Shown in pieces: positions 1 to 64,000 of a stretch of DNA of 64,000 nucleotides. The notes under the pieces were generated by a model. That model made no database searches. It saw only the letters and a list, made by a program, of their open reading frames with translations, and was not told the origin of the DNA. The stretch is from Ruficoccus amylovorans (GTDB lineage: Bacteria; Verrucomicrobiota; Verrucomicrobiia; Opitutales; Cerasicoccaceae). The position numbers and the translations under genes were made by a program. The DNA lies in the NCBI RefSeq assembly GCF_014230085.1, contig NZ_JACHVB010000020.1:248001-312000 (forward strand), given 5' to 3'. The first letter of the stretch is position 1, and every line of letters starts with the position of its first letter.

Positions 1-2
1 TG

Positions 3-1001
3 CTGGCCAGCGCCCAGAGCGCGGAGGTGGACTTCACGATGGACGACATCGACCGGCTCTCGCGCAAGGTGCCGTGCCTGTGCAAAGTCGCCCCCAACAC
101 CCAGAAGTACCACATTGAGGACGTTCACCGTGCCGGGGGCATTATGCGCCTGCTCGGGGAACTCGACCGCGGCGGCCTCCTGCACCGCGACATCCCCACC
201 GTCCACTCGGCCAGCATCGGCCAGGCGATTGACTACTGGGACCTGCGCAGCAAGGCCACCGAGAGCGCGAAGAAATTCTACTCCGCCGCCCCCGGCCGCA
301 AACGCACCACGAGCGCCTTTTCACAGGAAGCCCGCTGGGAATCCCTCGACACGGATCCGGCAAACGGCTGCGTGCGCGACGTGGAGCACGCCTACTCCAA
401 GGACGGCGGGCTCGCCGTGCTCAAGGGCAACATAGCTCTCAACGGCTGCATCGTCAAAACCGCCGGGGTGGATGAATCCATTCTCAAGTTCACCGGGCGT
501 GCCCGCGTCTTTGAAAGCCAGGACGCCGCCGTCGAGTCTATCCTCACCGATCAGGTCGTGGCCGGTGATGTCGTCGTCATCCGCTACGAAGGTCCCAAGG
601 GCGGCCCCGGCATGCAGGAGATGCTTTACCCGACCAGCTATCTGAAGTCCAAGGGCCTCGGCAAGCAGTGCGCGCTCATCACCGACGGACGCTTCTCCGG
701 CGGCACGAGCGGACTCTCTATCGGCCACGCCAGCCCCGAAGCCGCCGCCGGTGGTGCCATCGGGCTGATTCGCGAAGGCGACACCATCGTGATCGACATC
801 CCGGCCCGCACGATCAACGTCGCCATCAGCGACGAGGAACTGGCCCAACGCCGCGCCGCCGAAGACGCCAAAGGCCCCGAAGGCTGGAAGCCCAAGCGCA
901 ACCGCGTCGTCAGCACCGCGCTGCAAGCCTACGCCCTCCTGACCACCAGCGCCGACCGCGGCGGTGTGCGCGACCTCAACCAGCCCGGCCTCTCCCGGTA
1001 G
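3..1001 (+). CDS. ilvD: Dihydroxy-acid dehydratase, C-terminal part
   Basis: This is the last 332 residues of IlvD, the [Fe-S] enzyme that dehydrates 2,3-dihydroxy-3-methylvalerate and 2,3-dihydroxyisovalerate in isoleucine and valine synthesis. The reading frame is open to the left edge, so the N-terminal half, with most cluster ligands, lies outside the window. The C-terminal signature [15 protein letters not shown] is intact at about 690-735; its serine is the proposed catalytic base in this family. It is followed by the usual [11 protein letters not shown] segment. The gene ends 36 bases before a large hairpin that may serve as its terminator. It converges with the flavoprotein gene on the other strand. 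The identification is firm. Confidence 0.95.
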
Positions 1002-1037
1002 TCATACCGTTTTTTAAAGAGTAGTTATGAGGTTTAT

Positions 1038-1289
1038 GCGAGAGGGCGTTTTTTGGAAAAAACACCCTCTCGCGCTCTCCCCAAAAAACTTTTAAGACGG
1101 AACTTCGTTCCTTCAGAAGGACGGCAAGCCTCAAGGTCCTCGCATAAGTGCTTGGGGCAACTCTCTTTAGATGCTCTCTGGGATTGCTGCTTTCAGCACT
1201 GCTGAAAGCAGCAATCCCAGACGCGATGCGGTAGCATCGAAAGTGCAGACTTCGTCTGCCGCAGGGTTTGGGGGCGCGGAGCCCCCAAA
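1038..1289 (+). repeat. Composite hairpin repeat, element A, copy 1
   Basis: This fills the 320-base gap between ilvD and the convergent flavoprotein gene. In order it holds: a hairpin with GCGAGAGGG arms and T6/A6 inner stem (1038-1073); a less conserved linker; a 19-bp stem with 3-base loop (1179-1219); a small GATGC/GCATC hairpin; a GCAGAC-TTC-GTCTGC hairpin (1245-1259); and a GGGGGC/GCCCCC hairpin ending near 1289. Near-identical copies occur at 42545-42805 (complete), 38539-38648 (distal half) and 18110-18190 (proximal part). All share the same orientation relative to the upstream gene. No ORF in it looks real. Confidence 0.9.
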
Positions 1290-1321
1290 ATATCTAGCAA
1301 GGACTCTGGGAAGGGAGGGCA

Positions 1322-2737
1322 CTAATTGCCGGTGGGCTCGTCCATGTAGTGGCCTTCGATGAGGGCGTTGTAGGCCGCGTACTTGTAGAGTTCGTGGAGG
1401 GTCGGGGTATTATAGACCCGGCTGACGATGCGCCCGAGCGTGTCCTCGTTCTGTACGAGGTCCATGCCGTAGTGGATCAGCTCGGTGGCGATTTTCCCAA
1501 AAATGTGCACGCCGAGCACCTTGCGGGTCGGGCGGTCAACGACGAGCTTGAGCAGGCCTTCCTTGGCCCCGATGATGCGGCCCCGGGGCATGTCGCGGTA
1601 GCGTGCGCGTCCGATGCAGTAGTCGATTTTTTTCTTCTGGGCCTCGTCCTCGGTCATGCCATAGACGCTGACTTCGGGGATGGTGTAAATGCCGTAGGGG
1701 AACTGCTCGCTGATCTTTTCGTCGCCCCAGAAGTTGAACATGTGCGTCACGGCCACACGGCCCTGGTCCATGCTGGTGGAGGCCAGCGCGGGGAAGCCGA
1801 TCACGTCACCGGCGGCGTAAATGCTCGGCACCTTGGTGCTGTACTTCTCATCGACCACGATGTTCTGGCGGTTGTCAATCTCGACGCCGAGGGCTTCCAG
1901 CCCGAGGTTGTGCGAAGCGCCACTGCGCCCGGCGGCATAGAGGAACATGTCCGCCTCGATGGGAGCGCCGTTGGTCAGTTTGGCGTGGACGTTGGAGGTG
2001 TGCTCTTCGGGGAGGATTTCGACCTGCTCGATACGGCTGCCGAAGACGAACTCGATGCCTATCTTTTCCATGTCGGCCGTCAGTTCGCGGCAGATCTCGC
2101 GGTCGAGGAAGCCAAGGATTTCCTCGTGGCTGTTAACGAGCTTCACCTTCGTACCCATGACGGCGAAAATGGTCGCGTATTCACAACCAATGACACCGGC
2201 CCCAACGATGACGATGCTGCGGGGGATGCGGTTGATATTCAGGATGGTGTCCGAGTCGTGGACAAACTTGCCGTCAAAGGGGATGCCCGGAGGCTGGAAG
2301 GGATAGGAACCGGTCGCCACGAGGATAAACTCACCCTCGATCTCGGCGGCATCCTTGCCCTCAATCACCACTGTGTGCGGGTCCTTGACTGTAGCGGTGC
2401 CGATGTAGGTGTCGATGTTGTGCAGCTTGAAGTTGGCGGCTATGCCCTGTTCCTGCTGTTCGACGACCTGGTTCTTGCGGAAAAAGAAGTCGCGCACATT
2501 GGCGGCGCGTTCCAGCTCCTTGTCCACCCCGAAGAGACCCCGTTCGTTCAGGCCCGAGTAGTACAGCGCGGTTTCCTTGAGCGTTTTGGAAGGCAGCGTG
2601 CCGGTGTTGGTACCCGCGCCGCCCAGGTCGGCCCGCTTTTCGACGACCGCGACCTGCTTGCCATAGTAGGCGGCCTTGACCGCCGCTTTCTCCCCGGCCG
2701 GACCGGAGCCGATGATAATCAAATCGTATTTTTTCAT
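1322..2737 (-). CDS. sthA: Soluble pyridine nucleotide transhydrogenase-type flavoprotein
   Basis: This is a two-dinucleotide-binding flavoprotein of the pyridine nucleotide-disulfide oxidoreductase family, 471 residues. An N-terminal FAD motif (IIGSGPAGEKAA), a central NAD(P) motif (VIVGAGVIGCEYA), the AAGDVIG flavin motif and a C-terminal dimerisation domain are visible. The best family match is SthA/UdhA, which moves hydride between NADH and NADPH in the cytoplasm. At the site of the redox disulfide the sequence reads GGAGTNTGTLPSKT, so neither active-site cysteine is present. This excludes disulfide-reductase chemistry. The ATG at 2737 precedes MKKYDLIIIG; a TTG five codons upstream is the alternative. 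The gene is monocistronic and converges with ilvD. Confidence 0.85.
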   Translation of the reverse strand: MKKYDLIIIGSGPAGEKAAVKAAYYGKQVAVVEKRADLGGAGTNTGTLPSKTLKETALYYSGLNERGLFGVDKELERAANVRDFFFRKNQVVEQQEQGIAANFKLHNIDTYIGTATVKDPHTVVIEGKDAAEIEGEFILVATGSYPFQPPGIPFDGKFVHDSDTILNINRIPRSIVIVGAGVIGCEYATIFAVMGTKVKLVNSHEEILGFLDREICRELTADMEKIGIEFVFGSRIEQVEILPEEHTSNVHAKLTNGAPIEADMFLYAAGRSGASHNLGLEALGVEIDNRQNIVVDEKYSTKVPSIYAAGDVIGFPALASTSMDQGRVAVTHMFNFWGDEKISEQFPYGIYTIPEVSVYGMTEDEAQKKKIDYCIGRARYRDMPRGRIIGAKEGLLKLVVDRPTRKVLGVHIFGKIATELIHYGMDLVQNEDTLGRIVSRVYNTPTLHELYKYAAYNALIEGHYMDEPTGN

Positions 2738-2888
2738 GAGAGAAGTAATCAAAGGGAAAGAAGTGAACGTGACCGATACACTTGCCTAATCTCAGGCTCG
2801 CTTGCAACCCTTTAAGCTTACGGCGGAGCAATCCCCGGAAAGCCTCATGGTCAAAAAACGAAATCAAGAAATCGCGGTGGCAAAGGCG

Positions 2889-3083
2889 CTACCCACGGGT
2901 AAACATCAGGCGAATTTCCGAAGCTGACGGTCGGGGACGCTCAACAAAACAAGCGTCAACGGCCTGATTGATATTCGCATGCAGTTCGCGCAGGTCGGCT
3001 CCGTTCGCCTGGATGAACTCGGTCAGGCAGACGGCTTCGTAGCCGCCGCTTTCCTGAGCCATAACTTCAAATATCAATCCCAT
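2889..3083 (-). CDS. HicB-like small protein (orphan antitoxin-like)
   Basis: This is a 64-residue protein starting at an ATG with a good GAGAGG site seven bases upstream; a GTG six codons further up is the alternative. The pattern of IFEV, then GGYEAVCL, a LRELHANINQAVDACF helix and a terminal IRLMFTRG strand fits the short HicB-like fold (beta-beta-beta-alpha-beta) of antitoxin-type proteins. The usual acidic tail (EVL...) is missing because a TAG follows directly. No HicA-type toxin ORF was found next to it, so a toxin-antitoxin function is not supported. It is divergent from the VTT protein gene. The family assignment is tentative. Confidence 0.5.
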   Translation of the reverse strand: MGLIFEVMAQESGGYEAVCLTEFIQANGADLRELHANINQAVDACFVERPRPSASEIRLMFTRG

Positions 3084-3311
3084 ACACCCTCTCTTAACCA
3101 CCAGTACCGGGCAAACCCACCGTTATACGTCCTTTGCCGTGAAGAGCCGACAGCCTGCCAGATTTTGGTAAAAAAAGCCAGCCTGAAAAAATGTCTCACC
3201 TTGGGAGTTGGTAAAAAGCCCCGTCTATTTCAGATCTTTCCGTTCTGTAATTTTTATGGGAAAAGTGTTTGGCTTAATTCCCGCAACTCTATAACAGCTA
3301 AAAACTTGCCG

Positions 3312-4025
3312 ATGAGTTCGCACGAACGCCCGCCAAAACCAACCATCATCACCGTCCTGCGGTTGCTAATCGGGATCGGTGTCATTCTGGCTGTTGTGCT
3401 GGCCGGAAAGGAGCTCGCCCCGCATTTACCCGTAGCTGAGAAGTGGATCGAAGAGCAGGGCATGCTGGCACCGGTCTATTATATTCTGCTGTTGAGTGTG
3501 CTCACGTTCTTGTGTGTTCCGCTGGACCTGATGCTAATTGCCGCCGGCATGATGTTTTCGCTCGGAAAGGGATTTTTATACATCGTCACCGGGCTGTATC
3601 TCAGTCAGAGCCTGATCTTCTGGGTGTCGCGGCTGTTTCTGCACAAGCACGTCCAGCGCCTGGTAGCCCGCAAGCCCAAGCTGCGCAAGCTCAACGCCGT
3701 ACTCGACCAGCAAGGAATCAAGCTGCTGGTGCTGATCCGCCTGGCACCGATCCCGGCCTCCCCTGTCAGTTATCTGATGGGGGCGAGCCCGATGAGTTTC
3801 CGGCACTTCAGCATTGCCAATCTGGGACTGCTTCCGATGGCCTTTGTCTCGCAATACCTGGGCTACGCGGCCATCCATGCCACCCGCACGACATATTCTC
3901 CCCACCACGTTTTCAATCTCCACGATGCCGTTACCTACGGCGGATTGCTTATCGCCGTCGCCGTCGTTGGCTTCATCGGCCACCTCGCTCATAAAACTCT
4001 TAATGATGTTGAAGAGAATGCTTAA
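3312..4025 (+). CDS. VTT-domain (TVP38/TMEM64, DedA-like) membrane protein
   Basis: This is an integral membrane protein of 237 residues with a VTT/SNARE-associated domain. There is an N-terminal transmembrane helix (about residues 12-34), then several hydrophobic segments. The family's hallmark re-entrant segment appears as RLAPIPASPVSYLMGAS, followed by FRHFSIANLGLLPMAF. Relatives take part in lipid scrambling or envelope homeostasis, but the substrate of this branch is unknown. The ATG at 3312 was chosen because the frame upstream of it is not protein-like and overlaps the promoter region of the divergent gene. The solute-binding protein gene follows at a distance of 66 bases. Confidence 0.8.
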   Translation: MSSHERPPKPTIITVLRLLIGIGVILAVVLAGKELAPHLPVAEKWIEEQGMLAPVYYILLLSVLTFLCVPLDLMLIAAGMMFSLGKGFLYIVTGLYLSQSLIFWVSRLFLHKHVQRLVARKPKLRKLNAVLDQQGIKLLVLIRLAPIPASPVSYLMGASPMSFRHFSIANLGLLPMAFVSQYLGYAAIHATRTTYSPHHVFNLHDAVTYGGLLIAVAVVGFIGHLAHKTLNDVEENA

Positions 4026-4091
4026 ATAGCATTCACTAAATAATACTTTCCATAAAGCCTTCTTATGGAAATATTCCGTCACTCCCTCCAG

Positions 4092-5060
4092 ATGAACCGA
4101 ATATTTGCCCTGATATTCGGCTTGGTGGCTGTTATGCTATCGAGTTGCAGCCGACCGGACATGCCAGTCGTCAAGCTGGCTATCAATCATTGGCCCGGAT
4201 ACGAGTTCCTGTTTCTGGCGAAGGAAAAACACTATTTCGAGAAAGAGGGTGTCCGGGTGCAACTGGTGGAGTTTACTTCGCTGCCGGATGTACTGGAGGC
4301 GTATCAGTCCGGCGATGTGGATGGGATGGCTTGCACACTGGTCGAGACCCTGGCTGCGGCCGGGCAGGCCAGACGGCAGCCGCAGATTTTTCTGGTGACC
4401 GATTATTCAAACGGGGGCGATGTCATTCTGGCCCGAAACGAGATCCGCATTCCGGACGGACTTTCCGGGCTGGCCGTTGCCTGTGAGAGCAACCATCTCG
4501 GAGGCTATATGCTCTATCGAGCCTTGCAGAAATACAATCGCACCCTGGCTGACGTGAAGCTTGTCAATCTCGACCAGACCGAGATGGAAAAAGCCTTCCG
4601 CAAAGGCGAGGTCGATGCGGTGGTTGCCTATCCCCCTGTCTCGACCAGCCTCCTGCGCGACGGACAGGCGCAAGTCATCTTTTCCAGCGCGAATATACCT
4701 GGTGAAGTACTCGACGTGCTCGTGGCCGATAAATCTCTCATTGATGGCAAGCCGGACGCGGTCAGGGCCATCATTCGCGCCTGGGGCCGGGCCCACAAGT
4801 TCCATACGCGTAACCGCGAAGATTCCCACCAGATCATGGGACGTCACATGGGGCTGATGCCAGAGGAGTTTGCCCAGATATTGGACAAACTGAAGCTCAT
4901 TGCTCCCGACGAGCAAGTCCCTTACTTCGAGCCTGAGAACGGACGCTTACTTGAAATCGCTCGCAACACTCACGGCATTCTGCGGCAGATGGGATCATTG
5001 AGCGGAGACTTGGATATTTCAGTCCTGATCGCTCCCGCCTCCCTTCATCCAACCCCATGA
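4092..5060 (+). CDS. NMT1/THI5-like solute-binding lipoprotein
   Basis: This is a periplasmic solute-binding protein, 322 residues, with a lipoprotein signal (LSSC lipobox at about residues 16-19). The family signature is LAINHWPGYEFLFLAKEKHYFEKEG, a form typical of NMT1/THI5-like binding proteins for thiamine precursors, nitrate, sulfonates and related ligands; the ligand cannot be read from the sequence. An in-frame ATG at 4065 is an alternative start, but the one used places the signal peptide at the N-terminus. No permease or ATPase gene is near. Instead the stop codon overlaps the start of the hybrid kinase gene (ATGA), so the protein probably feeds ligand information to that kinase rather than to a transporter. 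Confidence 0.85.
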   Translation: MNRIFALIFGLVAVMLSSCSRPDMPVVKLAINHWPGYEFLFLAKEKHYFEKEGVRVQLVEFTSLPDVLEAYQSGDVDGMACTLVETLAAAGQARRQPQIFLVTDYSNGGDVILARNEIRIPDGLSGLAVACESNHLGGYMLYRALQKYNRTLADVKLVNLDQTEMEKAFRKGEVDAVVAYPPVSTSLLRDGQAQVIFSSANIPGEVLDVLVADKSLIDGKPDAVRAIIRAWGRAHKFHTRNREDSHQIMGRHMGLMPEEFAQILDKLKLIAPDEQVPYFEPENGRLLEIARNTHGILRQMGSLSGDLDISVLIAPASLHPTP

Positions 5061-8000
5061 AGTCAAAGTCCTCCAGCCGTCCCCGGGGCCTGACGCTCTG
5101 GTCGAAGCTCCTCATACCGCTCGTGTTGATCGGTGTCATCGGGGGCCTCATTGGCATCGCCTGGAACAAGCTTTTCATCCGCGAACACCTCGGGGAAGGT
5201 ACTGCCTATCAGGCGTCAGTCATGGCCTCCGCCGTCCGGCAGAATTTTTATCTGGAGAGCAGCGCAGAGAAACGGATTCGCGCGGTCAACCGCTTTGCCG
5301 CCGAAGATGGTGTGGACCGTATTGTCGTCGTTGCCGGGAGCCCGGCAGTCATCGTCGCTTCCTCCGAACTCTCACTGATCGGCAAGTCCATTAACGAACT
5401 GGAACCCCAGGCTGTGGATATCCTCAGGAAAACCATGAACTCGGGACTGGGCCAGCAGAGCCACCCCGAGGAGGAACGGCGTTGGGGCTTCACCGAGGCC
5501 TTTGCCACCTCCCTGCCCGGTCGCGATGAACTGGTGCCAGCCGCCGTCCTCGTGGATATCGACTCGATGGCGATCAAGGCGCAGCTTGTCGCCCTAACCA
5601 GCAAGATGATTCTCCTGTGGTACGGCGCGATGACGCTGGTCATTGTGCTGACCTTCATCGCGGTGGACCTGATCGTCCTGCGCCCGACCAAGCAGATCAC
5701 TGAAGCCATCGACCGGCAGGCCGAAGGGGACAGCCATGCCAAGGCTCCCGTACTCGCCAACGATGAAATCGGCGAAATGGCCCGTCGGCTCAACCGTATG
5801 CTTGAAAGCCTCTACGAGGCCCAGCATCTCACGCGCCGCCTTTCCATGGTTGCCGCGCGCACCATTAACGGCGTAGCCATCACGGACGCCGAAGGACGGA
5901 TCGAATGGGTCAACGAAGGTTTTACCCGGATCACCGGCTACACCTTGCATGAGTGTCGAGGCCGCAAGCCGGGCGACTTCCTCCAGGGCAAGGATACCGA
6001 CCCGGTGGCAGTCGATCTCATGCGCACAGGCATCCGCAGCCAAAGCGGTTTCAATGTAGAGATTCTCAACTACAACAAGAACGGCACCCCCTACTGGGTC
6101 AGCATCGAGACCCAGCCCATCCACGACGATCAGGGGCGGCTCTCGGGCTTTATGGCCATCGAGGCAGACATCACCGAGCGGGTCGAGTCCGACAAGGCGA
6201 TCAAGGAAAACCAGGAGCGCTGGGACCTCGCGCTTGAGGGTAGCCGGGACGGAGTCTGGGACTGGAACCTCCAGACCAACGAAGTCTTTTTCTCCGCCAA
6301 CTGGGCGCGTATGTTCGGCTACGACCGGGAAGACATTTCCAATCGCTTCGAGGAACTGACGAGCCGTATTCATCCCGACGACCTCCCCCGCACCATGAAT
6401 GAGGTGCGCCGTCACTTTGCCCGCGAGACCCGGATCTACGAGTGCACCTACCGCATGGTTCGCAAGGACAAATCTGTCTGCTGGGTGCTCGACCGCGGCA
6501 AGGCTGTCTTTGACGCCAACGGGCGGCCCTACCGGATGATCGGCACCCACACCGACATCACCCAGCAGATGGAGCGCGAGGAGGAACTGCGCAAGGCCAA
6601 GAACAAGGCCGAGGAGCTTAACGCCAAGCTCAAGGAAGTCGTCAAGACCGCCTGGGATTCCACCCTCGAAGCCAAGCGGGCCAACCAGGCGAAAAGCGCC
6701 TTTCTGGCGACCATGAGCCACGAAATCCGCACCCCGATGAACGGCGTGATCGGCATGACCGGGCTTTTACTGGACACCCCGCTCAATCCCGAGCAGCGCG
6801 ACTACGTAAAAACCATCCAGGGCAGCGGCGAAGCCCTCCTGACGATCATCAACGACATCCTCGACTACTCCAAGATCGAAGCCGGCCGGATCGAGTTGGA
6901 AAAGCTCCCCTTCAGCATTGCGGACTGCATTTCCGAAACCCTCAACCTGCTTGCCCCAAAGGCGGACCGAAAAGGGCTCGAACTGACTTATTCCATCTCC
7001 GAGAATGTCCCGCACATCCTGATCGGTGACGCCACCCGGCTCAAACAGGTCTTGGTCAACCTGCTGGGTAACGCGGTCAAGTTTACCGAGCAAGGCCGCG
7101 TGGTCGTCAGTGTCGAAAGCGAACACCTTGGCAATCACCTGCACCAGATCCGTTTCACCATCCGCGACACCGGCATCGGCATCCCCAGGGACCGCATGGA
7201 CCGGCTCTTTGATTCCTTCTCGCAGGTGGACGCCTCTACCAGCCGCCGCTACGGTGGCAGCGGCCTGGGACTGGCCATTTCCAAGCGGCTGGTCCGGCTC
7301 ATGGGCGGTGATATTTCCGTCCTCAGCGAGGAAGGACAAGGCTCGACCTTCAGCTTCCATGTCCAGTTCCCGGCCAAGCCCAATCAGGGCACCATCAGCG
7401 CCGGGGACGCATCCAGCCCGCTTCAGGAAAAGCGTATCCTCATCGTGGTGGCCGATCCCATCGAGCGTGGTGTCATCAGCCGGGCAGCTGAGTCCTGGGG
7501 AATGAGCGCGATGAGTGTGGACTCCACCCAGGCCGCCTTTAACCTGTTGGAGAACCGCCAGCCGGTGGACATTATTCTGTTGGATTCGGACATCTCCCAG
7601 CTCAACAGCCCGGATATTGGACGAAAAATTCGCGCACTCCCTGGCCTTGGAGAAATACCCATAACACTCATTTGCTCGACCGTCTGCAATGGCTGCGCGG
7701 ATGTCTTTCAGGCCGTCCTGAGCAAGCCGGTCAATATGCCGCTGCTGCGCACGCACCTGGAGCGTATCATCAGGTCGAGTCCGGCCTCACCGCCACCGGC
7801 ACAATCCGCCCCTCCGCAAATAACGCTGGATTACGATACCGGGGTGCGCCAGCCCCTGCGAATCCTGCTGGCCGAAGATAACCTCGTAAATCAGAAAGTC
7901 GCCAGCCTGATCCTCAACCGCTTCGGCTACACCGTCGATATCGCAAACAACGGCAAAGAAGCCGTCGAAGCCGTTGCGCATACCCCGTACGAGGTGGTCC

Positions 8001-8227
8001 TGATGGACGTCCAAATGCCCGAGGTGGACGGCTATGAAGCCACTCGCCGCATCCGCCAGCAACAAAGTGCACGCCGCCCCTACATCATCGCCCTGACGGC
8101 CGGAGCCATGCAAGGCGACCGCGAGGCCGCGATCGAGGCGGGCATGGACGATTATCTGAGCAAACCGGTCAAGCAAAAGTCTCTGCTGGAGGCCTTGAGC
8201 CGTGCCTACCAGGCCATCCATACCTGA
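5057..8227 (+). CDS. Membrane hybrid sensor histidine kinase (HAMP-PAS-PAS-HK-REC-REC)
   Basis: This is a 1056-residue hybrid kinase. Transmembrane helices at about 15-36 and 184-208 bracket a periplasmic sensor domain of roughly 145 residues. A HAMP domain (209-262) and two PAS/PAC domains (about 265-378 and 386-508) follow. The HisKA motif [11 protein letters not shown] carries the phospho-acceptor His555. The ATPase domain has the N box (NLLGNAVKF), DTGIGIP and GGSGLGLAI. Two receiver domains complete it: a divergent one (about 785-905, Asp843) and a canonical one (about 930-1050) with LLAEDN, Asp984 in LMDVQMP, and the SKPVK lysine. There is no output domain, so a separate phosphotransfer partner or response regulator is expected. 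It is translationally coupled to the binding protein upstream. Confidence 0.93.
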
Positions 8228-8364
8228 TGCATCTCTCACAGGATCAAAATCGGTGCAGCGGTCGATGATGAGTGGCATTTCAGAGCGTGATAAGGCGGAG
8301 GTGTTTTTATTTTTTTCTCCGCTTACGGGTTGCGCAAAAGGAAGGCATTCCCCAATCTCGCGGC

Positions 8365-9357
8365 ATGAAAGTACTTGTTGTGGGGGGAGCCGGTTATATT
8401 GGCAGCCATTGCGTGCGGCAACTCGTTGCCGCCGGGCATCAGCCGGTCGTTCTGGACAATCTGGTCTTTGGCCACCGTGCCGCGGTCGCCGGGAATATTC
8501 CGTTCTACACGGACAACCTCGGCGACAAGGAAGCCGTTCGGGCCATCCTCAAAAAGGAAGGCATCGAACTGGTCATGCACTTCGCCGCCTACGCCTACGT
8601 GGGCGAGTCGGTGGACAAGCCGCTCAAGTACTACGATAACAACCTCGTGGCCACCCTGCGGCTGCTCGAAACCATGCTGGAGGAGAACGTGAAAAAGTTC
8701 GTCTTCTCCTCGACCTGCGCCACCTACGGCGTCCCTGCCGGACTGCCCATTGTCGAGACGATGCCTCAGGCTCCGATCAACCCCTACGGCCAGACCAAGC
8801 TCGACGTGGAAAATGCCCTCAAGGCCCTCGCTCACGCGCACGGGTTGAGCTTCGCGGCCTTCCGCTACTTTAACGCCGCGGGCGCGGCGACTGATGGCTC
8901 CATCGGCGAGGACCACAACCCGGAGACGCACCTCATCCCGCTCATCATCGACGCGGCTCTGGGTAAGCGCGAAAGCATCAAAATTTTCGGTACCGACTAC
9001 GATACGCCCGACGGCACCTGCCTGCGTGATTACGTCCACGTGGATGACCTTTCGCGCGCCCATATCGCCGTCTTTGACAAACTCGGCCACCCCGGCACCG
9101 GCCTTTTCTACAACCTCGGCACCGGCACGCCCTACAGCGTGCGCGAAGTCATAGACGCGGTGGAAAAAGTCTCCGGCAAAAAGGTCAAGGTGGTCGAGGA
9201 TGTGCGCCGTCCCGGCGACCCGCCCGCGCTCTACGCTGACTCAAGCAAGGCCAAGACCGAACTGGGCTGGAAGGTCGAGTTCGACAGTGTGGAGAAGATT
9301 GTCGAAACCGCCTGGAACTGGCACTCGACCCATCCCAACGGCTTCGCCGACCGCTGA
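8365..9357 (+). CDS. galE: UDP-glucose 4-epimerase
   Basis: This is an NAD-dependent epimerase of the extended short-chain dehydrogenase family, 330 residues, the normal GalE length. It interconverts UDP-glucose and UDP-galactose for envelope and exopolysaccharide precursors. The NAD motif GGAGYIGS is at residues 7-14, the serine of FSSTCATYG near 116, and the catalytic pair Tyr141/Lys145 in NPYGQTK. The C-terminal GWKVEFDSVEKIV region is typical of the family. The ATG at 8365 puts the Rossmann strand at the very N-terminus; the open frame extends upstream but is not protein-like. A sugar aminotransferase gene converges on it from the other strand. Confidence 0.95.
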   Translation: MKVLVVGGAGYIGSHCVRQLVAAGHQPVVLDNLVFGHRAAVAGNIPFYTDNLGDKEAVRAILKKEGIELVMHFAAYAYVGESVDKPLKYYDNNLVATLRLLETMLEENVKKFVFSSTCATYGVPAGLPIVETMPQAPINPYGQTKLDVENALKALAHAHGLSFAAFRYFNAAGAATDGSIGEDHNPETHLIPLIIDAALGKRESIKIFGTDYDTPDGTCLRDYVHVDDLSRAHIAVFDKLGHPGTGLFYNLGTGTPYSVREVIDAVEKVSGKKVKVVEDVRRPGDPPALYADSSKAKTELGWKVEFDSVEKIVETAWNWHSTHPNGFADR

Positions 9358-9440
9358 CCGGGCTACTCCCGGTAGCGCTCCGGCTGGAGCAGCATACAGG
9401 GGCATTGCCCTCTGCGGATCCAGAACGGCTCCGCTCCCCG
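9358..9440. repeat. Cluster of short palindromes 3' of galE
   Basis: Immediately after the galE stop come several small hairpins: CCGGG/CCCGG, GCTCC-GGCT-GGAGC and AGGGGC-ATT-GCCCT. They belong to the three- or four-base-loop palindrome group seen at other 3' gene ends in this window. The rest of the gap to the aminotransferase (9441-9620) shows nothing recognisable. Confidence 0.6.
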
Positions 9441-9620
9441 ACAGCGTCCCTGACCCAGCAGGAGTCCAGAGCGTGTCGTTCGTCGCTGCCGCCTTCGGAA
9501 CGGGATGTCTGCCTTTAGATCGTTTTTTTTATAACCACGCAGCGTCTTTCATCAGCCCAAGTCCAGAGCCTCATTTAAGAGCCCCGACAAGGCAGCCCAC
9601 ACCCAGGAAACGTCACGTGT

Positions 9621-10730
9621 CTACCCGAAGTAGGCGCGCAGGGCGGCGCAGACCGTGTCCTGCTGCTCCAGCGTCATGGTCGGGAACATCGGCAGGTTGA
9701 CCGCTTCGCGGGCGGCGCGTTCGGCGGCGGGGAGGCTGCCCTCCTTGTAGCCCAGGTCGGCGTAGCAGGGTTGCAGGTGCATGGCGCGCGGATAGTGGTT
9801 GGAGGTGCCGACGCCCTGCTCCTTGAGCGTGGCAATCAGCTTGTCACGTTCGGGCGCAAGCACGGTGTAAAGGTGGTAAACGCTCTCGCAGCCCTCAGCC
9901 TCGCGGGGCAGTTGCAGCGGCAGTCCGTCGAGCAACTCGTGATAGCGGTGGGCCAGGCGGCGGCGGGCCTCGGTCCAACCTTCGAGGTTGGGCAGGAGCA
10001 CACCGAGGACGGCTCCCTGAATCGCCTCCATCCGGTAGTTGTATCCGACTTCCTCGTGAAAATAGCGCACCGTCGAGCCGTGATTGCGCAGCGAACGGCC
10101 ACGGGCGGCCAGCTTGTCGCAATCAGTCGTGAGCGCCCCACCCTCGCCCGCGCAAGGCAGGTTCTTGGTCGGGTAAAAGCTGAAACAGCCCATGTCGCCG
10201 ATTGCTCCCACGCGCTTGCCCTTGTAACGGGCTCCGTGAGCCTGGGCCGCGTCTTCGATCAGCGCGAGATCATGCTTTTGGCAAATGGCCTTGAGCGCGT
10301 CCATTTCGCAGGGGTGCCCGTAAAGGTGGACGGCTACGATAGCCTTGGTACGCGGGGTGACAGCCGCCTCGACCGCTGCCGGGTCGATACAGAAAGTGGC
10401 CGGGTCAATATCCACAAAAACCGGGGTCGCTCCCTGATAGGACGCGCACCAGGCCGAGGAAGCGAAGGTGTAAGGGGTGGTGATGACCTCGTCGCCCGGC
10501 CCGATGTCGAGCAGGCGCGTAGCCAGGTGGAGTGCGGAGGTGCCGCTGTTGACCCCGATGCAGTGGGCCGACTCGCTGTAGGCGGCGAAGGCCTCTTCAA
10601 ACGCTTCGACTTTCGGGCCGAGCACGTAATGGCACGAGTCGATGACTTCGGCCACGGCGGCGGCGATAGCCTCGCGGTGCGGGGAAAGCAGGGATTGAAG
10701 GTCCAGCGGCGGTACGAACGGTTGGCTCAT
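9621..10730 (-). CDS. DegT/DnrJ/EryC1/StrS-family sugar aminotransferase
   Basis: This is a PLP-dependent aminotransferase of 369 residues that acts on nucleotide-activated keto-sugars, giving amino sugars for LPS O-antigen, capsule or glycans. Family marks are GVNSGTSALHLA, PGDEVITTPYTFASSA, the cofactor aspartate in LALIEDAAQAHGA, and the Schiff-base lysine Lys189 in CFSFYPTKNL, followed by GEGGALTT. The C-terminal Y(N/K)YRMEAIQ segment is also typical. The ATG at 10730 (MSQPFVPPLD) was preferred over two upstream in-frame starts, since family members begin a few residues before the first conserved strand. The exact sugar substrate cannot be told. galE next door suggests a nucleotide-sugar context, but the two genes converge. 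Confidence 0.88.
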   Translation of the reverse strand: MSQPFVPPLDLQSLLSPHREAIAAAVAEVIDSCHYVLGPKVEAFEEAFAAYSESAHCIGVNSGTSALHLATRLLDIGPGDEVITTPYTFASSAWCASYQGATPVFVDIDPATFCIDPAAVEAAVTPRTKAIVAVHLYGHPCEMDALKAICQKHDLALIEDAAQAHGARYKGKRVGAIGDMGCFSFYPTKNLPCAGEGGALTTDCDKLAARGRSLRNHGSTVRYFHEEVGYNYRMEAIQGAVLGVLLPNLEGWTEARRRLAHRYHELLDGLPLQLPREAEGCESVYHLYTVLAPERDKLIATLKEQGVGTSNHYPRAMHLQPCYADLGYKEGSLPAAERAAREAVNLPMFPTMTLEQQDTVCAALRAYFG

Positions 10731-10783
10731 AAAACCGCCCATTCTGACCGCCGACACCACTCCGGTCAAGGCAGGACAGGGCG

Positions 10784-10852
10784 AAGCCCTTGAACCGTGA
10801 TCCTTCGGGTCACTGATGACTCTGCCAACGCGGAGTCATGGGCCACGCCGGC
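10784..10852. repeat. Cluster of short palindromes upstream of the aminotransferase
   Basis: Three hairpins follow one another: AGGGC-GAA-GCCCT, GTGATCC-TTC-GGGTCAC and ATGACTC/GAGTCAT. The 240-base gap between the aminotransferase start and the HNH gene's 3' end holds these and nothing else recognisable. Confidence 0.6.
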
Positions 10853-10970
10853 TCAAACGAACTTCGCCCATCCCGCGTCTTTAGAGGGCGAAACCTGCGG
10901 CAACATTACCATAGACAGTGACGCGCAGGGAGCCATGCCCCCTTGCTATCCAGCGCGGCCACGCGCCCGG

Positions 10971-11558
10971 CTACTTTAGGAAATACTCCCAACCGTCCTC
11001 GCGCTCATCTGCGGGAATGGTCTGGACAAAGGGCCGATAGCGCGGGCGGTCGGGCTTGCGGTTGAGGTGCATCCCGGCCTGGTGTGGCAGGCGGTTGGCC
11101 TTGCGGGTGTTGCACCTGATGCACGAGGTGACGATGTTTTCCCAGGTCGTGCGCCCGCCCATGTCGCGCGGTATAATGTGGTCGAGGTTCAGTTCGCGCT
11201 CGTGGAAATGCCCGCCGCAGTACTGGCACACGTGCCCGTCGCGCTCGAAGACATTCTGCCGGTTAAACTTCACTTCCTTGGTCGGCACCTTGTCGTACTG
11301 GCGAAGGAGCATGACCCCCGGCAGACGCAAGCGCAGCCGGACTGTATGGATGGCGTCGGCATCGTGTGCGGGCGGGTTGGCCAGCGAGTAGTCGATCCAC
11401 TGCTCGGCGTCGAGGATGTTGAAGTTTCCGTCCGAGGTATCAATCACCTGGGCGTGCTCCTGCATGAGGAGGCTCAGCGCCCGTTTGACGCCGACGATAT
11501 TGACAGCTTGCCAGAGGCGGTTGAGAACCAAGACCCTTCTGGACAGCGTGTCATTCAT
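10971..11558 (-). CDS. HNH endonuclease family protein
   Basis: This is a 195-residue protein with a C-terminal HNH domain of the zinc-braced type. It contains CQYCGG, then LNLDHIIPRDMGGRTTWENIVTSCIRCNTRKANR, giving two CxxC pairs and the catalytic histidine in LDHI, with the Asn in WENIV. Related stand-alone HNH proteins are widespread in bacteria, and their function is mostly unknown (DNA nicking or repair is assumed). The N-terminal half (RVLVLNRLWQAVNIV) is the conserved leader seen in this subfamily. The ATG at 11558 has a purine-rich AAGGTG upstream and is preferred over the longer frame. Confidence 0.85.
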   Translation of the reverse strand: MNDTLSRRVLVLNRLWQAVNIVGVKRALSLLMQEHAQVIDTSDGNFNILDAEQWIDYSLANPPAHDADAIHTVRLRLRLPGVMLLRQYDKVPTKEVKFNRQNVFERDGHVCQYCGGHFHERELNLDHIIPRDMGGRTTWENIVTSCIRCNTRKANRLPHQAGMHLNRKPDRPRYRPFVQTIPADEREDGWEYFLK

Positions 11559-11741
11559 AGGTTGGCACCTTCGATAAGCTGCCCCTGTGAATAAGTCAAA
11601 GAAAATCTTTCCCGTCACCGCATCGTGACAGTTTTTATGCGGGCTGAGCGCCTACCCGCTTTTTTTTCCCTCTGGGAATAACTCCTCCCGGCATCTCAAC
11701 GCACCCACTTCCAAGAAAATCCAGTGTGCGACTTCCGGGGC

Positions 11742-11797
11742 AGCGGCCTTTCTGGCCGCGATGGGCAAGCATCGAGGGTGAAGGGCATGCCCTTCAG
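11742..11797. repeat. Short palindromes at the 3' end of purF
   Basis: The hairpins GCGGCC/GGCCGC, CGATG/CATCG and GAAGGGC-AT-GCCCTTC lie just beyond, and touch, the purF stop codon. They resemble the palindrome clusters at other gene ends in this window and could act as a terminator for purF. Confidence 0.55.
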
Positions 11798-13707
11798 TAG
11801 CTGCGGCCTTCTTTTTTCTCGTAGTAGTAGATGTAGGCGCGGTTGACCACGGCCATGCCGCCGGGGGTCGGATAGTCCCCGGTGAAGTACCAGTCGCCGC
11901 TGTTGAGCGGGCAGGAGGCGTGGAGGTTGTCAATCGTCTGGTAGAGGACCTGAACCTCGCCTTTCCATCCGTTTTTCTTCGGTGTGACCAATTGCGCGAT
12001 CTTGGCCGAAATCTGCTCGTCGGTGAAGGGCTCGTAAAGGCGTTTGACGCAATTGCGGACTTCTTCGGCGGGCTTCTCCAGCTCGCTCACGCACTCGGCG
12101 TAAATTTCCTGAAGAATGGCCTCGTTGCCGCTTTCGCGATTCAGCTCGACGGCGGCCTGGAAGGCGATGAACTTGCCCAGCTCGGACATGTCAATCCCGT
12201 AGCAGTCCGGGTAGCGGATCTGCGGAGCGGTCGAGGCGATGATGATCTTTTTCGGATTGGTCTTGGAAAGGATGCGGATGATCGAACGCTTGAGCGTCGT
12301 GCCGCGCACGATGGAGTCGTCCACCACCACAAGGTAGTCCTCGGGCTCCACCACCCCGTAGGTGATGTCATAGACGTGGGAGGCCATCTGCACGCGGTTT
12401 TTCTCCTGTGAGATAAAGGTGCGCAGCTTGATGTCCTTGTGGGCGATTTTTTCCATCCGCAGCCACTTATCGGCGAGGATTCTCTCAATCGCGTCGCGGT
12501 CGAGGCGGCCCTCTTCCTGGGCCTGGAGGATGTCGTCCACGTAGTGCTGGCGGCAGCGGCGGCGCATCTCATCGACCAGCCCGTAGTAGGCGATCTCGGC
12601 GGTGTTGGGCACGAAGCTGAAAACGCTGTGCGAGATGTCGCCGTGCACAGCCTCGATCACCTGGTCGGCGAGTGCTCCGCCGAGGGCCTTGCGCTCGGCG
12701 TAGATTTCCGGGTCATTGCCCCGGGAGAAGTAAATCCGCTCAAAGGAGCAACTGCGGCGCTCCAGCGGGACCATGACCTGTTTCTCGTAAAACTCGCCCG
12801 TGTTCTTGACCACGACGGCGTGGCCGGGGCGGACTTCGTTGACCTCGTCAGCGGTTTTCTCGAAAATAGTCATCAGGGCGACGCGCTCGGAGGCCATCGC
12901 CACGACCTCGTCGTCCTGGAAGAAATAGGCCGGGCGGATGCCGTGCGGGTCGCGCAGAAGGAAGGCGTCGCCGTTGCCGATGAGCCCGCCAAAGGCATAG
13001 CCGCCGTCCCAGTCGCGGGAGGCCTCGGCCAGGATGTCCGCCGGTTCGAGCTTTTGGCTGATGGTGCCCGCGATCTCATCATTGGGGACGTTGCGGTCGC
13101 GCAACTCGTGGTAAAGCCGGGTGTGCTCCTCGTCCAGATGATAGCCGATCTCCTCCAGCACGGTCTGGGTGTCGGTGTCGAAGATGGGATGAGCCCCGCG
13201 CCCGATCAGCCGCTCGTTAAGCTGATCGACATTGGTCATGTTAAAGTTACCCGCCAGCATGAGGTTGCGGGTCGGCCAAGGACTCTTGCGGAAATACGGC
13301 TGGCAAACGGCCTTGTCGTAGCCACCGGAAGTGCCGTAGCGCAGATGCCCGATGAGCACCTCGGCCCCGAAGGGCCAATGCTCCTTCACCGTCCAGGGGA
13401 ACTCCGGCACGATGATGTTACGCTCAAGCAGGTCGTTGTAGAGCTTGAGCTGCTTGCTGATTACCTTGGAAATCGGGTTGCGGCTGTTATCGCGCTCGCG
13501 GAACATGTAGGCCTCGCCTGGGGGCATCCCGAGCTTGACCGCGCCGATCCCGGCTCCGTCCTGCCCGCGGTTGTGCTGCTTTTCCATCAGCAGGAACAGC
13601 TTGTTAAAACCCCACAGCACGCTCCCGTACTTCTCCTGATAGTAACTCAGCGGCTTGAGCAGCCGTACGATGGCGATCCCGCACTCGTGTTTGATCAACT
13701 CGGACAT
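11794..13707 (-). CDS. purF: Amidophosphoribosyltransferase (long form)
   Basis: PurF catalyses the first step of purine synthesis, PRPP plus glutamine to phosphoribosylamine. At 637 residues this is longer than the usual 470-510. It has the N-terminal Ntn-hydrolase glutaminase domain, with the nucleophile Cys9 in HECGI after an eight-residue propeptide that would have to be removed. RGQDGAG and GHLRYGTSG are further glutaminase marks. The C-terminal phosphoribosyltransferase domain carries the PRPP loop LVVVDDSIVRGTTL. Long PurF forms with extra segments are known in Bacteroidota-like lineages. It lies back to back with purQ-purL, with one small gene between, so the purine genes form a split cluster. 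Confidence 0.9.
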   Translation of the reverse strand: MSELIKHECGIAIVRLLKPLSYYQEKYGSVLWGFNKLFLLMEKQHNRGQDGAGIGAVKLGMPPGEAYMFRERDNSRNPISKVISKQLKLYNDLLERNIIVPEFPWTVKEHWPFGAEVLIGHLRYGTSGGYDKAVCQPYFRKSPWPTRNLMLAGNFNMTNVDQLNERLIGRGAHPIFDTDTQTVLEEIGYHLDEEHTRLYHELRDRNVPNDEIAGTISQKLEPADILAEASRDWDGGYAFGGLIGNGDAFLLRDPHGIRPAYFFQDDEVVAMASERVALMTIFEKTADEVNEVRPGHAVVVKNTGEFYEKQVMVPLERRSCSFERIYFSRGNDPEIYAERKALGGALADQVIEAVHGDISHSVFSFVPNTAEIAYYGLVDEMRRRCRQHYVDDILQAQEEGRLDRDAIERILADKWLRMEKIAHKDIKLRTFISQEKNRVQMASHVYDITYGVVEPEDYLVVVDDSIVRGTTLKRSIIRILSKTNPKKIIIASTAPQIRYPDCYGIDMSELGKFIAFQAAVELNRESGNEAILQEIYAECVSELEKPAEEVRNCVKRLYEPFTDEQISAKIAQLVTPKKNGWKGEVQVLYQTIDNLHASCPLNSGDWYFTGDYPTPGGMAVVNRAYIYYYEKKEGRSY

Positions 13708-13838
13708 CGGAAGTAAAGCCCCGGAAGATTACCCCGCCCCGTCCACCTTGCAACGAAATAGACACATTTGCCCGGAGAAAACCCCGTATCCCGCTTCCAG
13801 TGGGGGTTCGCCGGGTTGATGGCGTGCCTGGGCCGTCC

Positions 13839-13890
13839 GCACCCGCGGCGCAAGGCCGCACGGGACAACGAGCAACCGGACCTCCGGCCC
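13839..13890. repeat. Dispersed repeat, element F, copy 1
   Basis: The stretch starting GCACCCGCGGCGCAAGGCC and running through the GGACAACGAGCAACCGGAC region matches 54113-54162 with few changes. It sits in the 200-base gap upstream of purF. It contains a CGCGG/CCGCA-type short stem. Confidence 0.55.
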
Positions 13891-13907
13891 AGAACGGGCA
13901 CTACTGC

Positions 13908-14261
13908 TCAATCCTGGGCGTAAACGCGGGTGTTTTCTTCGGGTTCCTCGTCCTTTTCCTCGAAGTCCGGAAAGAGGAAACCCGTGAACTCCTCCGCCGT
14001 GGTCGGGACCGAGCCGGTCCCCTCCATCTCGGGGCGGGACCAGGCAAGATGCCCCTCCTCAGCGCGGACGAGGAGCAGTCCCTCGCTGTCACGGAAAAAA
14101 AGTTCCGGGGCGGTGTGGGTGCCGAGCCCGATGGAGGATTCGCGAAGGTCTTCGAGCAGGTCGAGCAGATCGTCGGCGTCCACCCGGCGGGCAAACGGCT
14201 GGTCCCCCTTGCGGGGCGTGCGCATATCTTCCTCCAGATAGCGGATATTGACTTCAAGCAT
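13908..14261 (-). CDS. Unrecognised acidic small protein between purF and purQ
   Basis: This is a 117-residue protein that I do not recognise. It is strongly acidic, with an N-terminal LEVNIRYLEEDMRTP, a central helix DADDLLDLLEDLRESS, and an ELFFRDSEGLLLVR beta-hairpin-like part, then a Glu/Asp-rich tail. It has no signal peptide or transmembrane segment, so it is likely cytoplasmic. It is on the purF strand, about 200 bases upstream, and divergent from purQ. It is not PurS, which is about 80 residues with a different pattern. The ATG at 14261 is the first in frame. That it is a real gene is supported by its codon pattern and the lack of another ORF here. Confidence 0.55.
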   Translation of the reverse strand: MLEVNIRYLEEDMRTPRKGDQPFARRVDADDLLDLLEDLRESSIGLGTHTAPELFFRDSEGLLLVRAEEGHLAWSRPEMEGTGSVPTTAEEFTGFLFPDFEEKDEEPEENTRVYAQD

Positions 14262-14548
14262 AGGGATAAAAAGGGAATGACGGGGGAAAGCCCCCTGTTA
14301 CTAGAGTAAAGATACCCCTGTCCCCGACTCCAACAAGTCGAATCCCCACTTCCCGCGCAGGTTGACATTTTTTTGACTGCTTTGCCCCGGTATCGACACA
14401 CGCGGTCACTCCACTGCCGTCCCAAGGGGGCCAACCATCGCTCTTTTATCATCCTTCCTGTTATATAAAGAACACGCCGGGCGCGGTGGGCAATTTTCAT
14501 TCGGGTATAGACTGGACAGCGCGTGACGAATGCCGATGATGGGGCGCC

Positions 14549-15217
14549 ATGCGGGTGGCAATCCTACAGTTTCCCGGCTCCAACTGCGATACCGACGCAC
14601 TCCACGCCATGCGGGATGTGCTCGAAGTGGACGCCCAACTAGTCTGGCACAAGGAAGACTCCCTCTCGGGGTACGACGCGGTCGTGCTCCCGGGCGGCTT
14701 CTCCTACGGCGATTATCTGCGTTGCGGCGCGATCGCACGTTTCTCGCCCGTGATGGCGGCGCTGAAGGACTTCGCCGAGGCTGGCGGGCCGGTCATCGGC
14801 ATCTGCAACGGCTTCCAGATCCTCTGCGAGGCCGGGCTCCTGCCCGGAGCGCTCGTGCGCAACACCGGACTGGAATTCCGCTGCCTGACCTCCGAACTGG
14901 TCGTCGAGGCCAGCAACGAGTACTTTAATCCGGAAAAACTCGGCTCGCGCATCCACATCCCCATCGCCCACGGCGAGGGTAACTACCGGATCGACGCCGA
15001 GGGACTCGAAAAGCTGGAGGCAAACAAGCAGGTGCTTTTCCGCTACGCGGAGAACCCGAATGGCTCCCTCAACGACATTGCGGGCATCCGCTCCGAGCGT
15101 GGCAACGTCATCGGCATGATGCCCCACCCCGAGCGCGCCGTCGAGGCGTTCATGCCCAGTTGCGACGGGGTGCCGGTCCTGCGGGCCTTCCTCGAACTGG
15201 CCGCCGTCGCCCCCTGA
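14549..15217 (+). CDS. purQ: Phosphoribosylformylglycinamidine synthase subunit PurQ
   Basis: This is the glutaminase subunit of FGAM synthase, 222 residues, which supplies ammonia to PurL. It is a class I glutamine amidotransferase. The nucleophile cysteine is in [13 protein letters not shown], and the His/Glu pair is in MMPHPERA near the C-terminus. The FPGSNCD N-terminal motif is diagnostic for PurQ. Upstream lies a 287-base gap with no gene. Downstream a small membrane protein gene starts four bases after the stop, followed by purL, so the three probably form one transcript. Confidence 0.95.
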
Positions 15218-15220
15218 GTC

Positions 15221-15649
15221 ATGCACCGGGGCATGGGATGCGCCGGGCTGGTCTGCGGGGTCTTCGGGCTGGCCGCCGGCTTGAGCGCGCTGTTTTTCAA
15301 CTACTTCGTCTCGCCCGGGCTCGACTACGACAGCCCGCTCAACGACCTGACGACCGTCTTCTGGCTCTTCAACACACTCTTGATCGGGCTGGCCGTGTGC
15401 TTCGTCTCCGGCGGACTCATGATGAAGGACAGCCCCGCCGACAAGGCTCCCGCTCCCGGCGCACCGCCGCCGCTGCCCGTCAAACCCCAACCGGCCCCGG
15501 TAGCCTTTACTCCGGCCCGGTCGGTCCCCGCCCAACCGGTTCAGACGCCGACGCAGGCTTCGAGCGCTCCGCCCGCCCTTCCCTCCGAAGACGCTGCGAC
15601 GGCTGCGTCGCCCACCACCGAACAAACGCCGCGGAATCCCTTGGGTTGA
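15221..15649 (+). CDS. Small membrane protein with proline-rich tail, between purQ and purL
   Basis: This is a 142-residue protein that I do not recognise. There are two hydrophobic helices, at about residues 7-29 and 45-67, joined by a short loop ([12 protein letters not shown]). A disordered Pro/Ala/Thr-rich tail of about 70 residues follows. The start lies four bases after the purQ stop and the end 37 bases before the purL start, so it is embedded in the purine operon. Neither known FGAM synthase partner fits: PurS is soluble and shorter. Its role may be unrelated to purine synthesis. Confidence 0.65.
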
Positions 15650-15686
15650 CGTCCGCTGCCGCATTTTTCATTTTTTGAGCAAAACC

Positions 15687-18068
15687 ATGTCCACGACTTC
15701 CGAACCTCTGCCACCGAATCCTGATCCGGTCCTGAACGTAGCCATCACGCCCGAACTGGTCGAAAAACACGGCCTCACGCCCAAGGAGTACGAGCTGATC
15801 AAGGAAATCATCGGCCGCGAGCCGAACCTGACCGAACTGGGCATCTTTTCGGTCATGTGGTCGGAGCACTGCTCCTACAAAAACTCGCGCCCCTTGCTGA
15901 AGACCTTCCCCACGCAGAAGGCCGACGCCGACTCGCCCAATCAGGTGCTGATCAAGGCCGGGGAAGAAAACGCCGGGGTCATCGACATCGGCGACGGCTG
16001 GGCCATTTGCTTCAAGATCGAGTCGCACAACCACCCCAGCGCGGTCGAGCCCTTCGAGGGTGCCGCCACCGGTGTGGGCGGCATTATCCGCGACATCTTC
16101 ACCATGGGCGCCCGCCCGGTCCTGCTGACCAATTCCCTGCGCTTCGGCGACCTCTCGTCCGCCCAGTCCAAGCGGCTCTTCCGCGGCGTCGTGCACGGCA
16201 TCTCGCACTACGGCAACTGCATCGGCATCCCCAATGTCGGGGGCGACGTGTACTTCGACGAGTGCTACGAGGGCAATCCGCTCGTCAACGCACTGTGCCT
16301 GGGCGTCCTGCGCCACGACCAGATCAAGCGCGGCGCGGCCAAGGGCGTGGGCAACCCCGTTTACTACGTCGGCCCGCCCACCGGACGCGACGGCCTCGGC
16401 GGAGCCAGCTTCGCCAGCCGCGAGCTTTCGGAGGAATCCGCCGCCGACCGTCCCGCCGTCCAGAAGGGCGACCCCTTCATGGAAAAGCTCCTCATCGAAG
16501 CCTGCCTCGAAATGATGGCGGTCGATGGGCTCGTGGTCGGCATTCAGGACATGGGGGCAGCCGGTTTGACCTGCTCCACCTGCGAAACCGCCGGACGTGG
16601 CGGCAGCGGGATCGAGATCGAGCTGGACAAGGTTCCTCAGCGCGAGACCGGAATGAACTCTTACGAAATCATGCTCTCCGAGAGCCAGGAGCGCATGCTC
16701 GTCATCGTTCAGAAGGGCCGCGAAAAGGAGCTGGAAGCGATTTTTGAAAAATGGGACCTGCACGCGGTCGAGATCGGCACCGTGACCGAGGGCGAGGACA
16801 TGGTCGTCAACCAGCACGGCTCGCCCGTGGTCAAGCTCCCGGCGGCCAAGCTGGCCGACGAGGCGCCCGTCTATGTGCGCGAGGCGCAGGAACCCGCCTA
16901 CATGGCCGAGTGCCGTACCTGGAGCGCCGACTCCCTGCCCGCCCCGGACAAGGCCACTCTCGAATCCGCCCTGGGCAAGCTGCTCTCCCACCCGACCATC
17001 GCCAGCAAGCGCTGGATCTACAGCCAGTACGACCACATGGTCATGACCGGCACCGTGGTTGAGCCCGGCTCGGATGCCGCCATCGTGCGCCTCCGCCTGG
17101 ATGGCAAGAAGGAGAAGCTCATCGCCATCGCCAACGACTGCAACAACCGCTTCTGCTGGCTCGACCCGTACACCGGGGCCAAGATCGCCATGGCCGAATG
17201 CGTACGCAACCTGGCCTGCTCTGGCGCGCGCGCCTTGGCCATGACCAACAACCTTAACTTCGGCAACCCGAACAAGCCCGAGTCCTTCTATATGCTGAAG
17301 GAGTCCGTGCGCGGGCTGGCCGAGTCCTGCCGCACCTTCGACCTGCCCGTCGTGGGCGGCAACGTCAGCCTCTACAACGAGAACGTGAACCAGAAGATCG
17401 ACCCCACGCCGGTCGTCTCGCTGGCCGGGATCGTGGACGACCCCGCGCACGTCACCACGCAATACGTCAAGGGCGCGGGCGAACAGCTCATCCTGCTCGG
17501 CGGCACCCCGGACGAACTCGGCGGCAGCTACTACCTGAAGATAATGCACGGGCTCAAGACCGGGGCCGTCCCCGCGGTGGACCTGGAGGCCGAAAAGACC
17601 CTCGTGGCCTGCGTGCTCTCGCAGATCGCCGCCGGTCGGGTCAAGGCCGCGCACGACCTCTCCGAAGGCGGCCTGCTCACCGCCGTGACTGAAATGCTCT
17701 TCGCTCCGGAAGCGACCTACGGGGCCAAGCTCGACCTTTCCGCTTTAACCGGCAAGACGGGTGCCGGGGTAGCCGCTGGAAGCGGCGTAGGGGGCAAAGC
17801 CCCCTCAGTGCCCGCGGGTGCAACCCGCCTGGACGCGCTCCTCTACGGCGAAAGCCAGGGCCGTGTGCTGCTGTCGGTTTCGCCGGACAAGGCCGAAGCC
17901 GTCCTCGCCGCCGCCAGGGACGCGGGTGTCCCCGCCTCCGTCATCGGCGAAGTCCAGACCGAGCCGACGCTCACCTGCCAGACGGCCGAAACGCTCTCCT
18001 GGGATGTCGCCTCCCTCCGTGACGGTTGGGAAACCACCATCGAAAAGGCCATGTCTCCGCAGGCCTGA
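15687..18068 (+). CDS. purL: Phosphoribosylformylglycinamidine synthase subunit PurL
   Basis: This is the ATP-dependent synthase subunit that converts FGAR and ammonia to FGAM, small (PurS-dependent) type, 793 residues. Its conserved parts include [18 protein letters not shown], the catalytic histidine region [21 protein letters not shown], the [10 protein letters not shown] motif and [10 protein letters not shown]. The ATG at 15687 is preferred over an in-frame TTG at 15675. An unusual feature is an in-frame Gly/Ala/Pro-rich stretch at about residues 692-715. It is encoded by three consecutive palindromes (17772-17828) and sits just before the conserved [14 protein letters not shown]. PurS, normally required by this form, was not found in the window. 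Confidence 0.95.
17772..17828 (+). repeat. Three tandem palindromes inside the purL coding sequence
   Basis: GCCGCT-GGA-AGCGGC (17772-17786), GGGGGC-AAA-GCCCCC (17790-17804) and GCGGGT-GCA-ACCCGC (17814-17828) each have perfect 6-bp arms and a three-base loop. The middle part closely matches the intergenic cluster at 46718-46740 (GTAGGGGC..GCCCCTCAGTG). It is translated in frame without a stop. Confidence 0.85.
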
Positions 18069-18109
18069 CCTTGGCGTTTCGAGCGTTTTTAAGTAGATTT
18101 AAGGATTAT

Positions 18110-18190
18110 GCGAGAGGGTGTTTTTTGAAAAAAACACCCTCTCGCGCTTTCCCCTGAAAACTTTTGAAACGGAACGTTATTCCTTCGAGA
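18110..18190 (+). repeat. Composite hairpin repeat, element A, copy 2 (proximal part)
   Basis: A perfect hairpin (18110-18145) has arms GCGAGAGGGTG and CACCCTCTCGC around T6/A7. A short stretch matching the element A linker (CTTTTGAAACGGAAC...TTCC) follows. The distal hairpins of copies 1 and 3 are absent. It lies 41 bases after the purL stop and converges on the FGE gene, so it may end purL transcription. Confidence 0.8.
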
Positions 18191-18227
18191 GAATCGGTAC
18201 TATCTTCGCTTGCCGGTTGTCTGACCA

Positions 18228-18287
18228 CAGGTACTGGTCATTTTCTCTGTGTCCTCTGTGCCCTCTGTGGTTAATCCCAAAAACTGG
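18228..18287. repeat. Short direct repeats CTCTGTG(T/C)CC
   Basis: The motif CTCTGTGTCCTCTGTGCCCTCTGTGG repeats an 8-9-base CTCTGTGNC unit three times. A related CACAAGAAGCACAGA stretch lies in the inverted-repeat element at 56420. It is probably a remnant of a dispersed intergenic element. Confidence 0.5.
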
Positions 18288-19310
18288 CTACACGTCGCGG
18301 ACGCAGCGGAAACCGCAATTGGTCGTGCCGGTATCGGGACCGTTTGAAGTGCGGGCGCCGACCCGGTAGCGATTGCAGTAGCTCTCGTGGCAGAGGAAGG
18401 AGCCCCCGCGCATGACTTTGTTTGTCCCGGAGAGCGGGCCGCGCGGATTTTCCCGCGTATCGGGGCGGGCGGGCACATGCCAGCGTGCATCGAACCAATC
18501 CCCCACCCATTGCCAGACATTGCCCGCCATATTGTAGAGGCCATAACCGTTTGCGCGGAAAGACCGGGCCGGAGCCGTCCAGGCGTAGCCGTCCTCGGCG
18601 GTATTTTTGTCAGGAAAATCCCCCTGCCAGATGTTACAGCGGTGCTTGCCCTCCGGGGTGAGTTCGTCCCCCCAGCAATACTTCTTGCGCTCAAGCCCGC
18701 CCCGCGCCGCGTACTCCCACTCGGCCTCGGTCGCAAGCCGCTTGCCCGCCCACTGGCAGTAGGCGATGGCGTCGTTCCACGAGACGTGGATGACCGGGTG
18801 GTCGAGGCGTTTTTTGATATTCGAGCCCGAGCCCTCGGGCTTGCGCCAGCAGGCTCCCTCAACAGCCACCCACCATTGCAGCCCCTGCACGGTCTGGGCC
18901 TTGAGCTTGCGCTGACGCGAGGCCGGGAGCTGCCCGGCGAAAACATAGGACCAGCCGTAACGCTCGGAATCCGTGCGATAGCCGGTCGCCTCGACAAAAG
19001 CGGCAAACTGCGCGTTGGTCACTGTGGTGACATCGATCCAGAACGGATCGACCCGCACCTGGCGCACGGGCCCTTCGCCGTCCTCGGGCCAGGCATCCTC
19101 GTCCTCGTTGCCCATCCAGAAAGTTCCGCCCGCGAGCTGGACCATGCCCTCGGTCGAGCCTGCGCGAGCCTCATGGATATTCTCCACCGCACCGCCTTCG
19201 CCCGGCGCCATGCCGGTGCGGCATCCATCCCCCAGCGGCAGGCTGACCTTGGGAAGTTCGGGGGCGGCGGAGGCCGGCGGGGCGCAACAGGATTTGGAAC
19301 TCTCGGACAT
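18288..19310 (-). CDS. Formylglycine-generating enzyme (sulfatase-modifying factor)
   Basis: This is a 340-residue protein with the FGE-sulfatase domain. FGE oxidises a cysteine of type I sulfatases to formylglycine. Both catalytic cysteines are present, Cys307 and Cys312 in RGGSFLCHESYCNRYR, followed by R.GARTSNGPDTGTTNCGFRC. This matches the human SUMF1 arrangement and distinguishes true FGE from the many domain-only relatives. Other marks are GGTFWMGNEDEDAWPEDGEGP, HVSWNDAIAYCQWAGKRL and TEAEWEYAARGG. The N-terminus is Ser/Cys-rich (SKSCCAPP) and not a clear signal peptide. No sulfatase gene is in the window, so its clients must be encoded elsewhere. It is divergent from the lipoprotein gene. 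Confidence 0.92.
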   Translation of the reverse strand: MSESSKSCCAPPASAAPELPKVSLPLGDGCRTGMAPGEGGAVENIHEARAGSTEGMVQLAGGTFWMGNEDEDAWPEDGEGPVRQVRVDPFWIDVTTVTNAQFAAFVEATGYRTDSERYGWSYVFAGQLPASRQRKLKAQTVQGLQWWVAVEGACWRKPEGSGSNIKKRLDHPVIHVSWNDAIAYCQWAGKRLATEAEWEYAARGGLERKKYCWGDELTPEGKHRCNIWQGDFPDKNTAEDGYAWTAPARSFRANGYGLYNMAGNVWQWVGDWFDARWHVPARPDTRENPRGPLSGTNKVMRGGSFLCHESYCNRYRVGARTSNGPDTGTTNCGFRCVRDV

Positions 19311-19370
19311 ACGAACATGCCAATAAACTTAATTCTGGCCCCAGCGCAAACCTGCGTTAGCATTCATAAT

Positions 19371-20009
19371 ATGAAAAACGCGCTGCTCTTATGTTCGCTC
19401 CTCGGGTTTGTGATACTCTCAACCGGTTGCCCACGTCAGCCCGCAACCGCGCCGGGCGAATCGCCAGAGGGCTATGCGCTGCTCTACAACGTGGCCAGCC
19501 AGGAGCAGGACGTGGACAAGCTGCTGTGGATCAAAGAGCCGGGCCCCGAAATTTCCGCCTGGGTCAAGGAGATCGCCACCTTTAATAAAGAAGTCGCCAC
19601 GCAGCTCCAGGCTTGGAAAAAAGATGGTTCAGTCGAAAACCTCGACAACCTCGCCCTCCCCCCCGCGGAAATGAAAGCCCGCGCCCGCGCCGCCAGCCAG
19701 ACCACCGGCGATTTGCTTTTTGACACCGATACGGACCTGCGCGTGGTCATGATCTACTCCCAGCTCCAGTCGCTGGGCTATTGCTCTGACCTGTGCTACG
19801 CCATCGCCGAACTCCCCTACGGCAAACCCCACGCCGACACCTTGCACGAATGGGAAAAGCGCTATCACGAGATTCAGGACACGGGCTTTAAAATGCTCAA
19901 GACTGGCGCCATCACTGCAGCCACAGCATCCTCCAAAGACGCGACCAGCACTGATTCCTCATCTACCAAGAGCAACACAGGCTCCACTCACGGACCTTCA
20001 CAGAACTAG
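19371..20009 (+). CDS. Putative lipoprotein of unknown function
   Basis: This is a 212-residue protein that I do not recognise. It has a lipoprotein signal peptide, MKNALLLCSLLGFVILSTGC, with the lipobox cysteine at residue 20. A soluble helical part (EISAWVKEIATFNKEVATQLQAWKKDG) and a Ser/Thr-rich tail follow. The ATG at 19371 was chosen because the upstream extension of this frame runs through the oppositely oriented FGE gene. It is divergent from FGE with a 60-base gap, so the two share a promoter region. Confidence 0.7.
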   Translation: MKNALLLCSLLGFVILSTGCPRQPATAPGESPEGYALLYNVASQEQDVDKLLWIKEPGPEISAWVKEIATFNKEVATQLQAWKKDGSVENLDNLALPPAEMKARARAASQTTGDLLFDTDTDLRVVMIYSQLQSLGYCSDLCYAIAELPYGKPHADTLHEWEKRYHEIQDTGFKMLKTGAITAATASSKDATSTDSSSTKSNTGSTHGPSQN

Positions 20010-20092
20010 GGCTGTTCAGATAAACGGAAAGAATGGGAAAGCGAGGAGTTTTTCGAGCCCGAGCTGAGACCTTAGCCCCAAGACCTTACCAC

Positions 20093-20167
20093 TGGTACTC
20101 CCGCCGGGAGTCGAACCCGAATCTTCGGTACCGGAAACCGACATTCTATCCATTGAACTACGGGAGC
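20093..20167 (-). tRNA. tRNA-Arg (anticodon CCG)
   Basis: This is a cloverleaf on the minus strand, 75 bases including an encoded CCA. The acceptor stem is GCTCCCG/CGGGAGT (G-T at the first pair), and the D arm is GTTC/GAAT. The anticodon stem TCGGT/ACCGA has loop TTCCGGT, giving anticodon CCG (codon CGG, Arg). The T arm contains TTCGAGT. The histidine phosphatase gene lies upstream on the same strand. Confidence 0.93.
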
Positions 20168-20287
20168 AGCAGAAAAAGACACGATGGCGGCTTGCTGAAC
20201 GATGACAAGCCGAAACACGCTTATATTTTGGGAGAAAACCCAAATCCGCGATACACGTGGTAAACCAGAACAGCCTGAATGCTGGCA

Positions 20288-20923
20288 TCAGCGAATATCA
20301 TCTTCAGCGCCAAGTTCGGTCAGGTGATGGGTGTCGCCCCAGGTGTGGAGCAGCCAGCGGCCGTCCTCGCAGGTGAATTCCGTAAAAGCGCAGTTGACGA
20401 ACTTGTAGGCGCGGCGGTGGTTCAGCGGGATGCCCAGTACATAGCGCAGGAACTGCCCCAGCACTCCGCCGTGGGTAACGATGCACACTGTCTTGCCCTC
20501 GTAACGGGCTGCCCACTCGTCCAAAGCCGCAGCCGTGCGGTCGTAAACATCGCGCAGGCTCTCGCCGCCGGGGATGCGGTAATCCGGATCGTGGCTGAGG
20601 TAGCTTTTCTCCTCTTCGGGGTATTTTTCGAGCGCTTCGGCCCGGGTCATCGCTGTGAGTTTTCCGAAGTCACGTTCGCGCAACCGCTCATCGCTAAAGC
20701 GCGGAGTCTGCGGATGCCGCGCAGCGATGAGGTCGGCGGTATCGACTGCCCGCTGGAGATCGCTGGAAATAATCGCATCGAGCGGCAGCCCGGCCAGGCG
20801 TCCAGCCACGGCCTCGGCCTGGGCGACGCCACGGGCAGTCAACGGGGAGTTCTCTTGCCCCTGATAGCGTGCCTGAAGATTCCATTCGGTTTCGCCGTGG
20901 CGGATGATGATGACTCGGGTCAT
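20288..20923 (-). CDS. Histidine phosphatase family protein (phosphoglycerate mutase-like)
   Basis: This is a branch-1 histidine phosphatase, 211 residues. The phospho-histidine motif RHGETEWN has His9, the arginine is in DLQRAVDTA, the acid is Glu83 in LRERDFG, and the second histidine is His151 in CIVTHGGVL. Relatives include alpha-ribazole phosphatase (CobC), broad-specificity phosphatase PhoE and cofactor-dependent phosphoglycerate mutase. The ERDFGKLTAMT stretch favours a phosphatase over a mutase. The substrate is open. It is the last protein gene of the minus-strand block that begins with ftsK. A weak TTTGGG/CCCAAA hairpin lies between it and the tRNA gene. Confidence 0.88.
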   Translation of the reverse strand: MTRVIIIRHGETEWNLQARYQGQENSPLTARGVAQAEAVAGRLAGLPLDAIISSDLQRAVDTADLIAARHPQTPRFSDERLRERDFGKLTAMTRAEALEKYPEEEKSYLSHDPDYRIPGGESLRDVYDRTAAALDEWAARYEGKTVCIVTHGGVLGQFLRYVLGIPLNHRRAYKFVNCAFTEFTCEDGRWLLHTWGDTHHLTELGAEDDIR

Positions 20924-21020
20924 GGCGTTGGGTGAGAGGGTTGGGATTTATGCGCAATCAAGGCCGTTATCGCGCGGACATCGTTCAATAATAAGTCGGA
21001 AGAATCAGAGCGGCGCAGCG

Positions 21021-21461
21021 TCAGGGCGTGTCAGTTTCCTCCCGACGGTAAATCACCTCAAGCAGCTTACTGTCGGCGTCCACGGTTTCGATCCGCTGGA
21101 GACTGGATTCACCAGCCTCGCTCTGGAGCAGGGCTTGCAGGGATTTGCGGTCGAGGTGCAGCTCTTTCAGCCGGACGTTGCCCTGGGAAAACTCGACCCG
21201 ATAGGCACTTTCACCGGGTTCGAGCGGGCGGATTTTCAGTGCGGTCGGGCGGGCTGCCGTCGAAGCTCCCTTGCCCTTCGGGGGCGCTTTTTTTCGGCCT
21301 TGGGAAGACGCTGCCACGGGCTCCGGCGAAGCCGGAAACGGGAACTCGTCTCCGAAGATTTCAGTCACAGCGACCTCAAGCGCATAGACACGCGCATACG
21401 CAGCCTCCCGCTGAAGCAGGAGGTGTTCGAGCTGGATCTGCTGCTGCGGACTGAGCGCCAT
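21021..21461 (-). CDS. Coiled-coil small protein with EFPFP motif (paralogue of upstream gene)
   Basis: This is a 146-residue protein that I do not recognise. An N-terminal helix (LEHLLLQREAAYARVYALEVAVTEIFG) leads into DEFPFP, then a basic linker (GRKKAPPKGKG) and a C-terminal beta-rich part (ALKIRPLEPGESAYRVEFSQGNVRLKELHLDRKSLQALL). The helix plus the (D/A)EFPFP motif matches the protein encoded 25 bases upstream, so the two are tandem duplicates that diverged at the C-terminus. No signal or membrane segment is present. It is in one operon with the repeat protein and ftsK. Confidence 0.7.
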   Translation of the reverse strand: MALSPQQQIQLEHLLLQREAAYARVYALEVAVTEIFGDEFPFPASPEPVAASSQGRKKAPPKGKGASTAARPTALKIRPLEPGESAYRVEFSQGNVRLKELHLDRKSLQALLQSEAGESSLQRIETVDADSKLLEVIYRREETDTP

Positions 21462-21485
21462 GCGGGGTTAATCCAACCGGGGCAC

Positions 21486-21971
21486 TCAGGACTCGCGGCT
21501 GGGCTCGTCGGTGTCGGAGTCGCTCTCAGGCTCGGCGCTGGAACCGTCCTGGCCCGAAGACCTGGCGGACTTGTCGTCCTCACTCCCGGCAGCCGTATCG
21601 GCCGAGGCGGGCTTGTCAGAGGCGGACGCCGGAGTCACAGCGGCGGATGCGGTAGCTGCCGGTGACGCCGAAGCTTGTTTCGGGGCGGCGGCGGGCTTGG
21701 CAGCGGGCTTCTTTTTGGCGGACTTCGGCTGCGGAGCGAATTCCGCTACCGGCAGTTCCGGCTCGGGGAAGGGAAACTCAGCGTCGTCGCCGATCACCTC
21801 GTCCACCTGGGCCTCAAGCTCGGCAATCTTGCGGTAGGCCTCGGCACGCTCAGCCAGGAGCAGGTCGATTTTTTCGCGAGCTTCGAGAGCGGCACGAATC
21901 GTATCGGCATCGGCTCCCAGAATGATGGCGTTCCGGTCGAGCTCAACGATTTTGGTCGGTTTTTTAGCCAT
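21486..21971 (-). CDS. Coiled-coil small protein with EFPFP motif and disordered tail
   Basis: This is a 161-residue protein that I do not recognise. The N-terminus (KIVELDRNAIILGADADTIRAALEAREKIDLLLAERAEAYRKIAELEAQVDEVIGD) is predicted helical, followed by AEFPFPEPE. The rest is an Ala/Lys/Pro-rich then acidic Ser/Asp/Glu-rich low-complexity tail of about 90 residues. It shares LLLxxRxEAYRKIxxLExxVxEVIGD...EFPFP with the next gene. It is probably cytoplasmic and protein-binding. It lies 45 bases after the repeat protein gene. Confidence 0.7.
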   Translation of the reverse strand: MAKKPTKIVELDRNAIILGADADTIRAALEAREKIDLLLAERAEAYRKIAELEAQVDEVIGDDAEFPFPEPELPVAEFAPQPKSAKKKPAAKPAAAPKQASASPAATASAAVTPASASDKPASADTAAGSEDDKSARSSGQDGSSAEPESDSDTDEPSRES

Positions 21972-22016
21972 AATAAAAAAGGTTCAGGTTATGGGCTGAA
22001 GAGAGAAAATGGAGGA

Positions 22017-23687
22017 TTAAAAGGGGCGGACCGTTTCCGGCTCGGCCATAGAAGCGGCGGTGGAATCTGTACCGGCGGAAGGCGAGTCATCGATGGAATC
22101 GGACGCCGCAGGCGGGACGTCTTTCACGGGCCTGGAGGTGCTTTCCTTTTCACTACCCGGAGACAGCTCCGAAGACGCCGCCCCTGCGGGCTGCTCTTCA
22201 TCGACCGCGTGCCCGTTCTGGCAAGCAACGCTGACATCGGACGCGTCCACGGCGGAGTCGTCGGTAGCTGCGGACGCCTCAGACGCATGCTCGACAGAGT
22301 CAGCCACGCCGGGGAGATCGCCCCGGATGAGCGCGTCCAGCTCCTCCAGGCAGCGGCGAATGGCGTCCACCGTCGCGCCAACGGCGCGAGCCTCCGGCGC
22401 AGGCAGAAACTCGTAGGCCAACGTGCGCACACGGGGCGCAGGGTCGTCGCGCAGGCGGTTGCGGGCAGATTCGGAAAGTTTTAACGAAGTTGCGGCCAGT
22501 GCCCGCAGAGAGGGCAACTCGTGGCGGGCAAGCGCGTTGGCCAACTCCCCCCGGAGCCAGGGCGCGGGGCGGCGGGCGATGGCCATGTGGGCCAGCGCCA
22601 CGGCGGAGAATTGCTCGTTGGTCAGGTATTCGAGCACTTCCTGCGGCGTGCCCTCGTGGGTGGCGAGCGCCGCCGTCACCTCCGGCTGGTTGAGCCAGCC
22701 AAGTTCGAGAAAGAGCCCCTCGGGCATGGCGGGGTTCTGCAGCATGGCCAGGCAGGCGGGCACGCATTCGCTGGTCACGATAAACTCGGCCACCTCGGGC
22801 CAGATGGCGGGGTTTTGCGCCAATGCCACGCACAGGTCGGTCTCCTCATCCTGCACGAGCTTGTGCTGGAGCCCTGCAGGGATGTCCTCGCAGGCGGCGA
22901 CAAAGAGGCGGTCCTCCTTATCCTCCGAGCGACTGAGAAAGAGCAGGTCCACCTCGTCGGGCTGGCGGCTGGCGCAGACGGCCTGACGCACGCGGCGGTG
23001 GGGCGACATGAGCAGCGAGTGCCAACAATCCTCGGGGAGTGAGCTGCGGGTCATGAGCGCGAACTGGATGTCCTCGCGGTCACTGTCGGCCCAGAACTGG
23101 AGCACCTCGTCATCGGCGGCGGCGGTGGCCACCAGCGTGTGGCGCACGAGCGGGCTCGGGTCGCCGGAAAGCGCCACCAGCAGGTCCGGGTGGAGGTTTT
23201 TGTTCTGGACCAATTCAAGCCGGGCGGCGGCGTCTCCACGGGCGGCGATAATGGCCTGGGCGCGGAATTTCAGGGCCGGGTTTGCGGCCATGTGACGCCA
23301 GACCACCGGATTCTTTTCCTCCAGCAGACCCTCGGCGGCGTGGGCGGGCAGGTTGGCGTTGACGGCCACGGCGGCGCGGACTTCCTCGTCTGGGTGCTGG
23401 AGCAGTTGCAGAAGCGTGCCCGGCGGCGTGCGCGGGTTCTGGGCCAGCGGGACGAGCACGGCAGGCTCGTAATCGGCGGCGTGCGCCCCGATGTCCTCCA
23501 GCAGGCTGCTGGGGGTGAGCGCGTAGGTGGTCAGGAAAATCCAGGCCGCCAGCGGCGGGTTTTCCAGGGAAAGTTCACGCAGGAGCTGGCTCGAAATAGG
23601 CGGCTTGCGGAAGCGGCGCGCCACGGCCTCCGGCCCCTCCTGGCGGATGAGCCCGAGCAGTTCGGGTATGTTTTGCGGGGCGTCCAT
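22017..23687 (-). CDS. Leucine-rich-variant/HEAT-like repeat protein
   Basis: This is a 556-residue protein built of short alpha-helical repeats of the LRV/HEAT kind. Units such as LAQNPRTPPGTLLQLLQHPDEEVRAAVAVNANLP, LSGDPSPLVRHTLVATAA and LRDDPAPRVRTLAYEFL recur through residues 30-430. Such solenoids usually bind proteins. The last 120 residues are Ser/Glu/Ala-rich and disordered. There is no signal peptide. The A of the ATG is shared with the last base of the ftsK stop codon, so translation is probably coupled. The function is unknown, but the coupling suggests a partner of the FtsK motor. Confidence 0.8.
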   Translation of the reverse strand: MDAPQNIPELLGLIRQEGPEAVARRFRKPPISSQLLRELSLENPPLAAWIFLTTYALTPSSLLEDIGAHAADYEPAVLVPLAQNPRTPPGTLLQLLQHPDEEVRAAVAVNANLPAHAAEGLLEEKNPVVWRHMAANPALKFRAQAIIAARGDAAARLELVQNKNLHPDLLVALSGDPSPLVRHTLVATAAADDEVLQFWADSDREDIQFALMTRSSLPEDCWHSLLMSPHRRVRQAVCASRQPDEVDLLFLSRSEDKEDRLFVAACEDIPAGLQHKLVQDEETDLCVALAQNPAIWPEVAEFIVTSECVPACLAMLQNPAMPEGLFLELGWLNQPEVTAALATHEGTPQEVLEYLTNEQFSAVALAHMAIARRPAPWLRGELANALARHELPSLRALAATSLKLSESARNRLRDDPAPRVRTLAYEFLPAPEARAVGATVDAIRRCLEELDALIRGDLPGVADSVEHASEASAATDDSAVDASDVSVACQNGHAVDEEQPAGAASSELSPGSEKESTSRPVKDVPPAASDSIDDSPSAGTDSTAASMAEPETVRPF

Positions 23688-25570
23688 CAGCGGGGAAGAT
23701 CGTTAGGGGTGACGAAGACCTCACGCGGCGAACTGCCGACCTGCGGGCCGATGTGGCCGCGCACTTCCATCTCCTCGACGAGGTTGGCGGCGCGGTTGTA
23801 GCCGATCTTGAGCTTGCGCTGGAGAAAGCTGGTGCTGGCTTTGCCGGTGGAGGCGACGACGGCGAGCGCGTCCATCAGCATCGGGTCGGCCCCGTCGGCG
23901 AACTCTTCGCCGGAGCCTTCGCCGCCGCCGGGCACGTCCTCGGGGTCCAGCTCCACGCGGTAGCGCGGCGGGGCCTGCTCACGGATGAAGTCCGTCACGC
24001 GCAGGATCTCGTCGTCGTCCACGAAGGGGCTCTGGAGCCGCCGCAGGCGCGACTGGCCCGGGGGCGTGTAGAGCATATCGCCCTTGCCCTGCAGGGTTTC
24101 CGCGCCCTTGCCGTCGAGGATGGTGCGGCTGTCGATTTGCGAAGAGACCTTGAAGGCAACACGGGTCGGAAAGTTCGCTTTGATGACGCCGGTGATGATG
24201 TTCACGCTCGGGCGCTGGGTGGCGAGGATGAGGTGGATGCCGACGGCGCGGGACATCTGCGCGAGCCGGGCGATGGGCGTCTCCACGTCGTCCTTGGCCG
24301 TCATCATGAGGTCGGCCATCTCGTCGATGATGAGCACGATGTAGGGCATCGGGGAAAAACCCTCCTGCCGGGCCTTGGTGTTGAACCCGGCGATGTTGCG
24401 CACACGGCGTTCGGCCATGATCTCGTAGCGCGTTTCCATCTCTCGGACCAGCCACTTGAGTGCCTGGCAAGCCTGCTTGGCGTCATCAACCACCGGGTGA
24501 ATCAGGTGCGGGAGTTCGCGGTACATGGCCAGTTCGACGCGTTTGGGATCGACGAGGACCAGCTCCAGCTCGCCGGGCTGGAAGCGGTAGAGCAGCGAGA
24601 GGATAATGTTGTTAATGCAGACGGATTTACCGCTGCCAGTCGAACCGGCGATGAGCAGGTGCGGGGCCTTGGCCAGGTCGCAGAACTGGAACTGCCCGGC
24701 GATGTCCATCCCGAGTGCCACCGGGATGGCGGCGGTGCTGTTTTGCCAGACTTCGGACTTGAGCGCCTCTCCGAGGGTGATCGTGCGGCTGCGGGTGTTG
24801 GGCACTTCGACGCCGACGTAGGGCTCGCCGGGGATCGGGGCCTGGATACGGACGGCGCTGGCCTTGAGCGCGAGGGCGATATTATTGTCCAGCCCGGCAA
24901 TGCTCTCGACGCGCACGCCATAGCCGGGCTTGACCCGGAACTGCGTCACGCGCGGCCCAACCGTGGAGTCGCACACGAGTGCATCGACCGCGAAGTTGTC
25001 AAAAGTCTGCTGGAGCCGCTGATGCAGGTCGTCCAGCTCGGCTGCGCTCATGTCCGCGTCCGGGTAATCCCCGTCGGCACGCAGGAAGGCCGTCCCCGGC
25101 AGGGAGTAGCCGTCGAGCTCGCCGCTCTCGTAGCCAATAACCGGCTCGACAGCAGGAGCGGAATCCGCGGGCATGGCCTCGGCTTCCGGTTCGGGCTCGG
25201 GGTCCTCCTCGCTGGCGCGGGGGGCCTGAAGGATCATTTCAATGTTGTACAGGCAGTCCCCCATCATCTGGGCCTGGGCGTTTTTGCGCTGTTCGCGGAG
25301 GGCCTGGCGCTCAGCCAGTTCCTCGCTCCATGCCTCTACCCTGGCCCATTCTCGCTCCCAGGCCTGTTCACGCTCTCGGTACTGGTCCGGCTCCTCGACG
25401 GGCGCGGGTTCGGCAACGGCGGCAGCGGGCTGGACGGGGGCTTTTTCCGGAGCCTCAGGGGCGGATTCAAGCGGGCCGTCTTCCTCTTCACGCGCAAAGG
25501 AATTCACCCACTGCTTCAGACGGTCAGTGAGCTTTGACTGCGTGAGGGCTCCGGTGATACTACGAAACAT
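23687..25570 (-). CDS. ftsK: DNA translocase FtsK/SpoIIIE without membrane domain
   Basis: This is a 627-residue FtsK-family motor, which pumps DNA at the division septum. The motor domain carries Walker A GSTGSGKS (residues 309-316), Walker B IVLIIDEMAD (411-420), LATQRPSVNIITG and the C-terminal winged-helix gamma domain (about 565-620, SFLQRKLKIGYNRAANLVEEMEVRG), which reads KOPS-type sites. The first 190 residues are charged and low complexity, with a helical Glu/Arg stretch. None of the four usual N-terminal transmembrane helices is present, so the protein should be soluble or recruited by a partner. It starts at an ATG and is the first gene of the minus-strand operon. Confidence 0.92.
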   Translation of the reverse strand: MFRSITGALTQSKLTDRLKQWVNSFAREEEDGPLESAPEAPEKAPVQPAAAVAEPAPVEEPDQYREREQAWEREWARVEAWSEELAERQALREQRKNAQAQMMGDCLYNIEMILQAPRASEEDPEPEPEAEAMPADSAPAVEPVIGYESGELDGYSLPGTAFLRADGDYPDADMSAAELDDLHQRLQQTFDNFAVDALVCDSTVGPRVTQFRVKPGYGVRVESIAGLDNNIALALKASAVRIQAPIPGEPYVGVEVPNTRSRTITLGEALKSEVWQNSTAAIPVALGMDIAGQFQFCDLAKAPHLLIAGSTGSGKSVCINNIILSLLYRFQPGELELVLVDPKRVELAMYRELPHLIHPVVDDAKQACQALKWLVREMETRYEIMAERRVRNIAGFNTKARQEGFSPMPYIVLIIDEMADLMMTAKDDVETPIARLAQMSRAVGIHLILATQRPSVNIITGVIKANFPTRVAFKVSSQIDSRTILDGKGAETLQGKGDMLYTPPGQSRLRRLQSPFVDDDEILRVTDFIREQAPPRYRVELDPEDVPGGGEGSGEEFADGADPMLMDALAVVASTGKASTSFLQRKLKIGYNRAANLVEEMEVRGHIGPQVGSSPREVFVTPNDLPR

Positions 25571-26046
25571 TCAGGAAGATTAAAAAACCATCCAGAAAGC
25601 CGTCCGGAGGGCACCTTCGCAAGCCTCTTCTTCGATTCAATTCCTGACATGTCCGAAAAACAGTCGGCAGCGAACAAGCCAGCGGCAGACCTTCCCCGCC
25701 ACGGTCCTCGCAAGATACTCCTCCACTGGATACTGTCCGCTAAAAAACAGTGCAAACACCCCCACAAATCCAGCTCGTAAATATTTTGTATAAAGCGGTG
25801 CAACCGAAAGACGGAAACGACAGAGAATCCTTAACCAAAAATGTCTTAAGTATTTCACTAAAAAGGTTATTCGCTTATCTTTAATGTACTTAAACCAGCA
25901 TCCCTGTCGCCAGGTCTCACCCCCGTATCTACCCATAACCATAGGGAATTGACAGCAAAGCGCAGAGTCCTGTTTATACCCGGGTACGCATTCGCGAACC
26001 TTATAAAAACCATTAGCTTAGGCATTCAGAGACAAGAGAAAGCCGA
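25571..26046. other. 476-base gap between divergent ftsK and the large secreted protein
   Basis: No ORF, tRNA or convincing hairpin was found. The stretch is richer in A+T than its surroundings, especially 25790-25880 and 25960-26030, so it probably carries the promoters of both divergent genes. No promoter pair could be assigned with confidence. Confidence 0.5.
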
Positions 26047-29000
26047 ATGAGAACTTTACTCCTCTTCACCTGCTCCCTGCTCGGAGCCACCCTCAGCGCC
26101 CAGAAAGTTGACTGGGACAAGGCCCCGATCAACCCGGTCCCGATTAAGTACAAAGCCGAGCACTTCAACCTGAAGGGGCCGATCTTTTCGGCGGACAAGA
26201 AGGTCTTCAACGAGCAGGGCCTGCTGATCAAGGACATCAGCTACCTGCGCTACGAGAACGGCCTGCCCACCGGCAAGGGCTCCGTCGAGTGGGAAACCGA
26301 CGCCGAGGGCAACGTCATCCGGCAAACCTTTGAGAGCGGCCGCGTGGACGCCTACACCTATAGCAACGGCTTGCTCGTCGAGGAGAGCTACGAATACGAC
26401 AAGAAAAAAGGCACCAAGCGCTACAGCTACGACGAAGCCGGACGCCTGGTCCGTCTGGAGCGCGATGACAATGGCCAGACAGAAACCACCACCTACGCCT
26501 ACTCCGTGGACGGCGACAGCGTGACCGTCACCGAGACCACGCAGAGCGGTACCTCCGCTGCCCGGCGCAGCTTCAAGACCTACAAGGGTGGCCTCCTCAC
26601 CGCTTCGAGCACCGAGGGCGAGTCCATCGAGTTGAATGTCGAGTACACCTTCGACCCGTATGGCAACCCGACCAAGTGGGTTTATGCGCAGAACAATGGC
26701 GTGCGCGATGAGTTCGCCACCCGTTATCAGTACTACCCGGAACTGCGCAAGGCCAACCAGCTCAGCTATGGCTCCATCTACGAGGACCGCGTCACGCCCG
26801 TCGCCGTCTTCCGCAACGGCCAGATCGCCGAGGACATCACCTACTCCGAGCGCGCGGACGGCAGCGGCTACGCCATCTACGACGACTTCAGCAACAGCTA
26901 CTACCTCGCCAGCGCCGGCTCCGGGCTCAAGCCCGGCGAGCGAATCGACGCCAAGCTGCTCGTCAAAGACGCCGACGCGATCGCATTCCTAAAGGGCAAG
27001 ATCCTCCAGCCTCTTTACCGGGGCACGGCGATTTTTAAAGACTCCAAGAACGAACTCCTCGCTACCCAGAACGGCGATATCCTCACCTACTCCCGCCACA
27101 ATCTCCTGAAACTGCACACATCGATGGCCTTCGTTCTGGTGCCCGGCGCGGAGGTCCTCAGGGGCCAGATGCTTGAGCAGACACGCCGCTATTTCGCCGT
27201 CCATATGTTTTACTCGGTCAGCGAGTTCGGCGAGCTGGAGCTTTTTCATAACGCCGGGAGTATTCCGGACCCAGCCTCTTTGCGCATGGGCAAGATGGGG
27301 GAAAGTGACCTCGTGCTTTACGTCAACGACGAGCCCTACTACCTTCTCCCCGGCGCCCTGGCCGAGCCGGAGCCGGGTCTGCACCTGGCCCGCTATTACG
27401 GCAAGAAGGACACTGACAGCGTCGAGCCGCTGCCGGAGGACTTCAAGCTCAGCTTCGACTACCTCTCCAAGGGGGCGAAGCCCGCCGCCCCCAGCCCTGA
27501 CCAGAAGGATGTCGTCCCCGGCTTTAGCGAGCAGGATGTCGCCGCGCTCTACAACATCACAGCCGAGGACATGAACTCCCGCGTGTCCCCTTATATAAGC
27601 CGCACCGACGCGCCGCTGAATCCGGTTCCCTACGTGGGCAGCCTGTGGGACATCAACCTCGACGGCGATGTCGCCTACGCCTACGACAAAGACAACAGTT
27701 ACTTCTTCGACGAAAACGGCCACCGCATCCACCCGCATCAGGACGTCTTCACCGACGAGGAAACCGCCCGGCGCGAGAAGGCCGTTTACCGGCTCTTTGA
27801 CAACGCCAACAAGCTCCTCATGCACAAGGCGTTTTATCCGGGCGGCTGGGACACGATCTACAAGTACAACCCCGACGGCACCGTGCAAGCCACCTACATC
27901 ATCGAGGGCGGCCAGGTCGTCGATCACTACGCCTACGTCTACGACAAGCAACGCCGGCTCGTGGAAACCGTGACGCGAAGGGGCGGCGAAACCACCACCG
28001 AGACCTTCACCTACCGCGAAGAGGACGGCCAGCTCCACGTCACGGCGAAATTAAAGGACCCTGAAGGCGAAATCATCCGCACCTACGTCTATGGCAACGG
28101 CCGGACCGTGCGCTTCACCGAGGATTCGTCCAACTACCACACGGACAAAACCTACCAGTACATGAACGACGATTCCGGCAACCCGTACGTTCGCCTGGAC
28201 CAGGACGGCAAGGAGACCGACCTGCCGCTCTACTACCACACCGACACCTGGCAACTCGACCGCTGGCACTGGATCAACGAGGAACGCTACGGCCAGTACT
28301 CCCCCATCGTCTATGTGGACGACCGGCAGGTGACTGAGCTTTACGGCGCTTACAACGAGCAGAACCCCTTCCCTCACGGCGTGTTCTACGAGCCGATCGG
28401 CCAGAACTACTTCATCGCCGAAAACGCCTTGCTGCCCGCCACCCGCCAGGACCCCGACGCGCGCGGCAAGATGAAGCTCAAGATTTCCTCCCCCGCCATG
28501 CTTTACCTGACACCGTCGGGCATGTTCAACTTTTACGTGTACGGCAGAGCCATCGGCGACCTCAAGCAGTTCCGCCTCGGCAACAACCTTCTCATTTATA
28601 ACAATAAAAACGGGCACACCTACCTGATCACGGACTTCGAACTCGGAGAGGAAAAATTCTATGCGGCCGAGGACCTCGGCTCCGACGTCACCACCTGGTT
28701 CCGCACCAGCAAAGAAAGCGACTTCTACTTCATCAAGAACGGCGAGCGCCCAACGGGACTGTCCAACGGCGGTTTCTACGACAACCGCGATCTCCTTATC
28801 AATAAGGACGGCAAGCCCTGGGGCATCCTCGACGCCGCCGACCTCAACGGCCCCTCCGGCAAGATTTATAAAATGACCCCGCTGGGCCAGCGAAGCCTCC
28901 CCGGCGAAGCCCCGCGCCCGCTCAAAAATGGCAACGTCCCCATTCAGAAGTATGGCTTCGGCGTCCCCATCACCCTGGAGCGCGAACGGGGCAAGGTCCG

Positions 29001-29562
29001 CTTTTACCAAAAGGGCCAGCCGATCTTCGAGCCAGAGTCCTTCGAGGTCGGCGACACCGGCAACGCCTTCGCCTTTTACGGAACGAGCAGCTACCACCTC
29101 TTCAAGCAAGCCTGGGGCTTGGCTGACGGACAGTCCTTGCTGGAGGAAAAGGTAATCATCGATCCGCTGCTGGTCGAAAACACCGGCTCGCAGACGCGCG
29201 TCTGGTGGAAGGGCAAGCTTGTACCGGAAAGTGAATACAAACTCTTCCCCTGCGACAACGGCAGCCGCTTTCTCACTCTGAGCAAGTTCAAGGAGTACTA
29301 CGAGCTCAAGCCCACCACCGCCGCCCTCAACTACCAGGTCGGCTCCGTACTCGGCTCGTCGAATGCCCTGATCCAGAACACGGACGGGTTCACCGTGCTC
29401 GAGCGGGGCCTCCCCCTGTCCGGCGAAGAGGTCCAGCTCTACCCCAGCGACGGTAACCTCTTGGTCTATGTCGGCACAGACCCCGTCTATATCCTGTACG
29501 ACATCGGTTCGCCCGACGAGCTCGCCCCCGGCATCTACCCGCTGTCCGACTTCAGCTATTAG
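26047..29562 (+). CDS. Large secreted protein with YD/RHS-like repeats and internal duplication
   Basis: This is a 1171-residue exported protein; the signal peptide is MRTLLLFTCSLLGATLSA with likely cleavage after LSA. It is rich in Tyr, Asp and Gly, with tokens such as YSYDEAGRLVRLERD, YTFDPYGNP, YKYNPDGTVQ and YVYDKQRRLVE. These resemble the YD repeats of RHS and teneurin-like proteins, or MORN-like beta-strand repeats. Two halves begin alike: APINPVP at residues 26-32 and APLNPVP at 522-528, each followed by a strand-rich region, YD-type repeats and a non-repetitive part. No RHS core-associated cleavage motif, toxin tip or sorting signal was seen at the C-terminus. It could be a periplasmic or surface beta-repeat protein. 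The function is unknown. Confidence 0.75.
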   Translation: MRTLLLFTCSLLGATLSAQKVDWDKAPINPVPIKYKAEHFNLKGPIFSADKKVFNEQGLLIKDISYLRYENGLPTGKGSVEWETDAEGNVIRQTFESGRVDAYTYSNGLLVEESYEYDKKKGTKRYSYDEAGRLVRLERDDNGQTETTTYAYSVDGDSVTVTETTQSGTSAARRSFKTYKGGLLTASSTEGESIELNVEYTFDPYGNPTKWVYAQNNGVRDEFATRYQYYPELRKANQLSYGSIYEDRVTPVAVFRNGQIAEDITYSERADGSGYAIYDDFSNSYYLASAGSGLKPGERIDAKLLVKDADAIAFLKGKILQPLYRGTAIFKDSKNELLATQNGDILTYSRHNLLKLHTSMAFVLVPGAEVLRGQMLEQTRRYFAVHMFYSVSEFGELELFHNAGSIPDPASLRMGKMGESDLVLYVNDEPYYLLPGALAEPEPGLHLARYYGKKDTDSVEPLPEDFKLSFDYLSKGAKPAAPSPDQKDVVPGFSEQDVAALYNITAEDMNSRVSPYISRTDAPLNPVPYVGSLWDINLDGDVAYAYDKDNSYFFDENGHRIHPHQDVFTDEETARREKAVYRLFDNANKLLMHKAFYPGGWDTIYKYNPDGTVQATYIIEGGQVVDHYAYVYDKQRRLVETVTRRGGETTTETFTYREEDGQLHVTAKLKDPEGEIIRTYVYGNGRTVRFTEDSSNYHTDKTYQYMNDDSGNPYVRLDQDGKETDLPLYYHTDTWQLDRWHWINEERYGQYSPIVYVDDRQVTELYGAYNEQNPFPHGVFYEPIGQNYFIAENALLPATRQDPDARGKMKLKISSPAMLYLTPSGMFNFYVYGRAIGDLKQFRLGNNLLIYNNKNGHTYLITDFELGEEKFYAAEDLGSDVTTWFRTSKESDFYFIKNGERPTGLSNGGFYDNRDLLINKDGKPWGILDAADLNGPSGKIYKMTPLGQRSLPGEAPRPLKNGNVPIQKYGFGVPITLERERGKVRFYQKGQPIFEPESFEVGDTGNAFAFYGTSSYHLFKQAWGLADGQSLLEEKVIIDPLLVENTGSQTRVWWKGKLVPESEYKLFPCDNGSRFLTLSKFKEYYELKPTTAALNYQVGSVLGSSNALIQNTDGFTVLERGLPLSGEEVQLYPSDGNLLVYVGTDPVYILYDIGSPDELAPGIYPLSDFSY

Positions 29563-29587
29563 CGACCGTTACCGAAGTTCTTGCACT

Positions 29588-29613
29588 ATTTTTTTGGGCG
29601 TACAGCCCCAAAA
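29588..29613. terminator. Hairpin between convergent genes
   Basis: A stem with TTTTGGGC and GCCCCAAAA arms, flanked by T-rich and A-rich runs, lies between the 3' ends of the large secreted protein gene and lpxA. It could terminate transcription in both directions. Confidence 0.5.
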
Positions 29614-29641
29614 CCTAAGCCAAAAAGCTGGCTAGCGAAAA

Positions 29642-30409
29642 TCAGCTAAACCCGCGTTCGCTGCGGGCGGTGAACTCCAGCATGGCCGCCACGAGGGCGT
29701 CGTCGGCCTGCGGGTGAGCCTTGAGCTTCTCGACGGCCTGGGAGCGGTTCAGCCCCTGCCGGTAGAAAATCCGGTACATCGAGCGGATCAGCTCGATCTG
29801 TTCCGGCGTAAAGCCCCGGCGCTCCAGCCCGATCTTGTTGATGGTGCGGACTTCGGCGGGGTTCCCGTCGGCGATCATGTACGGGGGCACATCCTGGACG
29901 ATTTTCGAGCAGGCACCGGCCATCACATGCGAGCCGAGCCGGCAGAACTGGTGTACCCCGACGCCCCAGCCGATGACCACATGGTCGCCGACCACGACGT
30001 GCCCGCCGAGCGCCGAGTGGCTGCTCATGACGAGCCGGTCACCGATGATGCAATCATGGGCGATGTGGCTGTAGGCGAGGACGACATTGTCGTTGCCGAG
30101 CACCGTGTACTCGGCGTCCTTGGTGGCGAGGTGCACATTGGTGTACTCGCGGAAAACATTGCGGTCGCCGATTTTCAGGCCGGGGTTGCCGCCCTGGAAT
30201 TTCAGGTCGTGCGTCTTCGCCCCGATGTAGGCGTAGGGGAAAACCTGGTTGTCACACCCCATCTCGGTGTTACCCTCGACGGTGGCGTGGTGCGAGATAA
30301 TCGACCCCGCGCCGACCCGGACCTCGGCCCCGATGTAGGCGTAGGCGCCGACACGCACGCCCTCGCCGAGCTGAGCGCCGGACTCGATAATCGCGGTGGG
30401 ATGAATCAT
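29642..30409 (-). CDS. lpxA: UDP-N-acetylglucosamine acyltransferase
   Basis: LpxA transfers a 3-hydroxyacyl chain from ACP to UDP-GlcNAc, the first lipid A step. This one has 255 residues (E. coli 262). It is a left-handed beta-helix of hexapeptide repeats ([54 protein letters not shown]). The last of these is the conserved start of the C-terminal helical domain. The ATG at 30409 gives the standard N-terminus; the upstream 15 codons are not conserved-looking. It lies 93 bases downstream of lpxC-fabZ on the same strand, as in many diderms. Confidence 0.94.
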
Positions 30410-30502
30410 CGTGGAATCTTCATCCGCCTGCTGCCTCGCACAATCCGCTTCCATTGAACAACTTTAAACTCTCAAACGTTCAAACTCTCAAACCTCTTCT
30501 TC

Positions 30503-31831
30503 TTACATGTCCCCACCGGCTTCGGCGATGGTAAACATGAGCTCGGCGGAAGAAACGACCTTGTCATTGACCTTGCAGATCCCCTCGGCCACGCCGATGC
30601 GATTGCCGCGGTTCTTGGTCAGGCGGACTTCGATCACGATCTGGTCGCCGGGGATGACCGCGCGGCGGAACTTCACCTTGTCGCAGCTCATGAAGAACGC
30701 GATCTTGTTCTCCGAGCTGATGCGGCGAAGCATCAGGATGCCCGCCGACTGCGCCATAGCCTCGACCTGGAGGACGCCCGGCATGACGGGCTGCCCCGGG
30801 AAGTGCCCGAGGAAGTACGGCTCGTTGTAGGTGACATTTTTGACCGCCACCAGCCGATCTCCGTTATCGGTGATCTCGATGACCCGGTCGATCATGACAA
30901 AGGGGTAACGGTGTGGCAGCGTGTCCAGAATCCGTCGGATATCCAGCTCGGTCTCGCCGGGCAGCACCTGTTGCGGGCCGCGGGTGTCTTTTTTCGCCTT
31001 GGGCTTGTTCAGGCTCTTGACGATGGCCTCGCACAGCCGGGCGTTGAGCGCGTGGCCCGTGCGTACGGCGATGATGTGCGCCTTGAGCGGCTTGCCCAGC
31101 AGGCAGATGTCCCCGACCACGTCGAGGACTTTGTGACGGGCGAACTCGTCCTTGAAGCGCAGGGGCTCCTTGGAGAGGATCTTGTCGCCTTTGATGACGA
31201 TGGCTGAGTCGAGGCTTCCGCCCTGGATCTTACCCAGCTTGAGCAGTTCCTCGATGTCCTCGTAAATGGTAAAAGTGCGGGCCGGGGCGATCTGGGCTAC
31301 ATAGGTCTCCGGGTCAATATCCATCGAGACGTGCTGCGTGTGGATACCCCGGTCGTCGGCGCTGGTGCAGGTGACCTTGAGCCCGTCGTAGGGCAGCGCG
31401 ATGAGCGAGCTGGAGCCGTTGGTGACCGAGACCGGCTCGGTCAGCTCGATGTACTCGCGCTCGGCGTCCAGCTCAACCGGCTCGGCCTGCTGGATCAGGT
31501 TGACAAAGTGCTTGGCAGACCCGTCAAGGATGGGCGGCTCACTGGCGTCCATTTCGATCAGGACGTTGTCCACGGCCATGCCGTTGAGGGCGCTCAGCAC
31601 GTGCTCGATCGTGTGAATCTTCGTATGCCCGCTGGAAATGGTCGTGCTACGGATCAGTTCGCTCACGAGGGAAACGTCGGGCTTGATCTCAGGCTTGCCG
31701 TAGAGGTCCACGCGCCGAAAAACGATCCCGTGGTTGGCTGGGGCGGGCTTGAGAGTGAGGTTGACTTCCTCGCCGGTATGCAGGGCTTTGCCCTTGATAC
31801 TGACGTCTCGGAGGATACTGCGTTGCTTCAT
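30503..31831 (-). CDS. lpxC-fabZ: Bifunctional LpxC-FabZ (deacetylase / hydroxyacyl-ACP dehydratase)
   Basis: This is a natural fusion of two enzymes, 442 residues. Residues 1 to about 285 are LpxC, the zinc UDP-3-O-acyl-GlcNAc deacetylase. Zinc ligands lie in [12 protein letters not shown] and in [12 protein letters not shown], and the catalytic histidine in RTGHALN. A linker ([13 protein letters not shown]) leads to FabZ at about 295-442. That domain has [13 protein letters not shown] and the hot-dog active-site histidine/glutamate region [20 protein letters not shown]. FabZ supplies unsaturated acyl-ACP and competes with LpxA for the same substrate, so the fusion couples lipid A and fatty acid synthesis. 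Such fusions are known from Bacteroidota and some related phyla. The ATG at 31831 fits the LpxC N-terminus [10 protein letters not shown]. Confidence 0.95.
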
Positions 31832-32036
31832 GCGGGCGGGAAAAATACGTAAAAGAGTCAAGACCTTAGGGCCTTCGTGGCAATTGTAAAGAACGTGTTG
31901 CACCCACCACCGCGCAAAAACACCCTCCTAACCGGCACGGATAATCCGCGAAACCTCCTCGGGAGCCGTGAAAGCGGCGTTGACAGCGGGGCGGTTTTCT
32001 CCCATTGATCCGCCTTTTCCTTCTTTAAAGAACCCT

Positions 32037-32594
32037 ATGGCATCACCCACCGAAATCCGCAAGGGCCGCGTCCTCACCTACCAGGATGCGCCGCACCTCG
32101 TTCTGGACATGCAGCACCGCACGCAGGGCCGCCAGGCCGGCTTCGTGCAGGTCACCCTGCGCAACCTCAACACCGGTTCGTCCACCAATGTGAAGTTCCG
32201 CTCGACCGATAGCGTCGAGTTCTGCCACACCTCGACGGCCAAGCTCGAGTACTCGTACATCGACGACCTCGGCTACCACTTCCTCGACCCCGAGACCTTC
32301 GAAGACAGTGTCCTGCCCTCGGAAATCTGTGACGAGATCGCCAAGTTCCTCATCGAGACCAAGGTGTACGACGTCCTCCTCGTCGACGACAAGCCGGTCG
32401 AAGTCAACCTCCCCGCCGCCGTCGAAATGAAGGTCGTGGACGCCCCCGAAGGCGTCAAGGGTGACACCGCCAGCAACGTGCAGAAGCCCGTCATCACCGA
32501 AACCGGCCTCTCCGTCCAAGTCCCCCTCTTCATCAAGAAGGACGAAGTCATCCGCGTCAGCACCGAGACCGGCGACTACCTCGGCCGCGCCTAG
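32037..32594 (+). CDS. efp: Translation elongation factor P
   Basis: EF-P, 185 residues, relieves ribosome stalling at polyproline. All three beta-barrel domains are present (KOW-like N-terminus, central GYHFLDPETFEDSVL domain, C-terminal PLFIKKDEVIRVSTETGDYLGR). The loop that enters the peptidyl-transferase centre reads HRTQGRQAG, so the tip residue is Arg32 where E. coli-type factors have the modified Lys34. Arg-tipped EF-P proteins of other bacteria are rhamnosylated by EarP; whether this one is modified cannot be seen here. A strong terminator follows. The gene is monocistronic and converges with a membrane protein gene. Confidence 0.94.
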   Translation: MASPTEIRKGRVLTYQDAPHLVLDMQHRTQGRQAGFVQVTLRNLNTGSSTNVKFRSTDSVEFCHTSTAKLEYSYIDDLGYHFLDPETFEDSVLPSEICDEIAKFLIETKVYDVLLVDDKPVEVNLPAAVEMKVVDAPEGVKGDTASNVQKPVITETGLSVQVPLFIKKDEVIRVSTETGDYLGRA

Positions 32595-32628
32595 CCGCGC
32601 TGCGGCCCGCACAAAACATTTATTTGGC

Positions 32629-32661
32629 AAAAAGCCCCGCTCAATTCGAGTGGGGCTTTTT
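32629..32661 (+). terminator. Rho-independent terminator of efp
   Basis: The stem AAAAAGCCCC-GCTC / GAG-TGGGGCTTTTTT with an AATT loop is followed by T6. It lies 35 bases after the efp stop. It could also work in reverse for the opposite strand. Confidence 0.85.
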
Positions 32662-32730
32662 TGTGAAAAATCCGGACGCGCGTGGCGCGGATGCCGCCCG
32701 GGCACCATCCGTTCAGGCCCTTTAAAAAGG

Positions 32731-32865
32731 TTTAACAGGAAGGCCGGGAAGTGAGAAAGAAGATACCTCCGCTCTTACTTATCGTCCTTTCCGCTCTTCC
32801 TGTTAAATCCCTTGCTCCGTCGAGACGGTTGGAAAACGGTCCCATTCCTGTTGAGCAACGGTATT
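32731..32865 (+). repeat. Inverted-repeat element B, copy 1
   Basis: The arms TTTAACAGGAAGGCCGGGAAG (32731-32751) and CTTTCCGCTCTTCCTGTTAAA (about 32787-32807) form a long imperfect hairpin. A conserved tail follows (AATCCCTTG...GGCGGTT-like...CAACG). The copy at 51576-51700 is collinear over about 125 bases. Both lie 3' of a plus-strand gene (efp, murA). This and the terminator fill the 326-base gap; no gene is present. Confidence 0.8.
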
Positions 32866-32920
32866 AATCCGCCGCGGTAAGATTACCGTCAATGGCCAGC
32901 CTGCGACCATTTTTGCAGGG

Positions 32921-34297
32921 TCACTCGCCGGAGGTGGCGACAGAGGACGCCGGGACCACGCGGATCATCACGTAGGAGGAGTAGCCGAGGTTCGCGCCCG
33001 AGCCGCCGACGGGCGTGCTTTTGTCGAGAGCTTCCACCAGCAGGGAGTAGAGCCCCGGACGCGTGGGTGCGCGCACGGTTATCGTGCCCTGGATATTGCC
33101 GGCCCCACGCTCCTCCCCCACCCCTTCCGGGTCTTCCGCCATGATGAAGGTGTCCGTCACTCCGGTGTAGCCGGAAGTATCGGGCGTGGACCACGAGAAC
33201 GGCGAAAACACGTACGATAAATCGATATCCTTAAACGCTGGGAGCGACTGGCGAGAGTCGATGTCCACCCAGACTTTAAATGGCTCTCCAGCCGCCACCG
33301 GCTCGGAGGGCGGTGTCAATGTGATATGGCTGTCGAGGTTCCGCCCCAGCCCGTAAAAGCGCAGGCGGCCCTTGTCATTAGTACCGTACATCCGGTGCGG
33401 CGAGATGCGCTCGCCCCAAGGGGTCTGCTGCCGCAGTAGTTCCGGGGCAGTGCGGTCGGTCTGGATGTTGATCTGCTTGCGGGCAAATTTCGGACAGGTG
33501 CCGTCGTCCACAAAAATGGCGAAATTCCACGCCGAGGGGTTTGCCTCGTTCACGCTCCACTGCGAGGGCGGCAGGCTGCCGTCGAGTCCGAGCTTGTCCA
33601 TGAGGGCCGGTGTCACCCGCAGGTAGCGCGAGCCGAGCTTTTCCTTTTGATGGTAAAAACTCATCCCCGGCTCGGTCGCCAAAATCACATAAGGCGCGGA
33701 AAACAGCCACACCGCGAAGCCTGCCACTGCCAGTGCCAAGGCCCCCAGGCCGATCCCGCCCAGCAGCAGGATCCAGCGGGCCCAGAGTTCGGCCATGCGG
33801 TTGCGCGAGAATGGAAGCGCATCCCAGCGCGCCATCACCAGGAACCAGGCCCCGGCCAGGATGGCTCCGAAATTGACCCCGTAGGCGCGGTAACCGGTCG
33901 TAAAGGGGAGATTCCCGCGAGTGGTTAACTGGTAGTGATCGATGTAAGTCAGTTGCAGCCCGAGCAGGGGCTTGACCAGCTCCAGGCTCCGGTCGAAGCC
34001 GAGAACGGGGATGGCCGTGACCACCCAGAGCGTCAACGCGATCCGACCCGAGCGCAGGCCGAACAGCACCCACATCAGCCCGTACAGCCCCAGCAGGGCG
34101 TGGAGGGGGCGGGTCAGCGTGGCCAGGCCGGGCGTGTAGAGACTCACGCTGGCCAGTTCGAAACCGGCGGACACGAGAATACCGAGCACGGTGAGCACGC
34201 CGAAGGCGTTCTGCCACGACGAACGATTCCGCTCCAGCTGGATGCGGGAGTGCCAGTTGGAATGCCCGTGGGGCCCGCTCCAGTTCCTGTCATCCAT
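32921..34297 (-). CDS. Membrane protein of unknown function with C-terminal soluble domain
   Basis: This is a 458-residue protein that I do not recognise. Hydrophobic helices lie at about residues 30-52, 62-80, 83-100, 140-155 and 173-199. Then comes a large extracytoplasmic part with one strand-rich region (PVAAGEPFKVWVDIDSRQSLPAFKDIDLSYVF) that reads like an Ig-like or beta-sandwich domain ending GLYSLLVEALDKS. The N-terminus is His/Ser/Asn-rich and soluble. The ATG at 34297 (MDDRNWSG) is the first in frame. It converges with efp and stands alone. A role in envelope processes is only a guess. Confidence 0.65.
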   Translation of the reverse strand: MDDRNWSGPHGHSNWHSRIQLERNRSSWQNAFGVLTVLGILVSAGFELASVSLYTPGLATLTRPLHALLGLYGLMWVLFGLRSGRIALTLWVVTAIPVLGFDRSLELVKPLLGLQLTYIDHYQLTTRGNLPFTTGYRAYGVNFGAILAGAWFLVMARWDALPFSRNRMAELWARWILLLGGIGLGALALAVAGFAVWLFSAPYVILATEPGMSFYHQKEKLGSRYLRVTPALMDKLGLDGSLPPSQWSVNEANPSAWNFAIFVDDGTCPKFARKQINIQTDRTAPELLRQQTPWGERISPHRMYGTNDKGRLRFYGLGRNLDSHITLTPPSEPVAAGEPFKVWVDIDSRQSLPAFKDIDLSYVFSPFSWSTPDTSGYTGVTDTFIMAEDPEGVGEERGAGNIQGTITVRAPTRPGLYSLLVEALDKSTPVGGSGANLGYSSYVMIRVVPASSVATSGE

Positions 34298-34542
34298 TGC
34301 TGTTTTTCATGAAAAACTCCCCCTTGCCGAAAGCAAGCGATAAGCGTAACAAGAGGCAGTTTTAAATACAATCATTGCAGTGTTTTGGTTCCGGGGAATC
34401 CCGGCAACCGCCCTCAGAGCCACACAAATAAACATGAAAATAAATTAAACGAGGGGGACTCATCATCACCCCCCAAAAAGGGCGGGACGCCACTCCGGAG
34501 AGTAAGACGTCCCGCCTGCAATAATCTACCTATGAAAAAGGC

Positions 34543-36075
34543 TTATTCAGCCGTGACTGCCTCCCAGTCCACATCGTGCATATTGCCCGTCTTGAGGAAC
34601 TGCTGGTGCATGGCGTAGGCCAGGTTGAGGGTCTGCGGGGTGTAGCCGCCCTTGGCATGCTCGCAGTAGCCCTTGAGGATGGCCTTGTACGAGGGGCTGG
34701 CACACTTTTCGATGATGGCCTCGGCGCGGAGCTTGGGGCTCTTGCAGCGCAGGTTGGCGTAGCCCTGCTCGGTCACGACGGCCTGCACGGAGTGCTCCGA
34801 GTGGTCGATGTGCGAGCATTGCGGGACGATGGCGCTGATCTTGCCCCCTTTGGCCTCGGACGGGCAGGTGAAGATCGAGAGGTAGGCGCTGCGGGTAAAG
34901 TCGCCCGAGCCGCCGATCCCGTTCATCAGGCTCTTGCCGAGGATGTGGGTGCTGTTGATGTTGCCAAAAATGTCCACTTCAATCGCGGTATTGATCGAAA
35001 TGATGCCAATGCGGCGGGCAACTTCCGGGTTGTTGGAAATCTCCTGCGGGCGCAGAACCATGCGCTTGCGGAACTCGTCCAGGTTGTCGTAGATGAGCTG
35101 GAGCTTGGCGTTGCTGACGCTCAGTGAGGTGCCGCTGACGAAGTTGATCTTGCCCTCCAGCATCATGTCCACGACGGAGTCCTGCACGACCTCGCTGTAC
35201 ATGTCGAAGGCCGGGATGTCCGGGTGCTCGCCCAACGCACTGAGCACGGCATTGGCGACGTTGCCCACGCCGGACTGGATCGGCAGGAAGGTCTTCGGGA
35301 TGCGGCCCGCGTGCATTTCCCTGGCCAGAAACTCGGCCACATTCTCGCCGATCTTTTTAGTGGTCGGATCGAGGTCCTTGAAGGGGCGGGCTTCGTCCGG
35401 GATGTTCGTATGGACGATACCGACGATCTTCTTCGGGTCCACCTTTACGGCCTCGGTGCCGATGCGGTCGCTGACCGAATAGACCGGGATCTCGCGGCGA
35501 TTGGGCGGGTCGAGCGGTTCGTAAATGTCATGGATGCCGCGCAGCGCGGCCGGATGGGCGCTGTTCAGCTCGATGATGATCTTGTCGGCGTAGCGGCAGT
35601 AGGTCGGAGAGACGCCGACCGAGGTGGTCAGGACGATCTCGCCCTCGGCAGTCACGTCGCAGGCCTCGACCACGGCCCAGTCGATCTTGCCGAAAAAGCC
35701 GTAGCGCACGTACTGCGGAACGACCGACAGGTGCATGTCGAAGAAGTTCGTGTCGCCCTTGTTGATGAGCGCACGCAGGTCAGAGTCGGACTGGTAGGGC
35801 GTGCGCCAGGAGATGGCGTTGGCGCGGGCCAGCTCACCGTCGAGCGAAGCCCCGGTCGAGGCTCCCGTCAAAACACCGATCTGAAAGGGGCGTCCGGCCT
35901 CGTGCTCGACCCGGGCCTTGGCGGCGAGGGCGCGGGGCACGGCCTTGGCGGCTCCGGCGGGGGTAAAGCCGCTGAAGCCGATGACCTGGTTATGGTTTAC
36001 CATTTCCGCCGCTTCCTCCGCACTCAGGACGGGAAAGGGCAGGCTGGACTTGGATTTGTCGAGGGTTGCCTCCAT
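34543..36075 (-). CDS. Acetyl-CoA hydrolase/transferase family CoA-transferase
   Basis: This is a class I CoA-transferase of the acetyl-CoA hydrolase/transferase family, 510 residues, closest in pattern to succinyl-CoA:acetate CoA-transferase (AarC/Cat1 type). The conserved segments are GFSGFTPAGAAKAVPRAL, NKGDTNFFDMHLS, PIQSGVGNVANAVL and FDMYSEVVQDSVVDMM, which should hold the catalytic glutamate. GTSLSVSNAKL, NSTHILGKSLMNGIGGSGDFTRSAY and VVTEQGYANLR complete the family pattern. It moves CoA between short acids in central or acetate metabolism. The exact acceptor cannot be told, and 4-hydroxybutyrate or propionyl-CoA enzymes are alternatives. The gene is monocistronic. Confidence 0.88.
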   Translation of the reverse strand: MEATLDKSKSSLPFPVLSAEEAAEMVNHNQVIGFSGFTPAGAAKAVPRALAAKARVEHEAGRPFQIGVLTGASTGASLDGELARANAISWRTPYQSDSDLRALINKGDTNFFDMHLSVVPQYVRYGFFGKIDWAVVEACDVTAEGEIVLTTSVGVSPTYCRYADKIIIELNSAHPAALRGIHDIYEPLDPPNRREIPVYSVSDRIGTEAVKVDPKKIVGIVHTNIPDEARPFKDLDPTTKKIGENVAEFLAREMHAGRIPKTFLPIQSGVGNVANAVLSALGEHPDIPAFDMYSEVVQDSVVDMMLEGKINFVSGTSLSVSNAKLQLIYDNLDEFRKRMVLRPQEISNNPEVARRIGIISINTAIEVDIFGNINSTHILGKSLMNGIGGSGDFTRSAYLSIFTCPSEAKGGKISAIVPQCSHIDHSEHSVQAVVTEQGYANLRCKSPKLRAEAIIEKCASPSYKAILKGYCEHAKGGYTPQTLNLAYAMHQQFLKTGNMHDVDWEAVTAE

Positions 36076-36363
36076 TGTGACTTGATAATTAAAACTATTC
36101 CTGCGTTTTTACCCTATCAGTAAAAATAATGCAATAAGCATCTTTAATTTTCACCGAATTCTTTCAGCAAAACGGATCATTAGCAAAGCAAATAGGGCGC
36201 CGAGGTCCATCCCGTCCGGCTTCGCGGACGCAATAAGCAGCACGGCGCATGGGCACTATTAGCAATGCCCTGCCTTAACAGGTTATGCTCAAGCTGCCTT
36301 GACTAGCAACCGGGTTCACCCTAGCCTTTGCAAAACCGCCGCAAGCGACAGGCGACTTATAGA

Positions 36364-37410
36364 ATGAAGGTCATTTCCAGAAAAAAACCCTCCTACCCTA
36401 TCAGCCGGGACTTTCGTTCCTATCTGCGCCAGTATAATCGCGACTGCGAACTGCCCGTCGAGTATGCCGACCTGATGCAGTTCCGCGAAGGCATTCCGCT
36501 GACCGACCGTAACGGCAAGGACACGCTCTGGGAGACGGTTTTTTACGAGCCGCTGACCTTCCGCCGTATCAACGAGGCGCTCATCCGCATCTACGCCATG
36601 CTCAAGGCCGCCGGCAACACCGGCGTCATGGAACACCTGCTGATCGACCGGATCGACTTCTGCGTTTTTGGCAACTCCTGCCCCTTCCGCATCCGCATCG
36701 TCAACCAGTACAACGACAACGCCGACTACTTTTACGTCAAAAAGGCCGACGCCTCCCGCATCTACGGCCTGGAGCTGGAGGAGCTGCTCTCGCCCAATTC
36801 GATCAACTTCCTCGTCCACCATGAGACTCTGATCGAGCAGCATATCATCGGCATCCCCGGCGATACCTTTATCCGCGACTACTTCAAGCGTCCCGAGCTG
36901 AACAAGGTCCGCGTGGCCAAGGAGTTCATCCGCTTCAACGAGCGCTGCTTCGTGCGACTGCTCGGTGACATGCGGGCCTATAACTACGTCGTGCGCGTGA
37001 CCCCTGACTTCGAGGACGAGCAGTACCGGGTGCGGCCCATCGACTTCGACCAGCAGAGCTACGAGGGCCGCCGCACCATCTACCTGCCGCAGTTCTTCAA
37101 GGACAACCTCGCCGTGGTCGAGCTGTGCACCGGCCTGCTCAACTACGAGACGATGGTCCAGTACCAGAACGAGGAGCGCGCGCTCATCGCCCGGCGAGCC
37201 AACACCGCCCCCTACCGGCTCAACAACCTCAAGGTCTGCATGTGCGAGGACAACCTATCCGAGGAGGAAAAGATCCACCAACTGCGCCGCGAACTGGCCG
37301 ACTACCACGACAACAAGGAATTTCTGCGCTGTGAAACCATGGGCGAAGTCGTATTTACCAACATCGAATACTGTCTTTCCGTTGCCAGCGACATGGGACT
37401 TATCCCTTGA
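36364..37410 (+). CDS. Unrecognised protein with kinase-like C-lobe motifs
   Basis: This is a 348-residue soluble protein that I cannot place. The segment RFVRLLGDMRAYNYVVRVTPDFEDEQYRVRPIDFDQQS (about residues 195-235; here read as CFVRLLGDMRAYNYVV plus VRPIDFDQQ) has the D-x4-N then (I)DFD spacing of protein-kinase-like or aminoglycoside-phosphotransferase-like folds. HHETLIEQHIIGIPGDTFI precedes it. No glycine-rich loop is evident. The C-terminal 80 residues are helical with KVCMCEDNLSEEEKIHQLRRELADYH. The ATG at 36364 is used; the frame extends 12 codons further upstream. It lies 66 bases before the PhaR-type gene on the same strand, so they may be cotranscribed. Confidence 0.7.
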   Translation: MKVISRKKPSYPISRDFRSYLRQYNRDCELPVEYADLMQFREGIPLTDRNGKDTLWETVFYEPLTFRRINEALIRIYAMLKAAGNTGVMEHLLIDRIDFCVFGNSCPFRIRIVNQYNDNADYFYVKKADASRIYGLELEELLSPNSINFLVHHETLIEQHIIGIPGDTFIRDYFKRPELNKVRVAKEFIRFNERCFVRLLGDMRAYNYVVRVTPDFEDEQYRVRPIDFDQQSYEGRRTIYLPQFFKDNLAVVELCTGLLNYETMVQYQNEERALIARRANTAPYRLNNLKVCMCEDNLSEEEKIHQLRRELADYHDNKEFLRCETMGEVVFTNIEYCLSVASDMGLIP

Positions 37411-37476
37411 CACCGAGTAATACGGAATGACAATAGTCTTACCCCCAACCGCCATTAATTTTCCATCCGTCCGCTT

Positions 37477-37896
37477 ATGCCAGTTACCGAAATCGATACG
37501 ATCCTTATCCGCCGCTACCCCAATCGCCGCTTCTACGACACCTCGCGCAGCGGCCACGTCACACTTGAGGAAATCCGCGACATGGTGGCCGAAGGCTACA
37601 GCATTCAGGTCGAGGACTCCAAGACGGGAGAAGATATCACCACCCGTATCCTGCTCCAGGTTATCATGGAGTTTGACGCCCCTAAACTCGATATCCTGCC
37701 CCGCCAACTCCTGTGCGAGATGATCCGCATCAACGACCGTCTCGCCCGCGAATGCCTGGGCCAGTACTTCGCCAGTGCCTTCAGTTCCTTCAATGAACTG
37801 CGCGAGCGTACGGCGGCTATTCAACGCCTGCCCTCCCCCAAGATCCCGCCGCGCCTGAGCGCTCCCGCCGTCGCCGACTCACGGCCCCATGAGTAA
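37477..37896 (+). CDS. phaR: PhaR-type polyhydroxyalkanoate synthesis regulator
   Basis: This is a 139-residue protein with the PHB/PHA accumulation regulator N-terminal DNA-binding domain: LIRRYPNRRFYDTSRSGHVTLEEIRDMVAEGYSIQVEDSKTGEDITTRILLQVI. The C-terminal part (LLCEMIRINDRLARECLGQYFASAFSSFNELRERT) is a short helical stretch. In the model system PhaR represses phasin genes and senses PHA granules. No phaC, phaB or phasin gene is in the window, so the PHA link rests on homology only. The start is the first ATG after a short spacer. Confidence 0.85.
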   Translation: MPVTEIDTILIRRYPNRRFYDTSRSGHVTLEEIRDMVAEGYSIQVEDSKTGEDITTRILLQVIMEFDAPKLDILPRQLLCEMIRINDRLARECLGQYFASAFSSFNELRERTAAIQRLPSPKIPPRLSAPAVADSRPHE

Positions 37897-38009
37897 AAAC
37901 AGGCAATCAGCTCGCCACTGAGACGATTGTCGCCTGCGCTCGCCGCTCCGCTTAGTGGGCGGCACTGATTGTTGCCCTGAACGCAATTTTCCCCCGCTCC
38001 TTTCCGGCC

Positions 38010-38435
38010 ATGTCTTTCAGTGTTATTTTCATTTTTATCGGGTTCGCTGTTCTCGTCCTGATTATCCGGCTGGTCGCTGGTTCGCTCGATGATGACCGGG
38101 TCGAGCAGTATGTCCGCGACATGGGCGGCGAGTTGCTGGACAAAAGCTGGGCCCCCTTCGGCCCCGGCTGGTTCGGCGAGAAGAACGACCGCATCTATGA
38201 AATCGTCTATCGTGATCGGGCCGGACTCGTCCACCGCGCGCACGTCAAAACATCGATGTTCAGCGGCGTTTATCTGACCCGCGACCGCATCATCGAAGGC
38301 TCTCCACCCAATCCCGCACGAGCCCCCCACCCCGATCCGCTGGCTCCAAACACATCCTTGTCAATCGAGGAAGAAAAAGCCGCCCTGCGCCGCCGCCTGG
38401 CCGAACTGGAAAAGCACTCTACCAACGGAAACTGA
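38010..38435 (+). CDS. Small membrane-anchored protein of unknown function
   Basis: This is a 141-residue protein that I do not recognise. One N-terminal transmembrane helix (SFSVIFIFIGFAVLVLIIRLVAG) anchors a domain with DDDRVEQYVRDMGGELLDKSWAPFGPGWFGEKNDRIYEIVYRDRAG and HVKTSMFSGVYLTRDRI. A Pro-rich linker and a C-terminal helix (IEEEKAALRRRLAELEKH) follow. The W-x-P-F-G-PGWFGE core recurs in small envelope proteins of unknown role. A partial inverted repeat and element A lie after its stop. Confidence 0.65.
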   Translation: MSFSVIFIFIGFAVLVLIIRLVAGSLDDDRVEQYVRDMGGELLDKSWAPFGPGWFGEKNDRIYEIVYRDRAGLVHRAHVKTSMFSGVYLTRDRIIEGSPPNPARAPHPDPLAPNTSLSIEEEKAALRRRLAELEKHSTNGN

Positions 38436-38475
38436 GGCCACCACGGACTCGCTCCGTACGTTGTCCACGTAACCG

Positions 38476-38498
38476 AGTGTGCTGTTAGCTTAGTTTCG
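38476..38498. repeat. Solo copy of the element E terminal repeat
   Basis: AGTGTGCTGTTAGCTTAGTT resembles the terminal inverted repeat of the element at 56420-56578 (AGTGTCCCGTTAGCTTAGTT), differing at two or three positions. No matching partner was found near, so it looks like a remnant. Confidence 0.45.
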
Positions 38499-38538
38499 GG
38501 CATAAATTTGGGGATGCAACTCAGTTTGGATGCTCCTC

Positions 38539-38648
38539 TGGGATTACGGCTTTCAGTGAAACTGAAAGCCGTAATCCCAGACGCGATGCTGCAAGCATCG
38601 AAAGTGCAGCCTTCGGCTGCCGCGGGTGCGGGCTGCGTAAGCCCGCAA
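38539..38648 (+). repeat. Composite hairpin repeat, element A, copy 4 (distal half)
   Basis: This has the 19-bp stem with GAA loop (38539-38579), the GATGC/GCATC hairpin, GCAGCC-TTC-GGCTGC, and TGCGGGCT/AAGCCCGCA. Relative to copies 1 and 3, several stem pairs differ on both arms so that pairing is kept. The first GCGAGAGGG hairpin is missing. It lies 3' of a plus-strand gene and converges on the permease gene. Confidence 0.88.
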
Positions 38649-38666
38649 AATTAAAGCGAACATGCT

Positions 38667-39644
38667 CTAGAGAAAAGCCGCGAGCAGATTGAGCAGGTAG
38701 CCGGTCAGGATGATCGCCAACGTGGTGATCCCGAAAAACAGTGCGATGAGCGGTAGCTGCATCGTCCGGCGTAGCATGACCGCTTCGGGCAGGCTCAGTG
38801 CCGCCATCGCCATCATAAAAGCCAGCGCCGTCCCAAGCGGAATGCCTTTTTCAAAGAGCACAACCGCCACCGGCACGATCGCCGCACAGCTTCCGTACAT
38901 CGGCACTCCTAGCAGAACCGCGATCGGGACCGAGAACACCCCCGTCGAACTGATCGCGCGCTGGATCATTTCCTGGGGCACGTAGTTGTGGATAAAGGCG
39001 CCCACGGCCACCCCGACCAGCACCCAGAGCCAGATCTGGCGGATGACTCCCCACGCCTCGCCCACGCCGTGTCGCAGGCGTGAGCCGAAGCTGTCGAAGT
39101 TCTCCGCTCCTTCGCCCGCCGCCATTCCGGCGATGTCCGGCTCGATCCAGCGTCCGATCTTCATCCGTCCGAGTACAGCTCCGGCCAGCGTGCCCATGAT
39201 CAGCCCGCTGCCGACATATGCCGCCGTGATCGGCAACCCGAACTCGCCCGCCATCAGGATAACGAGGTATTCATTGATAATCGGGGAAGTGATCAGAAAC
39301 GAAAACGTCACCCCAAGTGGTACGCCGGCCCTCAGCAGGCTGATAAAAATCGGGATCGACGAACAGGAACAGAACGGCGTCAGCGCCCCGAAAAGTGCCG
39401 CGATAAAGTTTCCGGTGATCCCGCCCGTCCCCATCCAGCGGCGCAGGCGCTCCTGTGGCAGCCAGGTGCGGATGACGCCGATCACGAAGATCATCACCGC
39501 CAGCAACAGGAATATCTTGGCCGTGTCGTAGAAGAAGAAATGGACCGCCCCGCCGAGCCGTGACTCGGGATCGAGCCCCAGTCCGCCGTAAACCACGAAG
39601 TCCGCCAACCGCTCAAGCGGCCGCTCCGGCAGGTTCAGCAGCAT
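38667..39644 (-). CDS. Permease of the COG0701/ArsP-like family
   Basis: This is a 325-residue membrane protein with about eight to ten hydrophobic helices. The family signature [45 protein letters not shown] carries the CSCSS motif thought to bind thiophilic substrates. The second-half repeat is [43 protein letters not shown]. Members export organoarsenicals or other metal(loid)s or small thiols. It overlaps the 3' end of a Cys-rich peptide gene by ten bases, and an ArsR-type regulator gene precedes both, which supports a metal(loid) role. The substrate is unproven. Confidence 0.88.
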
Positions 39645-39799
39645 TTGCCGCCCTTGTCACCGGAGCCGCTACAGCAGCCCGACGCGGCCTTCTTGTCCGC
39701 CTTCGCTTTCAGGCCCCGGTCGAGACGTTCGATCAGGCGTTTAAAGAGGCCCGGCTTTTTCTGCGGGGCATTCGATATGTTTTTTTGGGCAGGGCTCAT
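39635..39799 (-). CDS. 54-residue peptide with cysteine-pair tail
   Basis: This is a small protein, [15 protein letters not shown]..., with a basic amphipathic helix ([21 protein letters not shown]) and a C-terminal tail [16 protein letters not shown] holding two CC pairs that could bind a soft metal. The ATG at 39799 was chosen; a longer in-frame start runs into the regulator gene. Its stop lies inside the permease start region (10-base overlap). Similar short Cys-tailed peptides accompany COG0701 permeases, but I know no assigned function. It is probably a metal-delivery or sensing partner of the permease. Confidence 0.65.
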
Positions 39800-39848
39800 T
39801 GGTTGGTAAAAGACAGTTTTTCCAAAAAACCGGATATTTTCCGGCCCC

Positions 39849-40226
39849 TCAGGCCTCAGCCCGGATCTCGGGCACAGACTTGCAAAGGGTTTCATCCAGA
39901 CGCCCGCGAGCGGTGACTTCACGGCGCTTGCGCAGGTCTGCGGCAAAGGCAAGCGATTCTCCGGCGCAGTCTTGCAGGCATTTTAAATTTTCCACCAGCA
40001 GCGGGTTTCCGCCATCGGCCAGGCGGTAAATCATCCACTGTGCGCAACGCTCGGATTCCACCATCCCAAGTTGCTTCATGTAGCGCAGTTGCTTGGATAT
40101 CTTGACCTGGTCGGCCTCCAGAATCTCCATCAGGTGGCACACACACAGTGGCCCTTCCTGCAGGAGGTTGAGAATGCGTAACCGCTGCTCATCGCAGAGG
40201 CATTTGTACACCTGAATAACGCTCAC
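39849..40226 (-). CDS. ArsR/SmtB-family metalloregulator
   Basis: This is a 125-residue winged-helix repressor. The helix-turn-helix is LRILNLLQEGPLCVCHLMEILEADQVKISKQLRYMKQLGMVESERCAQWMIYRL. The CVC in the recognition-region helix matches the arsenic-type metal site of ArsR. More cysteines (LKCLQDCAGES, TLCKSV) lie near the C-terminus. The GTG at 40226 is the only plausible start. A perfect palindrome eight bases upstream is the likely operator, so it should repress itself, the Cys-rich peptide and the permease. Confidence 0.88.
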   Translation of the reverse strand: MSVIQVYKCLCDEQRLRILNLLQEGPLCVCHLMEILEADQVKISKQLRYMKQLGMVESERCAQWMIYRLADGGNPLLVENLKCLQDCAGESLAFAADLRKRREVTARGRLDETLCKSVPEIRAEA

Positions 40227-40233
40227 GCCTTAA

Positions 40234-40253
40234 ATATTCCACAAATGGAATAT
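40234..40253. promoter_or_regulatory. Palindromic operator of the arsR operon
   Basis: ATATTCCA-CAAA-TGGAATAT has perfect 8-bp arms and a 4-base spacer, centred 17 bases upstream of the GTG start. The size and position fit an ArsR/SmtB-family operator. Confidence 0.7.
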
Positions 40254-40307
40254 GCGCGCAAGCGAAAATTTTCTGTCGGAAGGACTATCTGTACCGCCAT
40301 TAAGCGG

Positions 40308-40655
40308 CTAGTCGTCAGAGCTGTCGCCCGCGCCGCGCTTCTCTTCCTGCAGCTTATCCAGGTCGATGTCCTTAAGCGCCGCCTTGAGTTCTTTGCCGGC
40401 CTTGAACTTGATCACTGCCCGCGTAGGGATGACCACGTCCGTTTCCGGTCGGTTGGGGTTGCGTCCGATCCGGCTCTTGCGCACCTGCACCTCGAACACG
40501 CCAAAATTGCGCAGTTCGACGTTGCGGCCCTCGGCCAACGCGTCAGCGATGCAGTCGAGGGTCAGCTGAACCGTTTCCCGGACTTCTTTTTGCGGAAAAT
40601 TGGTCTTGTCATAGATGGCAAGCACGATGTCCCGCTTGGTAAGGTTCCCGGCCAT
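40308..40655 (-). CDS. HU/IHF-family DNA-binding protein
   Basis: This is a 115-residue nucleoid protein of the HU/IHF family. The N-terminal helices are LTKRDIVLAIYDKTNFPQKEVRETVQLTLDCIADALAEG. The signature is NVELRNFGVFEVQVRKSRIGRNPNRPETDVVIP, with the beta arm carrying RNPNRP, whose proline intercalates DNA. The C-terminal acidic tail (DKLQEEKRGAGDSSDD) extends about 15 residues beyond typical HU. Whether it acts as HU or as an IHF subunit cannot be told. It is monocistronic. Confidence 0.93.
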   Translation of the reverse strand: MAGNLTKRDIVLAIYDKTNFPQKEVRETVQLTLDCIADALAEGRNVELRNFGVFEVQVRKSRIGRNPNRPETDVVIPTRAVIKFKAGKELKAALKDIDLDKLQEEKRGAGDSSDD

Positions 40656-40898
40656 AAGATGTAGTCTTTAAGGTATTTAGCTCTGGTGCAACGATATTTA
40701 TGCGATTGGAATCGGATATTCCCCCCCGCGCCCTGTCATGTCAAACCCAATTTAGTTGCCCGCAATGGCCAAAAAAGCGTTACTTTTTGACAGCCGCCCT
40801 GTCCGTAGTTTCCCTCGACTGCTCACGCCGAGCACCCGCGCCCAACCGGAACCTCCGGCGGCACTTCACCTATTTTTCAAACATAATCCCCCTTTTTC

Positions 40899-42479
40899 AT
40901 GAGCGACAAAGACGACAAGAACCCGCTGGAAGAACTTCAAAACCAGATCCAGGACATGATCCGCAAGAATCCCGGCCTGGCCAACATGGGCATGGGCGTG
41001 CAGCAGCCCGGACCCCAGCATGTGGAACCGCCCCCGCCCGAGGAAAAGGAGAAGGACGAGGAAATCCTGCGGCGCATCCGCGAGTTCAGCCTCAAGCCGA
41101 AGGAAATCCGCGACCACCTCAACCGCTACGTGATTAAACAGGCCGAGGCGAAAAAAGTCCTCTCCGTCGCCATCTGCGACCACTATAACCACGTGCGCCA
41201 GTGTCTGGAAAACTCCAAGCTGCGTGACCGCGAGTACAGCAAGCAGAATATCCTCCTGCTCGGCCCGACCGGCGTGGGCAAGACCTACCTCATGCGCAAC
41301 ATAGCGCGGCTCATCGGTGTGCCCTTCATCAAGGCCGATGCCACCAAGTTCTCCGAAACCGGCTACGTCGGCTATGATGTCGAGGACCTCGTGCGCGACC
41401 TGGTCAAGGCCGCCAACAACAACGTCGAGCTGGCCCAGTACGGCATCATTTATATCGACGAGATCGACAAGATCGCCAGCGCCGGGGAGACCGGCGGCAA
41501 GGATGTCTCCGGACGCGGCGTGCAGATCAACCTGCTCAAGCTGATGGAGGACACCGAGGTCAACCTCTTCGCCCCGAACGATATCATGGGCCAGATGCAG
41601 GCCATGATGTCCATGCAGCGCGGCGGCAAAAAACAGCAGCCCCAGTCCATCAGCACGCGGCACATCCTGTTCATCGTCAGCGGGGCCTTCGACAAGCTGG
41701 CCGAATCGGTCAAAAAACGCGTCGAGGCCGCCTCTATCGGTTTCGCCGCCAACCACGACGATACCGACACCGACCCCTACGCCTATTTAAAGCAATCCTC
41801 CTCGGCCGACTTCATCAAGTACGGTTTCGAGCCGGAGTTCATCGGGCGTATCCCGGTGCGCGTCGCCTGCGAATCCCTCCAATCCGAAGACCTGGCCGAG
41901 ATCCTCACCTCATCCGAGGGCTCGCTGCTCAACCAGTACCGCAGTGACTTCGCCGGGTACGATATTTCCTTCAACATCACGACCGAGGCCATTCAGGAAG
42001 TCGCCCGCCAGGCCCACGCCGAGAAGACCGGCGCACGCGGCCTCATGACCGTGCTGGAGCGGCTGTTCCGCAACTACAAGTTCGAGCTGCCCTCGACCGC
42101 CATCAAGAGCTTTGAAGTCACCACCGACACCCTGACCGAACCCGAGCACGCGCTCAAGGAGCTGATTGTGGAAAACCTCCACCTTCAGGACGAGGTCTGG
42201 AAGACCGACCTGGCACGCTTCACCGAGGCCTTCCGCAATACGCACGGCTTCACCCTCACCTTCGAAGACGAGGCCGCCGAGGTCATCATCACCGCCGCGA
42301 CCGAGGCCGACAAAACCATCCGCGCCGTGTGCGAGGAAAAGTTCAAGGACTTCCAGCACGGCCTCCAGATCATCAGCCGCAACACCGAAAAGACCGAGTT
42401 CACCATCACCGCCGCCGCCGCCAAAGACCCCGACAAGGAGCTTTCCCAGTGGGTCGTCGCCAGCTTCCGCGGAGAGTGA
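40899..42479 (+). CDS. ClpX-like AAA+ ATPase without zinc-binding domain
   Basis: This is a 526-residue AAA+ unfoldase of the ClpX type. Walker A is LGPTGVGKT (about 121-129), Walker [11 protein letters not shown] (183-192), and the family segment [18 protein letters not shown] is present. An IGF loop (IGF, residues 280-282) is the ClpP-docking tripeptide, which suggests that it works with ClpP. The N-terminal C4 zinc domain that binds adaptors is missing; instead there is a 50-residue charged stretch. The C-terminus extends about 110 residues past the usual end, in a helix- and strand-rich region that I do not recognise ([19 protein letters not shown]...). Element A lies 66 bases after its stop. 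Confidence 0.85.
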
Positions 42480-42544
42480 TCGCAACATCCGGTTGCGCCC
42501 TGCCGCCGCAACGGATACCGAATCGAAATAGCTGTGAGGGTTAT

Positions 42545-42805
42545 GCGAGAGGTTTTTTTTTGAAAAAAACACCCTCTCGCGCTCTCTCCAAAAAACTTTT
42601 GAGGCGGAACTTCGTTCCTTCGCAAGAACGGTAAGCGTCAAACCCGGCGGGAAGTGCCCATAAGTTTTAGAGGTAACTCAGTTTGGATGCTCCTCTGGGA
42701 TTGCTGCTTTCAGCGACGCTGAAAGCAGCAATCCCAGACGCGATGCGGCAGCATCGAAAGTGCAGGCTTCGCCTGCCGCAGGGTTTGGGGGCGCGGAGCC
42801 CCCAA
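42545..42805 (+). repeat. Composite hairpin repeat, element A, copy 3 (complete)
   Basis: The order is as in copy 1: GCGAGAGG...CCCTCTCGC hairpin (42545-42580), linker, 19-bp stem with GAC loop (42696-42736), GATGC/GCATC, GCAGGC-TTC-GCCTGC and GGGGGC/GCCCCC (ending about 42805). The linker ACTTTTGAGGCGGAACTTCGTTCCTTCG matches copy 1. It fills the 335-base gap between the ClpX-like gene and the convergent 105-residue gene; no gene is present. Confidence 0.9.
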
Positions 42806-42814
42806 GAGAGAATC

Positions 42815-43132
42815 TCAGCTGCGCTTGCGCCAGGGCTGGCTTCTGAGGGCTTCGATGTCGCCGTTGGCGAGCAGCTTCCAGAGCGAGAAGATGCGCGGGT
42901 TGCTCAGGCCGTCCATCTCCCATTCCGGGACGGGGCGGATGTTGTTTTCCAGGGTGACATAGCCGTCGGGGAAGACCGAGACGGTCCAGCCGGTTTCCAG
43001 GTGGGTGAGCCAGACGTCCGGGTTTGAGCCGTCGTCGTCCTCGTCGTCGCCGACGGCGAGCAGAAGCTCTTTCAGCTTCTCGTCGGAAGGGTTGATATCG
43101 GTGACTCCGCTGCGGTCGGTCGTGTGGTACAT
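42815..43132 (-). CDS. Unrecognised small protein downstream of rpoN
   Basis: This is a 105-residue protein that I do not recognise. It has an acidic loop (VGDDEDDDGSNPD) and a beta-rich core with WLTHLETGWTVSVFPDGYVTLENN, then helices IFSLWKLLANGDIEAL. There is no signal or membrane segment. It starts 53 bases after the rpoN stop on the same strand and is the third gene of the kinase-rpoN operon. It could be an immunity- or adaptor-like small protein, but nothing proves this. Confidence 0.6.
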   Translation of the reverse strand: MYHTTDRSGVTDINPSDEKLKELLLAVGDDEDDDGSNPDVWLTHLETGWTVSVFPDGYVTLENNIRPVPEWEMDGLSNPRIFSLWKLLANGDIEALRSQPWRKRS

Positions 43133-43185
43133 GGAGGTCGGTGGTGGGCGGTAAAAGGAAGCGCGGGAGATAGCCGCAGATGAGC

Positions 43186-44640
43186 TCAGTTGTAGCGGCG
43201 GCGCAGGTTGGTCGGCAGGATGCCCAGTTCCTCGCGGTACTTGGCCACGGTGCGGCGGGCGATCTTGATGTCCTTCTCGGCCAGGATGCCGACAATGCCC
43301 TGGTCGCTGAGCGGCTTGGCCGGGTCTTCGTCCTCGATGATATGGGCGATCATTTCTTTGACGCTCTTGTTGGAAACGGCTTCGCCGTCCTGCCCCTGAT
43401 AGCCGGGGGTGAAGAAGTACTTGAACTCAAACACCCCATGAGGCGTGTCGATGAACTTGTTGGCAATGGCGCGGCTCACGGTCGTCTCATGGACACCGAC
43501 CAGTTCGGCCACCTGGTTCATGGTCAGCGGGCGCAACTTTGAGACACCCTCCTCGAAAAAGTCATGCTGGAGCCGCAGGATTTCGCGCGTGATGCGCTCG
43601 ATGGTCTGCTGCCGCTGCTCGATGGAGTTGATGAGGAACTTTCCCGAGCGGATTTTCTCCCGCAGGTACTCGCGGTCCTTGCCGTTGACGATCCCGCGGG
43701 CGATCATCTCCTTGTAGGCGTGCGAGATGCGCAAGCGCGGGATGTAGTCGTTGTTCAGGTGAATGACCCACTCGCCGTCGTCCTTCTCCACCCGCACGTC
43801 GGGCACGATGACACGGTTCGAGTCGTCCCCGAACTTGCGCCCCGGTGCCGGATCGAGCATGGCAATCTCCTCCATCGCCTCCTGCACGTCCTCGATGGGG
43901 ACGGAGGCCTTGCGGGCGATCTCGGGGATGCGGCGGCGCAGCAACAGGTCGTAGTGGTCCTTGATGATGCGCGCGGGCAGCGACTTGACACGCCCCTGGA
44001 GCTTGAGCTGGGTCAGCAGGCAGTCCTGCAAGTCTTTTGCACCGATCCCGGCGGGGTCGAAAGTCTTCAGGATCTCCGCCGCGCTCTGCACGCTGGCGAG
44101 CGGCAGGTTGGCCATGAGCGCGAGGTCCGACAGACTGGCCGTGAGAAAGCCCCGGTCATCGAGACTGCCCACGAGGTAGTCCATGGCCGAGCGCTCCAAC
44201 TCGTCCAGCTCGGAGAGGTCGGCCTGCCCCAGCAGGTGCTCCTGCAAGGAGGTCTCCGAGGTGAGCGAATCAAAAAAGTGCTGGCGCTTCTCGTCGTCGT
44301 CGCGGGTGTAGGAACTGGCGGCATTCTCCTGGGCGAAGTATTCGCGAAACTCCTCGTTGAGATTGCTCAGGACCGAGTAGTCGTCCTCTCCCATCTCCAA
44401 CTCGCGGGGCCGGTCCTCGTCCTCGGAGCCGGAACTGTCGTTGTCGGCGGACTGCTGTTCGAGGCTGATGCCCTCCATGGGCAGCTCTTCCAGGGTGGGA
44501 TTGGCCTGTAGCTCTTCGAGAATGGTATTGCGCAGCTCCAGCGCGGGAGCCTGGAGAATCTTAAGCGACTGGCGCAGCTGGGGCGCGAGCACCAGCGACT
44601 GCGTCTGCTTCTGAACCTGCTGAAACCCTTGGTTGGCCAT
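43186..44640 (-). CDS. rpoN: RNA polymerase sigma-54 factor
   Basis: This is sigma-54, 484 residues, which directs RNA polymerase to -24/-12 promoters and needs an enhancer-binding ATPase. The N-terminal glutamine-rich region I (QSLVLAPQLRQSLKILQAPALELRNTI) is followed by an acidic region II. The core-binding domain follows (DRGFLTASLSDLALMANLP, FDPAGIGAKDLQDCLLTQLKL). The C-terminal DNA-binding domain ends in the RpoN box ARRTVAKYREELGI. The gene is flanked by a Ser/Thr kinase upstream (59-base gap) and a small unknown gene downstream, all minus strand. No enhancer-binding protein is encoded in the window. Confidence 0.96.
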   Translation of the reverse strand: MANQGFQQVQKQTQSLVLAPQLRQSLKILQAPALELRNTILEELQANPTLEELPMEGISLEQQSADNDSSGSEDEDRPRELEMGEDDYSVLSNLNEEFREYFAQENAASSYTRDDDEKRQHFFDSLTSETSLQEHLLGQADLSELDELERSAMDYLVGSLDDRGFLTASLSDLALMANLPLASVQSAAEILKTFDPAGIGAKDLQDCLLTQLKLQGRVKSLPARIIKDHYDLLLRRRIPEIARKASVPIEDVQEAMEEIAMLDPAPGRKFGDDSNRVIVPDVRVEKDDGEWVIHLNNDYIPRLRISHAYKEMIARGIVNGKDREYLREKIRSGKFLINSIEQRQQTIERITREILRLQHDFFEEGVSKLRPLTMNQVAELVGVHETTVSRAIANKFIDTPHGVFEFKYFFTPGYQGQDGEAVSNKSVKEMIAHIIEDEDPAKPLSDQGIVGILAEKDIKIARRTVAKYREELGILPTNLRRRYN

Positions 44641-44699
44641 CGATGGTAGTCGTAATCATTGGCGTGGGGTCTCGCCAGGTGAAGGTTTATTCGTGCGCC

Positions 44700-45644
44700 T
44701 CAGGCCCTTCCTGTGAACCAGCGTGTGCTGGCCGAGCCCCCCTTGTCGCTGTAGAGGTCTTTGAGATAGACAGCCAGCTTTTCATTGGTGGGACCATAGC
44801 CATCGCTGTAGAGGTAAACCTCCAGCGCGGTCAGTAGTTCGGAAGCGGTCTGATAGCGCTCCTCGCGAGGGCGGGCGAGGCAGCGATGCAAGATGTCGTT
44901 GAGTTTCTCGTCAATACCCTCACGCATGCGGGTGAAGTCGGGCAAGTCCAGGTACTGGATCTTGTGCCGGGTCTGCTCCGGCAGTTCACCTTCGAAAATG
45001 TTGTAGCCCAGAAGCAGCTCGGCCAGGACGATGCCGCAGGGGAAGATGTCCGCCCGCTCATCGGTGATTTCCTTCCGCGCCTGCTCGGGCGAGAGATACT
45101 CGTCCTTGCCCGCGATGACCTCGCCTTCCTCGTTGTACATGAGGTCGAGCGCCTTGGCGATGCCGAAGTCGGTCAGCTTCACGTCGCCCTCGTAGGCGAG
45201 CATGATGTTCTTCGGGCCGACGTCACGGTGGACAATGCCCAACGGCCGCCCGTACATGTCGCGCTTGTTGTGGGCGTAGGCCAGCCCGCGCGCAATACGC
45301 GAAACGATGAACACCGCCAGCTCGACCGGGATGAGCTGATTGGTCTCCATGTGGCGGTTGATGAACTCCTCGGTATTGATGCCGTTGACGTACTCCATGA
45401 CCATGAAGTACTGGCCGTCCACGGTGCCGAGGTGGTAGGTCTGGACGATATTGGTGTGGATAAGGTCAGCCACGAGGCGGGCTTCGCCGATGAAGTTTGC
45501 CCGGAACTCGTCGATGGCGGAAAACTCCTCCCGAATGACCTTGATCGCAACGACCTTGCGGAAGTCGTCGATCCCGATCTGGCGTGCCTCATAGACCATG
45601 CCCATGCCGCCCTCCGCGATTTTGCGGATGAGTTCATACTCCAT
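44700..45644 (-). CDS. Serine/threonine protein kinase
   Basis: This is a Hanks-type kinase without membrane anchor, 314 residues from ATG 45644. The glycine loop is [12 protein letters not shown], the ATP-anchoring lysine Lys35 in VVAIKVIRE, the catalytic loop [11 protein letters not shown] and the metal motif DFGIA. The substrate-site motif SPEQAR and a helix starting [17 protein letters not shown] complete the fold. There are no PASTA or sensor domains; the last 45 residues are an unremarkable tail. A GTG at 45674 is an alternative start. It lies 59 bases upstream of rpoN in one operon, so a link between phosphorylation and sigma-54 output is possible. It is divergent from the IscA-type gene. 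Confidence 0.92.
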
Positions 45645-45790
45645 GTTGTCTATGAGTCGTTTATACGCTACCACAATCCCGGCAGTTTAGGGTACATTTT
45701 CGCCTGCGCAAGCGGTTTTTTACCGGGTGAGCACGAAACCTGCTTCCCGCTGGTTGACAGACGCCGGGATTAATATATACGCTTATTGTC

Positions 45791-46108
45791 ATGATTAAAC
45801 TCACCGATAGCGCGGTCGAGCGCATTCGCTCTCTCAAGTCCAAGCTCAACGACGACACGAAGCTTCTGCGCCTCTTCGTCGAGCCGGGCGGCTGCTCCGG
45901 CTTCGAGTACGGGATGTCCTTCGACGCCGAGAAAGACGGCGACACGAAGATGGAAAGCAACGGCGTGACCCTGCTCGTGGATGCCGCCAGCCTCCAATAC
46001 CTCGATGGCTGCGTGGTCAACTTCGACGACGGCCTCACCGGCAAGGGATTTGACATCTTTAATCCCAACGCCACCCACACCTGCGGCTGCGGCAAAAGCT
46101 TCAGCTAA
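45791..46108 (+). CDS. Iron-sulfur cluster carrier of the HesB/IscA/ErpA family
   Basis: This is an A-type Fe-S carrier, 105 residues, that delivers clusters to apoproteins. The three conserved cysteines are present: Cys35 in EPGGCSGFEYG, and Cys98 and Cys100 in the TCGCGKSF C-terminus. FDIFNPNATHTCGCG is the standard ending. No isc or suf genes are in the window. Short palindromes begin at its stop codon. It could be named erpA or iscA, but the sequence alone does not decide. Confidence 0.92.
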   Translation: MIKLTDSAVERIRSLKSKLNDDTKLLRLFVEPGGCSGFEYGMSFDAEKDGDTKMESNGVTLLVDAASLQYLDGCVVNFDDGLTGKGFDIFNPNATHTCGCGKSFS

Positions 46109-46155
46109 CGGGTAGCACCCGCTGGCATAGAGGGGCTCCGCCCCGGGCGGGCAAG
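46106..46155. repeat. Short palindromes between the IscA-type gene and gloA
   Basis: CGGGT-AGC-ACCCG and GGGGC-TCC-GCCCC both have three-base loops. They fill the gap between two convergent genes and belong to the same palindrome group as the clusters in purL and at 46718. Confidence 0.6.
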
Positions 46156-46159
46156 GACC

Positions 46160-46546
46160 TCAATGCGGCAGTATCTCAACTTCGTAGCCGTCGGGGTCGG
46201 TGATGAAGGCCATCTGCTTGCCGTCGGCGGATGTAAATTTCTGCTTCCAGTCGCCGGGCCAGACTTCGATGCCCGCGTCTTCGAGCATCTGGCAATAGGA
46301 CACGATGTCGTCCACGCGAATGCAGGTGTGGACGAGGTCCTCGGGGAACTCCACCTTGTAGTCGGGCGAATAAGTCAGTTCCAGCAGGTGGTCGCTGGCC
46401 GGGATTTTCAGGTGCGCGAGTTGGTTACCGGAGGGTGACTTGTCGGTGCGCTTGAGCACTTCGAAGCCGCAGGTCTTGCAGTACCAGTCGATGGATTTTT
46501 GCAGATCGCTGACGCGGATACGGGTATGGTCAAAAGTGACAGGCAT
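46160..46546 (-). CDS. gloA: Glyoxalase I-type VOC family protein
   Basis: This is a vicinal-oxygen-chelate protein of 128 residues, close to lactoylglutathione lyase, which converts the hemithioacetal of methylglyoxal and a thiol. It has the metal-binding His7 in FDHTRIRVSDLQKSIDWY, the glutamate in LLELTY, a second histidine in LVHTCIRVDDI, and a C-terminal glutamate in DPDGYEVEILPH. This matches the four-ligand pattern of glyoxalase I. It is the last gene of a minus-strand group with ubiE. The thiol cofactor used by this organism is unknown. Confidence 0.85.
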   Translation of the reverse strand: MPVTFDHTRIRVSDLQKSIDWYCKTCGFEVLKRTDKSPSGNQLAHLKIPASDHLLELTYSPDYKVEFPEDLVHTCIRVDDIVSYCQMLEDAGIEVWPGDWKQKFTSADGKQMAFITDPDGYEVEILPH

Positions 46547-46705
46547 GGGAAAGGAAGTTTATGAGTTTAAGAGTTTGAGAGTTTGGATGCGGGCGAACTT
46601 AGTCGAGTCCGGGCGTCACGTCTAGCCTGAAGCCGCCCGCCAGATGTTCGCCCGAAGTTAACCGCACTCACCTCCCCCGACAAGGCACAGTTCCCAGGGT
46701 AGAAG

Positions 46706-46776
46706 CCTTTCTGGCTCCGTAGGGGCGAAGCCCCTCAGTGATGCGGAAGCATCACGGGTCCAGGGCTATGCCCTGG
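46706..46776. repeat. Short palindromes touching the ubiE 3' end
   Basis: AGGGGC-GAA-GCCCCT, GTGATGC-GGA-GCATCAC and CCAGGGC-TAT-GCCCTGG all have three-base loops. The last one overlaps the final codons and stop of ubiE. The GTAGGGGC...GCCCCTCAGTG part is almost the same as the middle of the cluster inside purL. Confidence 0.75.
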
Positions 46777-47461
46777 CTTGGTGGATGGCGACGATGCCGC
46801 CGGTCATGGGGACGGCCTTGACCTCGGCAAAACCGGCGTCGAGCAACTGCTGCGAGAAGACAGAGCGGGCCGGGAATTTTTCAATCGAGTCGCCCAGGTA
46901 CTCGTAGGCGTCGCGATTGCCGGTGGCGACGCGGGCCATGAGCGGGAGAATGCCCTTGAGATAGGCGTAGTAAAAGGGCTTCATCCACCACGAGGGTTGA
47001 GAGAACTCCAGGATGAAAGCCGCACCGCCGGGCCGCAGGACACGGAGCATTTCGCCCATGCCGCGCGCGCGATCCTCGAAGTTGCGCAGCCCGAAGGAAA
47101 TCGTCACCGCGTCCACCGAGGCGTCGCCAAGGGGAAGATTCATGCAGTCACCGAAAGCAAAGCGCAGGTTCTCCGTGCCGGGGCGCTGGGATTTTTTGGC
47201 CTCGGCCTGATCGAGCATCGGTTGGCAGAAGTCCAGCCCGGTGATGGCCGTAAACGGAGGAAGCGTCTGGCGCAGGGTAAAGGCGACATCGCCGCTGCCG
47301 GTGGCCAGATCGACCACATCGCGGGGCTCCAGAGCCTTGACCATCTGCGCAAGGCGACGCCGCCAGCGAAAGTCCTGCCCGAAGCTGAGCAGGTGGTTGG
47401 CGGTGTCATAGCGTCCGGCGATACCGGCAAACATCCGGCTGATAGCGGCTCCTTCTGGCAT
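46766..47461 (-). CDS. ubiE: UbiE/MenG-family quinone methyltransferase
   Basis: This is a SAM-dependent C-methyltransferase, 231 residues, acting on demethylmenaquinone (and 2-methoxy-benzoquinols in ubiquinone makers). The SAM motif is [15 protein letters not shown]. The family segments [41 protein letters not shown] and [22 protein letters not shown] are all present. A menaquinone role is likely if the organism is a verrucomicrobium, but no other men or ubi genes are near. The next gene upstream on the same strand encodes an unknown exported protein. Confidence 0.93.
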
Positions 47462-47515
47462 GTCTTTTTTAGAAAAATAATCGGTGACGCGGCAGTCCGC
47501 GAGAATGGATAAAAA

Positions 47516-48022
47516 TCAGGCGCCCCCTTCTTCGTTTGTTTGGGCGTTCTCGGCCATCATTTTTTTCAGGCCTTCGGGCAAATTGTCCGGACGGCGGGTC
47601 AAGTACGGGAGCACCGGGACCTTATACGTATAGGCACCCTCGTAGCGAGCCTTGCCGTAGTCGATGAGGATATATAAATAAGGCAGAAACGATTCCTCGA
47701 TCTCGAAGCTGGTGTAAAAAACGTCCTCCGGCCACTCCTGGCTCCACATGCGGGCGGTCAGCTCGGCATCCTCGCTGCGGGGTTTCTGAATGACGATGCG
47801 GAAGCCGTCGAAAGTCTTCTGGCGGCTCCTGACCTTCGCATCGACGCCGACGAGGTAGATTTGCTGGCCCTGTCGCTCCTTGTGTGGGTCGATCCCGAGC
47901 CGCACGCCGACCTCGACCGCCTGCTCCGGGCTGAGCGGAACGACTTCCCGCTCCGGCTCCTGGGCGTGGGTAAGGTTCACCCCGAGCAGACCGGCGAAAA
48001 CGAGGGCAAGCACGCGCATCAT
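47516..48022 (-). CDS. Exported protein of unknown function
   Basis: This is a 168-residue protein that I do not recognise. The signal peptide is MMRVLALVFAGLLGVNLTHAQ with a type I site after THA. The mature part has VRLGIDPHKERQGQQIYLVGVDAKVRSR, a SFEIEESFLPYLYILIDYGKARYEG stretch and a C-terminal acidic tail. It may be a small periplasmic protein. The start may be at the first or second methionine. It lies between ubiE and the dUTPase gene on the same strand. Confidence 0.7.
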   Translation of the reverse strand: MMRVLALVFAGLLGVNLTHAQEPEREVVPLSPEQAVEVGVRLGIDPHKERQGQQIYLVGVDAKVRSRQKTFDGFRIVIQKPRSEDAELTARMWSQEWPEDVFYTSFEIEESFLPYLYILIDYGKARYEGAYTYKVPVLPYLTRRPDNLPEGLKKMMAENAQTNEEGGA

Positions 48023-48129
48023 CCCGCTAACGCTAACGCCCCGCCGCGCAAGTTCGAGACATTATTGCGCGGGAGATGGACCGCAAAAGAGTCCGTTAAT
48101 CGAGCACGAGACAGGAAAGCGCCCCCGCC

Positions 48130-48513
48130 TCAGATATGGCGGGAGTCGTCTTCGTTCTTGGCGCTGTAGCCGCTGTCCTGGCGGTTGTGGTTGACCTTGT
48201 TTTTCTTGGCGTAGGCGTCGTACACGTCCTGCGCGCTCATGCCCAGCACCTGAGCGAGCGAGACCAGGAAGTGAAACAGGTCCACGACTTCGACACGGGC
48301 GTTCTGCTCGTCGAACTTCTGGTACTTGGCCCACCACTTCCACGGCACCGAGTCAATCAGTTCGGCGGTCTCCTGCTGGAGGGCGCGGGTGTAGTTGAGC
48401 ACCCACTCGGCCTTGCCCTTCTCGTCGAGGGCGCCGGTGTCCACGCCGATGCGCTTGTTCAGTTCGTCTTGCAGGCGAAAGATTTCCTCGAGTTTGTCCA
48501 TCAGCCAAGCCAT
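48130..48513 (-). CDS. Dimeric all-alpha dUTPase/NTP pyrophosphatase-like protein
   Basis: This is a 127-residue helical protein of the dimeric dUTPase / MazG-like all-alpha pyrophosphatase superfamily. The metal-binding motifs are QQETAELIDSVPWKWW and EVVDLFHFLVSLAQVLG (E-x2-E and E-x2-D). The rest (EEIFRLQDELNKRIGVD, VYDAYAKKNKVNHNRQDSGY) matches dUTPase_2-type enzymes, which hydrolyse dUTP to dUMP and pyrophosphate. This type replaces trimeric Dut in some bacteria. The ATG at 48513 gives a natural length. Confidence 0.85.
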   Translation of the reverse strand: MAWLMDKLEEIFRLQDELNKRIGVDTGALDEKGKAEWVLNYTRALQQETAELIDSVPWKWWAKYQKFDEQNARVEVVDLFHFLVSLAQVLGMSAQDVYDAYAKKNKVNHNRQDSGYSAKNEDDSRHI

Positions 48514-48753
48514 AGTGGTTCGTGCCCCGGCGGCAAGCGATTTTACCGGCTTTCCCCGCCCCACTCGCCCGGCAGGCAAAAATTGGCTTGAGCTTGAGCC
48601 GGATTTTTACAGCGTCGCATTACGAGGTAACAAAGCGTCCGGCCCCGCCGACGCCCACCGCAGTGGCAAATGAACTTGCCCTCCCTCGCCGATCGACCCC
48701 GGCGCCGACCGATAATTATCCTCGCCGGGACATTCCTAGAATCCAAGCAAACA

Positions 48754-50142
48754 ATGCCTTCATACGAAACCCCTTCGAAACGGGAAGTCCCCGGTGACGA
48801 AGCCAACTACCAGCCCGGAAGCAACGCCAAAGCAGAACTCCCCGAGGTCCCGGCTGAAGAACGCGACGAGAACGAAGACCGCAAGGCCATCACCTGGAGC
48901 GAACTGGCGGAAGAAAAAGAAAAAGGCGACGAAGTTCTCGCCTCCCTGCTGGAAACCGGCCCCCGCGCCCCCTGCCAGATTACGACCGACGGCTCTGCCC
49001 CGCAGAGCTCCGTGCGTCGCTTCACGCCCGCCACCGACGACTCCGCCAACGTAAGCCTGCGCGCCCGCGCCAAGGCCCCTTCCAATAAGGGCAAAAACGG
49101 TGCCTCCGGCCCTCAGCCCGGCGAGGTTGACCCGACCAGCGCGGTCGAGTCCCTCAGCGGACACGCCGCCAACGGCTATCCGGAGCGTCCCGAGCGCCCG
49201 CGCCGCGAGCGCAGGCCCGACAGGGACGAAACGCAGGAAAGCAGCTTTTCCGAAGACGACGAGCAGGCCGCGCCCGCCAAGGAGCGTTTTTACGCCAAGG
49301 ACGAAGAGAACGAGGACGACGATGTCCCGATGGAATTCTCCCGCCAGCGGGACGACTCCGACAACGCGAACGACAATAACGACGACGAGGATAACGACTC
49401 CGACGGCGAAGCCCGCGCACAATCGGCCTCTGACGAGGATTCCTCCGACGAAGCCGCCCCGCGCAAGCGCCGCCGTCGTCGCCGCTCAGGCCGCCGTTCC
49501 GAGGGCGAAAGCTCCGGCGATGACGAAGCTTCCGGCAACCGCGAACGCGGCCCCCGCCGCGAGCGTGGCGAACGTCCGGAACGCGAAGGACGCGAACGTG
49601 GCGAAGGACGCGAACGTGGCGAAGGCCGTGAGCGCGGTGAACGCCGCTCCCGTGGAGGACGCGGTGAGCGCAGTCCGCGTTCCGAAGATGGCCAGCGCTC
49701 CGAAGGCGGTTCGCGCCGTCGCGGAGAAGGCCGCGACCGCTCCGGTAACGACCGTCCCGCCCGCGCGGAAAAGCCCGCCGCACGAGAACTTCCCGCCAGC
49801 AAGCCGACCGGCCTGTTCGGGCGCGTCAAGTCCGTGCTCGGTTCCATTTTCGGTGGCTCCACCGAGCCCACCCCGGCCAAGGCCGAAAAGGAAACATCTT
49901 CTGACGACAGCGATTCCCGCCGCCGCGGCCCCCGTCAGGGGGGTAACCGCCAAGGTGGCAACCGCCGCCGCCAGGGTGGCAGCGGGAATGGTGGCCGTTC
50001 GCGTGACGGTGGTAACCGCCAGCCGCGCTCCGAAGGGGGCAGCGGCGAAGGCAGTGACCAGCCGCGCCGTCGCCGTCGTCGTCGCTCTTCCGGGGGCGGA
50101 CGCCGCCGCGAAGGCAGTGGCGAAAACCGCTCCAACGATTAA
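48754..50142 (+). CDS. Disordered Arg/Glu/Gly-rich protein upstream of murA
   Basis: This is a 462-residue low-complexity protein that I do not recognise. The N-terminal third is acidic with one ordered-looking stretch (ITWSELAEEKEKGDEVLASLLETG). The middle is Asp/Glu-rich (SDNANDNNDDEDNDSDG). A block of arginine/glutamate/glycine hexapeptides and finally RGG/GGNR-type repeats (PRQGGNRQGGNRRRQGG) follow. A short hydrophobic helix (PTGLFGRVKSVLGSIFGG) sits at about 350-370. The RGG part suggests RNA binding or phase separation. The ATG at 48754 is used; a longer frame exists. It ends 14 bases before murA, so they may share a transcript. Confidence 0.75.
   Translation: MPSYETPSKREVPGDEANYQPGSNAKAELPEVPAEERDENEDRKAITWSELAEEKEKGDEVLASLLETGPRAPCQITTDGSAPQSSVRRFTPATDDSANVSLRARAKAPSNKGKNGASGPQPGEVDPTSAVESLSGHAANGYPERPERPRRERRPDRDETQESSFSEDDEQAAPAKERFYAKDEENEDDDVPMEFSRQRDDSDNANDNNDDEDNDSDGEARAQSASDEDSSDEAAPRKRRRRRRSGRRSEGESSGDDEASGNRERGPRRERGERPEREGRERGEGRERGEGRERGERRSRGGRGERSPRSEDGQRSEGGSRRRGEGRDRSGNDRPARAEKPAARELPASKPTGLFGRVKSVLGSIFGGSTEPTPAKAEKETSSDDSDSRRRGPRQGGNRQGGNRRRQGGSGNGGRSRDGGNRQPRSEGGSGEGSDQPRRRRRRRSSGGGRRREGSGENRSND
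49585..49638 (+). repeat. 18-base tandem repeat in coding DNA
   Basis: GAAGGACGCGAACGTGGC is repeated exactly twice (49585-49602, 49603-49620), with a third degenerate copy (49621-49638). It encodes EGRERG units of the disordered protein. Confidence 0.9.
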
Positions 50143-50156
50143 TCGGAAGTGCCCGC

Positions 50157-51458
50157 ATGGACGTCGTCCGCATCAGGGGTGGCCGGCGACTGGCCGGTAC
50201 GGTTGAAATCGGCGGGGCGAAAAACGCCTGCCTGCCGATATTTTCCGCCTGCCTGCTTACCGCCGAGCCCGTCACCATCCGCAACGTCCCCGACCTGAGC
50301 GACGTCCGCTTCATGGCGGACATCCTCGAACGGCTCGGGGCCACCGTTGAGCGGCTCGATCCGCACACCTGGCGCATCACCGCCGCACAGGTGGCCACCC
50401 GCGCCCCCTACGACCTGGTCCGCAAGATGCGGGCTTCGGTCTGCCTGATGGGGCCGATGGTCGCCCGCATGAAGCGCGCGGAGGTCTCTCTCCCGGGCGG
50501 TTGCGTGATCGGCCCGCGCCCCATCGACCTGCACCTCAAGGGGCTGTCCAAGCTCAACTGTGGGGTCGAAATCGAGGCCGGGTACGTCAAGCTCGATGGC
50601 TCGCGCATGCGCGGGGGGGAAGTCTTTCTCGGTGGCCGCCACGGCAGCACCGTCACCGGCACGGCCAACATCCTGATGGCCGCCGTGCTCACCCCCGGTC
50701 GCACGCGCATCGACAGCGCCGCCTGCGAGCCGGAAGTCGTTGACCTTTGCCGCCTACTCATTTCTATGGGCGCGAAAATCGAGGGTGTCGGCAGCCACGC
50801 CATCCACATCGAAGGCGTCGAGGCCCTGCACGGGGCGGACTACAGCGTCCTGCACGACCGGATCGAGGCGGGCACCTACCTGCTGGCCGGGGCCATCACC
50901 CACAGCGACATCACGGTAAAAGGTGCCCAGGCCGAACACATGGCGGCATTTCTGGACAAGCTTTCCGAGGCCGGACTGGTCTTTGAGATCGTGGACGCAG
51001 CCACCATCCGCGTCCGGGGCGACCAGTCGGACCTGCGGCCGGTGGACGTCATCACCCTGCCCCACCCCGGCTTTCCGACCGACCTGCAAGCCCAGACCTG
51101 CGCCCTGCTGGCGCTCATCCCGGGCCTGAGCATCGTCACCGAGCGCGTCTATCCGAACCGCTTCATGCACGTCCCCGAGCTGGGCCGCATGGGCGCGGAT
51201 ATTTCCATCGAAGGCCCCAGCGCGGTCATCAAGGGAGGGCGTCCGCTCTCCGGCGCGCCCGTCATGGCCAGCGACCTGCGCGCCAGCGCGGCGCTGATCC
51301 TGGCCGGTCTCGCCGCCAGCGGCGAAACCTGGGTCCAGCGCATTTACCACCTCGACCGCGGTTACGAGAAGTTCGACGAAAAGCTCGCTTCCCTCGGCGC
51401 GGACGTGGCCCGGCTCAGCGACACCGAGATGCCCAAGGATCTCTCCGTCGAGGCCTGA
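50157..51458 (+). CDS. murA: UDP-N-acetylglucosamine 1-carboxyvinyltransferase
   Basis: MurA, 433 residues, transfers enolpyruvate from PEP to UDP-GlcNAc, the first committed step of peptidoglycan synthesis. Lys22-Asn23 (KNACLPI) form the N-terminal active-site pair. The nucleophile Cys116 is in [16 protein letters not shown], so it is the fosfomycin-sensitive type by sequence. [11 protein letters not shown] and [15 protein letters not shown] are further family marks. The spacing from the upstream gene (14 bases) suggests cotranscription. Element B follows the stop at about 115 bases. Confidence 0.96.
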
Positions 51459-51575
51459 GCACGTATGCCCCCATCTCCTTCCCGCCTGTTATTTCTTCAA
51501 CAAACCCGTCAGGTTAGATAGGCCCCGTCTCAAGATTGAATACCATTTCTCCCCCGTTTGATTCTCAAAAAAAGA

Positions 51576-51700
51576 TTTAACAGGAAGGCCGGAAAGTAAG
51601 GAAAGAAACGCCTTCGATCTTCCTTTTCGTTCTTTCCGCCCTTGCTCTTAAATCCCTTGATTGTGTCAGGCGGTTAGAAGACAGGTCTCATTTCAGTTTA
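51576..51700 (+). repeat. Inverted-repeat element B, copy 2
   Basis: This is collinear with 32731-32865: TTTAACAGGAAGGCCGGAAAG (51576-51596), complementary arm TCTTTCCGCCCTTGCTCTTAAA near 51631-51652, then the AATCCCTTG tail and a GGCGGTTAGAAGACAGGTC part. The arms are less perfect than in copy 1. It fills most of the 357-base gap between murA and the transglutaminase gene; no gene was found. Confidence 0.8.
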
Positions 51701-51815
51701 GAAACGACATAAGTGGACAATCCCGCGTCACGCTCTGGACGCAGGGGCGAAAACGGCCTAGGTTCATGGGCGTTGATATAATTTCCTCAACATCGGCATC
51801 TGTCGTCCCTCTCTC

Positions 51816-52682
51816 ATGAAACGTCTTTCCCTGCACCACACCACGCGGTACGAGTTCCAGCAGCCGGTCCGTCTCGGCCCGCATACGCTCCTGATCCGGC
51901 CCCGCGTCGGCCACGATGTCCGCATTGAGAGCAGCACCCTCGACATTTCGCCGCAGCCCGCGCACATCCGCTGGCAACGCGACCTGTACGGAAATTCCCT
52001 CGCGCGGGTGGCATTCGCCGACGCGGACACTACCAGCCTGCAAATCACCAGCGAAGTCACGCTCCAACAGTTCGACATCGAGGAGCCCGGCCTCGAAATC
52101 AGCGACAACGCCCAGTGGTGGCCTTTCCAGTACGATTCCGGGGAGCGGCTGGACCTGGTGTCTTTTATGACGCCCTCATTTTTCCGGGACCAGGCCTCGG
52201 TGCGGCAGTGGGTGGACGGCATCATGACCGAGCAGACCGACTGGCACACCGCAGACCTGCTGGCCCGGCTCGCCGCCGAGACCGCCAACACCTTCACCTA
52301 CGCCATGCGCGAGGAGGAAGGCGTGCAAACCCCGTCGCAAACCCTCCAGCGCCGGGGTGGTTCCTGCCGCGACTTTGCCACGCTTTTCATCGAGTCGTGC
52401 CGGTATCTCGGGCTGGCCGCCCGCTTCGTCAGCGGCTACCTGCACGCGCCCGAACTGGCCTTTGCCGCCGGTTCCACCCATGCCTGGTCCGAGGTCTATC
52501 TCCCCGGCCAGGGATGGCGCGGGTTCGACAACACCAGCGGACGCCTGTGCGGCCCCGACCACATTGCCACCGCCATCGCTCGCCACCCGGAGATGATTCC
52601 GCCGGTTTCGGGTAGTTTTTCCGGCCCGGCCGGCACGAGCAGCACGTTGTCTGTCATGGTCAATGTCAGCGAGCTGCCCTGA
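51816..52682 (+). CDS. Transglutaminase-like cysteine peptidase-fold protein
   Basis: This is a 288-residue protein with an N-terminal bacterial transglutaminase-like region (LSLHHTTRYEFQQPVRLGPHTLLIRPR) and a transglutaminase core. The catalytic triad is Cys184 in RRGGSCRDFA, His222 in GSTHAWSEVYLPG, and Asp238 in GFDNTSG. It lacks a signal peptide, so it is likely cytoplasmic. Such proteins are common next to circularly permuted ATP-grasp genes, which are not seen here. The substrate (peptidoglycan peptide or protein) is unknown. Confidence 0.9.
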   Translation: MKRLSLHHTTRYEFQQPVRLGPHTLLIRPRVGHDVRIESSTLDISPQPAHIRWQRDLYGNSLARVAFADADTTSLQITSEVTLQQFDIEEPGLEISDNAQWWPFQYDSGERLDLVSFMTPSFFRDQASVRQWVDGIMTEQTDWHTADLLARLAAETANTFTYAMREEEGVQTPSQTLQRRGGSCRDFATLFIESCRYLGLAARFVSGYLHAPELAFAAGSTHAWSEVYLPGQGWRGFDNTSGRLCGPDHIATAIARHPEMIPPVSGSFSGPAGTSSTLSVMVNVSELP

Positions 52683-52732
52683 GCCCGGCAGTACGCAAGC
52701 GCGTTTTTTTTCGCGCCAAGCCGATTCAGGGA

Positions 52733-52932
52733 TTGCCCGCGAAGGCACGCGAAGAGGCGCGAAGGTTTTTTTTAAGGGAGGCTGAAGTCGCTAAGGAACG
52801 AATAGGGCTCAGTATGCCTCTGATTTATATACAATCTATGGGTTAAAAACACAGGCGCACAGGATCGCTCACCCTTGATTTTCCGCTCCCTTCTTTTTAC
52901 CTTCGCGCCTCTTCGCGTACCTTCGCGGGCAA
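52733..52932. repeat. Long inverted-repeat element C
   Basis: The left arm TTGCCCGCGAAGGCACGCG..., through GAAGAGGCGCGAAGG, is 33 bases from 52733. It is matched by the reverse complement ACCTTCGCGCCTCTTCGCG..., ending CTTCGCGGGCAA, at 52899-52932, with about one mismatch. The 130-base centre is A+T-rich. It fills the 331-base gap between the transglutaminase and ruvB genes. It may be a MITE remnant or a strong terminator; no gene was found. Confidence 0.8.
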
Positions 52933-53013
52933 AAAAGACGGCTGGCCACACACTCCTGACGGTGAAATGCGACCCGTTTTTTCCCGTGGAATAGACTTGG
53001 CGGGGGAAGCCGG

Positions 53014-54072
53014 ATGGGTGAAACTTTGAGCATGTCCGACTCGAATAAAGGCACCGACTATCTTCAGCACGTGCTTGAGGCTCCCGAAACGGCGCAGGAA
53101 AAAGCCCTGCGGCCGCTCTCGTTCGCCGATTTCAACGGGCAGGGCAAAACCATCGAGCGGCTGGAGGTGATGGTCGGCGCGGCCCGCAGCCGGGGCGAGG
53201 CGCTCAACCACATCCTCCTGCACGGCCCCCCCGGGCTAGGAAAGACAACCCTCGCGCTCATTCTGGGCAGCGAGATGGGCGCGCAGGTCCGGCAGACTTC
53301 CGGCCCCGTGGTCGAGAAACCTGGCGACCTGGCCGGGCTCCTCACCGGCATGGACGAGGGAGACATCCTTTTTATCGACGAGATCCACCGCATCCCCAAG
53401 ACGGTTGAGGAGTACCTGTACTCAGCGATGGAGGACTTTCGGATCGACATCATGATCGACCAGGGGCCGAACGCCCGCAGTGTCCGCCTGAACATCCCGC
53501 GCTTCACCCTGGTTGGCGCAACCACCCGCACCGGCTTGCTGACCGCGCCCCTGCGCAGCCGCTTCACGCTCCAAACCCGGCTTTCCTATTATCCGATTGC
53601 GACGATGGAGAAAATCGTCCGCCGCACCTGCAAGCTGCTCGGCGTCGAGGCGGACGCGGACGGCATCGCCGAAGTGGCCCGCCGTGCGCGCGGCACGCCC
53701 CGCATCGCCAACAACCTGGTCAACTTCGTCCGCGACTACGCCCAGCAACGCTCGGACGGCAAGATCACCCGCCCCGTGGCCGAGGCCGCGCTGGAACTGC
53801 TTGAGATCGACACCCACGGCCTCGACGAGATGGACAAGCGCATTCTGCGCCTGATGGCCGAGAACTACAAGGGCGGCCCCGTCGGGCTGGGTACCATCGC
53901 CGTCGCCGTCGGTGAGGAGGAGCACACACTGGAGGAAGTCCACGAGCCCTACCTGATTCAGGAAGGCTACCTCGCCCGGACCCCGCAAGGCCGCGTGCTC
54001 ACCCCCAAAGCCTGGCAGATCATCGGACTCGACCACCTGCGCGATAAAAGCTCTCAGCAATCGCTGCTGTAG
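53014..54072 (+). CDS. ruvB: Holliday junction DNA helicase RuvB
   Basis: RuvB, 352 residues, is the AAA+ motor that drives branch migration with RuvA. Walker A is HGPPGLGKTT, Walker B ILFIDEIHR, sensor I GATTRTG, and the arginine finger is in PLRSRF. The C-terminal winged helix contains RTPQGR. An SD-like GGGGGAAG precedes the ATG; an in-frame ATG six codons later is an alternative. ruvA and ruvC are not adjacent. Palindromic repeats follow the stop. Confidence 0.97.
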   Translation: MGETLSMSDSNKGTDYLQHVLEAPETAQEKALRPLSFADFNGQGKTIERLEVMVGAARSRGEALNHILLHGPPGLGKTTLALILGSEMGAQVRQTSGPVVEKPGDLAGLLTGMDEGDILFIDEIHRIPKTVEEYLYSAMEDFRIDIMIDQGPNARSVRLNIPRFTLVGATTRTGLLTAPLRSRFTLQTRLSYYPIATMEKIVRRTCKLLGVEADADGIAEVARRARGTPRIANNLVNFVRDYAQQRSDGKITRPVAEAALELLEIDTHGLDEMDKRILRLMAENYKGGPVGLGTIAVAVGEEEHTLEEVHEPYLIQEGYLARTPQGRVLTPKAWQIIGLDHLRDKSSQQSLL

Positions 54073-54084
54073 GCCGTGTTTGCG

Positions 54085-54162
54085 ACAGGATGATTGCGGG
54101 CTTGCGCAGCCCGCACCCGCGGTGCGTGGCCGCACTGGACAATGAAGGAAGTCCGGCTGGAC
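54085..54162. repeat. Short palindrome plus dispersed repeat, element F, copy 2
   Basis: TGCGGGCT-TGCGC-AGCCCGCA (about 54094-54114) forms a hairpin after ruvB. The stretch GCACCCGCGG...GACAATGAAGGAAGTCCGG (54113-54162) resembles 13839-13890. Confidence 0.6.
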
Positions 54163-54257
54163 CAGTAATCGCCTCTTCGCCGCCAGACAAGCGCCCCCCC
54201 CGGCTTCTCGCCCAACCGGGCGATTTCCCGCAACACGCGGCTTGCGGATAATCCTCT

Positions 54258-54273
54258 GTGACAAATGTGTCAC
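54258..54273. promoter_or_regulatory. Inverted repeat upstream of the sigma-54 promoter
   Basis: GTGACA-AATG-TGTCAC has perfect 6-bp arms and a 4-base spacer. Its centre is about 68 bases upstream of the GG of the -24 element, and about 93 from the expected start of transcription. This is where enhancer-binding proteins of sigma-54 systems often bind. The regulator is unknown. Confidence 0.55.
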
Positions 54274-54332
54274 GAAACACCGTTCCGGACAGCGTGACTA
54301 ATTTTCGCGTGCAGGAGAGATTATCCGCCTAA

Positions 54333-54348
54333 TGGCACGAAAGCTGCA
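54333..54348 (+). promoter_or_regulatory. Sigma-54 (-24/-12) promoter
   Basis: TGGCACG-AAAG-CTGCA matches the consensus TGGCACG-N4-TTGCA at all but one of twelve defined bases. The GG and GC doublets are 10 bases apart, as required. Transcription would begin near 54360. Downstream lies a 31-codon gene with its own terminator. Between promoter and gene is an A+T-rich leader of about 145 bases. Confidence 0.7.
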
Positions 54349-54504
54349 ATCTTCCCGCCTTAGCATCTAATGACAAAGGAGATGCGTCATTTTTATGATT
54401 TCACCGAAAATAAAGAAAACGTCACTTCCGGGTTGAAGTTTGTAAAAATTTCCGTAACATAAACGTAACAATCATTGAATTAACCTTCTAAAATACCACT
54501 GCCG

Positions 54505-54600
54505 ATGAAAAAGCGTACACGACTCCAATTCCTCTGGTTCCGGACCGCGTCCTTTTGCGTCATGCTGGGCGTCTTCGGCTGGCACCTGCTGGTACATTGA
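54505..54600 (+). CDS. 31-residue hydrophobic peptide
   Basis: This small gene encodes 31 residues: a basic start MKKRTRLQ, then one hydrophobic helix FLWFRTASFCVMLGVFGWHLLV ending in His. It resembles single-pass membrane micropeptides. It sits between a sigma-54-type promoter and a strong terminator that begins 10 bases after the stop, so it is the only protein of that transcript. I recognise no homologue. The alternative is that the RNA itself is the product. Confidence 0.55.
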   Translation: MKKRTRLQFLWFRTASFCVMLGVFGWHLLVH

Positions 54601-54609
54601 TTTTTTTTC

Positions 54610-54637
54610 AGGGCGGCTCCGAGGGGTCGCCCTTTTG
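54610..54637 (+). terminator. Rho-independent terminator of the small gene
   Basis: AGGGCGGCTC-CGAG-GGGTCGCCCT forms a 10-bp stem (two G-T pairs) followed by TTT. It begins ten bases after the stop of the 31-codon gene. Confidence 0.8.
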
Positions 54638-54786
54638 CATTCCGGGGGCGGGTATTTGCGTAAACAAGTCGCGTGCTCTGCAGCTTGCGACACGCCCTAA
54701 TGGAGCGCATTACGGCTCGTGTTAACCGATGCTAAAGCTCCATCAGCTCTTTTAATGGCATCGCGCATGGGCCATGTTAGGGTTGA

Positions 54787-56268
54787 ATGAATGTACTTTT
54801 GGTTTACCCGGAATTTCCGGCCACTTTCTGGAGCTTCAAGCACGCGCTGAAGTTCGTCGGTAAAAAATCCTCCTTCCCTCCCCTCGGCCTGCTGACAGTA
54901 GCGGCGATGTTGCCCGCCGACTGGCAGCTCAAGCTGGTTGACCTGAACGTGCGTCGCCTGCGACGTCAGGACGTGGAGGCCGCCGATGCCGTCATGATCA
55001 GCGCCATGACGGTGCAGCAGGATTCGACCGAGCAAGTGATCAAGCTCGCCAAAAGCCTCGGCAAAACCGTCATCGCGGGCGGTCCCTTGTTTACCTGCGA
55101 GCCGGAGAAATACCCCGAGGTGGACCATCTCATCCTGAACGAAGCCGAGCTGACTCTGCCGCCGTTTCTGGCCGACTTCGCCGCCGGACGGGCCCGGCGC
55201 ATTTACAGCGACACGAGCCGTTTCCCGGAAATGGAAAAAACGCCCGTCCCCCGCTGGGATCTTGTGCGGGTCAAGGACTATGCCTCGCTCAGCATCCAGT
55301 TCTCGCGCGGATGCCCGTTCAACTGCGACTTCTGCAACGTGACCGCCCTGCTCGGCCACCGGCCCCGGCTCAAGCCCGTCCCCCAGATCATTGAGGAGCT
55401 GGACGCGATTTACGCCTCCGGCTGGCGCGGTTCGGTCTTTTTCGTGGACGACAACTTCATCGGCAACAAGCGCGTGCTCAAGCGCGAGCTCTTGCCCGCC
55501 CTGATCGACTGGCAGCGCGACAAGACCGGCATTCCCTTTTACACCGAGGCTTCGATCAACCTCTCCGACGACGAAGACCTCATGAACATGATGGCTCAGT
55601 CCGGGTTCGACACGGTTTTCATCGGCCTGGAGACGCCATCCGAGCAAGGCCTGGCCGACTGCAACAAAAAACAGAATGTCGGGCGCGATCTCGTGGCCTG
55701 CGTGCACAAAATTCAGCGTCACGGGCTTCAGGTCCAAGGCGGGTTCATCGTGGGCTTCGACTCGGACAACGAGAGCATCTTCCAGCGCCAGATCGACTTC
55801 ATCCAGAACAGCGGCATCGTCATGGCCATGGTCGGCATCCTCCAGGCCCCCGTCGGCACCGCCCTCTACGAGCGCATGAAGGAAGAAGGCCGCCTGCTGG
55901 GCAACTCCCTCGGCAACAACACGAAGGCCGTGAGCAACTTTGTCACGCGCATGAACCCGGAAAAGCTCCGCGAGGGCTACCGCAACCTTTTCAAGGGACT
56001 CTACCTGCCCAAGCCGTACTATAAACGGGTCAAAACCCTCCTGCGCAACTACAAGGCTCCCGTCATCACCGAGCCGCTCAACTACATAAAAGTCCGGGCC
56101 TTCCTGCGCTCGTGCGTGCGGCTAGGCGTGCTGGGCCGGGAGCGCTACCACTACTGGAAGCTGCTGGTCTGGGTCATGCTGCGTCGCCGTGCCCTCCTGC
56201 CCCTGGCGGTCAACCTCGCCATCACCGGCCACCACTTCCGCAAGGTGTACGAGCAGGATGCCATGTAG
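54787..56268 (+). CDS. B12-binding-domain radical SAM protein
   Basis: This is a 493-residue radical SAM enzyme with an N-terminal cobalamin-binding Rossmann-like domain (MNVLLVYPEFPATFWSF..., about 1-150). The radical SAM core has the cluster motif CPFNCDFCN (CxxxCxxC) at about residues 178-186, then FFVDDNFIGNK and GGFIVGFDSD. A C-terminal helical domain of about 150 residues matches the type annotated DUF4070. Relatives include cobalamin-dependent methylases such as HpnR and many unassigned enzymes. The substrate is unknown; the gene stands alone. It starts 150 bases after the terminator of the small gene. Confidence 0.9.
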   Translation: MNVLLVYPEFPATFWSFKHALKFVGKKSSFPPLGLLTVAAMLPADWQLKLVDLNVRRLRRQDVEAADAVMISAMTVQQDSTEQVIKLAKSLGKTVIAGGPLFTCEPEKYPEVDHLILNEAELTLPPFLADFAAGRARRIYSDTSRFPEMEKTPVPRWDLVRVKDYASLSIQFSRGCPFNCDFCNVTALLGHRPRLKPVPQIIEELDAIYASGWRGSVFFVDDNFIGNKRVLKRELLPALIDWQRDKTGIPFYTEASINLSDDEDLMNMMAQSGFDTVFIGLETPSEQGLADCNKKQNVGRDLVACVHKIQRHGLQVQGGFIVGFDSDNESIFQRQIDFIQNSGIVMAMVGILQAPVGTALYERMKEEGRLLGNSLGNNTKAVSNFVTRMNPEKLREGYRNLFKGLYLPKPYYKRVKTLLRNYKAPVITEPLNYIKVRAFLRSCVRLGVLGRERYHYWKLLVWVMLRRRALLPLAVNLAITGHHFRKVYEQDAM

Positions 56269-56286
56269 AGCGTTTCAAAAAATACT

Positions 56287-56403
56287 GTAGCCACAATCGT
56301 TAAATAGCTAAATGGCCAATTGTTAATTGTTGGATGCGGAACGGGGAAAGCAACAATTAGCCATTTTAACCATTTAGCCATTCGGCCTTTTTGTGGCGGC
56401 TAC
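56287..56403. repeat. Inverted-repeat element D
   Basis: The left part GTAGCCACAATCGTTAAATAGC...TGTTAATTGTT pairs imperfectly with AACAATTAGCC...CATTCGGCCTTTTTGTGGCGGCTAC at the right end, giving a hairpin of about 50 bp arms. It is A+T-rich compared with its surroundings. It lies directly after the radical SAM gene. Confidence 0.75.
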
Positions 56404-56419
56404 GACTTTATTTATACCG

Positions 56420-56578
56420 CTCTAGTGTCGTGTTAGCTAAGTTCTTAACAAATGTTAATGGCCACAAAAAGGCACAAGAAGCACAGAAAACTTCGTGGAT
56501 ACAGAGTTCGCTCTGCGTCTTTGCGCCTCTGCGGTGAAAATATTTTTATCAGGAACTAAGCTAACGGGACACTAGAGC
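56420..56578. repeat. MITE-like element E with 26-base terminal inverted repeats
   Basis: The ends GCTCTAGTGTCGTGTTAGCTAAGTTC (56420-56445) and its near reverse complement (56553-56578) enclose 107 bases of non-coding DNA with CACAAGAAGCACAG repeats. A solo end is at 38476-38498. With element D it fills most of the 571-base gap before ileS. The remaining 56579-56839 shows no gene, T-box or other riboswitch. Confidence 0.75.
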
Positions 56579-56839
56579 TGGCGTACAGGTCGCCATTTGT
56601 GCTCATTCGGGGCCAGCCTGCCCGATATTTCACCTCCAGCCCCGCCGGTGCAGGTTTGTGCCTTACCCGATAAAGGCCGATAAACGACAGGGACGCATTC
56701 GCCGCCCGCGCAAGGCGGCAAGCCCGGTTTTTCCTTACCCGACAGATCGGTGTTTACGCCTTGACTCTGTTGGGGTTTCAGGCAGACTTCCCGGCTTTTT
56801 ATCGGGCCTCCCGAGCGGCCAACAGCCGTCACACGCGCC

Positions 56840-59638
56840 ATGAATTTGAAGGATACGCTCAATCTCCCCCGGACCCAATTTCCCATGAGGGGCAACCTCG
56901 TGAAACGGGAGCCGGAACGCCTCGCACACTGGGAAAATCTGGACCTTTACAAGAAGATCCAGGACAAGAACGCCGACGGCCCCCTCTTCGTCCTGCACGA
57001 TGGTCCTCCCTTCACCAACGGCGATGTCCACATCGGCACCGCGCTGAACAAGATCCTGAAGGACTTCATCCTGCGCTACAAGTCGATGCGCGGCTACCGC
57101 ACCCCCTACCTGCCCGGTTGGGACTGCCACGGCCTGCCGATCGAGCACAAGGTCAGCCGCGAGTTGCGCGCCGCCAAAAAAGACCTCTCCGCCGCTGAAC
57201 TGCGCGAAGAGTGCGCCGCCTTTTCCGAAAAATACATCGGCATCCAGCGCGGGCAGTTCAAGCGCCTCGGCGTCCTCGCCGACTGGGAACGCGAGTACAA
57301 GACCAAGAACCCCGCCTACGAGGCCGAAATCCTGAAAGCTTTTGCCAGTTTCATCGAGCAGGGGCTGGTTTACCGCAGCAAGAAACCTGTTTACTGGTCC
57401 ATCCCCTGCGAAACCGCTTTGGCCGAAGCCGAAATCGAGTATCAGGACCACGTCAGCCCGTCCATCTGGGTAAAATTCCGCGTCAGCGAACCGGAAAAGC
57501 ACGGCCTGCCCGAAAACAGCTTCTTCGTCATCTGGACGACCACTCCGTGGACCCTCCCGGCCAACCTTGCCGTCGCCGTCCACCCGGACCTCCAGTACAC
57601 CCAGATCGCCTACCAGGGCGAAACCTATGTGGTCGCCCTGCCCCTGGCTGAGCAGTTCATCGCCGACTGCGCACTTGAAGGCGCTGCCGCCGGGGCTCTC
57701 CACACAGGCAAGGACTTTGACGGTGCCGAAACGCGTCACCCCTTCATCGACCGCGCCTCCCCCGTCGTGCTGGCCGACTACGTCACCACCGATGCCGGCA
57801 CGGGCTGCGTTCACACTGCTCCCGGTCACGGGCTGGAGGACTATATCACGGGCCTCAAGTACGGCCTGGAAATTTACTGCCCGCTGGACGACAAGGGCTG
57901 TTACGTCGATGACGGGCAAGTGCCCGCCGACCTTGTTGGCGTCAGCGTGCTGGAGCAGAACGGCAAGTGCCCGGCCAACGACGCCGTGCTGGGCATCATC
58001 GGCGACAACGGCTCGCTCCTCCAGTGCAAGCGCTACGAGCACCAGTACCCGCACTGCTGGCGCTCGAAGACCCCGGTCGTCTTCCGCGCGATGGACCAGT
58101 GGTTCGTCAGCCTCGACCACAACGGCCTGCGCCAAAAGGTGCTCGACGGCCTCGACGGGGTGCAGTTCATCCCCGAGCGCGGCGAGAACCGCATCCGCAG
58201 CGCGGTCGAGACGCGCCCGGACTGGTGCATCAGCCGCCAGCGCTCCTGGGGCGTGCCCATCCCCGCCTTTTACACCGAGGATGGCGACGCCCTCCTCGAC
58301 GCTTCCGTGGTCCGCGCCCTGGCCGAGAAAGTCGCCCACCACGGGACCAACATCTGGTTTGAGCAGGAGCCCGAGCAGTTGCTCGAAGGCATCGAACTGC
58401 CCGCCGCCTTTGCCGGAAAGAAGCTGAAAAAAGGCACCGACACCCTCGACGTGTGGATCGACTCCGGCTGCTCGCACCTGGCCGTGCTCAAGGGCAAGCC
58501 GGACCTCAAGTGGCCCGCCGACCTCTACCTCGAAGGCTCCGACCAGCACCGCGGCTGGTTCCAGTCCTCGCTGTGGACCGGCATGATCGCCGAGGGCCGC
58601 CCGCCCTACGAGAAGATCATCACCCACGGCTTCATCGTGGACGGCAAGGGCGAAAAGATTTCCAAGTCCAAGGGGGCAATGAGCTCCGACGGCTGGGTGG
58701 AGAAATACGGCGCGGACATCATGCGCCTGTGGGTCTGTTCGCAAGACTACCGGGGAGACATCCGGCTCTCCGACGGGCACTTCAAGCTCGTCACCAACAC
58801 CTACCGCTCGATCCGCAATACGCTATACTTCCAGCTCGGTAACCTGCACGATTTCGACCCGGCCAACGACTCCGTCCCCGACGGCGAACTTGACCCGCTC
58901 GATCAGTGGGCGCTCAAGCAGACCGCTGACCTCATCGCCGCCTGCACCGAAGCCTTTGAGCTGGCCGAGTTTCACCGCGTCTATCAGCTCGTGGACCGCT
59001 TCTGCGGGGTGACGCTCTCGCGCATCTACCACGACATCCTCAAGGACCGTCTCTACACCTACGGCACCGACTGGAAAGAGCGCCGTTCCTCCCAGACCGC
59101 GATCCACCTGATTTTCCGCGCCCTCACCCGCCTGCTCGGACCGATCCTGACCTTCACCTGTGACGAGGCCCTCTGCTACGCCGCTACCGACGGTGATTTC
59201 GCCCCGGACAGCATCCACCTGCAGGACTGGCCCGTGATCGACTCCGGCCTCTACTCCGAGGCCGTGGCCGCCGACCTCGACGCGCTGCTGGAGTTCCGCA
59301 ACCGCGTCAACGAGACCCTCGAAGGCCTGCGCGAGCAAAAAACCATCGGCAAGTCCCTCGATGCCCGCGTCACCATCCGTGGCACGGCTTCGGACGCGAC
59401 ATTTGCGCTGCTTCAACGTTACGAGGCGCATTTGCCGGAACTTTTCATCGTCTCGCAGGTCAGCCTGGAAGCCGCCGATGACGGCGAGCTGTCCCTGCAG
59501 GCCGATCGTGCCCAGGGCGTCCGCTGCCCCCGCAGCTGGCGCTGGGTGCCCGAACTAGTCTCCGCGGGCGAGTATGGCGAAGTTTCGCCACGCGACCGCG
59601 ACGCTCTTCTCTCACGAACACATCCTCCAACCCTCTGA
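56840..59638 (+). CDS. ileS: Isoleucyl-tRNA synthetase
   Basis: This is IleRS, 932 residues, class I. The HIGH motif appears as HIGT (residues 64-67), the KMSKS loop as KISKS (606-610), and the editing CP1 domain (GTGCVHTAPGHGLEDY) is intact. The family N-terminus (TLNLPRTQFPMRGNL) is present. The C-terminal zinc-binding motif of bacterial IleRS normally has two CxxC pairs; here only one cysteine remains (RCPRSWRWVPELV) and the second pair is replaced by EYGEVSPRDRDAL. It starts a plus-strand group with the DksA-like gene (6-base gap) and lspA. Confidence 0.96.
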   Translation: MNLKDTLNLPRTQFPMRGNLVKREPERLAHWENLDLYKKIQDKNADGPLFVLHDGPPFTNGDVHIGTALNKILKDFILRYKSMRGYRTPYLPGWDCHGLPIEHKVSRELRAAKKDLSAAELREECAAFSEKYIGIQRGQFKRLGVLADWEREYKTKNPAYEAEILKAFASFIEQGLVYRSKKPVYWSIPCETALAEAEIEYQDHVSPSIWVKFRVSEPEKHGLPENSFFVIWTTTPWTLPANLAVAVHPDLQYTQIAYQGETYVVALPLAEQFIADCALEGAAAGALHTGKDFDGAETRHPFIDRASPVVLADYVTTDAGTGCVHTAPGHGLEDYITGLKYGLEIYCPLDDKGCYVDDGQVPADLVGVSVLEQNGKCPANDAVLGIIGDNGSLLQCKRYEHQYPHCWRSKTPVVFRAMDQWFVSLDHNGLRQKVLDGLDGVQFIPERGENRIRSAVETRPDWCISRQRSWGVPIPAFYTEDGDALLDASVVRALAEKVAHHGTNIWFEQEPEQLLEGIELPAAFAGKKLKKGTDTLDVWIDSGCSHLAVLKGKPDLKWPADLYLEGSDQHRGWFQSSLWTGMIAEGRPPYEKIITHGFIVDGKGEKISKSKGAMSSDGWVEKYGADIMRLWVCSQDYRGDIRLSDGHFKLVTNTYRSIRNTLYFQLGNLHDFDPANDSVPDGELDPLDQWALKQTADLIAACTEAFELAEFHRVYQLVDRFCGVTLSRIYHDILKDRLYTYGTDWKERRSSQTAIHLIFRALTRLLGPILTFTCDEALCYAATDGDFAPDSIHLQDWPVIDSGLYSEAVAADLDALLEFRNRVNETLEGLREQKTIGKSLDARVTIRGTASDATFALLQRYEAHLPELFIVSQVSLEAADDGELSLQADRAQGVRCPRSWRWVPELVSAGEYGEVSPRDRDALLSRTHPPTL

Positions 59639-59644
59639 ACGGAC

Positions 59645-60640
59645 ATGCCTGCCAAAAAAAATCCCCAGAAAAAGACGGTAAAGAAATCCGCGTCCTCAAA
59701 GCCCGCGGGTAAGGCTGCCGCCAAGACCAAGTCCTCCCCCACTTCCTCACAAAAAACTTCTGCCAGTAAAAAAGCGGCTACGAACGCAACTGGCACAAAA
59801 AAAGCAAAATCCGCTGCCAACATGAAAAAAACCGAGAGCAAAGCCGCCGACAACTCCAAGGCGGACGTTGTAGATTCCAAGACCAAAGAAATCGTTCTCA
59901 ACGCGCGCAAGCGCACCGTGACGCCCGCCCTTTTCAAGCAGCGGAAGGGGGGCAAAAACACGCCTGTCGTCTTCACTATGGAAGACGTCGAGGAGATGCT
60001 CAAGAACCGTAAAACCGGCGACGAAGAGCAGGCCAAGGCCGCCGCCGGCAAGGCCCAGCCCAAGAAAAAGGCTGAAACGTCTATCGAAGACATCAAGGTC
60101 GAACCCCGCAATCACGGGGCCGCTTCGCTGAGCGATATTCTCGGCTTCAACCCGGCCGAAAAAGCCGCCAAACAGAGCGAGGATAACGTCCCGCAGAAGT
60201 GGATCAAGTACTACAAGGCCCTGGTCGAACTGCGCGACCACGTCAACGACGGCCTCCAACTCCACACCGCCGACACGCTCAAGCGCTCGAACAAGGAAGA
60301 CTCCGGCGACCTCTCCGGCTACGGCCAGCACATGGCTGACGCCGGGACCGACACCTTTGACCGCGACTTCGCCCTGAGCCTCGTCTCCAGCGAGCAGGAA
60401 GCCCTCTACGAGATTGAAGAGGCCATCCAGCGCATCTTTAACGACACCTACGGCACCTGCGAGATCACCGGCGAACCCATCGCCAAGGACCGCCTGCTGG
60501 CCGTGCCCTTCACCCGCTACTCCCTGGAGGGCCAGCGGGAACTGGAGAAGCAGCGTCGCAACAAGATTCAGCGCGTGGGAGTCCTGAGCGAGGACAGCGA
60601 CGACGCGATGAACTTCACGGACGACGACGGCGACAACTGA
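59645..60640 (+). CDS. DksA/TraR-family protein with long Lys/Ala tail and no zinc site
   Basis: This is a 331-residue protein. The C-terminal 110 residues match DksA/TraR, a secondary-channel RNA polymerase regulator. The coiled-coil part (WIKYYKALVELRDHVNDGLQL...) leads to the zinc-finger region YGTCEITGEPIAKDRLLAVPFTRYSLEGQRELE. There the four cysteines of DksA are Cys, Thr, Ser and Gly, so no zinc can be held in the usual way. The first 150 residues are Lys/Ala/Ser-rich, histone H1-like and presumably DNA- or RNA-binding. It lies between ileS and lspA. Confidence 0.85.
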   Translation: MPAKKNPQKKTVKKSASSKPAGKAAAKTKSSPTSSQKTSASKKAATNATGTKKAKSAANMKKTESKAADNSKADVVDSKTKEIVLNARKRTVTPALFKQRKGGKNTPVVFTMEDVEEMLKNRKTGDEEQAKAAAGKAQPKKKAETSIEDIKVEPRNHGAASLSDILGFNPAEKAAKQSEDNVPQKWIKYYKALVELRDHVNDGLQLHTADTLKRSNKEDSGDLSGYGQHMADAGTDTFDRDFALSLVSSEQEALYEIEEAIQRIFNDTYGTCEITGEPIAKDRLLAVPFTRYSLEGQRELEKQRRNKIQRVGVLSEDSDDAMNFTDDDGDN

Positions 60641-60650
60641 GGCGGGCCGC

Positions 60651-61181
60651 ATGAACGCCGCCCGCCTGCGCCCCTACCGGCTGCTGCTCGTGGTCGCCCT
60701 GCTGGTCCTCGTCGTGGACCAGATCACCAAACTGATCATCGTCGAATGGCTGCCGGTGGGCACCTACTTCGTCGGCTCCAGCCTGCCGCCTGTGATCGTG
60801 ATCCCAGACTTCTTCTATCTGGTCCATATCACGAACAAAGGCGCAGCCTGGGGCATGTTCGAGGGCTACACGCTCGTACTCGGTCTGCTGGGTGTGGTCG
60901 CGTTGTATTCAATTTTCCATTACAGGGCCACGCTCGGCCTGAAGCGCCCGCTCATGCAGGTCGCATTCGGGCTGCTGATCGGGGGCATCATCGGCAATAT
61001 GATCGACCGCTTCGCTTACAAGCATGTGGTGGACTTCATCGACCTGCACTTCGGCTCCTATCGCTACCCCTCATTTAACATCGCCGACTGCGGGATAACC
61101 ATCGGTGTGGGCCTGTACATTCTGGCCACGATTCTGGACGCCTGGAAAGCCCGCAAGAATGGCACCGTGACGGAAGGCTGA
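60651..61181 (+). CDS. lspA: Lipoprotein signal peptidase
   Basis: This is signal peptidase II, 176 residues, four transmembrane helices. It cleaves prolipoproteins before the lipidated cysteine. The catalytic aspartates are Asp119 in GNMIDRFAYKHVVDF and Asp146 in FNIADCGI. VVDQITKLII and ITNKGAAWGMFEG are the other family motifs. It starts 10 bases after the DksA-like gene, the common ileS-dksA-lspA order. The lipoproteins of this window are candidate substrates. Confidence 0.96.
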   Translation: MNAARLRPYRLLLVVALLVLVVDQITKLIIVEWLPVGTYFVGSSLPPVIVIPDFFYLVHITNKGAAWGMFEGYTLVLGLLGVVALYSIFHYRATLGLKRPLMQVAFGLLIGGIIGNMIDRFAYKHVVDFIDLHFGSYRYPSFNIADCGITIGVGLYILATILDAWKARKNGTVTEG

Positions 61182-61446
61182 GGCCGGAGCCGCAATCAGC
61201 CGTGTGGTCGAGTTTACACAAACGAGTCCACTGGCGCGCTTAGTCTTGCGATCTTGGAAAGGCAGCAGACTGCCTTGGCGAAACGGCTCAGTTTACGTGG
61301 ACACGGCCACCGGTCGATCCCCTGTAATCGTGGACCGGTATAGGGACCGGTTTTCCAATCCAAGGTGGTCTTTTCGGTTCCGCAAACTATCACGGAAAAT
61401 TACGAAATTAAAAAGTCGCAAGTCCTTGCTTATGGCGCAGTTAGTC
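61182..61446. other. Gap between lspA and tRNA-Tyr
   Basis: I see no gene. A direct repeat GGACCGGTAT / GGACCGGTTT lies near 61333-61353. The open frames here do not resemble proteins. Confidence 0.4.
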
Positions 61447-61481
61447 AAAAAAATCCTCTCCTGACGCGGAGAGGCAAAAAA
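61447..61481 (-). terminator. Rho-independent terminator of tRNA-Tyr
   Basis: Read on the minus strand this is GCCTCTCC-GCGTCA-GGAGAGG followed by ATTTTTTT. It begins a few bases after the tRNA 3' end. Confidence 0.88.
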
Positions 61482-61487
61482 GTGAAA

Positions 61488-61575
<88 letters not shown>

Positions 61576-61739
61576 CTCGAAAGCGGCGTATTCCCTTGCG
61601 GGAAAAGTTGATGAAAGTACCGTTCGTCCCGGCTTTGCCAAGTCTTTTTTTGAAAAGATTGGAAGTTAATCGCAAACATCGGCTTCCAGAGCTTGGGTAC
61701 TTGACGGTGAGCGGGCGGTTTGTTAAAGCTTGACGGAAT

Positions 61740-63077
61740 ATGAGTGGTTCAGCAGAGGGCTTCCCCGAAGGGGAGATTCCAGCGCGATACAAGTTTTTTT
61801 CACCGCAGGCATGGCGGTGCTATGCGCTGTTTTTAATGGGTGCGCTCATGATCGGGCTGGCGGCTTATGTCTTTACCCTGCTGGAGCATTGGTCGGGGAA
61901 GTACTTGGAATGGGCGTTGGGAGTTTCCTGGGCTTTGCCGTTTGTGACGGCTCCGCTCGGGCTCATGACGATTATTTTTATTCGCAACCGCTTTTTTGAC
62001 GGTACGCAAGGGACCGGGATTCCGCAGACGATTGCCGCGCTCAAAATGGAGGCAGGCCCCAACCGGCGTTACCTGCTATCGCTGCGGATCGCAGTGGGGA
62101 AATTCTTCCTGACCGCGCTCGGGCTCTTTTGCGGAGCGTCTATCGGGCGCGAAGGGCCGACGGTCCAGATCGGCGCGAGTATTCTGTCCACCCTCAACCG
62201 CTACGCGAAATTCCCGCGTCATCTGGTGGAGCGGGGGTTAATCCTCGGCGGGGGCGCGGCGGGGATTGCCGCTTCCTTTAATGCCCCGGTCGCCGGGACG
62301 GTGTTTGCCTTCGAGGAGATCGGACGCTCGTTCGACAAGCACAACGCCAGCACGATTGTGCTGACGGTGGCCATTGCCTGTCAGGTGGTCTTGTCCTGCC
62401 TGGGGGGCTTTTATCTCTTTTACGGCGAGGTCAACACCGCGCTCGTGACGGTAACCGGCTGGGCGGCTCTGCTGGTGATCGCGGTGGTGCTGGGAGCGCT
62501 CGGAGGGGCTTTTGCCAAGTGTTTGCTGTTGCTGACGGACCGGCTGGTCAAATACTGGACCACGCATCCGTACTGGATGGCAGGCGGAGTGGGACTGGTG
62601 CTCGCGCTGATCGGTCTGGCTTCCGGGGGGCTGAGCTATGGCAGCGGCTACGAGCACGCCAAGCAGATCCTGATCGAGGGGGAGCAGTTGCCGTGGTTCT
62701 ACGCCTTTAGCCGTATGCTGGCGACTTTTGCCACGCTCCTGAGCGGGATTCCCGGCGGTCTTTTTGACCCGACCTTGTCGGCGGGTGCCGGGTTTGGGCA
62801 GCTCTTCAGCGAGCTTTTTCCGTCGGTGCCACCGCAGGCGATTATCCTGCTGGCCATGGTCTCGTTTTTCTCCGGCGTGGTGCAGAGCCCGATCACATCG
62901 GCGACGATTCTGGTCGAGATGACCAGTGCCTACGAAATGATTTTACCGCTATTGATCGCCGCTATTATCGCTTACGAGTTTTCGCATATGATTTGTCGCA
63001 ATTCGCTCTATGAGGAAATCTCCGAGACCTTCCTGAGGGTCTTCCGTGAACGTCACGGAAAGGAGATGCAGTCATAA
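61740..63077 (+). CDS. ClC-family chloride channel/transporter
   Basis: This is a 445-residue membrane protein with the ClC pore motifs: GTGIPQT (GSGIP type), [11 protein letters not shown] with the gating glutamate, and [13 protein letters not shown] (GIFAP type). About ten hydrophobic helices and the family's [21 protein letters not shown] segment are visible. There are no C-terminal CBS domains. Such proteins move chloride or fluoride in exchange for protons. A second ClC gene begins 35 bases after its stop, so the two are probably cotranscribed. Confidence 0.92.
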
Positions 63078-63112
63078 AGACTTTTTTCGGGCTTCAAAGG
63101 TTTCCGGACTGG

Positions 63113-64000
63113 TTGCGCCGACGTTTCTCGGACAATCAGCGTTTCCTGATCCTGTGTACCGTGGCCGGTGTCCTGTGCGGGCTGGCGGCGGTCGGTTTTC
63201 ATCTGGCGATTGAGTACACCTTTCACCTGGTCTGGCATCTGTCGCAGATGACGGGACCGGTGTGGTTCTGGGTCGTGATGCCGCTGATGCCCGCCGCCGG
63301 CGGGTTGATCGTGGGCCTGTTCCTGTGGAAGATCGCGCCGAGCGCCTCGGGCAGCGGCATCCCGCAGACCAAGGCCGCCTATTACAACGATTTTGGCCGA
63401 ATCACGCTCAAGGACGGATTCTTCCGCTTTCTGCTGGGAACGATTTTTATCGGGATGGGCAACGCCCTCGGGCGGGAAGGCCCGACGGTGCACATGTGCG
63501 CGGCCATCGCTTCGACGCTGGGACGCTGGGCCGGACTGGCCAAGGCTCGGGTCCAGGCCATGGTGCCGGTCGGCATGGGGGCGGGCATTGCCGCTGCCTT
63601 CAACGCGCCGCTGTCGGCCATCTTTTTTGTTTTCGAGGAACTGCTCTCGGACTTCAGCACAAAGGCGCTGGGCGGGATCGTGATCGCCGTAGTCGTGGCG
63701 GCGGCGGTTTCGCGGAGCATCCTCGGTGAAGACCCGGTCCTGCAGGTCGGATTATCCGAGGATAATGTGCGCACGGCCTGGTGGATGCTGGTCTCGCTCC
63801 CACTGGGGGTGGCGTCGGGCTTTGTCGGGTCGTTTTTCGTCACTACCCTGCTGAAGGCCCGGAGCATTCAGCGTCAGTGGAAGGGGCTCCCCGTCTGGAT
63901 GAAGCCGGCGCTGGGCGGGCTCACTGTCGGTATTGTCGGGGTGAGCGCCTTCGCCTTCACGGGCTACTTTGGCGACCCGCAGACGGGGGTGTTCAGTATC
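63113..64000 (+). CDS. Second ClC-family channel, cut by the window end
   Basis: This is the N-terminal 296 codons of a second ClC protein, running out of the window. The motifs are [13 protein letters not shown] (SGSGIP), [16 protein letters not shown] with the gating glutamate, and [18 protein letters not shown]. No ATG or GTG lies at the expected place. An in-frame stop is at about 63046, and the TTG at 63113 ([15 protein letters not shown]) is the best start, with an ATA at 63074 and a later GTG as alternatives. It is related to but clearly different from the upstream paralogue. The C-terminal domain, and any CBS pair, is not visible. Confidence 0.88.

Follow-up and report, generated by a model that had tools for sequence, protein, structure and literature searches.

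The small interspersed repeats BOX and RUP are modular in build. REP and BIME repeats are repetitive extragenic palindromes of the GTAG/CGTC type (PMC3733652, PMC2817692); one study reports a strong enrichment of them in the verrucomicrobium O. terrae and also cites how frequent GT pairing is in the stems of REPs (PMC3733652). Palindromes are also the substrate of a mutation process, template switching, for which homogenisation of the arms and inversion of spacers (PMC8604942) as well as compensatory changes (PMC8794818) have been reported. In rRNA, a compensatory change together with an inversion of the loop was found to be extremely rare (PMC8794818).

Here we describe hundreds of short multi-hairpin DNA repeats that lie just 3' of stop codons in one small group of Verrucomicrobiota. 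The starting point was a window of 64,000 nucleotides from Ruficoccus amylovorans (contig NZ_JACHVB010000020.1, positions 248,001 to 312,000), in which a first-pass annotation had described the hairpins at 1038-1289 as a composite element in four copies.

Results

The hairpins at 1038-1289 belong to two separate families, modules A and B, which share some convergent gene gaps; both are non-coding interspersed multi-hairpin repeats that occupy such 3'-3' gaps. The single composite unit had to be given up, because A and B lie mostly at different places in the genome and adjoin, among the places listed, at only three, which share a single contig. The four copies, at 1038, 18110, 38539 and 42545, can all be read directly in the sequence (the second being A only, the third B only and the fourth A plus B), but far more than four exist. 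Further copies had been predicted, and DNA searches of the organism's own genome (4.5 Mb in 64 contigs) found about 38 of module A. A covariance model of module B, built from 33 copies, matched 76 times in the own genome, at least 135 and at least 130 times in two congeners, 36 times in a third, 15 times in another genus of the family and 0-2 times in the other five genomes of that family searched, numbers that come from 150 candidates scored per genome, include cross-hits of the palindromes on the opposite strand and are not exact copy numbers.

Module A is about 125-155 bp long and runs from directly 3' of a stop codon through a long T/A-centred hairpin, whose arm variants occur in other copies, and a GGAAC hairpin. 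Its features in the window are:

1004..1130, + strand: module A copy 1, starting directly after the TAG stop of the gene that ends at 1001
1038..1073, + strand: long hairpin GCGAGAGGGCGTTTTTT/AAAAAACACCCTCTCGC, an inverted repeat with 17-nt arms
1099..1111, + strand: small hairpin GGAAC-TTC-GTTCC, read directly in the sequence
18083..18205, + strand: module A copy 2, with its hairpin at 18110-18145
42508..42640, + strand: module A copy 4, with its hairpin at 42545-42581

A few copies in relatives keep the outer GCGAGA/TCTCGC and the tail GCTCTTCCCAAAAAACTTT, with a stem that is quite different yet paired. An autonomous element with module A ends was considered and rejected: matches to the end pattern lay at copies of module A, and none of those listed formed a matched pair about 1 kb apart. 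Copy 2 is adjoined, at 18245-18275, by a CTCTGTGTCCTCTGTGCCCTCTGTGG repeat that resembles the cargo of a short MITE.

Module B consists, in this order, of CCAGTTTYGATGC, a palindrome of about 20 bp, the hairpin CGATGC..GCATCG, a hairpin GCAGNC..GNCTGC and a GC-rich terminal hairpin. In the window it is represented by:

1158..1295, + strand: module B copy 1, core by covariance model R1 (143.9 bits)
1177..1221, + strand: long palindrome with perfect arms of 22 nt, free in sequence among copies and almost always Watson-Crick paired
1224..1239, + strand: conserved hairpin CGATGC-GGTA-GCATCG
1245..1259, + strand: small hairpin GCAGAC-TTC-GTCTGC, its middle pair being G-C, C-G or A-T among copies
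1260..1286, + strand: terminal module, with the hairpin GGGGGC-GCGGA-GCCCCC at 1270-1286
1260-1262, + strand: CGC that can pair with the loop GCG at 1276-1278, a probable pseudoknot
38475..38506, + strand: left remnant of an IS630-type terminal repeat (GAGTGTGCTGTTAGCTTAGTT...) at module B copy 3 (C20:286475-286495, 2 mismatches)
38517..38654, + strand: module B copy 3 (covariance model, 130.6 bits)
42674..42812, + strand: module B copy 4 (covariance model, 150.6 bits)

All four copies of the window do lie in convergent gaps, as initially described, and most of their neighbours are supported by Pfam matches: IlvD/EDD (+) and a pyridine-nucleotide oxidoreductase (-) at copy 1, AIRS/PurL-like (+) and FGE-sulfatase (-) at copy 2, an unknown gene (+) and an ArsP permease (-) at copy 3, and AAA/ClpX-like (+) and an ORF without a family (-) at copy 4. 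The predicted position at convergent gene ends extends to module A as a family, with 26 of 30 copies in convergent gaps and all but one of the 30 behind a same-strand gene that points into the left end; in most of them this left end coincides with the stop codon or lies within about 20 nt of it. It also extends to module B in the congener G001 (40 loci), where 28 of the 45 full copies are in convergent gaps according to a home-made gene caller, which missed the FGE-sulfatase gene beside copy 2, so that the context counts are approximate. The end modules of B mostly face the stop codon of an opposite-strand gene (105 of 130, most within 1-62 nt), and in G001 the left part of many gaps opens with an end module of this kind in inverted orientation. 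When considered as intrinsic terminators, the bases 3' of the terminal hairpin of module B are A-rich with no T-run, and by inspection module A shows no GC-rich hairpin with a directly following T-run. At the G001 loci L247 and L258, hairpins with T-runs that resemble terminators stand directly before the element or hairpin module, and some elements may have been inserted behind terminators in this way. Further recurring hairpin modules were seen in the G001 gaps L241, L259, L262 and L265, for example GGCATTTTCAGGAGAAAATGCC, and elsewhere as GATGGGGCT..GCCCCATCGCTCACTGCGTTCGCTGCCCC.

A wide distribution of the repeats was rejected, since the end-module pattern had any match in only 9 of 373 genomes of the order. 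It was abundant in the four genomes of the genus only; G005 had two matches, and elsewhere there were scattered matches with two mismatches. The module A pattern was found in 5 of the 373, all of the same family, and the records named by an exact-pattern scan are Verrucomicrobiota MAGs. The repeats are confined to one bacterial family. A search of Rfam matched only tRNAs in the window and none of the elements, and across six element loci gave one match that fell below its own gathering score; a known Rfam structured RNA was rejected on these searches. The statement that no named family has this layout thus holds for Rfam, but in kind the repeats resemble BIME/REP and IS630-type MITE repeats.

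The first-pass annotation had placed three compensated changes of the long stem between copies 1 and 4. Such changes exist, but they separate copies 1 and 4 from copy 3; the arms of copies 1 and 4 are identical, and only the loop differs. By contrast, its reading of the small TTC-loop hairpin, whose fifth pair is A-T in copy 1, C-G in copy 3 and G-C in copy 4, was accurate, as was that of the last hairpin, which is altered on both arms in copy 3. Covariation above controls, which had been predicted, was found in the alignment of 33 B copies: 97.8% of the cells are paired, which falls to 31-40% once the 3' partners are slid by 1-3 columns, and 180 cells show double changes as compared to a shuffle mean of 55, with none of 500 shuffles reaching 180.

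In the stem of about 20 bp, the 119 distinct cores of module B contain 2439 Watson-Crick pairs, 5 G-T, 3 A-C and 19 other combinations (2012, 7, 3 and 17 in a first set of 99 copies), a paired share that is raised by the choice of cores for a strong Watson-Crick palindrome. Less directly dependent on this choice are the freedom of the arm sequence, with 85 distinct left arms among 99 copies, and the low frequency of G-T as compared to other changes, at 0.2% of the long-stem pairs. Copies that differ at 1-5 stem positions display 3382 double and 230 single changes, and the 712 paired changes between the closest copies comprise 310 of transition type, 214 flips and 188 of transversion type, such that 402 have no route through G-U; these comparisons reuse copies and are not phylogenetically independent, and the counts are descriptive.

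The three-base loops occur in both orientations. With rising arm distance, 28, 39 and 112 loop pairs were reverse complements of each other and 33, 39 and 118 were identical, whereas at the same distances the controls gave 4, 8 and 23 pairs that were reversed only and 5, 5 and 19 that were complemented only, about five times fewer; these counts, too, reuse copies and are descriptive. The reverse-complement pairs numbered 213 in the data and on average 93, at most 127, in shuffles. Inversion also concerns a whole element: an element of about 300 bp at locus L242 of G001 matches the reverse complement of its counterpart at L281 of G002 at 238 of 302 positions, each is the best match of the other, and the genes on both sides are orthologs. 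The element is inverted in place between the two species, the sole well-supported case. A second inverted pair, L258 and L292, is not a best match and may represent replacement rather than inversion.

Orthologous gaps often hold elements in two species. Among 16 such element pairs, 3 were mutual best matches and 1 was best in one direction; orthologous elements are thus often not closest relatives, which points to high turnover. Ectopic recombination might swap palindromes between copies, in which case the paired differences would be moved modules. The mosaic intergenic regions, which carry different modules at orthologous sites, fit this explanation, as do the middles of some orthologous copies, which are closer to other copies. 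However, with so many distinct left arms, matching donors are few; even where the middles of orthologous elements are similar, many paired positions in their stems differ; and exchange alone gives no loop inversion. We therefore hold it to be quite improbable as the source of the paired changes.

In the end module of B, the base after the small hairpin covaries with a base of the terminal-hairpin loop, with 44 T-A, 62 C-G and 4 exceptions (2 T-G and 2 C-A; Fisher p 9e-26), and both states, T-A and C-G, occur in all four genomes of the genus and among the main types of stem. Together with the terminal hairpin, this cross-hairpin pair probably forms an H-type pseudoknot. Simple arm copying does not explain the pair, and the folded strand is thus probably under selection at least there. 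At the inner pair of the terminal hairpin, 14 modules have T-G and no module has C-A (strand as given). This asymmetry, the cross-hairpin covariation and the 3' location at stop codons speak for selection on RNA, in which the repeats would be 3'-UTR or termination structures, broken hairpins would be costly and compensatory changes would be fixed one by one. Against it, G-T makes up 0.2% of the long stem, and more than half of the close paired changes have no G-U route; furthermore, the loops are freely inverted, the orientation of elements at orthologous loci is not fixed, and the terminal hairpin is followed by A-rich sequence instead of a T-run. RNA selection may act on the end module, but it is less able to explain the long stem, and as a general explanation we consider it unlikely.

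The earlier proposal that structure and not sequence is maintained is borne out for the long stem, where a mutation bias at the DNA level is favoured by the near-absence of G-T, the many flips and transversions, the free inversion of loops and the inversion of an element in place; RNA as the selected molecule finds no support. It might be asked whether a dedicated recombinase inverts or moves the elements at their folded end modules. The inverted end modules at both ends, the covarying cross-hairpin pair and the one in-place inversion would suit such an enzyme, but our search, which was for Y1 alone, linked no such gene to the elements, and homologous recombination or template switching can bring about inversion without such an enzyme; we regard this idea as highly improbable.

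Module B of the own genome is in part associated with IS630-type ends. The terminal inverted repeat-like ends TAGTGTG..AGCTAAGTT gave 82 matches in this genome and a reversed control gave none; such ends flank not only full B copies but also a short MITE that carries a CACAGAGG-type repeat, as well as two IS elements:

L151 257-1354: full IS630-family element with a transposase of 365 aa
L152 280-1359: full IS630-family element with a transposase of 359 aa

The ORFs of both elements match DDE_3 and HTH (DDE_3 E 4e-21 and 6e-22). Several B copies of this genome are about 210 bp long, with ends of the TAGTGTG(C/G)CGT(G/T)AGCTAAGTT type next to CTAG, a tetranucleotide present at many such ends, and these copies look like MITEs. 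By inspection, most B copies in G001 and G002 are without terminal repeats, so that the capture of B by an IS looks secondary, and the structured core is more than just an IS with a deletion. The window contains at 56423-56574 another MITE, of about 150 bp, with IS630-type ends like those of module B (C20:304423, C20:304554); it is of the size class that carries a CACAGAGGCGCAAAGACGCAGAG-type repeat elsewhere in the genome.

Alternatively, a Y1 (RAYT) transposase might recognise single-stranded hairpins, as in a REP/REPIN-like system, with selection keeping the hairpins perfect in single-stranded DNA. As in such systems, the repeats are palindromic and present in many copies, their end modules form inverted pairs, and they have the 3' location reported for REPs (PMC3733652). 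However, a search for Y1_Tnp (PF01797) had no match in G000, G001 and G003, whereas the same search detected it in six other genomes of the family (G004, G005, G007, G008, G009 and, more weakly, G002) and in 5 of 14 controls, and by inspection the hairpin ends have no GTAG or CGTC tag. Since three of the four genomes of the genus gave no match to a Y1 transposase, we rejected a RAYT/REP system as a candidate and consider a mechanism of this kind very unlikely.

Discussion

Template switching between inverted repeats in DNA fits the data better than RNA selection, given that pairing is almost entirely Watson-Crick although the sequence is free, that the G-U route is little used, that loops are inverted and that one element is inverted as well. 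In the reading that we prefer, and to which we would give a probability of roughly 60%, switching between the arms in DNA replication or repair would keep the palindromes perfect, in that a mutation in one arm would be transferred to the other arm, often with inversion of the loop or spacer. The end module, with its cross-hairpin pair and GCATCGAAAGTGCAG, would be under a constraint of both sequence and structure, as a recognition site or a 3'-end structure, and in the own genome an IS630-type transposase would have spread the B copies in trans. The paired changes are deduced from differences between copies, not seen as events, and ready-made palindromes could move by exchange between copies. 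Going further, one might imagine that the folded elements invert at nested scales, from the loop to the whole element, by way of the inverted pseudoknot-bearing end modules, such that the elements 3' of many stop codons would constantly change in orientation and stem sequence, which might affect convergent gene ends; this is a speculative extension, and an unlikely one.

Compensatory changes are usually taken as a sign of RNA function. The dense paired changes seen here, with almost no G-U and freely inverted loops, in up to more than 100 copies per genome, are a warning that covariation in palindromic repeats can arise from DNA copying alone. The repeats also form a natural collection, of considerable size, in which template-switch mutation accompanied by loop inversion can be measured, while the cross-hairpin pair marks a place where structural constraint probably persists.

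How do these families compare to described repeats? They are a novel form of BIME/REP/MITE-like repeats, in which both the mechanism and a role at 3' ends are putative. In common with REP and BIME repeats, they are high-copy intergenic palindromes with inverted pairs and mosaic arrays, located mostly between convergent or same-direction genes and often touching stop codons, so that here, too, many intergenic copies are found preferentially 3' of genes. They differ in that their units are 140-300 bp long, with several hairpins and a probable pseudoknot, as compared to the palindrome of 20-40 bp of a REP, in that no GTAG/CGTC tag was seen on inspection of the listed copies, in the absence of a Y1 transposase from three of the four genus genomes, and in that G-T pairs are almost absent. 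With IS630/Tc1-mariner MITEs they have in common that several B copies of the own genome share terminal repeats with full DDE_3 IS elements, whereas most B copies of G001 and G002 do not carry those repeats. As small interspersed repeats they can be likened in general description to BOX and RUP of pneumococcus (PMC3049150). Finally, template-switch (quasipalindrome) mutation leads one to expect that both members of a pair change at once, that arms become homogenised and that loops or spacers are inverted (PMC8794818, PMC8604942, PMC7202029), although it is a mutation process and not a family. In comparison to template switching in rRNA, both loop orientations are present here throughout a dispersed repeat family.
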